NCBI GenBank assembly: GCA_911728435.2
Contig: OU452199.1
Coordinates: forward strand, 18,734,860 to 18,798,859
Source of the DNA: Apoderus coryli
Taxonomy: Eukaryota; Arthropoda; Insecta; Coleoptera; Attelabidae
Reading direction: 5' to 3'
DNA length: 64,000 bases
Of this stretch, positions 1 through 64,000 are shown in pieces; the first letter of the stretch is position 1; each line of letters starts with the position of its first letter. The translations under genes and the position numbers were made by a program. The notes beneath the pieces were generated by a model. The model had not been told where the DNA came from, did not search any database, and saw only the letters and a list, made by a program, of their open reading frames with translations.

Positions 1-110
1 TAAATTAGGACTTTTCGAAAAATTACAATTTAGGTTTTTTTCATGATTAGACGTCCCCAATTCGCTCACAGATTTTGACCACCTATTTTAGAAACACCTT
101 GTATATTTTT
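1..110. repeat. Possible right end of a TACAGGGTG-type element cut by the window edge
   Basis: The stretch AAACACCTTGTATA near 97-110 resembles the outward end of the short inverted elements seen throughout the window. Only one end is visible, so the family and extent are unknown. Confidence 0.25.
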
Positions 111-360
111 TAAACAAATTGGAACCGTAGCATACAATTTTTCTGGGGCTAGTTAAGATCTTATTACAAAATTTCACCCATAACTTAAAAAACTACCTAT
201 ACTAACCATATACGGCCTGTAACTGTGCGTTGCAAAGATATACGTACAAGGAGTCGTGAATCATAGGATAAAATTTGTCAATTTTCGATTCGATATCCAA
301 GTTTTTTTAAAGAGTAAACTCGATACAAGATTAAAAAGGTTAAAAAGACCTGTGCATTTA

Positions 361-589
361 TATGCAGGATGGCCATTTAAAAACGAAAACGGCCAATACT
401 GGGCGTCCTAGGTCATTTATGGAAAAACGCTCGATCCCGTCAAGTTTTGATTTTAAGGGGAAACACTAAAGCACCCCCAAAATTTTAAACAAATAAATTT
501 AAAATTGAATTCAGGTCTGAACGTTTTTCCATGAATGCCCTGGGGCGCTCAGTAATGGCCGTTTTTCGTTTTCAGATGGCCACCCTGTA
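361..589. repeat. Palindromic MITE with about 65-bp inverted ends
   Basis: The left end reads TGCAGGATGGCCATTTAAAA and the right end is its near reverse complement ending TGGCCACCCTGTA. The similarity continues inward through AACGGCC and the run GGAAAAACG. Flanking TA dinucleotides fit a Tc1/mariner-type target. No coding capacity; about 230 bp in total. Confidence 0.6.
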
Positions 590-669
590 TGTATAAATAA
601 TTTTTCCATGTGTTTCAAATTACTTCATAGTATATTAGAAATATCTAGAAAAAGTAGTCCATATTGCCA

Positions 670-2334
670 TCCTCATCATCATCAGCATTCAGTGGCTATG
701 AATTATTCCAACTCAGGGATTTCTGTTGTGAACTCTGAGATGACTAAACAGACTGATCCTGGAGCCACAAACCTTGTCACAAAATTGACACACTCAATCA
801 CCACCATTTACCGGCTGTTGTAGGCGCGCTGCCCCATAGATGCGTTCTCTCTCCTTTCGACGCTGCCTCTTTGCATCTTCATGTCGTCGACGCTGGCCTT
901 CAAAAACTTGATTACCTTCGTAAATGGTACCCCTCCATCTCTGTCGGTCGTTCGCAATCTGCTTCCAGTTGCTCTTCAAATATAAGCCGACCTTAACCTG
1001 TGAATAAAGGATTATCTTTGGAAAGCGTTCCGTTGGCATGCAGATTACGTGGCCAGTCCATCCCAGCTGGTGCTTCACAATCATCGCCTCAATTCTAGTT
1101 GAGTCAGCTTCCTCCATAACGCTGATGTTTGTTCGCCGGTCCTGCCATTTGATTCCAAGAATTCTTCTAAGACATCGTTGCTGGTACTTTTCTAAGGTAT
1201 TTAAATGCCTCCGATAAGTGGTCCAAGACTCACAGCTACACGTAAGCATCAAATAATAACTATAGACAAGAAAGGTCAGTATACGCTAAAAACTGCATCG
1301 ACTCGTCGTATTCCCAGCTACATTTCTGGCCCGCTACTGTATATACTATATTTATATATACTATAAGATACTATACTATAACTATAAGTGCGGCGAATTG
1401 CTTTGTAGACAGAGATATTAAAGGTGCCGACACGAGGTGAAGTAACGGTATCTTATTTTCAACTGTGACGTAAGGCTAGGAACTACAATAGCATCTTAGT
1501 TCGAACGTCGATGTTATGATTATCGAAGACTCTTGTCCTCAGTCGGCCAACAGATGCTTGTCCATCTTATACGATTCTGAATTTCATCGTCGATACTTGC
1601 GTTCGCCGTGAGAATGCTGCCGAAGTAAGACAAACTCTCGATTTTCTGAAGTCTGTCTCCGTTAACTCGAATATGTGGTGGGACAGCCACAGTGTTTGGT
1701 GCAGGCTGGTAGAGAATCTTTGTTTGCTGTATATTTAGTTGAAACACGATACTCCTGTATGCGCTGTTAAATACATTTGGTATATATTGGATATACTCTT
1801 CTGTATCGGCTAGAACAATGTTGTCGTCCGCGTATTGAAGCTCAATGACTGATGTGGATACGATCTTCGTCCCAGCTTGCAGTCTACGAAGGTTTAAGAG
1901 TCCGCCGCCAACAATTCTGTAGACGATCTCTATTCTGTAGACGATCTCTATTTCCCCGGTAACAAGTTGAATGACCGTTCCCACAAACATCGAAAACAAA
2001 ATTGGTGCAATGACAAAACCTTGCTTTACGCCAGTTATTATTGTAAAGGGTTCGTTCCTATCGTGAAGGAGTCGAAGTATCCGGAAGAATTTCTGGAGAC
2101 ATCACGCAAAGCATCACAATTTACAGAGTCGAACGCCTTCACAAGGTCTATAAAACCCATGTATAGAGGACGATTTTGCTCCCGTGACGTTTCCCGTAAA
2201 TGCCTGGCACTAAATATCATGTCGGCTGTAACCCTGTTGGGTCTAAAACCACATAGTGTTTCCGGTCCATATTGTAGTGCTGTGTTCAAATCACACAAAA
2301 TATCTCTAATAACATAGTAACAGACTTGTCTCAC
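670..2334 (-). pseudogene. RTE-like non-LTR retrotransposon, decayed 3' part
   Basis: Read on the minus strand, three frames in order give a non-LTR reverse transcriptase and its C-terminus. 2334-2038 holds GFIDLVKAFDSVN (RT motif with the first catalytic Asp region). 1999-1520 holds ELQYADDNIVLAD (YADD catalytic box) and PHIRVNGDRLQKIESLSYFG. 1252-794 holds the C-terminal CESWTTYRRHLNTLEKYQQR and HQLGWTGHVICMP. The breaks between these frames show that it is dead. A short CATCATCATC tract at about 670-685 sits where the 3' tail would be; RTE-clade elements commonly end in such short repeats. A second fragment of the same family lies at 22190-22770. Confidence 0.75.
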
Positions 2335-3230
2335 TGCATTCTGATACAGACTTTGATAGAGATGAATGCCTTACTATTTCTTCATTGTTAACAGCTAAAT
2401 ACATGATTGTACCATTTCATCAGAAGAGTGTCTCCATGATATTTAATTTCCACCCATAAATTAGGCAACATTTTTAAATTAATGTGCCACTAATGATGTC
2501 AACGCTGGGCTGACTAATTGAAGAACCATATGTTTAAAAAATACTTTGTGGAAGAGATTAGTTAGATTTACGTTCCTTAATTACAAATATATTATGCGAC
2601 ATTTTTTCTAGTCTACAACGTTACTGTCTGTAATAATTTTAGACCATGAAATTTATGTCAAAAATTAAATACCACTTTAAGAATATAAGTAATTTTAATA
2701 GCCTCACAGCAGGGCTAAAAAACATTCAAGGATATCTGCTTTTTCTTCCACAGTATACATTTTCAAGATAAGTAAATTTGAATATAAATAACTAATACTA
2801 CTTAAATTAAAGTGAAAATAATAATTATCTATAACAAAATATTATTTTGTCGCCATGGATACTATAAATTATTATATTAGGCTTCTAGGGTAATAGTATA
2901 TTAAGTATTGAGAAGAGTAAGTGTAGTTTACCGATCGACGACAATGTTGGAGATCTGTAAACTACTTACTGTTTGAGATGGACATCAAATCGCTTGCTCA
3001 AAGGGAAATCCGGAGATAGTAGGATTATCTCCAAGACCAGCTGCTTTGATGTTTTGCAGATGCCAGTTCGATCTGTGTTTTATTTTTATAGTGATTACTA
3101 ATTGTTTTTATTATTTTTTTTTGTCGCAGATTGTTTGATGTAATGTATTTTTGATTGACATTGTTTTTATATATACTGATATTTTTGTATAGTTTTGATT
3201 TCTGCAAAATTTCCTGTAACATTATTGTTT
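2335..3230. other. AT-rich stretch without a recognised gene
   Basis: No convincing coding frame on either strand. The last few hundred bases may belong to the LINE 3' end described at 3231-3271. Confidence 0.4.
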
Positions 3231-3271
3231 TTTTGGAAATAAATGCTTATTCTATTCTATTCTATTCTAGT
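3231..3271 (+). repeat. 3' terminus of a LINE with (ATTCT)n tail
   Basis: GGAAATAAATGCTTATTCTA is followed by further ATTCT units. An AATAAA-like signal directly before a short simple repeat is the usual 3' end of several insect LINE families. No matching coding sequence was found upstream. Confidence 0.4.
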
Positions 3272-3569
3272 AATTAGCCTTAAGCTCTATACTTGGGCAG
3301 TCACGTAATAAGCAACATGAAAGAAAACTGCACTAATGACGTGGCGCTGTTTTAATAGGAATAGGGGATAAGGGTAGAATATAGGAATGTAATTGCAACC
3401 AAAATGCAGTTTTAAGATATACCAAGAAGTAATGTTGTGTTACTAACTTTTTTTAAAAATGTTGAATCTTTCGCCGAAACTGCTTCCTTCAATTCTTCAT
3501 CGCTCGTAAATTTCTACCTACGGAGTTCTTTTTTCCATTTCGGCAATAGCTCAAAGCCAGTTTTGGTCT

Positions 3570-4830
3570 ATATATAGGGTGAGTAATTAATTTTCAGTCT
3601 CAGGCATGCACTCTCATTGAGTCATATTTGGCAAACAGAACACAGAGAGTAGTAGTAAATAATAAATTAAGCCCGTTGAGATCACAGTTGGTGTACCTCA
3701 GGGCTCTATTCTTGGCCCTATCTTCTTTGCATTGTATACTTCTCAGTTCATAAAATGGGTGAAGTATGGTACAATTTATTTTTATGCAGATGACACACAG
3801 TTATATCTGTCTTTTGATACTTCCGACGTCGCTGACGTAAATCTAAGGCTTATTCATGATTTGGATAGATTGCATCGAGTTTCGGTTGGTCACTGTCTGG
3901 CATTAAAACCAGAAAAATCGGAGGCAATGTTGTTTTGTAACAACAGAGGGAGATGCTCGAGAACCAACTCAAAATTACTATGGGGGATACGCAAATTGCT
4001 TTTGTAAAACAGGCTAAAAACCTTGGTTTCATTCTTGACACCTATTTGCGTTTTGTGAAACATGTCAGTTTTCAGAAGGCATTTTTAAATTTGAAATTAA
4101 TGTATAGTTAACGTCACTTATTGAATGAAGGATTGAGGAAGATGCTTTGTGATTCCTTGGTGTGGTCGCACTTCAATTAGTATGGTGATTCCGTATATGG
4201 TCCTTGCCTTATGGCTCTTGACGATAATAAACTTATTCAGAATAGCTGTGTGCGTTTGGTCGGGAGTCTACCCAAGTTTGATAGGGGCATTTCTGCAAAA
4301 TTTCGACAGATTGGATGGTTTGACATGAGAGAGCGTAGAGTGTTCCACAGCCTTAATTTGTTTAATAAAATTATAGTTACTAAAACGGTGGGATACAAAA
4401 AAATCAAATTTAGTTATAACCAGCAAAACCTTGATTTGAGGCACGGGTTAACGATAACACCACCCCCACATAAAACCAAACTTTTTGAAAGGGGTTTTCA
4501 TTCATCGTGGCGCGATTGTACAACAAAATACCAGATGAAACTTTGCACCAGAAACAAATTTCGAAATTTTGTAAGGGCAAATATACTAAATATTATGTAG
4601 TGTTTGTGACATTAATAATCCATTTTATTCATTCCGCTTATTTGTTTATGTACTTATTTACTTTATTTATGTTATTTTTTCTTATTATTAATGTTTAAAA
4701 GTATCACTAGAAGATTTACCTTTGCACCCTTTTTTTATTTTTTTTCAATTAAACTTGTTTTAGTGGGTAGTGTTATGTGTTAACATTTAATTTTAATTTA
4801 TTGTTTAATAAATAAATATTGAGGCCGACT
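3570..4830 (+). pseudogene. Decayed non-LTR retrotransposon (RT and C-terminus)
   Basis: The frame before 3732 reads ITVGVPQGSILGPIFFALYT (RT block 4). It is followed by IYFYADDTQLYLSFD (catalytic YADD). Around 4015 the thumb segment KNLGFILDTYLRFVKHV appears in another frame. 4211-4600 encodes the C-terminus, with NSCVRLVGSLPKFDRGIS and HGLTITPPPHKTKLFERGF. Stops and frame changes between these blocks mark it as dead. The 3' end is near the AATAAATAAA run at about 4809. The fragment at 53700-54560 on the other strand has similar blocks and may be the same family. Confidence 0.7.
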
Positions 4831-5671
4831 TTGTGTAGGACAGGAAACGCAACAGACCTTTTATATACTGGAGTATTGTTATCTAGAAGCAAACCAATTC
4901 AATGTCAATTTTCTCTTCTCTTGTCTCTGATTGCTTCTTATAACAGTTCTAGTATTAAACCGTATAGTATTCACTTGTTATGGACACACCTTTATAATCA
5001 ATCCATCAAAAAGATGGTCGTCATGAGTTTTCAGTCTGATTTTCTTCATGGGGAGTGATGTGTTTTTATTTCTATTCTTCTTCTTCTATTTATTTGTATT
5101 TGCATGAAGTAAAAAAAAAAATAAAAATTCAGGCCAGCACACCATCTTTATCTTAACTACAGAGGTCTAAAAACGCGTTTTCTTTGTTTCTTCTTTTTCT
5201 TTATAATGTAAATATATTATGTGTACATGTCCACACATCACGGGCTCATTGTTTTTAGAATTTTTTCTGTTTCTGTTCTATTATGTATGTTTCAAGTACT
5301 CTTGCTTTGTTTGTGGTTAAATGTTTTGCGCTCCTTAATTTTTGCCTTTATTGCGTGTTCTAGTGTTAATTTAAATTTGGAATTTATATGGACATCTTCT
5401 AGAAAATTTTCTTGTTTTATTGGTGCCAAAAACAGTTTCCTTGCGTGATTAATAATTGAAAAAACTGTAAGTTATTTAAACTGAATGTGAGAATTTAAGA
5501 TTTTTTTATTGAATTATTCTATTGATAAATGGTGTAGGTACTATAGTAAAAGTGCTATTTCTTTTTTTGTGTTCACTGAATCTCAATATTTGATATTGCT
5601 TATCTCCACTTGTTTTGGTAAAATTTAATATACGAGGCGACATCACGAAGTTCTAATTCATTATATATACA
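4831..5671. other. Non-coding stretch, probably including the LINE 5' UTR
   Basis: Open frames here are short and show no family pattern. The portion just before 5672 is probably the 5' untranslated region of the LINE that follows; its exact 5' end is not visible. Confidence 0.35.
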
Positions 5672-6601
5672 ATGTCATCTCAAAACAATGTATGTGGGGC
5701 CTGTAATGAACGAATAACTAAGAAGCAGTACAGTATTGTATGCTTTTCATGTGAAGTTTGGAACCATGTAAAGTGCGTTGAGCTCTCTATGTCTCAGCTA
5801 AAATATTATGAGAATGAACTCAAGAAGACTAATGGTGAAGTATGGAAATGTCCCTCATGTTTAACGGACAATGTAAGACGTTCACAAGTTGCAAGGAAAT
5901 CCCTGTCCGGCCAAATAGACAAGAACAGGTTGAAGGCCTCTTCGTCAGTGAGGGCGTCAGTTACGTTGGACGACGTTATGTTGAAGCTGGACCAAATGCA
6001 ATCATCGTATGACAACCTAATTGAAAGATTTAATGAGCAAATTGAAGTTAATCAGTCTCTCATGACGGAGGTCTCAGGTCTAAGAAATAGAATTTGTGCC
6101 TTGGAAATCGAAGTTCGCTCTACATCCAATGTTACCGCAAGTAATGAAGATGAATTTTTCCAAGAATACCATGAGAGAGAAAAACGTAAAACAAATCTAA
6201 TTCTCTTTGGAAAACCTGAGGCTGTAGATAGCGATGTCGATAGGACGGAGACCATGGATATCCTGCAGAAGTGTTGTCCCAATATAGATGTTTCAAAAGT
6301 GGATAGCGTTGTACGGCTCGGCCGTTTAAATCCGGAAGCTGCACGTTCTCGTCCCGTCAAAATTAGATTGAAGGATGTGCAAACTGTTTCGCTGCTGCTG
6401 AGACATGCACAGAGACTGAAATCTGATGAACGCTTTAAACGTTTCGCTTTAAGCTCAGACAAAACACCCAAGCAACAGGCAATCTATAAAGCTGTCAAAG
6501 AACAGCTTTTTGAACGAAAAAGATCAGGAGAAACGAACATCAAGATCAAGTATGTACAGGGTGTGCCCAAAATAGTCCCAGTTACGCAACATTTAAACTA
6601 A
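5672..6601 (+). CDS. LINE ORF1 protein with PHD-type zinc finger
   Basis: A 309-residue protein with an uninterrupted frame and a clear ATG. Residues about 8-63 form a Cys4-His-Cys3 finger: CGAC, then CFSC, WNHVKC and WKCPSC. Residues about 90-150 are a likely coiled coil (LDQMQSSYDNLIERFNEQIE). The last part (about 165-300) contains KRKTNLILFG and VDSVVRLGRL, a block shared by ORF1 proteins of many insect LINEs and thought to bind RNA. The protein would coat the element RNA with the ORF2 product. ORF2 begins 47 nt downstream of the stop. The intact frame suggests a fairly young copy. Confidence 0.8.
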   Translation: MSSQNNVCGACNERITKKQYSIVCFSCEVWNHVKCVELSMSQLKYYENELKKTNGEVWKCPSCLTDNVRRSQVARKSLSGQIDKNRLKASSSVRASVTLDDVMLKLDQMQSSYDNLIERFNEQIEVNQSLMTEVSGLRNRICALEIEVRSTSNVTASNEDEFFQEYHEREKRKTNLILFGKPEAVDSDVDRTETMDILQKCCPNIDVSKVDSVVRLGRLNPEAARSRPVKIRLKDVQTVSLLLRHAQRLKSDERFKRFALSSDKTPKQQAIYKAVKEQLFERKRSGETNIKIKYVQGVPKIVPVTQHLN

Positions 6602-6648
6602 GCACGTCCAACGCGGATATATCAACTATAAGTGATCATACAATCTAT

Positions 6649-9479
6649 ATGACTCAAAACTTGCAGTGTGTTTATCAGAATGTTAGGGGTCTTAATACTA
6701 AAATTGACATATTTTTTTCATCCGTCAGTGATCTGCATTTCGATATCGTGGCACTCACAGAAACTTGGCTTCATTCCGACGTTGGTGATGGTGAGATTTT
6801 CCCAAGTGATTACCAGGTGTTCCGAAAAGACCGAAACTTTGTCACTACTGGTTTAACCACTGGTGGGGGTGTTTTGTTGGCAATTCGTAACGAAATAAAG
6901 ATTAAACTCATAAACACAAATATTTTAGCTACTGAGTTTCCATATATTGACTTTTTAGCATGTAAGTGTTTTATATCTCATATATCTTTTTGTATTTTAG
7001 TTGTTTATATACCTCCAAAAGTGCATTTCGATGTTTTGGAATTGTTTCTTGAGTCGCTTGTTCAATTTGAAGTATTTCATAATGAAAAAATTTTATTTTT
7101 AGGGGATTTTAACGTAGGTTTGTTTTCGAGAAATGATATGAGCGATCGAGGAACGTTGATTTTAAGAAATTTTATCGATTTTTTGAAATGTCTCAGTACA
7201 ATGCTATTTGCAATATTGATGATCGCCTTCTTGACCTAGTTATTTCTAATGTTTTATGTCATGTTATTCGTAATAATTGTCCTTTAGTTGAAGAGGATTA
7301 TTTTCATCCATGTTTGATTGTTAGCGTTTCATTGCTCTCAGGTAAGCGACAAAAACGTTTTACTAGTAATGCAAATAATCCATCATATAACTTTAAAAAA
7401 GCAAATTTTCATGCTTTGTATAACGCGGTGTTGGATGCGGACTGGTCGGAGTTACGACATATTCCTAATGTTGATACATGTGTTTCTAGGTTCTATAGCA
7501 TCTTGAATGCGATTAATGAGTGTAATGTTCCTAAGTGTATGGTATTCAGGCGTAGTTTTCCTTCCTGGTACACATCGAATATAATTGCAAATATCAAAAA
7601 AAAAGAAAAAGTATTTAAAAAGTTCAAGAAGACTCATAGTGAGGTTTTGTACCAACAATTTGCAACTCTTAGATCTAGATTAAAATTGGATATAAAAACT
7701 GCGTATACGTCATATATTAGTAATGTGGAAAACAGTATAAAACATAATCCCAAAGAGTTTTGGAGGTTTTTTCACTGTAAACATAAGTCTACACGATTGC
7801 CGGGTGTTATGACTTTTGGGGACGATGAATATAGTGATCCGCAGGGCGTTGTCGATGCATTCGGAACCTTTTTCCAGGGTGTATTTATTAACTCCTCAAA
7901 CGCGGATTCTGGTCATGATTGTCCTTATGTTGATTCGTTTTCGATTGAATCGGTTACTGAGGATGAAATATTAAAAGCATGCAGGAGGCTCAGTAACAGG
8001 ATGACATCAGGTCCGGATGGTCTTCCATCTTTCTTTGTAAAAGACTGTATGCCGGTTCTGGTTGGGCCGCTGTGCTTGATATTTAACTTGGCCCTTGAAA
8101 ATAAGGTATTTCCGCAGGAGTGGAAGAGGTCTAAGGTTGTTCCTATTCTGAAGTCGGGTGACAGATCTGTGATTGATAACTATCGCCCGATTTCCATTCT
8201 GTCGAATTTTGCAAAAATTTTTGAATCTGTACTATATGATCGTATTTATAGTTTTGTTAGAAATCAGATTTCCACTGTACAACATGGTTTCTTTTCCCAT
8301 AGATCTACTGTGTCTAATCTAGCGGTTCTTTCTGAAAATGTTTCTGAGGTTTTAGATCGTGGAGGCCAAATTGATGTAATATATACAGATTTCACTAAGG
8401 CATTTGACAGAATGGATCACGGCATTTTGATGCGAAAATTTGACCAGTTTGGTTTTGTTTTAAACCTAAAATTGTTTCTTCAGTCATACTTGAAAAATAG
8501 ACCTCAGTATGTTTCTCACAATGGCTACCAGTCACATACATATATAGCTTCTTCAGGAGTGCCTCAGGGATCGAACCTTGGACCCCTCTTTTTTATGTTA
8601 TTTATCAATGACCTGGAGAATGGAATGAATTGTGATCGGCTGATGTTTGCGGATGATCTCAAATTGTACAGTTCTATTGATAGTATCGTTGACTGTGCTA
8701 ACCTACAGAACAATTTGGAGCTGGTGCATCAATGGTGCGTACTAAATAAACTTTCACTTAATCCATCGAAGTGCAAATATATCAGTTTTACGCGCAAGAG
8801 GGTGATCATTGATTACGTTTATTCCATTGATCAGGTGCAAATCTCACGATGTGAATCTGTCACTGATTTAGGAATTATATTTGATTCGAAATTTACGTTT
8901 GCTGAGCATATCAATTATAAGACACTAGAGGCAGGTAGGACATACGGTTTTCTGGTTAGGAATTGCAGGGGATTTCAAAACACAGATACCCTTAAAACGC
9001 TGTACTTTAGCTACGTGCGCTCTAAACTGGAATATGGGTCACTGATATGGTATCCATATTATGTGACTCATCAAAATACGGTCGAAAAAGTGCAACGTAG
9101 ATTTTTGAAGTACTTAATGTATAAAGCAGATGGTCATTATCCTCCAAGGGGTACTGACTACCAATTAATGACGGATCGATTTGAGATACCAAGTCTTGAA
9201 CTTAGAAGGAAAATAAATTCTTTGCGATTTCTTTACAATTTAGTTCACTCCAATATAGATTGTTCCCACTTGCTTTCAAGAATTAATTTCAACGTTCCAA
9301 GGCAGCATATAAGGTCCAGTACAACATTTTATTGTGGTTATGCTAGGACGAATCTTATGTTGAGATCTCCTATTTCTATTTGTACCAGAAACTACAATCT
9401 TATGTGTAAACATTGTGATATTTTTTCGTGTAGTGTTAAAGAAATTATGGATTGTGCCGTGTCTCATGTTACTGATTAG
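6649..9479 (+). pseudogene. LINE ORF2 (endonuclease plus reverse transcriptase) with one frameshift
   Basis: The first frame (6649-7239) is an APE-type endonuclease: YQNVRGLNTK, LTETWLHSD, GGGVLLAIRN, VVYIPPK and FLGDFN. The frame then shifts by one base near 7188 and continues to 9479. There the endonuclease ends with RLLDLVISN and EEDYFHPCL; the residue expected to be the catalytic His may be Phe. The reverse transcriptase carries SGPDGLPSFF, VVPILKSGDRS, YRPISILSNF, YTDFTKAFDRMD, SGVPQGSNLGP and MFADDLKLYS (catalytic ADD). A thumb and C-terminal tail follow. The shift fits a single-base loss, so this copy is probably not autonomous but is otherwise close to intact. It belongs to the CR1/Jockey group in the broad sense; the clade is not fixed. 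Confidence 0.85.
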
Positions 9480-9620
9480 TATTACCATTAAGAGCTAGTT
9501 TTCTTTTTATTTTAATTTAAGTTTATTTTTTTGTGGTTTTGGAATTATTATTATTTTGTCCTGTAATTGGCTTCGCTGTTGGACAATAAATGCTATTATT
9601 ATTATTATTATTATTATGGT
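9480..9620 (+). repeat. LINE 3' UTR and (ATT)n tail
   Basis: After the ORF2 stop a short AT-rich UTR leads to GGACAATAAATGCTATTATT and further ATT units. This is the expected 3' end of the 5672-9479 element. Similar tails, inverted, occur near 26010, 30740, 53515 and 57040. Confidence 0.6.
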
Positions 9621-10230
9621 TACGTGGAAGAATAGCTTAATGCTAAACTTCGCCATAAGTACGTTGCTAATCTTGTTAACTTTATTTTTTTTTTTGTTAA
9701 CTTTATTTTTTTTTGCACCAATAAAGACGATTATTATTAATATTCGACGAGTTGTTTTTACGGTCGCGTGAGCATTCTCAGCACCGCAATTTGTCATACC
9801 GTATTTTAAAAATAGTTGTTTCTATTTCCAACCATAGATAATATAAGTTGGTTTATCTATGCTCCAACCATCTCTGGGACTTTTCTTTGATTTTTTCAAC
9901 AAGAAACGAAGTGGTCACTTCAATGAGTCGCGCTTGTCGAGGGTCATTCTCGAGTAATTCCCTACCATGCGCGATGGTACGGTAAGAACTAAGACCCGAG
10001 TTTTTTTTTTTTTTTTGATTAGGCCAAGGCAGAGAAATCATCATGACACCTAGGGAGTTCCTTACCACTTCCCTAGGTAGTGTGGGACTCTAACCCAAAC
10101 TAAAACTCTGCCTTATCTTTGTAGTATGGCTCGGGAACCCTCCCTTTTCCATGTCCTCGCTTGATTGTCCTCTGTTGCTGTTGTCTTCTGATGTTGATTG
10201 TCGTCTGTTGCTATTGTCCTCTGTTGGTAA
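9621..10230. other. Non-coding stretch with homopolymer runs
   Basis: Contains T/A runs near 9685-9715 and a 14-base T run near 10000. No gene recognised. Confidence 0.35.
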
Positions 10231-12110
10231 TGCCTAGAAAACACTCTGAAACATACCGTTAGATACCTGACCTGAAAGAAACAATATTAATTGGTGTCCT
10301 AATCCTGTGGATTCCTTCGTCAGAGTTGACTCCTCGGTCTCCGGTACCGTCTGGCACCGTCTTCTACGTTGTAGTTGACAGCTTCGCGAATCAGTGGGTT
10401 TGCATGGGTCTCTGCCATTGCAAAGACCTTCTGGGCTCTCAACCTCATGACGTCCCTCAGGGCGTCGAGTTTGAGGTCCCTTCGGATCTGTGCGTTTGAC
10501 ACAAACCAGGATGCATCCTTCTTGCCTTGTTCTCCGTGGCCTCCAATCGTTCCAGTTACGATGGTGCCGCGTATCCCCATGCTGAACTGGCATAGGTCAA
10601 GGCAGGTCGCACGACTGCCTTAACCATTTGGAGCTTGACCTGTAAGGGCATCTTGCTCCTTCTGCAGATCATCGGGTAGAGCTTCGAAATGATGCCTTTG
10701 GCATTCGCGATGCTCTTCTCGATGTGCAGTCTCCATGACAGGGATCTGTCCAAAGTTACCCCCAGGTACTTTGCAGTGTCCTGCCATTGTATGTCAGTAC
10801 CCTCGATGTTGACGAAGTCGTCGGGGCGCACTTGTCTTCTTCTGATGAGGAGCGCGGTGCTTTTCTCGGCATTAATCTTGGTCTTCCACCTGGTGCACCA
10901 TTCGGTGAAGTTGTCCGCTGCTCGCTGCAGGTAGCTTGTCACCAATTCCGCACTGCGACTGCGGGCAATCAGGGCGGTGTCGTCTGCGTAGAGTGCCAAG
11001 GTGTTCTGGTCTGTCCTTGGGATGTCGCTGGTAAAGATGGAGAAAAGATGGGGGGATAGTACAGACCCCTGCGGCACGCCAGCCTCCAGGGTCCGTGATT
11101 CCGAGACCTCCTTCCCTGTCCTGACGCGAATCTGCCTGTCCTGTAGGTAGGAGTCTGCTAGCTTGATCATCGCTGGTGGGTATCCTAAAGTGTGCATCTT
11201 ATAGATGAGTCCTTCCTGCCAGACCCTGTCGAAGGCTCTGGTCACATCCAGAAATACGATTCCCGTGATCTGGCGCCAGTTTAGTCCTTGTGCTGCATGC
11301 TCAACGAGTCTTAGCAGTTGCAACTCCGTGTTGTGATTGGCTCTGAACCCAAACTGCTCGTCGGGGATTACTTCCAGTTCATCCGAGAACTCGCGAAGTC
11401 GCCAGAGGATAATTCGTTCTGCTATCTTGGACAGTAAACTGATGAGCCTGTAGTTCTGGGGGAACTTCAGGTCCTTGCCCTGCTTAGGTAGCATCACTAC
11501 TATAGCCTCTTTCCACCTCGCAGGGAAGTGTCCCAGTTGTAAGATGCCGTTGATGATGGTCGCAATTCCTGCAATGCCCTTCCTCGGCAACAGTTTTAGC
11601 GCCTTGTTGCTAATTCCGTCGGGGCCTGTGCCTTCTTTATCTTCAGGTGATGGATTGTGCTCCGTATTTCTTCTGTGGTTGCTGGTCTTCGTGGCTCTCC
11701 TTCCATGTCCCGCCGCCTGACCTGTCTAACAAACCTGTGGGCCTCGTCCTCTAGCTCCTTGTCGTCGTCAGGATGTATATTCTCCCTACACTCCCTTTCA
11801 AGGCAGTCAGCAAATGCTTCAGCCTTTTATTGGTCCGTGTAGACGATCCTGCCTCTTTCCCCATGAATGGGGGGTACCTGAGGATTCGTGGCCCGCAGGG
11901 CTTTCATCATTTTCCATGCGCTACCGTCCTTAGTGTTTAGCTCTTCTAGCTTCCTTTGCCATTGGTTCCCACGATGTTCCCGTAATCTCAGCTTCACTTC
12001 CGCGTTGAGTCTGTTGAGATTTGCTCTGTCTCCAGGGGCTAAGGTCGTCCTGTATCTTCTCCGGGCTCGATTCTTCTCCTGAATCTTCGCTCTGATTGCA
12101 GATTTAGATC
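10230..12110 (-). pseudogene. Jockey-clade LINE, 5'-truncated and broken
   Basis: Minus strand. 11590-10556 is a 344-residue reverse transcriptase frame: PQNYRLISLLSKIAERIILW, DEQFGFRANHNTELQLLRLV, VFLDVTRAFDRVWQEG, AGVPQGSVLSPHLFSIF and LALYADDTALIA (intact YADD), then the thumb KYLGVTLDRSLSWRLHI. Upstream (about 12100-11600) another frame gives the endonuclease-RT linker, with NRLNAEVKLRLREHRGNQW, GSAWKMMKAL and the ATTEEIRSTI region. Downstream the C-terminus continues in a different frame (10580-10320). The GC content is visibly higher than in surrounding DNA, which suggests a recent arrival. The strong match to the Jockey pattern makes the clade call fairly safe. Confidence 0.8.
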
Positions 12111-12214
12111 AATATTGGTATTTATACTAACCAAGACTCACATTTATAGAATATGTCACGACTAAAAATATACCCACCACTAACTTCCAACCATTACGCC
12201 GCATTAAAAACGCT

Positions 12215-12345
12215 CACTCGAATGTTAATTCCAGACGAGCCGTTTCGTTGATCGACAGCTCATCACTACCACTGGTTATCGGCAGGCTGTGAGATTACAA
12301 ATTCCGCTATTTACAATTAACTTATATTAGCTTATAACGCCCAAA
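12215..12345 (-). ncRNA. Decayed hammerhead-ribozyme repeat
   Basis: The minus strand carries GTGATGAGCTG ... CAACGAAACGGCTCGTC in the same order as the intact hammerheads at 30.2 and 50.8 kb, followed by a similar stem region. The first core base is changed (C to G in CUGAUGA). That base pairs with G8 in known hammerheads, and stem II has a mismatch, so the unit is expected to be inactive. It shows that the family has an older history here. Confidence 0.55.
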
Positions 12346-15300
12346 TTCCCTTACGAATATACTTAGTTACATCTGATCTTACTTCAGACCAATATTAATC
12401 TTTGGCTCTGGTATCGAGATATTGAATGGAATGATGCTGAAGATATGTAGAAATTCAAGGGCAAATTCAAGCAGCTGTATTATTACGTCTTAAAATTTAT
12501 TAGAATACAACAGTTTCATCAAAAGTGAAGAAACAACACACTTTCAGCCAGATTACAGAGTAAACTGACACCTATCCTCCATATATTCATACAGTCACAC
12601 AGCTAGAACAACATTAACGCTGGCTGCTGACAGTATTCACAACTGTGATTCCACTACCCAACCAAGTTTCATTTTCGATTCATAAGATTTCACAATAATA
12701 TAAATGTTACATATTTTTTGTCAGCAATAATTGTGGTTATACAAATTTGTTTGTTTGGTATACAATAAAACTTCTTTGTAAAAATGTTTAGAATTTTGAT
12801 TTAATTATTATAGTATAGTATGTATTAATTTTGAATTTTTGAAAATGGTACTTTTTAAAGATTGTGCTTTGTATACGTGTTGTTTCGCTCGGTATATTTT
12901 TGTCAAATGCATACAGAATGGAAACAATATAAAATATTTTATGTGTTCAATTCGTTTAACCAATTATTGTTCCATATTGTTCCAACCACTTAAAACACAA
13001 AAAGTCCATTATTTTCGTATAATAATATCGAATTTCAATAAAATCATTAAACAAAGCATAAACGATAATATATATTTTATTTTTATTGAAACACTTTGCC
13101 TTAGCGTTATATTTTTCGATATTACATTGTATTTATTTAATGACTTCATTTCCTAAATATTATTAATATTGGAAGGAAATCCATAATTACATTATAGATA
13201 CCGTTGAAATTTATTATACATTCTCGGAAAGCATTTATTTAGTTTAATATAATCAATTTTGTTTGTTTCTCTCTACAAAGTGCTCAGAGAAGGTGGTGGC
13301 TATTATATAATATAATACCCTACACAATATAAATGTTCTGGTCGCAAATATCCAACGGGTAATTGTGGCGTTAGTGGCTATCAAGCAGTAAAATCCTACT
13401 GTTTTCTTTTCCGTCTTAAATTTGATTTGAGTATTTCTGTGTTAAAAATATCCATATACTCATAATGCATTATTGATTCTGATTGTTTGGCGAAATGCAG
13501 TGTGTTCCAAAAACAAAGCCTTAGATTTTCCTAATATTAACTCTATAAAAAATTAACAAATATTTTTTAATAGTCGTTTTTAGAGTATAAGGACTTGCTA
13601 TGCTAGCTTTTATTCCATCAAGCGAAGTTTCGCCATATACTTACAGGTCCCTTCAGGCTACAAGATAGTATTATATAAATAAACTGTTGCATGCATTATA
13701 ATAATGCACATCAGAATAAGGTTAATGCTCTAGACTGTAACAGTAACATAAAACAGGGTAAAAAAATGTATGTAATAGAGCAAACAAAAAATAAAAACAT
13801 GCGTGTTTTATTGAAAATGGTTTTTGGAAATTAAAATACTCTGACAAAGAATTCTACACTTTCTGAGAGGTATGATAATCTCTTTTTCCCTGGTGAAGTT
13901 TAAGCACTGTTTTTTAATGTATTGTAGGTATAGTCCGTATTTTCATTTGTTTGCTACTAGAAATAGAAATAAAAAAAGTTTCTGTATATAAAACTAGCTG
14001 AAGCCCATAGCGAACCTATGGCGAAACTTCGCTTGAAAGAATAAAATTTAGCATTTCTTAAGTCCCTAAGAACCAATACCACTATTCATTTTTTTAACCG
14101 ATGAAAATCCAAGGCCTTATGTTTTTGGAATACGCTGTATTTCGCCAATCAACCAGAATTAATATATAACATATATGCAGAGCTCACCCATAAAAAATAA
14201 AAAATCAAAGTTTAAATTAAAAAATAGAGGGAAAAACGTACTTATATCAATACTATAAATTTAAAAATAAATCAACCTTTGTTCTCCTAGAATTTTCCTT
14301 TAGACGACAATATTAATGAAGATTAAAAAAAAACAAAATTCGTAATTTAAAATAAATGTTACATGAAAAAAATACCTGAATAAAAAAATAAATATAATAA
14401 TGAAAATTATAGTAACAATGATATATTATTGATATTCCCAGAAACTTCAAAAGTTAGTAACAGACCACGACACTCAATTACGTAAGAAAAAACTCCGAGA
14501 CAAATTTTGTCGTATTTGAAACGTGTCAGTAAGTACATTTTCTATGTATTTATTTAGGCGTGATAATATTGCGACTTATTATTTGGCTATTTGGTCAGTA
14601 ATTGTGGTTAAAATAAAATATTATAGAAACTAGCTATCTTTTTGTTAATCATCCTCTGTCTTTAGATCATATATACGTGACCGGGATTAAATAATATGTT
14701 CAGTTGCTCTGAAGAAGCTGAGAGGCTGATGATCAGCGAAAGGTTCGCAAGTGTAAATTTGACCCAGGAACTATCCAGAAGCATTGTTTTATAATTCTTG
14801 ATGCCTGTGGAAGTTTTCTGCCTAAAATTATAAAAATAATCTTTTCAGGTTAGAAAGAAAAGTCACGGCTTCAATGAAATAATAACTGCGTGGCTTTCAT
14901 GAAAAATAATTGATAAAAGACTGTGTATAAGTAAAACCCATCTGCTCCCGTCGTGAGAATAATGACTGATTTATTCTCTCATTGCATATTATGTCATAAC
15001 TATTACTGATACTGCTCTAATTACGAAACATGGTGAATATTTGTTGAATATTTGTTATATCAACAGTGTATGAATTCTGGCTTCTCGTAAATAAAATGCA
15101 ATTCCGATTCTACAACCGGATCTTGAAACAAAGAATCTAATTGACCTAACAGTCTGGAACAATCTAAAACACCACTGATTAGCTATTAAGAAACCCGAAA
15201 GACGCAAAAGTTCTTCAACACTCTAAAGTTCTAATATGAAATTGGGATAACAACTAAACATGATTTATACCCGAATTTACACCATCCAGGTCGTCTATTG

Positions 15301-15685
15301 GAAACACTAATTCACGTCGTCTATTGGAAACAGCACTAGTAATTTTATTGTTGGCGATATATTTTTGTCTTTTGGATATTGTATATTGCTTAGCAAAATA
15401 TTAAAAGTAGGGCCATAAGGCTCCGTTTCCATATCCCAACCAAATTAATGCAACACAACAGTATGCAAGACTTTTTTTAAAATGTATGGAGAATTCCTGA
15501 TAACTATGTGCCCATTTTCAGATATCTGATATATATCTCTATAATATTATAATAAATGAAATAGCACAAATAGCAATGTTCAGAAATGCAAGCATGTAGC
15601 AATTTTTATTCACCCGAAACAAAAACATTGAAAAATATTATTTGTTATAAAAATAGTTCATTTCATTCATTGGGTACATTGCCAG
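12346..15685. other. AT-rich region upstream of the receptor exons
   Basis: About 3.3 kb without a recognised protein, apart from short open frames such as 12839-13156 (105 residues, no family pattern). This is where ectodomain exons of the receptor would be sought; none could be recognised by eye. A string CTGAAGAAGCTG ... CAGCGAAAGGTTCGC at 14711-14752 resembles sequence seen at the ends of Penelope-like elements. Confidence 0.4.
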
Positions 15686-15887
15686 ATAATTATTTATGTT
15701 CTAGGTATGATAATTTCGCTACCGTTCCTGCTGATCATATTTCTAGTGTATGCAGCTTTGCCCAAAAGAAATCTCCATCAAAACGCTCTGATGTTTTATG
15801 TTATCTCACTGTTTTTGGCATATGTCCTATTTGTATCAGTTCAGTTGCAGCAGGAGAATTTGGATATAGTGGCGTGTAAAACAATAG
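15686..15887 (+). CDS. Methuselah-like GPCR, exon with TM1-TM2 (first exon found)
   Basis: First recognisable exon of a Methuselah-like class B (secretin-superfamily) receptor, a plasma-membrane peptide-hormone or stress-signalling type receptor. It encodes the helix-1 segment GMIISLPFLLIIFLVYAALP, the intracellular turn KRNLHQNALMFYV and helix 2 (ISLFLAYVLFVSVQLQ). The family normally reads ELRNLHGKSLMCYV here, so the match is clear although one residue is missing. The exon ends in phase 1 before the donor GTAAGA at 15888. The start is uncertain: an acceptor ending CCAG at 15685 keeps the family-like Y-x-x-G-M lead-in to helix 1, while an acceptor ending CTAG at 15704 would start at 15705. 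The frame is open back to a stop at 15629. No ectodomain exon was recognised upstream, so the gene is partial as read here, or it is a paralogue lacking that domain. Confidence 0.85.
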
Positions 15888-16326
15888 GTAAGAATATTGT
15901 TATCATAATTAGGATTAGGCCAAACAAATACAATTTTATAAAAGCTGCTGGCATCTTTGGTTACAACAGGAATATTGAATCAACGCATTAACATGCTCCA
16001 CTTTGAATGACCCTGTAAAATCAGACCCTCATATAATCAATCAAATTAATTTTTATTATATGTTGTTCAATTTATATCTATCTGAACTTTATAGTAACGT
16101 TTTGAATATCCGTTACACCAATCACAAAATATGTTTTTATTATTATATTGTTATTTATTTTTAATTCTCTCTAAAAACTATGAATACTCCTAAACCGTAA
16201 TTCAATTATTGAAACTGTCCGCTTCCCTATAGAACGTCTGCAGAAATGCTTAATGGAACCAACTATCTTCTTTTTCATGTTTTCTTACAGAGATTAACCA
16301 ACTTAAATGATTGTGTTGTTTTTTAG

Positions 16327-16405
16327 GTCTAACTTCACTTTTTTTCTTTATAACATCATTTTTTTGGATGAACGTTATCTGCATTGACATATCTACCACG
16401 TTTAG
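16327..16405 (+). CDS. Methuselah-like GPCR, exon with TM3
   Basis: The 79-nt exon encodes the end of the extracellular turn and helix 3: LTSLFFFITSFFWMNVICID followed by ISTTF. The F-W-M-N-V-I-C-I-D-I string matches the family signature FFWLNVMCFDIW. The acceptor is TTTTTTAG and the donor is GTGAGT. It accepts phase 1 and leaves in phase 2, so it joins its neighbours in frame. The intron after it is only 54 nt (16406-16459), close to the lower limit for insects. Confidence 0.85.
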
Positions 16406-16459
16406 GTGAGTTAAACTATAAATATGTTTCCATGTGGGAAAATATAATATTATTTTTAG

Positions 16460-16641
16460 TGGCAGCAAAAGATCATTGTATATGCAAAAGATAGTCGAAA
16501 ATAGAAGATTTTTGTATTACTGCGGTTACGCTTTGGGTGTTCCGGTACTTATTATAACAATTGTCGCCATAATTAATGAACATACGGATCCCGATTCAAT
16601 ATATCATCCCGGTGTAACAGAAAACAAATGTTTTCTAGGAA
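16460..16641 (+). CDS. Methuselah-like GPCR, exon with TM4 and second extracellular loop
   Basis: This 182-nt exon begins after TATTTTTAG and completes the codon S of FSGSKRSLYMQKIVENRRF, the intracellular loop 2 of the family. Helix 4 follows (LYYCGYALGVPVLIITIVAI), with the family's Y-x-x-G-V-P core. The loop segment DSIYHPGVTENKCFLG supplies the loop-2 cysteine that in the family forms a disulphide with the top of helix 3. The exon ends in phase 1 at the donor GTAAGT. The next intron is 6.4 kb and holds the Penelope-like fragment, the minisatellite element, the degenerate 20.8-22.1 kb repeats and an RTE-like fragment. Confidence 0.87.
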
Positions 16642-16839
16642 GTAAGTTTTTTAAGTTATTATGTTTAATCTTTCAATAATTAAACCTATCAATATCATAT
16701 ACCATATTAAAACAATGATGACTAATTTACAACATTTAAAAATTGTTTTCAATGTACACATAAGTGAGATGTTGTGAGTTAATAAAATTTGTCATCCTCA
16801 ATTTAAAAAAGAATAAAAAAATAATAATATTCTAATCCA

Positions 16840-17400
16840 AAAATCAGATCCACCAAAAAAAAAACATGAATCAAATGAAAATGACCCAAAAAATTAAATA
16901 ATTTCTCCTATTTGTTTTCCAAACATAAATTATGTAAACCCGAAAATTCGAAAAACGCTAAAAGATTTTCCAAACATAAAAATTCTCAATACATTTTCAA
17001 AAACAATAAACAACCTTTATACGAAAACAAAAGATAAAGATCCTATCATAAAAAAATCAAAGGTAGTATATAATAAAACCATGTTCAAATTGCGAAAAGA
17101 TACATATACATAGGACAAACCTTAAGAGTCTTAAAAAGAGTATTACAAAAAAGATATTCCTCTAACCAAAAAAAAACCTCTGCATTAGCTGAACACCGCA
17201 TTATAAAAAATAATTTTCCAGATTTAAATAATGTAAAAATTGTTCCGTTGGCGCAGAATCAAAACAAAAGACTCTTTATAGTTTGTAAATTGTATGAAAT
17301 ATCAGCCATAATCCTTTTGAATCATCTGTATAACTTATTTTTAAATTTTTCACGACGTCGGCGTCGTAATAAAATTCAAATATTATAAATATCCAAATCA
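16840..17400 (+). pseudogene. Penelope-like element fragment with GIY-YIG endonuclease
   Basis: In the third intron of the receptor. The first frame gives NPKIRKTLKDF, TINNLYTKTKDKDPI and KSKVVYNK, then a cysteine pair PCSNCEK. After a frameshift near 17100 it continues IYIGQTLRVLKRVL, SALAEHRIIKNNFPDL and QNKRLFIVCKLYEI. The order Y-I-G-Q-T, a downstream R, A-E-H-R and the E of YEI is that of the GIY-YIG nuclease domain carried at the C-terminus of Penelope-like retroelements. The reverse transcriptase part was not recognised. The fragment matters because Penelope-like elements are known to carry hammerhead ribozymes, and a hammerhead family is present in this window. Confidence 0.7.
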
Positions 17401-18482
17401 AAACAAAATTAGATAAACACATATCAGTGTCATCAAAAAGTTACATTAAGTTTTAATTAAACCCAATTGTAACTCCATATTTTATCTTTATTTTTAATTA
17501 CTTTTTAATAGATTTTTTATATTAAAATTTACAAACTATAATGAAAACTTGAATGACATATCGAGGTAACTTTACATTTAAAAATATTCTTATACTTCAA
17601 AATTATAAATTTCCCATATTGTATTGCCTGATAAGATATATAAATATATTATCGAAAGGTTGCCATAGTGAGAAAAAGTTTTATTTCAACCATCAAAGAT
17701 TGGACATCCCTATATAAATTTTATGTATAAACATAAATAATATAACGTAAATAAAATTACTTGGAATGTGCAGTCTATATATAGATATAATATGCCAAGC
17801 TTTCGGAAATTTCTATTTGTTTCGTTTTTCAGGGCTGTGGAAAAGTGCATTAACAATCACAAACTGATAAACAATATTGAAAAATTAATCGACCATAAAA
17901 CATTATTAATTAAAACGTTCCTCTTTGGTGTTACATATTTTATAAATGGAATTTTTTGTATAGGTTGTCAGATTACATCGATCTTTCTTCGTATTTATTT
18001 TCATTAGTTAAAACCAGATTTTTTTACATGTGGTTGATCTCAGTGTTGGAATATCCAACTAAGTGTATTTATCAGTCAACATTTAAATTTTAATGCGGAC
18101 CAACGAAGACATTTGCGTGCATTCAATTTTTGGTAGAGCTGTAAAATTAATATTATTACTACACATTTGGTTTTAGTTAGTACTTAGTTTTCCTTTTATA
18201 TGGCAATGGCTAGATATACATTGTGGGATGAGAGGGAAGAGAATTCAAATGCCACTTTTGTAAACAGCCAACCCCTCTAAATCAATAAGGGTTAATTTTG
18301 AAAGTGCAGATATTTTTTTATGTATATTGTAAGGATAATAACAGTAAATTCAAATAAAACCCGATAATAATGCAAATAGTTGAATTTAATCCGCTCCGTA
18401 CAACAGCTTTTTTCTATATTCGACTATTCTCTAACAATATAATCATTTAACTAACTAAAAGTTCACTTCCCTTTCGGCATCC
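17401..18482. other. Intron DNA without a recognised gene
   Basis: Contains the phrase GCCAAGCTTTCGGAAAT ... TTCAGGGCTG (17796-17837), which recurs at 54870-54901 and is probably a repeat fragment. No coding region supported. Confidence 0.4.
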
Positions 18483-19723
18483 AAATTAAAACTTGTACAT
18501 TCAGCCTTTTTTTAAAATATCAGTCGTTGACATGTTTAGATAGTTAACATAAACAAAAACCAAACAGAAAGCAATCTTGATCATATGATATAATGATCTC
18601 GTTTTCGCTTCACAAAAGTGTTGTGTTGTTTAATGACAATGACAGATAATATGACGTTGAAGACTTACGAGAAGGCTTCAAATGTAAGAGAACTGTTGTA
18701 GCCGCAGACCATGTCAATAGGTTGATTAGCATACTACACGAAGAGGATTAGTGGCAAACGTTGCCCATAAGCAAACGTTGCTTGTGATTTATTTTTTGAC
18801 ATAACGTTGCCTAGAAGCGAACGTCCCTTCCGATTTATTTTTTGGCATAATGTTGCCTATAAGCAAACGTTGCTTATGATTTATGTTTGGCATAACGTTG
18901 CCTAGAAGCGAACGTCCGTTGTGATTTATTTTTTGGCATAATGTTGCTTATAAGCAAACGTTGCGTATAATTTATGTTTGGCATAACGTTGCCTAGAAGT
19001 GAACGTCGTTTGTGATTTATTTTTTGCCATAATGTTGCCTATAAGCAAACGTTACTTATGATTTCTGTTTGGCATAACGTTGCCTATAAGCAAACGTTGC
19101 TTGTGATTTTTTTTGGCATAACGTTGCCTAGAAGCGAACGTCGCTTGTGATTTATTTTTTTGGCATAATGTTGCCTATAAGAAAACGTTGCTTATGATTT
19201 ATGTTTGGCATAACGTTGCCTAGAAGCGAACGTCGCTTTTGATTTTTTTTTGGCAAACGTTTCCCATAAGCGAACGTTGGTTGTAATTTTGTTTTTTTTA
19301 ACCATAGAAGTGAACATTATTTTTTATTTATTTTTTGGCAAACGCTGACTATAAGTGGACGTCGCTTATAATATTTAAGATACTTTGATTTTATTATATT
19401 GTTTTAACGAATAAGCCTATTTTTATAAGATTGAAGTTATGTCCAAGTTTTAGTGTCATATCAGGTCTGAGGACAGACCAATGGTCAGGATGGCCGAATG
19501 TTATAATATTTTAGTATATAAGGGCTTTGTACTATTCGATGACCTGCAACTTGTTTATTTTAACACACTTCTTATTATACTTAGTGTGTTATTGGTTATA
19601 TTTCAATCATTATATCATAACGCGCAAGATTGCTTTCTGCTTGGTTATTGTTTATGTTAACTATCTAAACATGTCAACGACTGATATTTAAAAAAAAAAG
19701 GCTGAATGCACACGTTTTAATTT
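18483..19723. mobile_element. Non-autonomous element with about 115-bp inverted ends
   Basis: The left end (18483-18598) starts AAATTAAAACTTGTACATTC and the right end (19607-19723) is its near-exact reverse complement. They share AGTCGTTGACATGTTTAGAT and further sequence inward to ATGATATAATGAT. The interior contains the minisatellite described separately and no transposase. A clear target duplication was not found, so the superfamily is open. Confidence 0.7.
18752..19371. repeat. Minisatellite, 14 alternating 45/46-bp units
   Basis: Fourteen units alternate for the most part between type A (GCCTAGAAGCGAACGTC) and type B (GCCTATAAGCAAACGTTGC), each followed by a TTGTGATTTATTTTTTGGCA-like spacer, giving a 91-bp higher-order period. 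Every type-B unit contains the hairpin AAGCAA-ACG-TTGCTT or a variant of it. The array lies wholly inside the 18483-19723 inverted-end element. Unit 8 breaks the alternation (two type-B units in a row). Confidence 0.85.
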
Positions 19724-20810
19724 CGCAAGATTGTTAAAATCTCTATCAACTAATAGATCATATTTAAAGTATTTCTCCGGAACAATGATGGCATTTACAT
19801 GGGCTGAAACCCCTTGTATAGTAACAGTTATCTGACAAAGGGATTACTATTTATAACAGTGCCCATGAAACTACACAACGTCATATTCTTTGAATCAATA
19901 CAATGCAATTCGAATTTGTTAACTAGGGACTCTTTTATGATCGTATTTGAACTGCCAGAGTCTATTAAACAATTAATTAATATGTTAGTTATTCGGAAAA
20001 GAAGCTGTCACTACTTATGTTCCCAACCTCCACGGTGATAGAAAATCCTGAATGATGATTACTATATTTGAATATGAATTACTGAGAGCTCAAAAGATTT
20101 TAATATATGATATTAGTATCTTTTCGTTTGTTCATGGCTTTCTTATAGAGGTTCGTTTTGACCATTTAATTTCTAGAAATAACCTTTTTCACAAACTTCT
20201 TTCTGTGAATACCACTTTAACTTCCTCGTAATTGGCTCAATGTCCAGTATCTAAGTGATAATAGCTTGTGTAGTGTACAATCACTGTTGCGCGATGTAAT
20301 CCTGTCTTTTAGGACCCTCGATGTTTATCCTACATATATTTATACGCGGGGTGAGCAGAGGATGGCATATACAACTAACAATGACTATTACATAAAGGAC
20401 TCATTACCATAGCATCTATAACAAAACAATAAATAATTACCTCCCGATTTTGTTGTCATCAGTGTAGAATCTGTGTACATCTGAAGCAACATCCCACTCC
20501 AATTAGTTATTTTATTGAGAGCATAAAAAAAGGAACTTCTATTTCCAACAATATCCAAATTCCAATTATTACAATTTTAGAATGGAATTTAATATTCAAT
20601 ACATATTTTGAATTTAATAACCAGTATTATAAATACATTTTTGGAACTTCCATGTATGCGAAAATATATCTGCTGTTGCCGCACAAATAGTAATATATGA
20701 CTCGTTGGCTGGAGACTACCTACTAGTTTCATTAAATGTTTTTTTTTTTAATTTCTCCGGAAATACATACTTGTTTTTGGTCATTTTATACATAAATAAG
20801 TAGTTTTAAA
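19724..20810. other. Intron DNA without a recognised gene
   Basis: Short open frames only; no family match on either strand. Confidence 0.4.
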
Positions 20811-22115
20811 AAAATTTATGTTTGTCTGTATCCACGAAAACATAAAAACCACTTAACAGATTTTAACCAAATTTGGTACAAAAATACTATTGGACATGGC
20901 AAGGAGCTGATTAGATTTTGAGAAACATTCAGTGTAGGAAAAGGGTTTAAAAGAGGGTTCAAAAAATTAATAGTTTTTAAACTTATCCGAAATACTGCAT
21001 GATTTTTTACGCATTTATTTGAGTATAACCTAAAATATTGATCATAATAATCAGACCACATTGGCGTTCGAAAATAGAAAAATATTTAAAAAAACGTATT
21101 TCTTAAACGTATTTCTCAAACGTAGTGTGATACAACATAAGCTAAAAAAAAATACCAGATAAATTTGCTCATTATATATATCTTTGATATAAGATAACCT
21201 ACAAAATGCAGTAAAAAAATTTTATTTACATAGGCGTTCGTAAATAGTAGAAAAGGGGGTAAAATAAAAAAAAATATTTAAAACGTAAAAAATTTTATAT
21301 TTAATCTTCTGAAGTAATCCATTTATTTATTTATATTTAACTAACTGAATTGGTGTTAAAAATCGACGACAAAAATTAATGTACCATAGGCGTCCGTGAA
21401 AATTCTATAAAAGGGTCAGAAAAAATTTGTATCCGCGATAACTCATAAACCACTTAACGGATTTAAATCACATTTGGTACGAAAATACTACCTACAGGAT
21501 ATTTATGGTGGTGATTAACATTGAGCGTAGGCAAAAGGTTTAAAAGAGGGTTCAAAAATTAAAAAAATCAATGTTCTTAAATTTATCCGAAATATTGAAT
21601 AACTTTTGTGCGTTTAATTCAATATAACCTGAAATATTTAAACTAAACAATTACCACATTCACATTCGAAAAAAGTGTAAAATGGGGTAAGAAGTTTAGA
21701 AAAAAACGTAAATCTGAATCATAGCAGAAATATTGACTAGCGGTTTATAGTTTTGATAGAATATAACCTATAAATGTGTTATAAATAAGTTGTTTTCATA
21801 GGCGTAAATAGTGTAAAAGGGGTCAAAATAAAAAAATATATAGTTCCTTAACTTATTTGCAACACGAAATAATTTTTTATAGTTGCGATATAATATAACC
21901 TAAAAAATGTTACATAAATGAACTGGTTCACACAGGCGTTAGAAAATAGTGTAAAAAAGGGTCAAAACCGAAAAAAAAAAAAATCCCAAATAGAACAGAA
22001 ACCTTGGCTAATTATATATAGCTTTGATATAAAATAACCTACAACATGCAGCATAACAATTTTGTTTACATAGGCGCTCACAAATAGTAGAAAAGGGGGC
22101 AACATAAATTTTATA
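20811..22115. repeat. Degenerate nested tandem repeat
   Basis: Two blocks about 600 bp apart (20820 and 21425) share GTATCC(A/G)CGA, ACCACTTAAC(A/G)GATTT and AAATTTGGTAC-like strings. Inside them a shorter unit recurs at least seven times, recognisable by CATAGGCGTTCGTAAATAG followed by a run like AAAAGGGG and by TATAACCTA. The reading ACCACTTAACGGATTT is seen in insect repeats of uncertain class. Non-coding. Confidence 0.55.
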
Positions 22116-22189
22116 ATAAAATTAAAAAAATAACGACATTTTCATTATTGTTTTGTTTTATGTTTTGCTTTTGCTTGTAATTAATAACT

Positions 22190-22770
22190 ACAGGAAAAGT
22201 CACGGGAGCAAAATCGTCCTCTATACATGAGTTTTATAGACCTTGTCAAGGCGTTCGACTCTGTTAACCGTGAGTCTTTGTGGAGGATATTATTGAAGCT
22301 CAACGGATGTCCCCAGAAATTCATCCGGAAACTTCAACTCCTTAAGGACAATATCAAAGCAGCAGTTCTCAACAGCAATGGACTGGGAGAACCCTTTCCA
22401 ATAACAACTGGCGTAAAGCAGGTTTCGGTCATTGCACCCGTTTTGTTGTCGATGTTTGTGGGAACGGTCACTCAACTTGTAAAGGATGGAAATAGAGATC
22501 GTCGATGGCGGCGGACTCTTCAACCTTCGTAGACTGCAAGCTGGGCGAAGATCGTATCTACATTGAGCTTCAATACCCAGATGACAAGGTTATCCTAGCT
22601 GTTGCAGAAGAGGTTCTTCTATATACTAAATGGATTTAACAGCGCATACAGAAGTACTGGGCTTGAACTAAATGTAAAGAAAACACAGATTATTTACCAG
22701 CCTGCACCAAACACTGTGGCTGTCCCACTAGATATTCGAGTTAACGGAGACAGAATTCATGTAAAAACTT
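22190..22770 (+). pseudogene. RTE-like non-LTR fragment (second copy)
   Basis: 22227-22532 reads FIDLVKAFDSVNRESLWRIL, CPQKFIRKLQLLKDNIKAAV and TTGVKQVSVIAPVLLSMF, an RT core in which the usual VPQGS box is KQVSV. After frame breaks, 22602-22787 gives ELNVKKTQIIYQPAPNTVAV. The blocks match those at 794-2334 almost residue for residue, so both come from one family. It is truncated at both ends and broken. Confidence 0.75.
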
Positions 22771-23054
22771 TATTTAATTTCAAATGAGGAAAAGTTCCAC
22801 TTTCAACCCTAAAATGAAAGCCAATTTTCAAAGGAGGTGTTAGAAAAAACATTTTTTCTTTATGTCCATATAATTTAATATAGACGCATATCTGCGTTAT
22901 ATTATTTATTTCCTGTTGAACGACCCTTTTGTAATAATAAACCTGTATATGTTACTTTATAGAAACCTGTTTGTTATTTTCGATACCTTTTAGCAGCAAC
23001 TTTTCTTTGCATAATATATTTTTATATATCTAATACTATGTTATTTTTTCACAG

Positions 23055-23223
23055 ATGGCCTTCCATTGTTGTTATATTTCTATGGATTAGCCACCATTAT
23101 CATTTGTGTCAATATATTTCTCTTTTCACGAACAGCATACAGAATAAAAAGAATTCAAAGCGAGACTCGTATCCTGGAGAGAACTGACAGCAAAAGACAT
23201 AATTATGAAAAAAATAAACAAAA
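23055..23223 (+). CDS. Methuselah-like GPCR, exon with TM5 and third intracellular loop
   Basis: The acceptor TTTTTTCACAG precedes a 169-nt exon that continues the frame as N-G-L-P. It encodes helix 5, with the hallmark LLLYFYGLATIIICVNIFLF, and then a basic intracellular loop 3 (SRTAYRIKRIQ ... KRHNYEKNKQ). YFYG at the start of helix 5 is typical of Methuselah-like receptors. The donor is GTAAGA in phase 2. The downstream intron is 13.3 kb and almost entirely transposon-derived, yet the exon carries no stop or frameshift. Confidence 0.86.
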
Positions 23224-23261
23224 GTAAGAATGAAATAGTCTATATATATACAAATACAGGG

Positions 23262-23525
23262 TTATTGTTGCTGGATTGTACATTAGAAGTTCTGGGAAAA
23301 ATATCCCTACCATTGTTTTGAAAATGTAAATGATTATTCAGGTCAACCTAGTCATATCAGTCTGTAATATTGTCATATTTGTACGACTTCCGGCAATACC
23401 AAGTTTCTTACCTAAAATGGATTTTATTATATTTTTGGATTTCCCAATCATTTTGAAGACTTACTTTCCTATATCTATCCTCAACTATTTTTGGATAAAT
23501 AATTTATTTTTGGCCAAGAACAGGT
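23262..23525 (+). repeat. MITE-like repeat, family E, copy 1
   Basis: Starts TACAGGGTTATTGTTGCTGG and contains GTACGACTTCCGGCAATACC and GGATAAATAATTTATTTTTG. The same order of blocks is found reversed at 28190-28443. It lies just downstream of the fourth receptor exon. Confidence 0.5.
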
Positions 23526-23529
23526 CTCC

Positions 23530-24305
23530 GGAAGATAGTCAATTTTCGATCAATTTGGATTATTTCTTTATATTTTACTTAGGAAGCCATCAATTGTCAT
23601 TGAACGTGATGAAAAATTGTGACTAATATTTTGCCAATTAGTACATAACTAGTAAAATGTCTGTTCTTCCTTAATGCAAATAATTTTCAAAAGGTAAAAT
23701 TTAAGAAAAATTACTCCAATGAAGTTTTAATGAACCTGTTTATTATTATAAATGGGCAATGTGGGAAAATTAAAGAAAGAACATGCACGAAGCGTAAATG
23801 TGTCTCCTAATTTACAACCAACGTTAAAGTACCTAAAAACATTATTTTGTCTTCATCTTTAGCTATAGCCTTCCCTAAATATAACTTTTTGCTCTAAGTT
23901 TTGCCCTTATTGCAGGAAATTATTTTGTATTCGTGAGAAGTGTTCCTCATGTTCATTGGTTGTAAATCAGGATACATTTCATTATAGTTGCTGAGAGTTC
24001 ATTCTATAATTTTGTCACATTTCCAATAAATAACCTCACTAAAACTTCGTTCGAGGAATTATTTTCTTTCATTTTAATTATTTTCAGAACACTTTCGTTA
24101 GTAAACAACAAACGTGTTATCCGTTATGAAGTAAATATCAGATGTTAATGTTTTGTGACGTTTCATGGATCTCTAATTAAAACATAACAAAGCAATCCAA
24201 TGTTTCTAAAAACATGTTTTTATTTCAGAAATCCTAAAGTTTAGGTGTAGAAATATGACATATCATTTGAGAGCGAAGTTGATTATCTTTCAGAATGTTA
24301 GATAA
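23530..24305. other. Intron DNA without a recognised gene
   Basis: No coding signal or clear repeat structure seen. Confidence 0.35.
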
Positions 24306-25078
24306 TACAGGGTGAGTCCCGAGGAACTGTACATACTTCTACTATAAGTAGAGGCACGTTAGGGGATTATCAAATGACTATTAAAAAATGTCTCCTTGTT
24401 TTGATTAGTAATCTACAGAGTGAATTATGGATCTTCAAAAACAATGTTTCGTTATATCTTTTCAATGATTAAGTCGATTTATCTCATTTTTTTATAAAAG
24501 TGTGTATTGGTGTCTGGCAACTAACTGACATATTCAGAATTGAAAAAATTCAGGTCCGTCTTCGAGAAAATTTGTGGGACTGCTTCATATTCAACACTTC
24601 ACCCTGCATATGATTTTTCAAAAATCTGATATAATTTTTTCAGAGGGCATAAATAGATAGTTAAACCTGGGTATTTGAATTTTTTGTTACACTCACCTCA
24701 CATTTCCAATTAAAGATTCATTTTAGAGCCAAATTGAAAATTGGCAATAATTATTAAAAAGAAATATTCAAAATTAACAGAAACGACACACACTGTGCCC
24801 CAATATGGTAAATACCATAATTTGAATTGGTATACAGAGCCGGATTTAAAAATCTGGTTCATCCCAATAATACACCCTGTATGTAACTTTTTCCACTTGC
24901 AATAGACAGAAAACAGATAAAAAATGTTTGTAATAACCTAGTTTTCTTATTTGTTTGAGGAAAACTCATGTGTCTAATTATTCTAATCGGAATGAAATGA
25001 ACAAGCCAGGGAAATGTTTATTCATAAATTAAGAAATAAAATAAAAAATAATAACCAAACAATAAAACAGTTTTAACA

Positions 25079-25273
25079 ATGTGGAAAAAAGTAAAAAAAC
25101 AATTTAATAAACATTACGATTATAAAACACAACAGCTCATTAACAGAATTATTCACTGTTGCAATATTATCAGAAATGACCCACTGACAATCAGAAAGTC
25201 CATTACACATTTAAACATTCGTCAAGAAAAGTGTATTGAGGCAGATGGATTTCATTTTGAACATCTTTTATAA
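25079..25273 (+). pseudogene. Transposase C-terminal remnant
   Basis: 64 residues in the centre of the palindrome. KSITHLNIRQEKCIEADGFH then FEHLL resembles the end of the DD41D transposase at 31961-33034, which ends CMESNGSHFQHLLM. It has no catalytic residues and cannot be functional on its own. Confidence 0.6.
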
Positions 25274-26004
25274 TCGTAATGTTTATTAAATTTTTTTTTA
25301 CTTTGTTCCACATTGTTAAAACTGTTTTATTGTTTGGTTATTGTTTTTTATTTTCTTTCTTAATTTATGAATAAACATTTCCCTGGCTTGTTCATTTCAT
25401 TCCGATTAAAATAATTATACACATGAGTTTTCCTCAAACAAATAAGAAAAATAGGTTATTACAAGCATTTTATATCTGTTTTCTGTCTATTACAAGTGGA
25501 AATAGTTACATACAGGGTGAATTATTGGGATGAGCCAGATATGCCAGATTTTTAAATCGGCCGGATTTAACAAATCAATTCAAATTATGGTATTTACCAT
25601 ATTGGAGCACAGTGTGTGTCGTTTCTATATATTTTGAAGATTTCTTTTTAATAACTAAACATTATTATACAGTAAGATACTTCATTATTGCCAATTTTCA
25701 ATTTGGCTCTAAAATGAATCTAATTGGAAATGCGAGGTGAGTGTAACAAAAAATACCCAGGTCTAACTGTCTATTTATGCCCTCTGAAAAAATTATATCA
25801 GATTTTTGAAAAATCATATACAGGGTGAAGTGTTAAATATGAAGCAGTCCCACAAATTTTCTCGAAGACGGACTTGGATTTTTTCAATTCTGAATATGTC
25901 AGTTAGTTGCCAGACACCAATACACACTTTTATAAAAAAATGAGATAAATCGACTTAATCATTGAAAAGATATGACGAACCATTGTGTTGGTGAAGATCC
26001 ATAA

Positions 26005-27852
26005 TTAATAATAATAATAATAATAGTCTTTATTCATGAGGTACAACTATTTACATGGAATGCGTCACAACGTCGTAATATAATACAGTGCGGTCACAAC
26101 CAAAAATACATGTATAAAAAAAAATAAATAAAAATATAAAAAACATGGATTGTATAATAACATTTCACAAAAACACCTAATCATTCACAAAATATTCATT
26201 TAACGAATAAAAACTGAATTCAAGCAACCAATCCCTTACGTTTCGTTTAATTTACTCGGAGCTGTATTCACTTTTAGATGATGGGGCAGATGATTATACA
26301 ACTTAATAGGCATTATAAGGCAACTATTTGCTGAGAGAGAGAGACGGTGTACAGGTAGTCTTAAATTTAAATTATCTCTAAGATCGTAGTTAGAAATTTG
26401 ACCTGTGCTCGTAAACCGATCAATGTTAGAATACACGTAGAACACACACTCCAAAATGTAAATTGATGTTACTGTTAGAATTTTTAGATCTTTGAATAAT
26501 TGACGGCAAGAATATCTGGCGGATTTGAATGTCATTGTTCTGATAATCCTTTTTTGCAGCACTAGTATCTCACCCACGCGACATGAGTTTCCCACAACAC
26601 GATGGAATAACAAGGACTGAATTAACATTTGCAAAATAAAATGATCGCAATTCATCAATTGAAACAAAGCTTCTCATTTTCCAAACTAAGAACGAAAGTC
26701 TGCAGAGCTTCACAGAAACGGTCTCGATTTGTTTGTACCAATTTAGGTGCGAGTCAATGTCAACACCCAGAATTTCACATATGATCTCTGTACTAGCCGG
26801 TGATCCCCGTTAACAATTCTCATACTGTAGTTCACCTCCCTTGCTGAGAAATGTATATGATTTGTTTTTTCAAAATTCAAGACTAGATCGTTATTAGTAC
26901 AATAATTCCGCATGTGTTCCAAACATTCATATCCTTTTGAACTTAAACCACTAATAGAGTCAGCAGCTATTATAGCTGAGGTATCTTCAGCAAAAAGAGT
27001 AATGTGCTTTGCAGATTTTATGTGTGTAGACATATCTGCAATGAGCAATATGAAGATTAGTGGTCCAAAATGTACTGCCCTGGGGAACGCCGACGTCCAA
27101 CTCAAGAACTGATGATTCAAAAATTTTGCCATCACGGTTGAGACTCACTTTTTGTTTTCTTTCTGATAAAAATGATGTTATCCAACTTAAGGGAGTGCCT
27201 CTAATACCGAAACCATAGAGTTTACGTAAAATCTTTTCATGATTCACCGTCTCGAAAGCTCGTGAAGAATCGAAAAATAAACCTGAACATTTTTGTCTCT
27301 CTGCCAAGCATTCCAACACTTTGCCGATGAACTGCACTATCGGGTCCTGGGTGGATAGACCCTTTCTAAATCCGAATTGGTTATTACCAATTATATTATA
27401 TTTATTCACATAATCCACAAGCCGACAGTAAAATGCATTTTCAAAAACTTTAGAGAAAACAGACAATACAGAGACGCCTCTATAATTTTGTATATGTTTC
27501 GAATCCCCTTTCTTGAATATAGGCACAACTCTGGCTAGTTTCAGTTCTTGTGGGAATTTTCCTTCAATGCAGGAACAGTTTATTAAATGTGTAAGAGTAG
27601 GTGCCACATAATCAATGACGTGTTTTAACACCGAACATGGGACACCATCGGGACCACTTGAGTTCTTCCGCGTTATTTTTTGTAAGATACTACAGATCTC
27701 GTTCTCATGTACAGGGTTAAGAAAAAAGGTGTTACCGCTAAGTTCCGGCCCTTGCTGATATAACTGGGCATCATTCGACTCGACAAGAACTTTAATAGAG
27801 TTAACAAAGTACGTATTAAAAGCCTCTGCAGGACTTCCATCAGATGGTTCAC
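26005..27852 (-). pseudogene. LINE inserted into the palindrome arm
   Basis: Minus strand. The first frame (about 27850-27000) has AEAFNTYFVNSIK, NSSGPDGVPCSVLKHVIDYV, LARVVPIFKKGDSKHIQNYR, GVSVLSVFSKVFENAFYCRL, NQFGFRKGLSTQDPIVQFIG and FFDSSRAFETVNHEKILRKL. A frame change follows. In the next frame (27135-26743) the catalytic box reads LFAEDTSAI, Glu in place of the first Asp of ADD. The C-terminus is 26667-26236 (GNSCRVGEILVLQKRIIRTM). The 3' end has a TAATAATAATAA tail at 26008-26025. It is 5'-truncated and dead. Inside the inverted arm both junctions sit in ATTAAT-rich sequence, which suggests a short target duplication. Confidence 0.75.
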
Positions 27853-28189
27853 CCTGTATATTAATAATCAAAACAAGGAGACATATTTTAATGGTCATTT
27901 GATAATCCCCTAACGTGCCTCTACTTATGGTAGAAGTATATACAGTTCCTCGTGACTCGCCCTGTATAAAAGGTGTTGATTTGAGAAAAATTATTTTTGC
28001 CTAGTTTTAGTAGTAGAACATACACAGTAATTTGCGATCAACATGTAACCTGATAGGTTGATCTGTCGATATAGTTGATTTTCCTAAGATGTTCTTGAAC
28101 TACTTTCAAAATTTCAAGATAATGTCTATTCAAACGGCAAAATGACGAATATTTATCACATACTAATCTGTTTTTTTCCAAAAAATCCA

Positions 28190-28443
28190 AAATAAATTAT
28201 TTATTCAAAAACAGTTGAAGACAGGTAGGTGTTAAGACAAAATACTCCAAAACAGATAATCAACCCAAAAATGTAATAATATATTAGGTGTTCCATTTGA
28301 AACAAGAAAGTTGGTATAAACTTCCGGTATAACCGGAAGTCGTTCAAAGATGACAATATTTTTGACTGATATATTAGCTTGCTCTGAGTAAAACAATCGT
28401 ATGGTTACTCTTCCCAAAACCATCGACCAGCAGACACCCTGTA
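28190..28443 (-). repeat. MITE-like repeat, family E, copy 2
   Basis: Reverse orientation of the 23262 element; the outer end is CAGCAGACACCCTGTATATA. Contains ACTTCCGGTATAACCGGAAG, a near-perfect hairpin also present in the 49877-52030 palindrome. A single end of the same family occurs at about 39620-39690. Confidence 0.5.
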
Positions 28444-29299
28444 TATATCTAATTAATTATAGTATATGCGCAATAATAGTATTCTAAGTTATGTAAATAA
28501 TATCGTTACTGGCTTTCCATTTGGTATTCAGCATAAAGCAGTTAATATTCGAAAAATTCTTATGAACGAACATGCGGCGCATTAGGGACAAAAACCACTT
28601 ATATTTTTCATCAAAATTAGTAAATGGTTTATGGCGATTCACTGCTGTGTAAACTTATTTTTTGAACTTTATATTGTGAATATTGAATAGGGAAGAAACA
28701 GCTGCTGCTCTGTGAAAATATGTTTAATTAAAATTGTATTATAATGAAATTTGGCTTTTGGAAGAACTTGTGTTGTAAAAATATGCGCATATTGAATATT
28801 GCAAAAAAAAATATATTTCACGAATTATAATATGCAGGATGTATTAATAAACTAGCATTTGAGAAATATTGTTATCCTACAACCTCGATCGTGCTACCCT
28901 TTTACTTTCCCACTCAGGGAAAGTATTGTGAACGCGCTAAACAAATTTAAGGTAAAGACTGATATAACCATTTTGAAGTCCCCCGAGACGATTAAGACCA
29001 TTTCCAGATCGTCACCCTAATATTACACAGTTCTATGTAAAAAATGTAATATAAGTTTGGAATGAATCTTGTAGGCAACATAGAACCTTAGTTATCATGA
29101 GAAAATCAAGGGTGTATGTAGAAAGATATGCGTTTTGGGTATAACAAGGGTGTATGTTAAAACATAGACCTTTGTAATAAATAAATATTTATTATAAAAG
29201 TATTACATGGTTCTATGTTGCAACATACAATCTTGTTATAATATTTTAAATGCGTGTTAATTTCTTGATTCTGATGAAATAAATAGGTAGTTTATACAC

Positions 29300-29935
29300 A
29301 GAGTACTGGCAGACCATCCAGAATTTACAGAAATAATTTTATGGAGCGATAGTTGTGTCCCACAAAATAGAAATAGTCTTTTGAGTTATGCTCTAATGTA
29401 TCTAGTCCAAATGCACCAGAACTTACAAAAAATAACGATTAAATTTTCGGGTCCAGGTCACTCTTGTATTTAAGATATCGATGCTATACATAGCGCTATA
29501 GAGAGGTCATTGAGCAAAATAGAATAACATTCTCCGGTCTCACATCTCCGCTTTTTATTAAAAGTAAATCGACAGAAACCTTACACAATAATTCAGAAGA
29601 AGAAAGAGGATTTCATAGACTTCTAATATTATCCAAGTCAGTTAAACTTTAACACTGTGCCATTTTCAAAAGTAGTAGTATGTTTGCAGTCCTCCAGAAG
29701 GTTTTTTGAGCTGAAATATACAATCTTTCAAAGCGAATAATGAATATAACTCGTCCAAAGTCGTTAACTTGCATCAACGAAAACTCAGAAGAGCTCATGT
29801 TATTTCTGAGAGCGAATCACGTATTCCAACGGAACTAAAAAAATGTGACAGGATTGTTGCACTGCCTCAAACAAAAGTAGATGCCCTAAAATCGATGTAC
29901 AAGAAGATTCCTGCAATGGATCAGCAATACTGAGT
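29300..29935 (+). pseudogene. Transposase-like protein remnant (WSDSC/GHSCIQDIDAIHS type)
   Basis: Reading frames in order give DHPEFTEIILWSDSCVPQNR, then NSLLSYALMYLVQMHQNLQK, ITIKFSGPGHSCI, DIDAIHSAIERSLSKIE and, after breaks, VALPQTKVDALKSMYKKIPA. The pairing W-S-D-x-C-x-x-Q-N-x-N with G-H-S/T-x-x-x-x-D-x-x-H-S-x-I-E is a pattern I associate with an insect protein family thought to be transposon-derived (DUF7869-like). Several stops and shifts make it dead. The family name is an inference from pattern memory. Confidence 0.5.
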
Positions 29936-29978
29936 CCATTTTTAAACAAAAATAATTACTAGTATAATAAATGATTAT

Positions 29979-30330
29979 TGAGAGAGAGAGATGTTTATGG
30001 CGACATCTAGCGTGAAACACAGTTCACAAACGATGGCTGGACAAGAAGTAACAACTCAATTATATCCTATTGCCAACACTAGATGTGCCCGAATCCCCTA
30101 GCGGGGAGCCTTTATTTAAGAATTGCTTGTTACATAAAGCAACAAGACTTTAAGTTATGTTGGAAATTTGTTTCACACTACGATGCGTTCACCAGACGGC
30201 CGTTTCGTCGATCCACGACTCATCAGTGGTGATCGGCAGGCAGTGTGACCCAAATTTCCAACATTTACGAAGAGCTTATACTAGCACGAGAAATGATTGA
30301 GAGAGAGTATCTCTTTCTCAATCATTTCTC
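29979..30330 (-). ncRNA. Hammerhead-ribozyme element, full unit with terminal hairpin
   Basis: Minus strand. The core is CTGATGA (30226-30220), stem II GTCG-TGGAT-CGAC (30219-30207), GAAA (30206-30203), and the self-complementary stem III ACGGCCGT with cleavage base C at 30195. CACCA before the core pairs with TGGTG after the site (stem I), and pairing resumes further out (TCACACT with AGTGTGA, and GTTGGAAATTTG with CAAATTTCCAAC). All bases of the known type-I hammerhead core are present. One edge is an inverted partial copy forming a hairpin (CGAGAAATGATTGAGA with its complement, 30283-30330). GATTAT lies just outside both ends (29973 and 30331), a possible target duplication. Confidence 0.8.
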
Positions 30331-30737
30331 GATTATGTTATTTTGTTAGAAAAGCTAAGTTCCAAAGTTCTATACTGTGATGTTTAGAAAAAAGTGTAAG
30401 TTCAAAAATACCAAAGTCCTATGTTTTTTTAAATAAATTAATTTTTCGAAATTGGTTTGTTGTTTTGAAAATGTATTCATCAAAAACTCTTAAATTGATC
30501 GCCATTAACATCCACAATAAAATGAAAATAGAGTTGATATTTAAATTAAGGATTAAAAATCATGCAATTTTTTAAATCAATATATCTCAAAACTGGAATA
30601 ATACCACATGCAACTTTGTAATATTAGGGTGACGAGATGGAGTTTCTCTGTTTGTGTGTCTGAATGTATTCTTCCACGATAGCGCCTAAATGCTTCAACC
30701 AGTTGAGCTAAATTTTGGTATATGAGTTTGGGCTAGT

Positions 30738-31325
30738 CCTATTATAATAATAATCTTTATTAGCCATCACAGATCCAAACAATGTACATTGGCAAGTCAA
30801 TTCAATTGAATTACAAAACATAACGAATCTTGGTTGCAAACAAAGACAAGAAAATAAGTGAATACAAAAACAAAGATAAAAATAACACATGTCATACATC
30901 TAAAATCAGTTAATAAAATAGCCGAAAACAGACGAATCACAGAAATATCCATCCGTCCAACAACAATAAGCAACAGCAAAATACAAATAAACTAATATAA
31001 AATATAAAACGTTAGGAACAGACATACAACAATATATGACATGTGATACACAACAAATAAATAAAATATATACTGAAAATAAAACTATACTGAGGCATTA
31101 AATTCATGTAGGCTGTAGAACGCGCCATTTATTACAATTTTTTTTTAATGATTTTTTAAAAACGTTCTCAGTTGGGCAGCACCTTATAACTGAAGGAAGA
31201 CTGTTAAAATAGCAATAGCCAGCATACAGTGGCGAATTATCCCTTCCTCGAGTAAGATAATTATGACTGTCTCCGCATGTCCGTGCTTGCTGTCTGCGTT
31301 TAAATATGAAACCAAGCAATTTGTA
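30738..31325 (-). pseudogene. LINE 3' fragment
   Basis: Minus strand. 31319-31104 encodes a LINE C-terminus (DSHNYLTRGRDNSPLYAGYC, YFNSLPSVIRCCPTENVFKK). The 3' end at 30738-30760 reads TTATAATAATAATCTTTATT on the + strand, a complementary simple-repeat tail. 5'-truncated; inserted in repeat R. Confidence 0.6.
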
Positions 31326-31391
31326 TAAATATATAAAAATAATTAAAATTCTGTTTCGTTACGCAGGTCGTATATTTCAGATTATATTATA

Positions 31392-33478
31392 CAGGGTGGT
31401 CCAACGAAAAGTTTGCACCTAGCTTTTCTCTTTTTTTTGTAGTCGAATGCGAAAATGCTCGGACACGTCGATTTTGCTTTTGAGGGGGACACATTTTAAA
31501 CATATTTTTCGATCTGCGCCTTTAACCCCCTAGCGGGGGTGAGTAACAACCCTAAAATTTTAAATGGAAAGAGGGGTCTAATGACATATCATTTGAAAGG
31601 ACACAAAATTGTCTTTCTAATGATACCCTATTTGTCGAATTTTACTAAAACAGTTAATACGAAAACGACTTTAAAGACATTAAGCCGATAATTTTGGTAT
31701 TAATGAGAAATACAAATAAGTTTTAATTATTACGACTGAAAACAACTACAATCATTTCTAAATTATTTACTTTGAAGAAAAACGGGATTTCAAAAACACT
31801 ATCTTATTTATCAGAACTAAATTCCTCACTAATCGTTTGCGTTTTTTGTTGAAATAAAAACTGCAGATACGTGTAGGAAAAGAATTTACACCGTTTATTT
31901 TAGTCTTTTCATTGATTCAGTTTGGTTGCTTCTCAAGTTATTTTACTTTTACCGTACAAAATGATTTATTCCATTCTAGAACGAGTTGAAATTGTTAAAC
32001 TTTATTTTCAAAATAATAGTAGTGCTAGACTTACGGCTCGCTTATTTAATGAGAGACATCCCGATAAAAATGTGAATGATGTGTACGTTGGCAAGTTAGT
32101 TAAAAAGTTTGTAGATACCGGATCTGTCTGTAATGTAAAACACCAGCCGCAGAAACCGATCAGAAATGAAGCTGTGGAAGTCGCTGTTTTAGGGCATGTT
32201 GAAATGAATCATAGTCAAAGTACCCGTCAACTAGCTGACGCCTCAGGTGTCTCCCGTTCGTCCATAATACGAATTTTAAAAGCGTACAAATTTCATCCGT
32301 ACAAAATCAAATTAGTACAGGAACTAAATGAGGATGATCCTGATAGAAGGCTGCAATTTTGTGAAGCAATGAGCCAGCGTTTAATTGAAGATCCGCAATT
32401 ATTATTTAACATTTGTTTTTCCGACGAATGCACATTTTATTTGAATGGAGCTGTAAATAGGCACAATTGCCGTTACTGGGATGACAGTAACCCACATTTA
32501 TTCTGTGAGGTTCATACCCAGTATCCTCAAAAAATAAACGTCTGGTGTGGCATATTAGGAAATCATATTATAGGACCACTTTTTATTCCTGGAAATTTAA
32601 CTGGTGAAGTGTACCTAAACATGCTTGAAGACACAATTGATCCTTTAATAACACAAATAATAGAAGATGACCAAAATCATACTGCTGATCGGCTTTATTT
32701 CCAGCAAGATGGAGCACCTCCGCACTATGTGGCTCCTGTAAGACAGTTCTTAGATGACCGGTTCCCTGGACGGTGGATTGGAAGGAGGGGCCCAATTGAA
32801 TGGCCTGCCAGGTCACCGGATTTATCGCCTTTAGACTTTTTTCTTTGGGGGCACTTAAAAAATAAATGTTTTGCCACGAAGCCCGAGTCCATAGAAGATC
32901 TTCGCCAACGCATTACAGAAGAGTGCAGAAACATAACACCTGATATGCTACAAAATGTTAGAAATAGATTTGAACAAAATCTGTATTATTGTATGGAATC
33001 AAATGGGTCACATTTTCAACATTTGTTAATGTAACGTTTTAATAAATCAATTTAACAGCTTGTTTACTTTTTTTACAAAGCAATGTTAAAACTAACAAAC
33101 ATTGGAATGTACTAACGATTGCAGGTGTTTTCACTCGCAATAATTAAAACTTATTTGTATTTCTCATTAATACCAAAATTATCGGCTTAATGTCTTTAAA
33201 GTCGTTTTCGTATTAACTGTTTTAGTAAAATTCGACAAATAGGGTATCATTAGAAAGACAATTTTGTGTCCTTTCAAATGATATGTCATTAGACCCCTCT
33301 TTCCATTTAAAATTTTAGGGTTGTTACTCACCCCCGCTAGGGGGTTAAAGGCGCAGATCGAAAAATATGTTTAAAATGTGTCCCCCTCAAAAGCAAAATC
33401 GACGTGTCCGAGCATTTTCGCATTCGACTACAAAAAAAAGAGAAAAGCTAGGTGCAAACTTTTCGTTGGACCACCCTG
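31392..33478 (+). mobile_element. DD41D Tc1/mariner transposon with 340-bp TIRs, apparently intact
   Basis: The ends are CAGGGTGGTCCAACGAAAAG and its complement, each flanked by TA (31390-31391 and 33479-33480). The inverted repeats are 340 bp on both sides (31392-31731 and 33139-33478). Where I compared them base by base they were identical, including homopolymer lengths. They enclose one uninterrupted transposase gene. Equal-length, near-identical ends and an open gene indicate a recent and possibly still active insertion. Confidence 0.85.
31961..33034 (+). CDS. DD41D Tc1/mariner-type transposase
   Basis: 357 residues from the ATG at 31961; the frame is open from 31922 but has no ATG before this one. 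The enzyme would cut and rejoin its own ends at TA sites. Residues about 1-120 are the paired helix-turn-helix DNA-binding region (STRQLADASGVSRSSIIRIL). The catalytic core has FSDECTFYLNG (first Asp), YFQQDGAPPHY (second Asp) and WPARSPDLSPLDFFLWGHLK (third Asp). Counting residues, 41 lie between the second and third Asp, which places it in the DD41D group rather than DD34D/E. It ends CMESNGSHFQHLLM, a common C-terminus of the superfamily. All catalytic residues are present and there are no breaks. Confidence 0.88.
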   Translation: MIYSILERVEIVKLYFQNNSSARLTARLFNERHPDKNVNDVYVGKLVKKFVDTGSVCNVKHQPQKPIRNEAVEVAVLGHVEMNHSQSTRQLADASGVSRSSIIRILKAYKFHPYKIKLVQELNEDDPDRRLQFCEAMSQRLIEDPQLLFNICFSDECTFYLNGAVNRHNCRYWDDSNPHLFCEVHTQYPQKINVWCGILGNHIIGPLFIPGNLTGEVYLNMLEDTIDPLITQIIEDDQNHTADRLYFQQDGAPPHYVAPVRQFLDDRFPGRWIGRRGPIEWPARSPDLSPLDFFLWGHLKNKCFATKPESIEDLRQRITEECRNITPDMLQNVRNRFEQNLYYCMESNGSHFQHLLM

Positions 33479-33904
33479 TATATTGTGGGGAAAGTTTTGG
33501 GGCGACACAACCGATTTTTTTAAATGCTATAACTTTGATTTTCGATTCGAAAATTTAACGGAATTTGTATTTGTGAGAGCGCCAGAGCAAAATAGGATGA
33601 TCATGGACGCAAATTGGATTAGTAGGTTATAATATGGAACAATAAAATTCATTGAAATAGAAAGCTAAATTGGTTTGTTCGTACATCATATGTTGTAAAA
33701 GCCCATTAAAAATGCAGTGAAACGATAATAATGATTCTCATCCCTAAATGCATATACACACTTCTCCAAAATTTTTGGACCCCCATATATTTTTCAAAAT
33801 CTTATTTTAAGTCAAGACGGTTATTAATTTGTTATGCAAATTGGCTGAATTAAATTTTAATTGAACAAGAAAAAAAATACAAACGAAAAATAGTGCATAA
33901 TAAA

Positions 33905-34915
33905 ATGATTACCAGAATTTGAAATCTAGATGAAAACCACTGTATAGCGAGATCAAAAATGCATTAATACTCGGTTTGTCCTCCCCTGTTCTGTAGTAAG
34001 GTGTTAACTCGCCTGTGTATGGAAACAATAAGGGCGTTAATGGTATCCATTGGGATGTTGTTTCATTCTTCTTGAGCCGCGAGTGTGAGTTCCTGGAGGG
34101 ATTCATGTCTGGCGAATTTGTTGGCCACGGTAATCTTTGAATATTCTGAATCTCTAGTGCATTTTGTACTCTTCTCGTGCGATGGGGCCTATCATTATCA
34201 TCTATGAAAATGAAATTGGATCCAATTTCATTTCCGAGAAGATACAAAATAATGGGTTCAATAATGTTTCGAACATATATATCCCCTGTCATAGTATGGG
34301 AATAAGCTGCGTACGACGACCATACATTATGCCTCCCCAAAACATTACTGTTGATCCTTGGTATGGAACGACTTCTCTGGCAAAAGATATTGTTTATGGT
34401 CGCCCTGACCCTCTCCAAACTCTGTGTCGCCGACTATCACTAATTCAACGAAATCTGGTTTCGTCGGAAAAATGAACATTTCGCCACTGAACTTAAAGCC
34501 AGTCCCTGTGTTCCTGTGCCCACTGTAAACGAGCGACTATATGTCTGAGAAGTAACCTAGGTACACTTAATGGTCTCCTAGGTTGTAAATTGGGTCCAGC
34601 GAGTCTCCGCCGTAGTGTGGTACTGGAAATTAATCGACCATACGTTCTTGTAAAATGAGTTCGGATAGCTGAGAGTGTTAGGGTTCGATTTCTACGTACA
34701 TAACTTGCTACATACCGATCTTCTCTTTCATTAGTTACCCAGTTGCATGTCTCCAGTCAACGTTGTTAGTTTCCTGGTACAAACGCACTATTCTGATAAC
34801 TGAAGCGCGGGTAATCCCTAGTCTATCCGCGATTCGATGATTCGGCAGACCCTCCTCATGCAAAGTCACTATTCTTGCTCTATTGAATACTGAAATTCTA
34901 TTGACAGGCATAATT
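33905..34915 (-). pseudogene. Tc1-like transposase remnant
   Basis: Minus strand. From about 34911 the frame gives MPVNRISVFNRARIVTLHEE and RRIADRLGITRASVIRIVRL (helix-turn-helix). Broken frames follow, then 34418-33909 with YVRNIIEPIILYLLG, FIDDNDRPHRTRRVQNALE (second Asp) and RLPWPTNSPDMNP. The family continues here with NPIENVWD, but this copy reads NPSRNSHS, so the third acidic residue is lost by change or frameshift. Sequence resembling Tc1 ends occurs near 33768 (CCAAAATTTTTGGACC) and 35010 (TTTTTGTCCACAG), but I could not fix the termini. Confidence 0.7.
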
Positions 34916-35329
34916 GCAAAGAAAAACTCAAAAATGACTTCAACACGCTAAATCGATATAAACCACTTTTTAAACATTGATATCGAAAATTGTGGGAAAT
35001 TATTTTTGTCCACAGTTTTAGATGCCTAGCAGCGGTGAAATAAATAAAGATTAACTGCACACGAAAGCAGCCATGATAAATATTTCGTTTTAAAATAAAT
35101 ATTACAATAATTAGAGTAGGCATATAAATCACTAAATCGAAAACTGTAATACAGAGTTAGGAAAACAATTTGTAGAACATCAAAGTTCCAGCTCGGGCCA
35201 ACCAAATGACAACGGAATTATAATTACTGATGAGAAATAATGATGTTGCTAACAATTATATTTAACTATGACAATACAATCTAACACTCCCTATATACTA
35301 ATACTACAAATAATAGGTTCATTGTATGC

Positions 35330-36420
35330 AGAACTTTTGTGGGTGAAAGAAGTTTTAACTAATCATGTACCATGTTGTAAAGCGAGTAAACGTTACAGAA
35401 AAAGGACCTTCAGAACATGGCTGTGCGATGAGGAGGAGGTGGTGAAATACGTCCTCGGCTTGGCAAGGTTAAATGAATCAGTTAATTTGATTTTCAAACT
35501 CCAACACAAAACTTCAAAGCCGCATAGCTGCTTTAACCCTTAAACACGAACGTCGGGTCCCATGGACCCGAGCCGCCCGATAATTCACGATTTCGTGGTG
35601 CGTATGTGGGGATTCCCGTCGGCCGGCCGTCTAGCCTTCTATTAGTAGGTATGCTGTACTCTTAGTCTCTAAGACTGTACTGATACGGTATTGATTTTTT
35701 TTCTCGGGCTTTTATTTTGCGTAATCGGGTCCCTGGGACCCAACGTCCGTGCCTATGTACGGATAGATGAAGAAGATTAAGGTAACTGATGATAAGTTTG
35801 AAGTAGCAAGAGTAATAGTAAAAGACACAAAGCATAATATGCCAAAAATGTAAAAGATCCATTTGCCTACAATGTGCTAATACAGTATGGAATAACTCAG
35901 CATAAGTTGACAAGCTGAAAAAAGTGTTTTTTTATACCTATATATTTTTTTAAAGTTACATGTGTTTATGCAATCTAAGGAAATATTCTTTGACGATTAA
36001 TTAGGACTAGTTTTTGTTTTTAGCAATTTATATTTCTAGAGTTGTTTTATTATTTTCGTATTCATTTATTTAGTTGCCAAACATATTATATATGTTTTTC
36101 TTTTATATAAAAAATGATTAAAAAACGATTTCAAGGTTAAACTAGTTTTTGGATTATTACATTATCGTATAAATAAATAAAAAATTTTGCGGGTCCCAGG
36201 GACCCATGGTCCGTAAATATGAATATTTAACGCACCTCCGTGTATAAGGGTTAAAGACACTTCGTAGCATGGTTGTTGCAAAGCCATACAGGTTCATAAC
36301 CAAGTCGAAGTTTCTACCACAGTCAGTAGATGCCAAATTATTAGCATCTCGGACAGTATTTAAGTTAGACGAGAACATTATTACCAAATACGAGCATATA
36401 CGTATTATGTATGTATTCTA
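35330..36420 (+). other. Unrecognised open sequence split by the MITE
   Basis: The frame left of the MITE (KRYRKRTFRTWLCDEEEVVK, then YVLGLARLNESVNLIFKLQ) and the frame right of it (KTLRSMVVAKPYRFITKSKF, LPQSVDAKLLASRTVFKLDE) are both open and can be joined in frame across the TTAA site. That suggests an older coding sequence, possibly of another element. I do not recognise the family. Confidence 0.3.
35537..36250. mobile_element. piggyBac-type MITE with TTAA duplication
   Basis: Both ends have TTAA (35533-35536 and 36251-36254). The left end is CCCTTAAACACGAACG and the right end the complement of CCCTTATACACGGAGGTGCG. Just inside both ends is the palindromic GGGTCCCATGGACCC or GGGTCCCAGGGACCC, with a further copy internally at about 35728-35740. 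TTAA targets and CCCTT ends are hallmarks of piggyBac. No transposase; 714 bp. Confidence 0.75.
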
Positions 36421-36555
36421 ATACTCTTTACCCTACCAAGCATCTTTGCTCGGAAGTGCATTGTATAATCATTTAGTTTGCGAGAGAATCATTTCATCTA
36501 ATTTACAAATAATTGCCGATTTGTATCTAATTGTATATTATTTAATTCTTTTCAG

Positions 36556-36759
36556 GTTTAATTTATTCCTTAAACTTTTATTTGCCATGGGTGTAAATTG
36601 GAGCTTAGAAATTATATCCTGGGCGTGTTACTGGAAACTACAAGACTCAATTCCGGAGGAAGTATTTTATTTCACCGATCTATGCAACGCCTTGTATGGT
36701 GTTTTTATATTCTTTTTATTCGTTTTTAAAAAGAACATATGGAGGAAATTGAAAGGAAG
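36556..36759 (+). CDS. Methuselah-like GPCR, exon with TM6-TM7
   Basis: After the acceptor TTTTCAG the split lysine codon is completed and the frame runs KFNLFLKLLFAMGVNWSLEI. This is the family's helix-6 motif (RFNLYLKLF.VMGV.WS.E). Loop 3 follows (SWACYWKLQDSIPEEVFYF), then helix 7 (TDLCNALYGVFIFFLFVFKK) with the family's T-D-L-x-N-x-L-x-G-V pattern, then the cytoplasmic start NIWRKLKGR. Donor GTACGT at 36760, phase 2. Strong conservation 13 kb downstream of the previous exon supports one intact gene rather than a relic. Confidence 0.9.
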
Positions 36760-36829
36760 GTACGTACATTCATAAAAACATGAAGAAATTGTATGGCTGC
36801 AATAAATAATATGATTTTGTTGTTTGCAG

Positions 36830-36893
36830 GTTTAGAAAAAACCAGTTGAGTATAGCTGATAGTTCTGTGAAATACAGTGTCAGTGTCCAATAA
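36830..36893 (+). CDS. Methuselah-like GPCR, terminal exon (cytoplasmic tail)
   Basis: A 70-nt intron ends in GTTTGCAG. The terminal exon adds the short tail FRKNQLSIADSSVKYSVSVQ and a TAA stop (36891-36893). All six exons together are exactly divisible by three (900 nt). The serine-rich tail is a possible phosphorylation region, by inference only. No canonical AATAAA was seen in the roughly 100 bases after the stop, so the polyadenylation site is not placed. Confidence 0.8.
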
Positions 36894-36899
36894 TATAGT

Positions 36900-37279
36900 A
36901 TGAGAAAATGTATTTCTTTATTTAATAGAAATATGAAATATTACCAAAAAGTGCTTTTTAATGAGACCAAAAATATATCAACTATTATGTTTAGGTAATC
37001 CTTTCTGATTTTTGCATCTTAATTTCTATAATGGAAACAGAAATTGTTGGGGTATGAGCTTAAATATACAAACAAATTAAACTCGTATATATAATGCCCA
37101 CATTTAGGTTATATTCTCGCTATTTTCAAAAAGCTCCAAATTGGTGGTAGTTCTTTTTTAGTCACAAATATCAAAAACAAATACAGCCATATGGCTAGAT
37201 ATTGTAAGTAAATTAAATCTTTAATAGCAAACTAAACTGTTCATTCATATACAATATCTAGTTTGATATGTCTGCAAAC
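36900..37279. other. Receptor 3' flank, no other gene recognised
   Basis: AT-rich, probably includes the 3' UTR of the receptor. Confidence 0.3.
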
Positions 37280-37955
37280 CTTTTAACTTATCCGCACAGG
37301 GAAAGTATTGTGAACGCGCTAAAAAAAATTGAGATAAAGCCTTGAGGCGATTTAAGGACATATCCAGATGTAAGTCTGTCTGTCTGTGTGTGTCTCTCTA
37401 TGTATTCTTCCACGATAGCGCCTAAACGCTTCAACCAATTGAGCTAAATTTCGGTGTATGAGTTTAGGTGAGTCCTAGGTTGAAATCGCTTTAGCCCTGT
37501 GATAGAGGTGGACCCAACTTCCAAATTTTCAAACAGCAGTAGGGGTCGAGTAATACATAATTTTAAAGCATTTTTATCTGCTTTACAGCGATGTGATATT
37601 TACCCCCCCTAATTCTCGAGAAAATTGCAATTAAAATTTCACCACTTAGCTAGTTGGAACCTATAATAACACTTATTAGAATATAATAAAGTAATTTTAT
37701 AAAGGGTTTTTGGCGTCGTCATTGATAGGGCGTGCGCTTCGCATGCGGAAGCTTCTGGGTTTGAATCACAGCTCTGGCAAAATATATCTCGTCTAATCTT
37801 TGAATAAAATAGTTTGTTTATTGGAAACAATGAAAATAATACAATTATAATAATAATAGTTATTAAAAATCTGTTTCGCGCACGTCATATATTTTTGAAT
37901 ATATTTATATCTTAGCGGGAAAGTTTTGGGGCGAGACACCCGATTTTTTGTTATG
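37280..37955 (+). repeat. Repeat family R, copy 2 (uninterrupted)
   Basis: Shares with copy 1 the start AGGGAAAGTATTGTGAACGC, the middle ATTCTTCCACGATAGCGCC followed by TAAACGCTTCAACCA, and the end GGGAAAGTTTTGGGGCGA. It serves as the reference showing where the three insertions in copy 1 occurred. It contains a tRNA-like segment (37715-37785). Confidence 0.6.
37715..37785 (+). repeat. tRNA-Ala-derived SINE-like segment
   Basis: GCGTGCGCTTCGCATGCGGA matches the anticodon arm of tRNA-Ala(CGC), and GGGTTTGAATCACAGC resembles a B box. The acceptor stem does not pair convincingly, so this is a derivative, not a tRNA gene. A counterpart lies at 52182-52258 on the other strand. Confidence 0.45.
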
Positions 37956-38682
37956 TTTTATAGTAAAAAAGAAGTACAAGTTTTCAGCCTTTTGAAGATT
38001 GTTTGAATAAAACCAAAACGCTGCCCTGTACCACAGGCAGCGTTAAAGCTTAGTTCTATTATTTGCCACTCTTTGTCCTTGGAATTACTTTTAACTGTAT
38101 CCGTTTTCTTACGTTCTGTAAAAATGACATTACATATAATAGGATTAATTGGTAACACATTTGTATCCAATTTCACGATTTCATTATAATAATATATGTA
38201 AATATCAAGCATTACTCTTTACTTACCTATAATTTCTTTGTGTTTTGCCACCAAACCCACACCAATACTTTTCATTTTTTGCAAAATTACTACCTACACC
38301 TTTTTGTATATCCATTTTTTTAATTAAGATATTCATAACAAACTTTAATTCCAGCAAATTATGTTGTTTTTTCTTTTTCTAAGGTTCAATTGATTATAAC
38401 TATTACTGTGCATTGCAGCTATTCTTATTTCATCCATGCAAAAACAAAGTTGTTATACCCGCAGTAAATTGAAGTATAAGATATTCCAAGACTAACTGTA
38501 CCGGACTTTGTACATGTATTGTAGAACCGACCCTTTGTCGGTAGAGCTCTTTCTTTTGAATTCAAATATATAGGCATACTTTATTGAGATTATGTTTAGT
38601 AGTTACTCATTTTTTCGCAGCTGTGGTAGGCTATTAATATGTTGATTTTTTTTTATCAAATCAATCACTTAAAACATTAAAA
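37956..38682. other. No gene recognised
   Basis: Short open frames without family pattern. Confidence 0.35.
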
Positions 38683-39514
38683 AAAGTTCAAATAAAAGTT
38701 GTTTGCTATTGTGGGGGAAAAACAATGGTGGCACCCATTGGCGAGTTTGTGAACCGTTTCAAGGTTATCTCAAGGTCAACTTGTTTTTTCTTAATGGAAA
38801 CATATATTTTTCATTACCGAGTCGTATCTACATAAAATTAAAACAAATAACTTTTGTTAATAATTTTTTTTGATTGCGATAATAATTTGGGTTAATTTCT
38901 CCTTAAAAATCATCGACTGATTATTTGATTTTAGATAATTATTTAAATGCCATTATTTAGGTTTTCTTTATTTTAACGTTTCGATAAGACTACCTGTCTT
39001 CATCAGGAATTTAGTAAAATACGTCCTCGTAAACTTCTTCGCAACACGATAACAAAATGCATGGAATATAGCATTTTTATCTGCAAAACCACAGGTAATA
39101 TCAACAAAACTTAGAAAGATATTCCATATTTTGTTAAAAATAGCAAAATTGATAACAGACTAACGAACGTACCTACTGATCGTCATTCGGAAGTAAAAGT
39201 TAATAATTCATCCTACTAAATATTTAATTTTTATTTTTTTTTATATTTAAAGAAATAAGAAGTAAATTTTTCATCTGGTAAACATTTTTGCACATTTATA
39301 GCAAAGAAATCATTCATAATATCTTTACGGGAATAAAAAAATGTTGTGTTTTTTTCTGTAGAATGCCATTCTGTAATAACAAATCTATGTTTCTATTTAA
39401 AAAAAAGCAAAGTTGACCTTCAGATAACCTTGAAACGGTTGTCAAATTCGCAAACGGATACCACCATTGCATTTGCCCCACAATAGCAAACAGCTCTTAT
39501 TTGAACTTTTCTTC
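38683..39514. repeat. Inverted repeat element with about 145-bp arms
   Basis: The arms 38683-38830 and 39370-39514 share TTTGCTATTGTGGGG, ACCGTTTCAAGGTTATCT and AAGGTCAACTT in opposite orientation. The 540-bp centre contains GTTTCGATAAGAC ... GTCTTCATCAGG (38977-39007), the complement of a phrase common at Penelope-like ends. Non-coding. Confidence 0.55.
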
Positions 39515-40560
39515 CGAAAAATGTGCCGTTTTTAAGATATAAGGCTGTCTCAAGATAAATGAACCGCACCCGGTATAGACTGAGAGACTAGGTTGACCTG
39601 AGTAATCACTTATATTTTCGAAACAATCGGATTGTTATTTTTCCAAAATTTCTACTGTACCATCGACTAGCAGGCGCCCTGTACCTATACTATTTTAAAC
39701 TTGTAAGACATGGTACGATGTCAAAAAAATGGTAGTGAAACTTACATCTGAACAAATTGCTAGTTTTCTATTGACACAAACATCATGTATCGAACGGTGT
39801 TGAATTTTCTTATTTTTGTTTTCAAAATTGTCTTAAAATAAAATCTACATTCTTACATTTACCCTAAAAATTTATTTAACTTAATGTTTATCACAATACA
39901 CTTTAAAACACAATTTCAACTAGCAAAATGTTTTTCCAAGTTTAAAGAATTTTTGAGTTAAAAAAGTTCAGATATAAATCTCGCTTACTAAATTTAGCTG
40001 CATTCGTTTGAATATTATTTATTCGAGAAACTTCGCGTGACATTCTCAAAAGTTAATATTACCGTGGCTTTTTCCGTTTCTGTAACTCATTTGTAACTTT
40101 TAAAAGCCTAGCGACTCCCGCATAACATTAAAAATAGCAGAACCGTTTGTAATAAGCAATCCACACAGGCTTGGGAAAATTATGTTATTTTTCAAATATG
40201 CACGGGTGTAAAATTAAATAAACGACATTTAACGAACTTGCCAATTATATTTTTATACTTTATATACCATTATGTTTTATTGTTGCCTTTTGAGACCACA
40301 CTTTATTCAATAAAGACACATTATGATTTGTATAAACTATTTGACTATTCGGAGTTAATTATGAATAAATTGCAGTTTGACGCAGATAGGGATTTGTAAT
40401 AGGTTTATCATCATACATAACTATATTATGTTGTTTATGGTTAGATCACGATTTCAGTGTTGCATTTAGTCAAACTAAATGCCAATGATTTAATATTTCA
40501 ATTTAACTTGGGTTTAATATACCACAATATTATTTTTTTAAAGAAATCTGGTATTTATAT
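39515..40560. other. No gene recognised; one repeat end near 39690
   Basis: GACTAGCAGGCGCCCTGTAC at 39663-39683 is a single end of repeat family E. The remainder is AT-rich and uninformative. Confidence 0.35.
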
Positions 40561-40647
40561 TTAAAGAAATAAATCTTTATTGTCTAACAAATTTACACCG
40601 AGTTACAAGACTTTTACAATGTTTACCTCAAAATATTTCTATTTTAA

Positions 40648-41160
40648 TACAGAGTGAGTCACGAGGAACTGTACATACTTCTAGCATAAGTAGAGGCACG
40701 TTAGGGGATTATCAAATGACCATTAAAAAATGTCTGCTTGTTTTGATTATTAATATTCATGGTAAATTAGGGATCTTCACCAAAACAATGTTTCGGCATA
40801 TCTTTTCAATGATTAAGTCGATTTATCTCATTTTTTCATAAAAGTGTGTATTGGTGTCTGGCAACTAACTGACATATTCAGAATTGAAAAAATCCAAGTC
40901 CGTCTTTGAAAAAATTTGTGGAACTGCTTCATATTCAAGACTTCACCCTGTATATGATTTTCAAAACTCTGATATAATTTTTTCAGAGGGCATAAATAGA
41001 CAGTTCGCCAAGTATGAACAAAAAATATCAATGTTTTTTTACAGTACCACGGTAATGAAGAATATTTTATTTACGTGTTTTGGGTAAAATCTTTATATTT
41101 TGTGATAAGGTATCTGCATATACTATATACAAACTTATTAATGAAACATCCTGTATATAA
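40648..41160. repeat. Partial copy of the 24306-type palindrome arm
   Basis: TA-CAGAGTGAGTCACGAGGA and the next 350 bases follow the left arm of the 24306-27966 element closely (TAAGTAGAGGCACGTTAGGG, GTGTCTGGCAACTAACTGAC). After about 41010 it diverges. It ends AAACATCCTGTATA at about 41158, so it may be a short chimaeric derivative with two different ends. Confidence 0.6.
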
Positions 41161-42374
41161 AAAATTTTGTGGAGCAGATTTCGTTTGATTTATAAATAAA
41201 GTAAATAAACCTTTTATTTGATACAACTTAATCTGTATAGTTTAAATGTAAGCTTATAAGTAGAAATAAAAATGTTTGATTCTAGACAACATTTTTCGAT
41301 AACAGTAAAATGTATTCACATTTTTACTTAAATATTTAAAGGAACTCAACCTTTCTAACGAATTTTTGCTTAATTTATATTGTAGGATGATATTTCTCCT
41401 TTCAAGCTAAGTAGTAACATTTATATGGCGTAAAGGACAAAATTACCAACCATACTTTATCTCAATTTAATTCCGCGAATGACGTATATTGATGAATTCT
41501 TTTTGGATTTTTATTTCTGGCATTTGACCATCTTTCGTAATATTTTTACAGATACTACTGCACTTAGTATCTGCAATGTTTTCTTTAGCAAAATATACAA
41601 TTTATATTTAAGAAATTTCATATCAAAAGTTATTTCATGTAACAATTAAGTATTATACTGTAGAAATTTATATGGAATGAAATTGGAACATATTACAAGA
41701 AAAATAGGTTATACCTACTTAAATAAAATAATTTCCAGTCAATAGAGGCTAGTGATTAATAAAGCTGGTGAGGCACATCTTTTAAATCTAACAAAGTGCA
41801 CGTACGTTGCCTGTATGCATTTTATCGTGTTTTATTTTCTCAGCGTCATCTGCCATAATAAATTGAGGTTGCTCGATCTATTATGCAGCTTTTATGCTTG
41901 TACAGAGAAAAGCGAATTTGCTTACATTTCATAATACCAAAGAGCCCATTGTTACTGACCTCACTGGATGGGCGACGAATAGAAATTACATACATTGTGA
42001 ATTTTTTATTAGCAACAAGAAAAATACAAAGGAATGTAGAAATAATCTTCCTTGTACGGCTTGTTAAGATGAAAGATTATGCACCTGCTTATTAAAATAA
42101 GTTATCCAGCAGGTATTCTATAAAGTATCATACATAAATGACCATAAGAATAATTAACAATTGTTTTTATGGAAGCCGTTATTGTTTATAATATATCGTA
42201 TTTAAGGCGTTTGCTTATGTGGTAGAGTTCATTAGAAATATGCTACGACTACTCGTATATCTTAATGATGGCCACTATATTATGTTTTTGAATCTTCCAA
42301 TCCAAGATGCTCCGCAATGTTGTAGGGTATTTAGATACTGCGGGATCATCAAATTAAAAATATTTCTCTTATTT
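41161..42374. other. No gene recognised
   Basis: AT-rich; short open frames (for example 41752-41934) without family pattern. Confidence 0.35.
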
Positions 42375-43130
42375 TTAATTATAATAAACTTTATTTATGT
42401 CACAATGTGTGTGGAACATAAAATCAATTACAGCTACAACATAGAGCAAACACTACAATAAAAATTTCACATTAATTCCTTCACTTCAAAGTATTAAAAC
42501 GAGTACAAGACATCCAATCTAGTTTATTCACAGTTAAAATTACGGTTATAAAATTGAAACATTAAAATAGAAGCTTATTAAACAGTTACCGTGAAATCAT
42601 TCGAAAAGCAAATCAGCAATTTTCATTCTAAACGATTCAAAGGAGTTGTGATTTCTGTAGAGGCACGAATGAAGCTCATTGTATTTTTTAAACATGGAAT
42701 ACAAAGGAGATCAGGCACATTAAACAAATAATCATTCCTTGTATGAACTAAAGGGCTCCGATACACCAACATTCATGTTTTTCAATAGATTCACTAACGA
42801 ATTGAGTAAAATTTGTTAAATTATTTACAGTGCTTCTACCCGTAAAGAACCCGTGCTGTGAGGCTGTTATTAAAGTTTTAACTTGAGGAACACTGCTTGG
42901 TAGATAGCAATTTCAAAGACCTTCGCGAAGGGTATTTAGATGTAAGGTCGCTAGCCTAATAATTTTTGGAGAAAATACTAAATTAATTGGCAAAAAACCT
43001 TGCTTGTTATTGAAAATTCTGCTTCTACCATTAATTAGTTTACCAGCGATCTCTTTTGATAAAACTCAATTGGAATTCATCTCCACCAGCAGATCCACTA
43101 CTTTAGGAGGAATCAACATTAGTAATTTAA
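42375..43130 (-). pseudogene. Heavily decayed LINE fragment
   Basis: Minus strand. Around 42970-42760 the frames give SQHGFFTGRSTVNNLTNFTQ and FVSESIEKHE, RT block 2 of CR1/Jockey-group LINEs (compare TVQHGFFSHRSTVSNLAVL in the element at 7188-9479). The end at about 42375 reads ATAATAAACTTTATTTATG, a complementary LINE 3' tail. Everything between is eroded. Confidence 0.5.
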
Positions 43131-43341
43131 GCAATAATTGTTTTAAAAAATCAAATTTGTTTTAAGAAGTTTTTAATGAAAATATAAACAACGATGGCCT
43201 TTCAACAGAAATTTCCTTGCGTTTTTTGCTTCGTATTTGTAAAAGTACTATTGTGTTCGCTTAACTGAGGGAGCATAAGCATATAGAGGGTAGAAAAAAC
43301 TAATTTTCTTGGAATTGTTAGTTTGACAATTAGGCATAGTA

Positions 43342-44851
43342 TACACTGTGTCCAGGATAAGAATGGGATAGCATTGGAATCTTGGAAACGGTACAAGTTA
43401 CAATGTCGGTTAAATTAGGGAAAAGTTGTACCATTTAAACACCTTTTAAATGGTGTTTTCAAAAGTAACCTAACTTTAGCCGTTTCCGATAATTTTTGAA
43501 TAAACATTTTTTGCGATTTTAGTTTTTATTATTTATTATATTATTTTTACAGATATAAAAAAATGAAAAGCACTTTTTCACTAATACTTTTCGAGGAGAA
43601 TAAGATAGCGTTTACAAATTTTCACTACGACTTTTCGTTTTTCATCAACTTGGTTTTTCAATAGGTGGTGTATCACACATAATGGTTTAAGAAGTTTGTA
43701 CTGATTTTAACTATTAGTTAAGAAAAATCGCCATAGTTTGGCACTTATTTTGCGTAAAACATTCATTTGAGAAAGGCGTTTTTTAATAACTTCAAAAAGC
43801 ACAAACATTTTAAACTAAATTTAAAAAACCGCGTAGATAATAAAATGTTGTACTGAACAGAAATAAATGGTCAAATTAATAGGAATAAATAATTGTTGCC
43901 ATTATACGCCGGTTTATGTTATTATAATTTGCTTCCCGATGACATGAGGAGCTGTCAATCTGAGAAGCAATTTAGAAGATTGTTAAAGACATTTTTAATT
44001 GAAAACGCTTTCTACACCTTATCAGAGTTCCGTGAGTCACTGCAATGAGGACCTATGTGTTTTGTGTGCAGTTATTTTGTTTGTTTGATTTTGTTGTTAT
44101 ATATTTTGTTTGTTTGACATATTTGTATTTTAATGTATTTTTATTTACTTTTAAGTTTGGACTTAGATATTTTATCTGTACATATTTTTTTATATCTAAA
44201 TTAAATTATGGTAAACTTGCCTGTTATAACATATGATGTATTTTAAAAGCATATTGTGGATTTGTTAATTTGACTGTGATTATGTAATATTGAATTGCCT
44301 ATGTACTTTCTTGTACTTATTGATGGCGAAATAAATATTTGATTTGATGTAAATAACGATCAAAGAATGTTTTTGCAAAACCCACTACTCTGCATTCAGT
44401 CTGTTAAGTGCCAAACTAAGGCGAGTTTTCTTGAATAATTTTAAATAATAGCTAAAAACAGTGAAAACTTCTTTAAACCGTTACGTGTGATACACCACCT
44501 ATTTTTGAATTAAAAATGGCTTTAAATTTAATAATAAAAAAAACAGAGCCGTATTCAACAAAACCAAGTTGAAGATGGTTTTTCAAAAACGAAATGTCGT
44601 AGTGAAAATTTGTAACCGCTATCTTATTCTCCTTAAAAAGTAACAACAAAGTGATTTTCATTTTTTTTATATCTGTAAAAATAATGGCAGAAATAAATAC
44701 AAAATATTCTTGAAAACGGCTTTTTGACTTTGGAAAACACCATTTAAAAGGTGTTTAAATTGTGACTCTTTTCGCTAATTTAACCGCCAACATAACTCAT
44801 AACGTTTACAAGATTTCAATGCTATCCAATTCTTATCTTGAACACAGTGTA
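43342..44851. mobile_element. Long-TIR element, family T, with a LINE fragment inside
   Basis: The ends CACTGTGTCCAGGATAAGAA (43344) and the complement of CACTGTGTTCAAGATAAGAA (to 44849) are flanked by TA. The arms stay similar for roughly 450-500 bp, sharing ATAGCATTGGAATCTTG and AAACACCTTTTAAATGGTGT. The centre holds a LINE C-terminus (43900-44345). A third, single-sided copy is at 59559-60150. Confidence 0.6.
43900..44345 (+). pseudogene. LINE C-terminal fragment
   Basis: LLPDDMRSCQSEKQFRRLLK and TFLIENAFYTLSEFRESLQ followed by a stop at about 44045 is a typical LINE C-terminus. The 3' UTR ends GGCGAAATAAATATTTGATT at about 44344. Confidence 0.55.
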
Positions 44852-47800
44852 TAATAATTATAAACTGCCAGAATTCTTTTATTGTAATATCGTTTGCAAT
44901 GAATACGCCTGGCATGTTCCTTAAGAATCTCAAAAATTTGAAACATATCTGCCTACCATACATTGCTTGATTGCTAAAATCGTTTAGTATATTATAATGC
45001 CGTCCGCTTCTCTTCTCACGTTAATCTATTATACTGTTCAGTAATATACGTATTTAAGAAGTGAACACTAATTTTAGACGTATTTCTACTAGCTTTGTTT
45101 TAAAATAACATGATTTTTTTTATTCTTTAGATTTTAGTTTCTGTTTTGTTGGTACAAAAATCAATTAGTACCTATAATAATTAATACTAGATATCTCTTT
45201 AATATTTTTTGGGAGTTACTCCCAGCATATTATCCCAAGTTTCAGTTTCGCTACGAGAAAACTTCAGCAATGGATTGAAACTTTTGTAGGATATAAGGAA
45301 TGCCGTCAAAAATTTGGTTTTTGCTTTTTGAATAATGCACTCTTTCATACCAAAAAATTTGCTATTCCCATGTCTATAACAGAGTATCATTTTTTAACAA
45401 AATGCCCTTGAGAAACAAAACATCACGCAAAAACCCATCATTCATCACACGCTCGCCTGCATATTTACAAAAGATTCTGTTTTGTGCGCTTAGCAAACAT
45501 ATGGCAATTATAATTGATGAGTTCTCCATTTACTTAGCTCTCATGCTGATGTGTATGTATACCTAACATACTTTATACATGGTGTAATAGTTTTGTATTA
45601 CGGTTTTGGAGTGCATATTAAACTATGAATATGAATAGACAACACTCTTTTAAATTAGTATTTAGATACTAAGAGACGATTTCCTGCCGTTCCAACAATA
45701 AACCAGAAAGATAAAGACAATAACCAATATCTTTTAACGTCATGTCAGATATTATTACTCACTTCACTTTAGTACGCAGTCATTTTACAACCAAAATATT
45801 CCACAGCAGTTCAACTGATTATAGTTGAAAATAGAAATTCTAAGTGAATATGAAAATTCTTTTAGAAAAAAAAATGTATATACTAACGTAGCCGATATCC
45901 CTTTACTGTTGTTGAATTGTGTTTAAGTTAAAGCATTGTCAGATAGAAAATATTCTGCTATATGGTGGGTGATAATGAGAAGCACGGTCGTGAGGATAAT
46001 TCCCTTTCAGGACGAGGTTTACACATTGTGAGTTAATTAAAACACGGTTTCAAGAATTTGAGGCTCAATTCTATTCAAAATGTCATTTTAAGAATATTTG
46101 TTAGCATACAGATGGGCAAATATTTCAATCATGAAAGGGATCTGATATAGATGACAAATTAATAAAATTAGTTCAAACGAAACTTGACCTTTAAATGTTT
46201 ACTACTTTGTAATCTATATCAGATACCTAATGGCCACTTTAATTTAAATGTTGTATTAACTTCGGGATACCATTTATTAGTTGAAAGGGATTTACATAGA
46301 AGACAGTAGGTATAATTCTCCAGATAAGTTGATACCAAAATTCAGTAGCGTAAAGGGCAGTAAGGGCATATAATGTAGTTCTTAATGCTATAATGCCGAT
46401 AGATAGTAAATTACGCCCGGCCCGAAGTTTGTTGTTGTATTCTAGTCAAGCTGAAAAGTCTGCTTCAGAAAGGCCTTATGCTCTCCCTAAATGCTGCTCG
46501 TGGAGTATTCGCCATCCAATAATGTAATTGGTATTTCCCAATTTGTTAGCTAGACTTATTAAAACATTTTCCGCACCCTACAATCAACAAAATTACCTGT
46601 TTCTATCAAACGTGTATACTTTGATACAAAGAAGGTAAATAACGGTAAGAAAATGCATCTTCTTAAGAACATCTTGTCTCGTATTCGATTCTTGTTTATC
46701 CATACATAAAATGTATACCTGCCATTTCCCCAAAGGAGTAATTTACAACAGTTATCAGTTATTTTAACTTTTTGTCATTAATTTTTGTTTTAGTTTGACA
46801 ACAAATTTGTCATCTAAAAAGAATGCCAACTACATTACTATTTTTTAATTACGCCATTTCAGAAAACAGTTTATTTTACAGAACGACAACGTCAATTTGG
46901 CTATAACAAACCATAAAGAAAATCCGGGTACGAACGCAACTGACGTAAGTCCTTTAGAAAATAATTTTCTACTTCTAAATGTGACCCATAGTGAATTATT
47001 TGCGTGTACCAAAGCTTCTCTCAATATCTCAGCCGTTTTCGATAAATATAAAATGAACAATTCAGGCATAAGTCGGAAAAGTTCAAGCACACCCTACCAT
47101 AAAAACTGAGAATTTTCGGCCACATGTTGATATAAACTTTTTTCATATAAATATTTAAATGTGGAATCTGTTCTTAATTTTTCCTAACATTCTGTAACAC
47201 CCTATATAATTAGCTCTAAACTTGAACATATAGATCCAAAATGTATTTATGATGAAAATATTTCAAACCAAACGGGAATCATTTAATTTTTAAGATGTTA
47301 TGTGTACTTTTAAGATGTTATGTGTACCTACGTTTCATCTAAACAATCCTACGTCTTCGGTTTTTAGGATATTAATTTGAATGACACTGTCAATCTACGT
47401 TCTGACACACAGGGATTGAGTAATATTTTTATGCTTAATTAATACTTATGAAAAGAGGAAAAAATAAACCTATATGGAGTATTATAGTATAAATGTGATT
47501 TACCTAAATTATTGATTTTAACGTGTACGTGTTTCTCTGTATATGAATAAGTTCCATATAGATACCTAGTTTAGTTTAGTTTTTGTATGGTCCTATTTAT
47601 ATTGATGATACATACATATATCTAGACTTTTAATAATAAAACTATATGGTTGACGACTCTGATACATGTTTTAAATGACACTAAAAATTGTTAGTGGTTT
47701 ATAATAATTTTATTTATTTAGTTAATTTACTACCTAGAATTAAATTAATGTTGTTTTTGATGAATTTTATACCAACTTAATGTGTTATTAACTCTAATTG

Positions 47801-48421
47801 TTTAAAAGGTAAAAATGCAATAATGTTTTCATTATGTGTTATTACTAAATCTGTGACTACATTTTAGTGCTTAAAAAAACTGGAATATAGCCAACGAAAC
47901 GTCGCATATTTGATGAAATAGAGTTTTACTTGTAAAGTTCTAAAAACCCAAGACGTAGGATATGTATGTACGTTCTTAAAAAATTCTATTTACAAAAGAG
48001 ATAAGTGTACCTCAAGCATTTACAGTTATTTTCTAAAACTAAGAAAAAATTATGTTAATACGAATATAATTAATTAATTACTTGTACCTAACTATATACG
48101 CTTGGTTTATCAAAAAGTATTGAACATAAAAGGGTTTCAAACCAGAGGTGTTTACTTAATTTCTTAGACGTTATGTAAAATTTTTGAATAGTTTCATTGA
48201 CAAAAATGATAAGTGTACTGCAAGCTTTTCTAATTATTTTCTAAAGTAACCAGATTATGTTAAATTGTAAAACTTTCTTAAACTATTAGCATTTCCCTCC
48301 TTTCGTATCAACCTTTTATCAAGAAATATTTGCTTAAAACTGTTCGCATTTACTTTAAAGCACTTTGAATAAAGCGTCTTCAAAAATATAATTATATAAA
48401 TTAAAAGTTCGTTGTTTTATA
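44852..48421. other. No gene recognised in 3.6 kb
   Basis: Short open frames only. A 19-bp direct duplication (TTAAGATGTTATGTGTACTT) lies at 47289-47328. Two similar blocks of about 200 bp (around 47980 and 48190, sharing AAGTGTACYKCAAGC and TTATTTTCTAAA) suggest an old local duplication. Possible regulatory content cannot be judged by eye. Confidence 0.4.
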
Positions 48422-48779
48422 CGGTGCGTCCACGGATTTAGTACACGTATGGTGTAAATGAGAAAAATGTTCCAAGTTGAAATTTGACCTTTTGGGTATC
48501 AGGCCTGCTTGGGCTAAAACTAAGTTGAAAAATCAATGTACAACGAATTTTACATAATTCTCAAGAGACATTTGTTTGTAAAAATGTGTACTTTTAAAAG
48601 CTATGACATAGTGTCAATTTTTGATGTGCTAACTTTGATTTTTCAGTTTTTTTTTTATCTTACCGGATTCAAAACAAGGGCAAGCTGTTATTTGTTTATC
48701 TCAATCGCTCTCTCAATATGTTAAATGCACACGTTAGTATATAGCATTTTGTTCAACTTAGCTGATATAGACGATGTTA

Positions 48780-49740
48780 ACGCTAGACCAAAGAATTTTT
48801 ATTGTACAATGTTATGGAGTTGGGAGGGGAAGATTCGTATGGTGGAGTGATAAGAAAATTCCGTGTAAAATATCCCAATGTACACGCGTCAGTTAATTGT
48901 GTTAAAAACGTTGTTACGAAATTTAGGTGTTGGTAGATAGGTAGGTTCAAGATGAGTGGGTCTGCACCCTCCAGTGTGACTACCGAGGGTCTATTGTGGC
49001 TCATACCGATTCATATTTCACGCAAGCAAGAGCAGCAGTATTTGGCAGTTCTAAATTTCGGTGTACTGGCCTGTAAGGCACTTTCCTAAAATGTCATTAA
49101 GGAAGAGAGCACAGAAATATTAGTAAATCTCACTTGCAATTTATTTATAACGCAACGCACGTAGAACCATTGAAAGCAAAATTTATACACACATTAGAAG
49201 AAAATCATGGTGATCAATATTTGCAACATCAAGATATTGCTAAAAATATAATTTTCTCGGACAAATGCAATTTTAATACTAATGGAGTTGCAAGTTCTCA
49301 AAATTTATGGGACTGTTCCACGGAGAATCGAGTGTAGAAGGCAACATTACAAACAATAAGTAAATGTGTGGCTTGGTATCTCTTATGATGGGATTATAGG
49401 GCCTTATTGATCGAAATGAGCAAAATACGAACCAGTATAGCTACTTGGAAATGTTGGACAATTTCCTCTTAGATCATTTGCATAATAATATGCTTCTTAA
49501 CCACTGCCAGACAGTTTACTTCCAACAAGACTGACCACCACCGCATTCAACGGGAATCGTTCGAGAATGGCTAGATCATGAATTTCCTGGACGGTGGATT
49601 GGACGAAATGGCCGAATTCTTTGGCCTCCTAAATGCCGAGACTTGAAGGTAATGTTTATTTATGGGTACACGTTAAATAACGATTTGATTGAATTGAAAC
49701 GCAGAATCAGAGATACTGAATATTAATGCCATTTCAATTC
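48780..49740 (+). pseudogene. Broken DD41D-type transposase
   Basis: Frames in order: VIRKFRVKYPNVHASVNCVK (N-terminal DNA-binding region), EPLKAKFIHTLEENHGDQYL, NIIFSDKCNFNTNGVASSQN (first catalytic Asp, compare FSDECTFYLNG), then FPGRWIGRNGRILWPPKCRD (compare FPGRWIGRRGPIEWPARSPD). The second Asp region is frame-shifted, and the third catalytic region is lost in the erosion after 49640. It resembles the protein at 31961-33034 but is clearly a different, older family member. Confidence 0.65.
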
Positions 49741-49779
49741 AAAAAAATGTGTCGCCCGAAACCTATAATATAAGCAAAA

Positions 49780-49874
49780 ATATATGCATAACCTGCGTAA
49801 TGGAGCAGAATTTGAATAATTGTTATTGTTATAATTGTATTATTTTCATCATTTCTAATAAAGTAACGCAAAAA
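49780..49874 (+). repeat. Duplicated transposase-end segment, left copy
   Basis: Encodes the C-terminal LRNGAEFE and reads on into GTATTATTTTCATCATTTC and TAATAAAGTAACG. The same 95 bp occur in the same orientation at 52033-52127, directly flanking the inserted palindrome. Confidence 0.7.
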
Positions 49875-49876
49875 TA

Positions 49877-52030
49877 CAGGGTGTCCTACGGTGGCAACCC
49901 ATTAGATTATTTCAGAAACTACTTCGAATTGAATTTTGAAAATTTCAGTGTCTATATTATCAAATATGCTCTACACAAATAATATAATAGCAACGGCAAA
50001 GCACTTCCGGTTATACCGGAAGTTGATGGCAACTTTGTTATTTTAAACGGAACACCCTATATATTATTACATTTTTGGATTCTAAATAAGATTCCAGACA
50101 TATTTCATGTATCATGTCCTATACCTAACGTCAGTCGTTTTTGACTTCTATCAAGATTTATGTCAAAATTGACAATTTAGGGCTCCATAAGAATTCCGTT
50201 TTTTCCTTGTAAATCAGTATTTAATAATTATTTTGCAGGTATTTTCTTATCAGGTGGGATCTTCTTTTTCGAACTGACAAGACATTTTCTGATTCGTTTA
50301 TACAGGGTGGTCAAAAAATTATATTAAAAACGGTTCAAGAAAAACAGTTGAAAGTCAATTTTTTGAAATGGAATGGGTATATTATTATTATTTTATCTTC
50401 CTTAGCATTAAAAAATAATGCAATTTTGTAATAGGTTATCATTTTCTAAAATGCATAGTTTTCGAAATATCGTCATTTTAAAAAGGGGTCATATCGAACA
50501 ATTAAATTAGTTTTAAGAATTGCTTGTTACATAAAGCAACAAGACTTTCAGTTATGTTGGAAATTTGTTTCACACTACCATGCTTCCACCAGACGGCCGT
50601 TTCGTAGATCCACGACTCATCAGTGGTGATCGGCAGGCAGTGTGACCCAAATTTCCAACATTTACAAAGAGCTTATACTAGCACAAGAATTGATTGAGAG
50701 AGTATAAGCTCTTTGTAAATGTTGGAAATTTGGGTCACACTGCCTGCCGATCACCACTGATGAGTCGTGGATCGACGAAACGGCCGTCTGGTGAAAGCAT
50801 GGTAGTGTGAAACAAATTTCCAACATAACTTAAAGTTTTGTTCCTGTATGTAACAAGCAATTCTTAAAGAAAGCCTCCCTGCTAGGGGATTCGGGCGCAT
50901 CTAGTGTTGGCAATAGGGTATAATGGAGTTGTTACTTCTTGTCCGGCCATTGTCTGTGAACTGTGTTTCACCCGGCATATTGCCTGTTCACGCTAGATGT
51001 CGCCAAAAACATCTCTCTCTAAATTAGTTTTGTTATCGTTAGTTGATTAACTTTTTTTAGTTGAAAATTTATTTAGTTTAATCTTCTGTTCATTTCTGCT
51101 GTATTATTTTAAATTTTAGTCTTAGTTCGTTGTAATACTTGATTTGTATACCACCCAACCTGCTCTAAATGATTTCTCAAAATTCTTCCTAATTTCTCTA
51201 GTCATCGTTAGCAAATGGGGGTTTCTCTCGTTAAATACTCTACAGGTGATATTAATCACTTTATTTTATTCTCCATGAATTAATAATAAATTTATAATAT
51301 CAATCAGTATTTTTCATTTTTATTAATTTGACGTTTAGTTTGACGTTAAAATGACAATAATTTCATGGCTAACTAAATTAATTAGCTAGCTTCCAGAGAT
51401 ACAACGGTAGGCGCTGCAGAAAAAATTAAAATGACGATATTTCGAAAACTATGCATTTTAGAAAATGATAACCTATTACAAAATTGCATTATTTTTTAAT
51501 GCTAAGGAAGATAAAATAATAATAATATGCCCATTCCATTTGAAAAAATTGACTTTCAACTGTTTTTCTTGAACCGTTTTCAATATAATTTTTTGACCAC
51601 CCTGTATAAACTAATCAGAAAATGTCTTGTCAATTCGAAAAAGAAGATCCCACCTGATAAGAAAATACCTGCAAAATAATTATTAAATACTGATTTACAA
51701 GGAAAAAACGGAATTCTTATGGAGCCCTAAATTGTCAATTTTGACATAAATCTTGATAGAAGTCAAAAACGACTGACGTTAGGTATAGGGCATGATACAT
51801 GAAATATGTCTGAAATCTTATTTAGAATCCAAGAATGTAATAATATATAGGGTGTTCCGTTTAAAATAACAAAGTTGCCATCAACTTCCGGTATAACCGG
51901 AAGTGCTATGCAGCTGCTATTATATTATTTGAGTAGAGCCTATTTGACAATATAGACACTGAAATTTTCAAAATTCAATTCGAAGTAGTTTCTGAAATAA
52001 TCTAATGGGTTGCTATTGTAGGACACCCTG
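49877..52030. mobile_element. Palindromic element with 605-bp arms
   Basis: The arms 49877-50481 and 51426-52030 are reverse complements of equal length, starting CAGGGTGTCCTACGGTGGCA and ending with its near complement; TA flanks both. Each arm contains the hairpin CTTCCGGTTATACCGGAAG (near 50010 and 51890) and GGTGGTCAAAAAATTATATT (near 50305). The outer 185 bp alone look like a complete small MITE (ending GGAACACCCTATATA), so the arms may be composite. The 944-bp centre carries a hammerhead-ribozyme element. No transposase. Confidence 0.8.
50515..51020 (+). ncRNA. Hammerhead-ribozyme retroelement, head-to-head dimer with 11-bp TSD
   Basis: A 506-bp insertion flanked by AAATTAGTTTT on both sides (50504-50514 and 51021-51031). 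It consists of an inverted partial unit (50515-50698, minus) and a longer unit (50703-51020, plus). The plus unit has CTGATGA (50757-50763), stem II GTCG-TGGAT-CGAC (50764-50776), GAAA (50777-50780), stem III ACGGCCGT (50780-50787) and the predicted cleavage after C 50788. Stem I is 5 bp (50752-50756 with 50789-50793), continued by 7 bp (50735-50741 with 50804-50810) and 12 bp (50721-50732 with 50813-50824). The minus unit has the same core (50623-50592) with one stem-II mismatch. Type I, very short stem III. Confidence 0.85.
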
Positions 52031-52032
52031 TA

Positions 52033-52127
52033 TATGCATGAGCTTCGTAACGGAGCAGAATTTTAATAATTGTTATTATTATAATTGTATTATTTTCATC
52101 ATTTCCAATAAACTAACGTAACAAACC
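52033..52127 (+). repeat. Duplicated transposase-end segment, right copy
   Basis: Reads CTTCGTAACGGAGCAGAATT and on to TTCCAATAAACTAACG, parallel to 49780-49874. After it the element continues to its right end, which the left copy does not. Confidence 0.7.
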
Positions 52128-52181
52128 GAGTAACAAAATAACTACTTTATGCAAAAATTAGAAAAAAAAATGTATTGCCAG

Positions 52182-52258
52182 TGCTGGGATTCGAATCCAT
52201 AACCTTCTGCATGCGAAGCGGACGCCGTACCAATGTATTAAAGTAGTCAATCACTACA
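52182..52258 (-). repeat. tRNA-Ala-derived SINE-like segment
   Basis: On the minus strand GCGTCCGCTTCGCATGCAGA (anticodon arm of Ala type) and GGATTCGAATCCCAGCACTG (near-perfect B box). Better preserved than the copy at 37715. It lies in the 3' part of the dead DD41D element, so it is likely a later insertion or part of a SINE. Confidence 0.5.
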
Positions 52259-52692
52259 TATATTCTTATAAGATTATAAGTCAACTAATTAACTGCTGAA
52301 ATTTTAAACGCAATTTTCTCTGTAATTTTGACGTTACACTATTATTTGTTTATTTATGGTTTTTATATTAGGAAGTGTAGATTTCTTCTTATGTTATTAT
52401 TTTTCTAATAGATAATAATAAAAATACAAATAATAAATTACAAACAATCAAAGTGGGCCGATCCAATGAATATTGACACTCTGTCCGAACAACTGCAACA
52501 AGTAAATATTTTTAATATTTTTAAAAATAACAATACTTTACTCTTGATAATTTTTAAATCATTTCGTAAAACACCCTGTCCATTAATTAATGGGACAGAT
52601 ATATTCGACTTCTTAGTTTTAGACCTCCAAAAGGTCAAATTTCAACTAGAAACTTTTTTGGCATTTATGCCTCAATCTGTGGACACACTGTA

Positions 52693-53500
52693 TATGTTAA
52701 ATTATATGAAAATTTATATCGAGACAAACCCAAGTACATATTATATGTTATACTTTTTTATTAAAGGGATCCATATTTCTGGTAACTAGTTTATATCCAC
52801 AGAATTCAACTATACAGAATGTAAGACAATGAATATTATAAATTTTTTGTAAATAACATTATACAATGCACATAGAGTACCAGCCTATAAATCTAAATTT
52901 AAGTAGTTGTCAACTACGTATTATTCTACACGAACAATGGCTGATCCCTATGATAAACTTTACTGCTTGATAGAATAAAACTTTATAGTGCTTCTATTGT
53001 TACTTGCAACACTGTGTGCATTGAATCATTTCAAGTTTTTACAACAAGCTTTATATTAAGATGCTTATATTACCAAGGCAATATCAACGGTATTAAAGTT
53101 AAAAATTTTCCAAAAATCCATGAAACTTATCTTTGTTGGAAAAATATTAAGCTGTTCAGGTTGCTGCTTTCAGTATAGTTTAGCATAGAATATATAATTC
53201 CATTTAAAACTTTAAATTACTATGACAGCAATATCGTGAATTAAGTAGGTACACCCAAATAGATGCGAAATGCAAATAAAAGTATGTTATAAATGTTGGT
53301 TAGTTAATAAAATTGGATTTAGTAGAAGTAGAGCAAAAAATGTAGCGTAATACAATAATTAACCAAGCACATGTAACTCTAACAAATAAATCCGATCATT
53401 TGCTAGATATTTCAATGGCTTTACCTTTCGACCACTCATGTGGACATAGAAACTTCTTAATTTTCTTAAAATCAAAAGCAGGAACAACGTGAAATATATC
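52693..53500. other. No gene recognised
   Basis: AT-rich, short open frames only. Confidence 0.35.
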
Positions 53501-53509
53501 CAACTTATA

Positions 53510-54560
53510 CAAGTAATAATAATAATAAAGGACCTTATTAAGGGCGAGTTTCAGTTCAGTGCCAGATGCCACTGTCTGTTCAGCTAACCCACAAAAATCT
53601 AATAATACATTAGCATGACAAAAAAAAAAAAAAAGAAACAACAAAGAGAAAATACAATAATATTTGCCTTAACTAACCTTAATCAAGTACAATAATATAT
53701 AATATATCAATCTTGCAAAGGCATTAATGTCCTTATATACATTTATTTTAAGGCTATAGATTTAGGCAATCCTCTCAATTCGTTTGGCAGTTCATTTTAT
53801 TATATGTATAGGATCTTCTGAACATTTGAGTAGAGTGGATAAGCGGGGTAAGTGCGTGTTTATGACGAATATTTATATTATGCACATCCGTCCGATATTA
53901 TATTTTTTGATGTAGATATGGCGGATTCTCATCACGCACGATTCCGTAGAACCTGCAAGCAGAATGACAAAGCCTCTTATTTCCCATATTTATCCAACCA
54001 ATCAGAGTGAGTGTATGAGAGATTCTTTGATAATTCCGAATACCATAAATCAAGCGGAGACAGGAGTTTTGCAATTTATGTATTTTAAGCCATTCTTTTT
54101 GTGTCAAGCACGGTGAATAAATCACGTCACAATAGATTAGCATTGAAAGTACTAATGAATTACAAAGCTTGGCTCTAAGCTCAACACTAAGCACGGAACT
54201 GTTCTGAAATATTAATTTTAAATTCACATATCCCAATTGAATACGACGCGAGATATACTCAGTATAACGAAAATCCTGATCAATCAGAAGCCCAAGGTTC
54301 TTAACCACCGGTCTGAATGGTATACAACATCCCTCCAAAATCAAAGACATATTATAAGTCTGTTCAAAAAGATTTCTGTCATTTCGCCAACCAAATACTA
54401 ACAGTTTTGTCCGGATTTAACTTAAGGCAATGCGCCTTAGCAAACTCACCCAATTTAAGCAAATCAGCATTGATACCAGCAACCGCTCGTAGAGAGTGTA
54501 TACAGTAAATAAAAGAGGTCCCAGTATAGATCACTGTGGTACTCCTGTAGAAATAGGCGA
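53510..54560 (-). pseudogene. LINE fragment (RT end, thumb and 3' tail)
   Basis: Minus strand. At about 54540-54400 the frames give WSILGPLLFTVYT, directly followed by AVAGINADLLKLGEFAKAH and CLKLNPDKTVLLVFGWRNDR. The thumb follows at 54350-53898: VVKNLGLLIDQDFRYTEYIS, LCNSLVLSMLIYCDVIYSPC and KLQNSCLRLIYGIRNYQRIS. The catalytic YADD block is missing between LLFTVYT and AVAGINAD, an internal deletion. A TAATAATAATAATAAAGG tail at 53515 may belong to this or a neighbouring LINE. Confidence 0.6.
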
Positions 54561-54784
54561 GTATGTTGATTTTAAGTAGAGAGCGTATTATACATCACCG
54601 ATATACAGAAAAGTTTATTAAACGTAGATGTACGAATTAAAAGCATTCTGTGACACAAGTGATAGAAATAACAAGGCATTATGGCAGTGTGTATTCTCTG
54701 ATGCCTTTGAAATTACAGTTCGAGACGTAACACTTCACATAGGAAACAAGGCAAGTGCGGGTTAAGGAAGTTCTATATATGTCC

Positions 54785-54990
54785 CACGGCAGTTTAATTG
54801 GGATACCACCTGACCGCTAATCGGTAGATGTGGGTTGAAATTCCACTTGTGTCATGGAATCTTTTTAGCCAAGCTTTCGGAAATATTTCCTTCCTCAGGG
54901 CTGCAAAACAATGCAGAACAAAACAACGCGACTGTCCTGAAATAAAATTTAGTGACAGTGAAAACATTAACTTGCGCACTGCCCCACCTT
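54785..54990 (+). repeat. tRNA-derived SINE-like repeat
   Basis: GGCAGTTTAATTGGGATACC resembles an A box region and GGGTTGAAATTCCAC a B box, with an anticodon-arm-like GACCGCTAATCGGTAGATG between. It continues with GCCAAGCTTTCGGAAATA ... CTCAGGGCTG, a block also seen at 17796. The tRNA fold is imperfect, so a SINE is more likely than a gene. Confidence 0.4.
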
Positions 54991-55459
54991 GTTACTGCTA
55001 GGTGAGTTAAATTACTACCATGTTGTGTATTCACATCACAACATTTTTTTTGTAAAATCATTAATATTACCAATGTACATTCCAAATATTACAATAAATC
55101 ACATGGGAACAAAGAGCTTCCATATTATGTATAGGTAGTGCAATACTTCAATAAAACTAAACTGAAATGGAATATTATATAAAATAAATATAAAAATATT
55201 TATGGAAATCAAAATAAGTATGGGTGTCTACAACCTACGGTAAACTTTTTACCTAATACTACTTAGTTGTTTAATTAATACTGAGTGCACAGGGATGATA
55301 TAGGACAGGTTGAAAGTCGCACTAAAGTAACCAACATTGAAACGTTAAGAAATTAGGCTGATGTATTTACCTAACTCATGCTGGAGTCGCAGCTCTATTA
55401 TATTTTAGTCAGTAAACCAGAATGTTGTACACCGAACTACCACTTTGACAGTACATGGT

Positions 55460-57019
55460 CAGTGGCGGCTTGTCCTATGAAGCAAGTGAAGTGAAATTAA
55501 TAATATTTAAGTATTTAATTTTATTTTATAGTGTAATTATTTTTCTCCATATAAAATTTAAACTATAAATGAATGTACCTATACTTAATTTTCAACCTGC
55601 TTTATATACCATAAAATTGTAATTTTGAATTTCGTCTTCATCTGAAGCAGGCTTTATCGTATACACCTATTTAACCTACTTAATTTACATACCTATAGGT
55701 ATTTCCCTCTTTTTTTATTCGTGTAATAATAGTAAACCATTATTTATTTCGGTCACTCTCTTCCCTGTGTGCGGCAGTTGACACCCTTGCCAGTGCTTGT
55801 GTCCTCTGACACACCAATAGCCTATTTATTTATCATACACGTTCTTATGCAGAAGAAGCGTTCCTCAAAGCATTTTCATCTATAATTCAGCCACAACGCG
55901 CAACACTGATATCTGGCATATACCCACTATACAACCACCTATCGCTCTTCGTATAAATATAGTTGCCAGCGTTTAATTGTACTAAGCATAGCATACGAAT
56001 TTTGCCATTAAAAAAACACTATAAAACTTCATATAGATGCAGCAGAGATTTAATGCAAAATAAGGTTATATGACAACGCTTGGCGAGTGTTTTGTACTTA
56101 TATCATAGAATAATAACTATATTAAACTGTGCCGATATGTTGATTATTATTTTGATTATATCTATCACACAGTCGCAGATTTCTAGTGCTGTGTGCTTCG
56201 GGAAGCTTAAAGTTTTGATTTTTGATATTTTGAATACAAATTAGTCTTTCTATTTAGTTACCTACATATTTAATTTAAGTCTTAAAACCTAAAAAAGTAG
56301 TGAACAAATTAAAAATATATATACCTATATGGTTATTAATTAGTAGGTACCTACCCTTTTTTTATAAAAATAAATGGGTAGGTACCGTAAAATATTGTTT
56401 TTTTAATAATATAATATATTATAATATCTCATACTTTAATATGGAAGAAGCAAGTGGAAGTAGTACACATCAGCAGTGTAAATTATATTTACGCTGACAG
56501 CAGGTAAGCGCAGTTATTATGAAAAATGATGTTTATTGTTTAATTTTTTACTAAAGTTAAGTTTTTTAATCAACACTCCTTTTAAGAACAGAAAAATCTT
56601 GTTAAAAACTTACAGACGCACCTGTTCCAGATTGAAATAAATGTTTGATAAATATAAATAAAGGCCAATGCATAAAAGCAGAGCTTTTAATAATACCTGG
56701 TCACAGATTTACTGTGACCTGGTATGAGACGTATTATGATTTGCTAACAGGTAGGGTAGCATAAAAGTAATTTGATTGACAGTTTCATAAAATGTGTTTT
56801 ATTTAGTATTATTATGAAGTAGGTAAATATATTCTAGATACTAATTAACTTTAATTAAGGTTTTTAAGAAAACAATACTTAGGTGAGGTACCTACTTATA
56901 AACATAACCTATATTTTATGCAGTTGACGATGTAGGGATATCCCTATTAATTTTAGCTACCTATATGACTTTATTTTATGATATGCTTCACTACATTAAA
57001 CTGCCACAAGCCGCCACTG
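55460..57019. mobile_element. hAT-type non-autonomous element with 8-bp TSD
   Basis: TACATGGT is repeated exactly outside both ends (55452-55459 and 57020-57027). The ends are the perfect 14-bp inverted repeat CAGTGGCGGCTTGT. An 8-bp duplication with CAGTGGCGG-like ends is the signature of the hAT superfamily. The interior shows no transposase; a short frame MEEASGSSTHQQCKLYLR at 56441 could be an eroded N-terminus. 1560 bp. Confidence 0.85.
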
Positions 57020-57039
57020 TACATGGTCCGTTCCACATA

Positions 57040-59110
57040 ATAATAATAATAAGCACTTTATTTATTGGGCAAAACTCAATTACAGCAAACATCAATATCT
57101 AAATAACTAATAACTAATAACTAAATAACTAACAAATTAAATAGCTACTGCAGACTAATTAACACCTATAATATTGAAAATAAAAAAATAAGTATATAAA
57201 AACTCACTCTAAACTTAAATATGCATTCAATATAAACTAGAAGAATATATTGGTGATTGTTCCAATATGTTTGTTCTACGCGGATCTACGTAAAATATGG
57301 GCCTGGCGAGGGGTATATAAATTAATTTTTGACAGCAGCAACAAACAATGTTATTATGTAATAAATTGTAAATACATTGAATAGATTGGACGGCTCTCCT
57401 AGAATATAAGGAGGTTTCAACTATATCGTTAATAAATATTAAGAATAGCAAAGGTCCCAAATTTGAACCCTGTGGGACACAAGAGGTTCGTGTGAAGCCC
57501 CGTAACCGAACATCCTCAATCTGCACAAACTGACGCCTCTGTGATAAATAAGACTCAAATAGAGTCAGCAAATTTCTGGAGAGTGCAAAGTAATCCAGCT
57601 TTGATAGTAAGATAAAATGATTAATCTGATCAAATGCCTTTAGAAAGTCGGTATAAACTACGTCCACTTGACCTCGGATGTCCAAAGTCTCACATATATG
57701 TTGAGAAAATACCGAAAGATTTGTAACACAAGATCGCTTCGTATAAAATCCATTCTGGTCAACGATTATCATATTCTTCACCTGATCAAAAATTGTGTTA
57801 TAAATAATCATTTCGAATAATAACTTAGAAAAATTGCACAGGATAGAAATATAGTTCCTAATAATGGATGCATCACCCTTCGTTAATACAGGAATAACCT
57901 TTGCAATTTTTCAAGTCTCTGGGATAACACCCGTTTTAAGAATTAAGTTAAAAATATTGGTTAATGGTGTGAACACCAGCGGTCTTTAAGATTTTTACAT
58001 GCTTTTAATTATTTGATTCTCGCTAACACATTCCAATGAGATGACGGGCAAACCTGACGCGACCTCCTCAGCTTGAACGTCATCAACCGATTTTATATAA
58101 ACACTGTCAAAGTATAACGCAAAAGCAGTTTCAACATCCTGAGGACAATTATACTCATGAACATCATAGTTCATGACCCCTGAAACTCTTGAGCATCCTT
58201 AATCTGATTTTTAATCAGCCGTCTCAAGTTAATAATTTTTTGTTTGAAATATTGAGTACGAAATGTTTTAAAATTACGATGTGCCTTTTCCTTAGAAAAT
58301 ATATTACCAATCAAATCTGAATCATATCACTGAGGAAAACGTCGCCGCCTATCAATTTTACATGATGCATGTACGAAAAATATCTGATAAAATGTTATTG
58401 AAGGCATCGCATGAGGCATCAACACTACTCTGATCATAGACACTCTTCGAGTTGGTATTAAGGATTCTATCATATAAAACGGGATAACCAGCTTTTCTGA
58501 AGTTAAATTCGTCCGGCGGGGCATCCTCAGTTACCCTGAGACGGCTCAATCGAGGCAAGACTATCTCAAAATTAATACAGAGTGGACTATGATAGTCATC
58601 AACGCGAAGAAGAGGCACATCCGCGGCATCGACTTCTATCGTTTTGAGAGCTATGAACATACAAAGGAACATTAAAATCACGGAAAATAATATTTTTATC
58701 AATTAACAATTCAAACAAGATAATTTGATAAAAAAAAATTCAAATTCATTAATTGCAATGGAAGGTGGAATGTATATAAGGATAACATATAGGTATAGCA
58801 AAATTATACGAAACAATTTTACAGCTTACAATATCAATACAAGGTGAAATCATGCCAATAAAGGGTGTCACAACTGGCGTACTTAAATATGTTTCATTAT
58901 TTACAGCTATCAAAACACCGCCTCTGTTAGTGGACGTATCAGTAAAATTTCTATCCCTCCGATACACCGAAAAACTAGGCAAAAACTCACTGTTTAAAAC
59001 ACTATCATCTAACTAAGTTTCAGTTAAAGCAAAGAAATCAGAGTCAGCTTCCACCAATGAGCATAAGCAACTGATTTTGTATCTTCTGAGATCGACAAAA
59101 GTTCATTTAT
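57040..59110 (-). pseudogene. LINE related to the 5672-9617 element, decayed
   Basis: Minus strand. From about 59060: DSDFFALTET and, past a stop, LDDSVLNSEFLPSFSVYRRD, RNF and RGGVLIAVNNE (endonuclease). 58702-58358 gives FNFRKAGYPVLYDRILNTN, matching YNFKKANFHALYNAVLDAD of the element at 7188. 57811-57227 gives QNGFYTKRSCVTNLSVFSQH, VYTDFLKAFDQINHFILL and CVPQGSNLGPLLFLIFINDI, then jumps directly to SIQCIYNLLHNNIV and DPRRTNILEQSPIYSSS. The catalytic ADD block and thumb are therefore deleted. A TAATAATAATAATAAGCACT tail lies at 57040. Same broad family, but a diverged member. Confidence 0.7.
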
Positions 59111-59558
59111 AAATCCCACAACTATTCTTTTGTAACGGAAGAATCTATCACATTGTTTTGCATTTTACCTAAACTAAACATTAAACAGAACGGTTGTTTC
59201 TGTTCTGTTATTTTAGTAAGAAAACATAAATATTGTATCTTCGACTGTCACTCCATCAATACAACGTCTATGCACAATACACATCCATGTGTCGATGTAT
59301 TTATTGTTGTGTAGTGTTCTATGAAATTTCCTGAAATGAACAACGTTTATGATTCATTTATTTAGGAAGATTCCTTTTTTTGTTGCAAACAATCTGCCAC
59401 CTTGTTTTGTATTGGACCATTTGCTAATGCATTCCTGTGCAAAATCTGTACGAATCTTAGCGAAACTTGTAAGGGAAATTTAAACAAATTCTATATCCTA
59501 TTATCCTTGTGTACTCAATTTTACTAAAACAAAACAAAGTATTACGTAATTAATATTA
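59111..59558. other. No gene recognised
   Basis: Nothing beyond AT-rich sequence seen. Confidence 0.3.
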
Positions 59559-60150
59559 TACACGGTGTCCAAGGTAAGATTGATATAGCATTGGAATCTT
59601 GGAAACGGTAGGAGTTACAATGTCGGTTGAATTAGAGAAAAGTTGTACAATTTAAACAACTTTTAAACAGTGTTTTCAAAATTAAACCAACTTTAGCTGT
59701 TTTCGAGAATTTGTAAAAAAACAATTTTTTGCGATATTAGTTTTTATTTATTTATGAAATTATTTTTACAGATATAAAAAAATAAAAAGCACTTCCTCAT
59801 TGTTACTTATTGGGAAAAAGATAGCGTTTACACTACCACGATTTGTTTTTGAAAAACCATCATCAATTTAATTTTTTTAAATGCGGCTCTGGATGTTTTA
59901 TTTTTAAATTTAAAGCCATTTTTAATTCAAAAATAGGTGGTACATCAAACTTAATAGTTCCAACAATATTTCAGTATTTTTAGCTGTTAATTAAAATTAT
60001 TCAAGAAAAATCGCCATAGTTTGACACTTAAATGACTGAATGCTGAGTAGTAGCTTTTGCAAAAACTATCTGTCGTCGTTACTCAAAATTATTTATCATT
60101 ATATAACAATTTATTTCTGTCTCAGTACAACATTTTACTAACAAATGGAC
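59559..60150. repeat. Family T, single-sided copy
   Basis: TA-CACGGTGTCCAAGGTAAGA and the following roughly 450 bases match the arms of the 43342-44851 element (ATAGCATTGGAATCTTGGAA, AAAATCGCCATAGTTTG). Sequence resembling its interior follows (TTATTTCTGTCTCAGTACAA). No second end was seen. Confidence 0.5.
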
Positions 60151-60374
60151 GGATAAGAATGATGAGACCTACCTTTTCTCGCACAGAACCTATATGCGTT
60201 GAGGGCCCTCTCTCCTGTCCACACCAACACAGCTTATTATACCAAGTTACGCAATACACACTGATAACTGATAGCAAATCGCGTCGCCAGCACTAAAATT
60301 GTTTATATTAGGTATATGTTAACGTCCAGAGCTCTTAATAGTGAATTTGGTCCCCATTTTATTCATATCATAAA

Positions 60375-60720
60375 CAGTCATTAGAAAAGAGACAACGTAG
60401 ATTTTAGAAATATTTGGTCTGGAAGCAGGATGGCGCTTATCCAACTCGAGGTACGATCAGAGATTTCTTTTAGCTCGATTTTCAATGCAAAGTCTTGAAC
60501 TTCGTCGTGTTTTGTCATCTTTAATATTTTTGTATAACATTCTCCAAAACAAGGTGGATTTTTCTTATATTCTTTCAAAACTAAACTTTAATATTCCCAG
60601 AATTTCCACTAGACATGATTGTTTGTTTAGATGTGAGCATGCTAGGACTAATGTTCTCTTGAGATCCCCACTCTATGTAATCTGTTAAATTTAATGAATT
60701 AAGTCACTGTTTTGATATAT
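60375..60720 (+). pseudogene. LINE C-terminal fragment
   Basis: SLELRRVLSSLIFLYNILQN, KVDFSYILSKLNFNIPRIS and CEHARTNVLLRSPLYVIC closely follow the C-terminus of the 5672-9617 element (SLELRRKINSLRFLYNLVHS, ARTNLMLRSPISIC). Only the last part is present. Confidence 0.7.
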
Positions 60721-60724
60721 TTTT

Positions 60725-60975
60725 TGATAGTGTTGGTACGTATGGGATGGTAAGTTTAGTTTTTTTTAGGGCGTTATAAAGTTGGTGAGGTATAACTCCA
60801 GTAGCAGAAATTATTATCGGTATAATTTCAACTTTGGTCTGATGCCACATTTGTTTTATCTCTTCCGCAAGTTGGATGTATTTTTCATTATTATTATTAT
60901 TATTATTAAGAGTTTAGCGCAGGTCTCCAGGAAAATAGGTGGATTCAAGGATAATGTAGGATATGCACCGTAGGG
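60725..60975 (-). pseudogene. Possible C-terminal fragment of a second LINE type
   Basis: On the minus strand the frame gives KYIQLAEEIKQMWHQTKVEI then IPIIISATGVIPHQLYNAL. This resembles the W-x-x-x-x-x-x-I-P-I-V-I-G-x-L-G-x-V-P segment near the C-terminus of some invertebrate reverse-transcriptase proteins. A (TTA)n run interrupts it at 60885-60907. Confidence 0.4.
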
Positions 60976-62316
60976 ACTGTTGTAATATTTGTATTGAAAT
61001 CTGAATTGTGAAAAATAATGAAATTATATTAAAAATATTAGATTTATCGTTCAATCGGTATTTGATTTTAGTGACAGAAAGCTCTCTTAAAATATTACTC
61101 TTAAATTACAGGCATTCTAAAATTAATTTTACTTATGGGATACATTGTTAAGCTATTTATCTATTTATCCTATATACAATATACAGATATATTTGGTTAT
61201 GTTATTTTTATTATTATTCCTTATTTGCATTGAAAACCAAACTCTAATCTAGTTAAACAATTTGACAACTTATTGGTATAAACTGAACTGCAAATGTAAT
61301 AACGACAATCATACACACACTAGAGACGTAAAAGCAATACCTTGGCTCCAAAGCTTGCAGAGACAACAATACAGTTGACTGATCGTCTACGTTTTTGTTT
61401 GTGGTTTGGTCCTAATGAATAGTTTTGTTAGAAAATACATTTCAAATCATTTCCTGGGTTAACAAATTAAAGATATATCTTAGCTGTTAAAAATTATCCA
61501 TCTGTTATTTTATATAAGGAGTTAAAGAGCAAAATATATAAAAGCGTTTAATATAATTCGTGTAGCAATGAACTTTCAATCACTTGGTATCTTTTTAATT
61601 TTTTTAATGGGAAATGAGGACGAGATTTCCCATTAAAAAAATTAAAAAGATACCAAGTGATTGAAAGTTCGAATTTTATGAGGCTACAAATTACACAAAA
61701 AACTTTATTTGTTTAAGTGAGTGAGAAAAAGCATATTTCGCAATATCTTAGCTATCCTCAAAAATCTGTATTCTGTAACTTTATTCCAACCGTATACCTG
61801 TAATTTCTAGCTATATCGCCGTGTTGTATATATCTAAATTGGTTATAAAATATTACACAATATTATACACGAAGGTTTCAAGAAAATCTACTATTATTAA
61901 AACATTTCTACTTAAAATTTAATTAATAGAACTAATAAAACAAAAGGAAAATAAGTACCTAAGTAATATAACGTTCCACATATTTTCTTAAATTTTTATT
62001 ATTCTAGCGAATACCCTTGACGTAATATATCTGCAATTACACTGATTACAGTAAAATTCTTGGAAGCGACATAAAATTACTTTAGAATTTTATTGCTTGT
62101 CAACTTTAAAGAAGGAAATTTATCGTCCGAATAAGGTAAAATTGACTATGCTTTTACCAAACATGTACATATGTTAAAAATTAGTCATTTCTAACCTGAA
62201 TTAAGGATTTGAGTTATTTATTGTTGCAACTAATGACGATAAAATAACTATAAACATTTCTCTTAATACGCATTATTCATCTAACCGCAGAGACATTTTT
62301 GTTTATTTTGATATAA
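60976..62316. other. No gene recognised; contains a perfect hairpin
   Basis: AT-rich. The only structure found is the inverted repeat at 61570-61670. Confidence 0.4.
61570..61670. repeat. Perfect 46-bp inverted repeat, 9-nt spacer
   Basis: 61570-61615 and 61625-61670 are exact reverse complements, including runs of 5 and 7 T, separated by GAGGACGAG. The outer edge is GAACTTTCAATCACTTGGTA. No TA, TTAA or other duplication flanks it. Confidence 0.85.
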
Positions 62317-63436
62317 TAGGTCATTCATAAGTCCGTAGGATGAGTAAGAAAAAAACAAAATTTTGACAAAACTCGATTTTATTATTATTCAACAAAGGTG
62401 CCTTCCAGGGCAATACAACGAGTATAGCGATTTTCCAACTTTTCGATACAACTTTTATTTCTCTTTCTCGTCAAAATAGGCTTCAGTTTCAGCGATTACT
62501 TACTCATTGGACTTAAATTTCTTTTCATACAGCATTCTAATGAGATCTAAAAACAGGAAAAAGTTGTTGGGGGCTAAATCTGGAGAATACGGTGTGTGGG
62601 TAAGCAATTCGAAGCCCAATTCATTGAATTTTGCCATAGTTTTCATCGATTTGTGACAGGGTGCATTGTCATGGTGAAACAACACTTTTTTCTTATGCAA
62701 ATGTGGCTGTTTCTTTACGATTTCAGCCTTCAATCGATCCAAAAGTGCACAGTAATAGTCGATGTTGATAGTGGTTCCTTTTTGGAGATAGTCGATGAAT
62801 ATGATTCCGTTCGCATCCCAAAATACAGCCGCCATCATCTTACCGGCCGACTGTTGCGTCTTTGGTTGCTTTGGATTCGGTTCGTCGATTGCTGTCGACT
62901 CAGCTGACTGCCTTTTGGATTCTAGTGTGTAATAGTGAAGTCATGTTTCATCCATTGTCACATATCGCCTCCTCTGAAGCATCAATTCGTTGTTGTTTTT
63001 GGTCGACTGTGAGCCCACTTTGCACAGAGCTTTCGCATACCTAAATGTTCATGTAAAATGGTAAAAACACTACCATGTCATATCTTTACAATGTCAGCTA
63101 GCTCGTGCACCTTCAATTTGCGATCGTTCGTAACTATTTTGTGAATTTTTTTGACGTTTCCTGGCCTCATTTGGGCGTCCACTGCGCTCTGCATCATTTG
63201 TGCTGGTACGACCACTTTTAAATTCAGCAATCCACTTTGTCTGGAAGGAGCAGAGTTCGTATGATGTTTATCAAGCCATTGCTTCATACAAAATGCTATT
63301 ACTCACGAATCAATAGTCAGATTGCTGCCAAATTTATACACGTATCGTTTAAAGGTTAGTGCTAAATAAAAATCATATAGAAAAAATTCTACTAACGCCA
63401 TATATGTGTCATCTTACGGACTTATTGAATGACCTA
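62317..63436 (-). mobile_element. Decayed mariner element
   Basis: The inverted ends share AGGTCATTCA(A)TAAGTCCGTA (62318 and the complement ending at about 63435). Minus-strand transposase pieces: 63287-63078 MKQWLDKHHTNSAPSRQS and NDRKLKVHELADIVKI (DNA-binding), then after stops 62838-62500 MMAAVFWDANGIIFIDYLQK, VLFHHDNAPCHKSMKT (second Asp) and THTPYSPDLAPNNFFLF. The family has SPDLAPSDFFLF; here the third catalytic Asp is Asn. With the broken N-terminus this is a dead DD34D-type mariner of about 1.1 kb. Confidence 0.75.
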
Positions 63437-63731
63437 ATATGTATTTAATTTTTATTTATTGCTAATTGTTATGTTATTTTTGTAGTTATTATTTTTAAAT
63501 ATTTTCAATTAATCACTTTCAGTTTGACTCACAAATGGATGTTAATCTTTGGAATATAGGTATTAGTATAAAAATAAGTAGAATAGATCCATATCTAATT
63601 AGATTAATCAGGATTTTTATATTTTTATTTATATTTGAGATTAGAGTTATACAATCAATTTACTTTTTCAAATGTTTTTTATAAATTCTTTTAGTAAAAT
63701 ATAATACCTACCCAGCTTTGCACAATTAAAA

Positions 63732-64000
63732 CGATATACAGCGTGAGCCACGATGAACGGCACGGAGTTTTACGAGTAAACTAGATACATTTTTTGATAT
63801 TTGCGGCAGACACAACATGGTGCAGGCCTAATTAAAATTATTTGGAATTACTTAAATCTTCAAGTTTCAAAGTTACTAAGGTAATTTTGCAATTATTATT
63901 TTTATGTTTTGACAAATACTATTTATTGACAATCGAAAGCGAGAAAGACAATCAAGTGTCTGAATTTTGACTGTGAATTCTGGTAACAGATATTTACTAT
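63732..64000 (+). mobile_element. Left end of another Tc1/mariner-type element, cut by the window
   Basis: TACAGCGTGAGCCACGATGA at 63736 resembles the TACAGGGTGAGTCACGAGGA end of the 24306-27966 family. No transposase is visible before the window ends. Confidence 0.35.

Follow-up and report, generated by a model that had tools for sequence, protein, structure and literature searches.

The element inserted at positions 50504-51031 of the window, by which we mean the whole stretch of 64,000 nucleotides analysed here (C5:18734860-18798859), is a hammerhead retrozyme of the metazoan kind, with units of 333-336 bp. Our analysis of its relatives in the 428-Mb genome (129 contigs searched) leads us to consider it likely that this non-autonomous element is mobilised by Penelope-type machinery, which would produce one cDNA per target strand and begin synthesis at two start sites. 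Our data add that insertions with two arms generally draw on two sites, a different one for each arm; these sites are ~154 nt apart in the retrozyme and ~33 nt apart in the Penelope-like elements (PLEs) of the same genome.

The hammerhead insertion and its target site

The insertion consists of one full and one inverted partial hammerhead unit. Its parts, its surroundings and two further copies in the window are listed below; sites I and II denote the two places in the unit where the family's outer ends cluster.

12231-12331, - strand: decayed third copy with a damaged core (75% identity; recognised from its sequence)
29977-30331, - strand: second copy, with one unit and an opposite arm of 23 bp (core at 30226-30195)
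49874-50481, + strand: left inverted repeat around the insertion site (97.2% identity with 51426-52033)
50504-50514, no strand: left copy of the target-site duplication, AAATTAGTTTT (exact repeat; empty site at 216 places)
50512-50702, - strand: inverted arm with site I as its outer end (mapping on monomer A, 336 bp)
50586-50629, - strand: inverted type I hammerhead with one stem-II mismatch (RF00163 28.4 bits; 1 mismatch to the pattern)
50701-51024, + strand: forward arm, mapped on monomer A, unit positions 249 to 235
50751-50794, + strand: type I hammerhead, core 50757-50788 (RF00163 33.8 bits; exact pattern)
50865-50868, + strand: site I inside the forward arm, internal here (from outer-end positions in 67 loci and the window copies)
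50893-51004, + strand: hairpin domain predicted to lie between the two sites, from circular folds of monomers A and B and an alignment fold of three sequences
51005-51020, + strand: site II end ACATCTCTCTCT, preceding the duplication
51021-51031, no strand: right copy of the target-site duplication (exact repeat; empty site)
51426-52033, - strand: right inverted repeat around the insertion site (97.2% identity with 49874-50481)

An earlier note on this DNA had described a complete type I core on the + strand and an inverted unit with a single stem-II mismatch, and both are present: the exact pattern lies at 50757-50788, with cleavage expected after 50788, and the inverted core (50623-50592) differs by one stem-II base. 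With up to three mismatches allowed, the core pattern had three matches in the window against a mean of 0.00 in 100 shuffles, the third being the second copy at 29977-30331. The note had named the lack of a hammerhead hit above threshold as grounds for refutation, and taken literally this applies here. The + strand hammerhead scored 33.8 bits with RF00163 (E 1.5e-6 for 801 bp, relaxed threshold) against a gathering score of 34, and the inverted one stayed below it as well (28.4 bits, relaxed threshold); at the gathering score, Rfam reported no hammerhead in the window and none in the multi-unit loci L057 and L080 either. We give this sub-gathering score less weight because the core recurs in thousands of copies. 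The lowest-energy fold of the 56-nt core region is other than the hammerhead (-19.3 versus -8.6 kcal/mol, in a calculation that ignores tertiary contacts). Several miRNA families (MIR841 and others) scored higher than RF00163 over the palindrome, all of them below their own gathering scores, and we rejected these matches because they reflect the inverted repeat. Eight IMG/VR contigs with type I hammerhead cores were also set aside; they fall into two sequence groups and are unlike this element outside the core.

The inverted arm runs from unit position 80 back past the unit start to position 226 of the preceding unit, and it forms a palindrome of 93.9% identity with the forward arm. The latter has site II as its outer end, with its final bases overlapping the duplication, and carries site I internally, ~77-80 nt past the cleavage point. 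The 11-bp duplication claimed for this locus is exact on both sides (AAATTAGTTTT at 50504-50514 and 51021-51031), and inclusion of the preceding T extends it to 12 bp. When both flanks were fused across one copy of the duplication and used as a genome-wide query (at most three mismatches), the uninterrupted target with a single AAATTAGTTTT was found at 216 places (109 + 107), against 0 for the reversed control. The repeat is therefore a genuine target-site duplication inside repeated host sequence. The insertion is enclosed by 608-bp inverted repeats (49874-52033 in all), and the stretch inside these repeats has the 216 uninterrupted genome matches.

Other mobile sequences occur in the window as well. 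The region 31388-33482 holds a 372-codon open frame (31916-33034, DUF4817), which we take to be mariner/Tc1-like, between 366-bp inverted repeats of 99% identity; the element is apparently recent. Reverse-transcriptase (RVT_1) frames at 7137-9479, 10556-11725 and 26987-28000 appear, as we infer, to be LINE-like.

Genome-wide family and classification

Counting of genome copies, a step proposed in the earlier note, yielded 3139 hammerhead cores with at most three mismatches (1563 + 1576) against 0 for a reversed-pattern control. Our locus sample comprises 67 loci (L016-L082) and derives from the 100 exact matches listed among these 3139 cores; all 100 lie within the first 16.9 Mb of contig C1, and all are inside the 67 loci. 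The rule for the outer ends presented below refers to this one regional sample, namely the 67 loci in C1 together with two window copies. The family has two main subfamilies, A (336 bp, the window type) and B (333 bp), with the core and parts of the remainder in common. Tandem units, which had also been sought, are present: neighbouring cores of the same orientation in the 67 loci are 331-341 bp apart, the exceptions being L050 (476 bp) and L025 (3304 bp).

The claim that the unit has no coding sequence held up in so far as no sizeable frame is present. The longest ATG frame of the insert comprises 54 codons, and those of the repeated monomers, whose GC contents are 0.44 and 0.46, comprise 49 and 56. 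As an open reading frame for reverse transcriptase and GIY-YIG is absent from the element, we do not class it as a PLE, and no LTR layout was found in the mapped arms. The type I core, the unit size in the absence of a sizeable open reading frame and duplications longer than 4 bp place the element with the metazoan non-LTR retrozymes, which are described, with insects mentioned, in the accessible text of Cervera and de la Pena (2020; PMC7229834). Further likenesses are the repetition of short units in tandem (here 333-336 bp), a GC content below 50% (here 44-46%) and the presence of PLEs in the same genome. Plant LTR retrozymes have 4-bp target-site duplications. The head-to-head arrays and the two fixed outer ends found here, in contrast, are unmentioned in the accessible parts of that paper (PMC7229834).

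Outer ends of the retrozyme insertions

Among the 43 pairs of neighbouring cores less than 700 bp apart in the 67 loci, nine were arranged --, 13 ++, 21 -+ (head-to-head) and none +-. The 21 against none speak against a free direction of insertion, because free choice would make -+ and +- equally common. The inverted copy is recurrent across the sampled loci and no accident of the window locus. In two-armed insertions, the RNA 3' sides of the arms face outward.

We mapped the loci on the repeated monomers and counted unit positions from the base after the cleavage point. The outer ends cluster at two positions, site I (~69-85) and site II (~228-240), ~154 nt apart in the unit; most ends fall at 77-85 and 232-240 in subfamily A and at 69-78 and 228-239 in subfamily B. 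With L077 excluded as a repeat of L076, 116 of the 122 outer ends lie in two ranges, 63 at positions 60-92 and 53 at 212-250, and six lie elsewhere; these ranges were chosen after the data had been seen and together cover 72 of ~335 unit positions.

The 75 rows of our analysis (67 loci, some with two groups, plus two window copies) divide into 49 two-armed and 26 one-armed insertions. The two arms ended at different sites, one at I and one at II, in 43 of the 49 two-armed rows (42 of 48 without L077), with site I on the left and site II on the right in 23 and the reverse in 20. The exceptions are II/II (the second window copy, WIN2, and L070a), I/I (L016) and rows with one end elsewhere (L033, L040, L073). 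Judged by eye, an unmapped short end would make both L016 and L040 I/II; we kept the automatic count. When only classified pairs are considered, 42 of 45 are I/II; independent choice would lead one to expect about half, and the corresponding chance is ~4e-10 (calculated by hand). WIN2 (29977-30331), both ends of which are near site II and whose candidate duplication measures 6 bp, is the clearest exception to the rule. Inspection by eye of the one-armed rows showed that L017, L031 and L054 possess a second, short arm of the type complementary to the first, and that in L028, L042, L060 and L075 the 5' end abuts the duplication almost directly.

The note had advised inspection of the flanks for duplications of 10-12 bp; duplications of 10-16 bp border 37 of the 48 two-armed rows, compared with 1.8% of 960 mispaired controls; for duplications of at least 8 bp, the numbers are 40 of 48 and 21%, respectively. 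The commonest length is 12. The inner junctions, at which the two arms meet, are distinct in 47 of 48 cases. Their offsets are uniform over the unit (KS p 0.90), with three of 48 at 10 nt or less (3.0 expected) and ten at 25 nt or less (7.3 expected); an overlap of 1-8 bases is found at 24 of 48 and an insert at 20. Inner junctions are shared only by L016/L020 and L076/L077, which look like copies of one locus because their flanks are common within each pair. The longest arms (1244 + 858 bp in L057; 518 + 1254 bp in L080) reach up to ~3.7 units. As such long arms are continuous across the cleavage point, their template must have been a circle or an uncut multimer.

These data bear on the manner of insertion. 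Constant outer ends and a constant duplication length would be expected if DNA transposition moved a palindromic element of fixed form whose ends were I and II, yet by eye there is no inverted repeat between the two ends, nearly all inner junctions (47/48) differ from each other, the number of units varies, and one-armed insertions occur; we regard this explanation as highly improbable. The preference of the earlier note for RNA-mediated insertion over DNA transposition is supported, and its description of a small RNA-mediated ribozyme element agrees with the copies, the tandem units, the short frames, the duplications and the varied inner junctions.

A rival explanation is twin priming in the style of LINE-1, in which the first cDNA starts from the RNA 3' end and the second internally, which results in a 5' inversion. 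Were the second cDNA to start from the other target strand wherever a microhomology inside the RNA allows it, the head-to-head order with its 5' inverted arm, the duplications and the overlaps of 1-8 bases at half of the joints (24/48) would all be accounted for. In the retrozyme, however, the starting point of the second arm is fixed, with 116 of 122 outer ends in two ranges, and both arms may be longer than one unit (L038, L057, L080), features that set these insertions apart from twin-primed LINE-1 copies. We therefore find it rather improbable that second-strand priming took place in this manner.

Penelope-like elements of the same genome

A GIY-YIG profile (PF01541) scored 150 of 1260 candidate places. 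Neighbouring scored places less than 5 kb apart were arranged -+ in 18 of 18 cases, and up to 10 kb in 19 of 19; extension to 20 kb adds one ++ pair. Of the 19 PLE pairs, L085 was read whole and the 18 others at their outer ends. L085, a palindrome of 4.8 kb (99.6% identity), has a 12-bp duplication and contains RVT_1 and GIY-YIG domains. Among named sequences, beetle proteins (Molorchus, Aromia, Tribolium) are some of the closest relatives of the PLE protein. A minimal hammerhead pattern is located near each outer end of L085, with just 18.3 bits for RF00163 (E 0.052).

In 12 of the 19 pairs, a tail of ~33 nt follows GTCAGTTTA on exactly one arm (L085, L088, L090, L092, L098, L100, L106, L108, L110, L112, L114, L116), on the left in five and on the right in seven. 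Their duplications measure 12-14 bp in 11 pairs; that of L112 has 8 bp. In L118 the tail is missing and one arm is shortened, and six pairs were unreadable (ends unresolved or not reached in L086, L094, L096, L102 and L104; L120 unalignable). Inner offsets in five PLE pairs were 7, 20, 32, 34 and 398 nt, nearer to symmetry than those of the retrozymes. Two of five PLE palindromes, C13:584707-587200 (1235/1234, determined by hand) and C1:11605962-11610861 (2437/2439), have near-equal arms although the arm starts are ~33 nt apart; the three others differ.

Much of this layout has precedents. The accessible text on rotifer Penelope elements reports a mostly head-to-head arrangement and an inverted pLTR, with one of the inverted pLTRs bearing a tail (PMC3846280). 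For a lizard PLE, the available part of PMC11167929 describes a purified enzyme, predicted to be a dimer, that cleaves and extends both strands at AT-rich DNA, with reverse transcription beginning inside the RNA downstream of the hammerhead and the tail representing the stretch between two start sites. The retrozyme resembles these PLEs in its partial copies arranged head-to-head, its short duplications and an internal start of reverse transcription; they include Poseidon of Anolis, for which the same sources give an optional tail of ~31-40 bp at one end and, in the Anolis element, a hammerhead (PMC3846280, PMC11167929). The retrozyme differs from PLEs in that it is devoid of a reverse transcriptase/endonuclease open reading frame, its end sites are ~154 nt and not ~33 nt apart, and nearly every two-armed insertion uses both sites.

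Self-priming, proposed for rotifer Penelope elements according to the accessible part of PMC3846280, offers another route to such structures: one arm would be copied by fold-back from the other, or from an antisense template. The near-palindromic inner junctions in four of the five PLE copies fit this notion. The inner junctions of the retrozyme are asymmetric, however, with offsets uniform over the unit, and this independence argues against one arm having been copied from the other; moreover, arm-from-arm copying should give equal outer ends, but the observed ends differ in both retrozyme and PLE. We judge fold-back to be unlikely.

The features of Penelope-type insertion, i.e., head-to-head arms, an extension at one end and a short duplication, are present in both the retrozyme and the PLEs of this genome. 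Since retrozyme and L085 have no sequence similarity beyond chance-level words, it is from the layout that we infer a PLE as the mobiliser, and the common mirror-image layout points to the genome's PLEs as the putative carriers of the retrozyme. The same element might instead be moved by a LINE of the genome; reverse-transcriptase frames do occur in the window, and the accessible text of PMC7229834 proposes LINEs or PLEs as mobilisers of metazoan retrozymes, with PLEs a strong candidate. Against this stands the head-to-head layout with a one-sided extension, which is that of this genome's PLEs, so that we attach little probability to a LINE as the carrier.

Predicted fold of the retrozyme unit

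In the predicted circles of monomers A and B, sites I and II flank a hairpin domain and separate it from the hammerhead arm; in A they fall in unpaired linkers, in B within hairpins that are small and weak. A and B share the base of the predicted domain. In an alignment of three sequences, 15 of 43 predicted pairs are broken in one sequence and five are changed on both sides; covariation is weak, and with three sequences the covariation term is unfavourable. Because many pairs are broken and covariation is unfavourable in so small an alignment, the hairpin domain is to be read as a prediction.

A proposed model for retrozyme and PLE insertion

The use of both sites, one per arm, and the independent inner junctions lend themselves to a simple account, in which each target strand receives one cDNA that starts from a site of its own. 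Retrozyme transcripts would be cut and closed into circles, or would remain multimers. A PLE enzyme, probably a dimer, would cut both target strands and prime one cDNA on each, with its two protomers beginning at different sites, one at I and one at II. Each cDNA would extend for up to ~3.7 units (the longest sampled arm) round or along the template, and the two cDNA ends would then be joined, with a short sequence overlap in half of the cases. An endless circular template, if true, would explain why the inner junctions of the retrozyme are random while PLE arms tend to stop near the same template position.

A broader proposition, to which we give an even chance, is that Penelope-type reverse transcriptases insert as dimers, with one cDNA per target strand from two different sites of one RNA; this rule would explain why PLEs have a tail and why copies lie head-to-head, and retrozymes would be circles fitted to it, with their sites on opposite sides of a structured domain. 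The near-symmetric inner junctions of PLEs, which are compatible with fold-back too, and the lack of a tail in L118 are points against our preferred explanation. The same is true for two statements in the available part of PMC11167929, namely that start sites do not differ between strands and that ribozyme cleavage is unneeded in vitro.

We found no published description of a head-to-head layout or of bidirectional priming for retrozymes in the titles, abstract openings and text passages of the literature accessible to us. While the layout of PLEs is partly known already, its strict form in retrozymes is apparently undescribed in print. The mobiliser of retrozymes (PMC7229834) and the replication cycle of PLEs (PMC3846280, PMC11167929) are open questions, as far as the accessible parts of these papers go. 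A countable insertion rule common to the retrozyme and the PLEs of one genome ties both together, and it predicts that, in vitro, each insertion would yield one site I product and one site II product on opposite strands.
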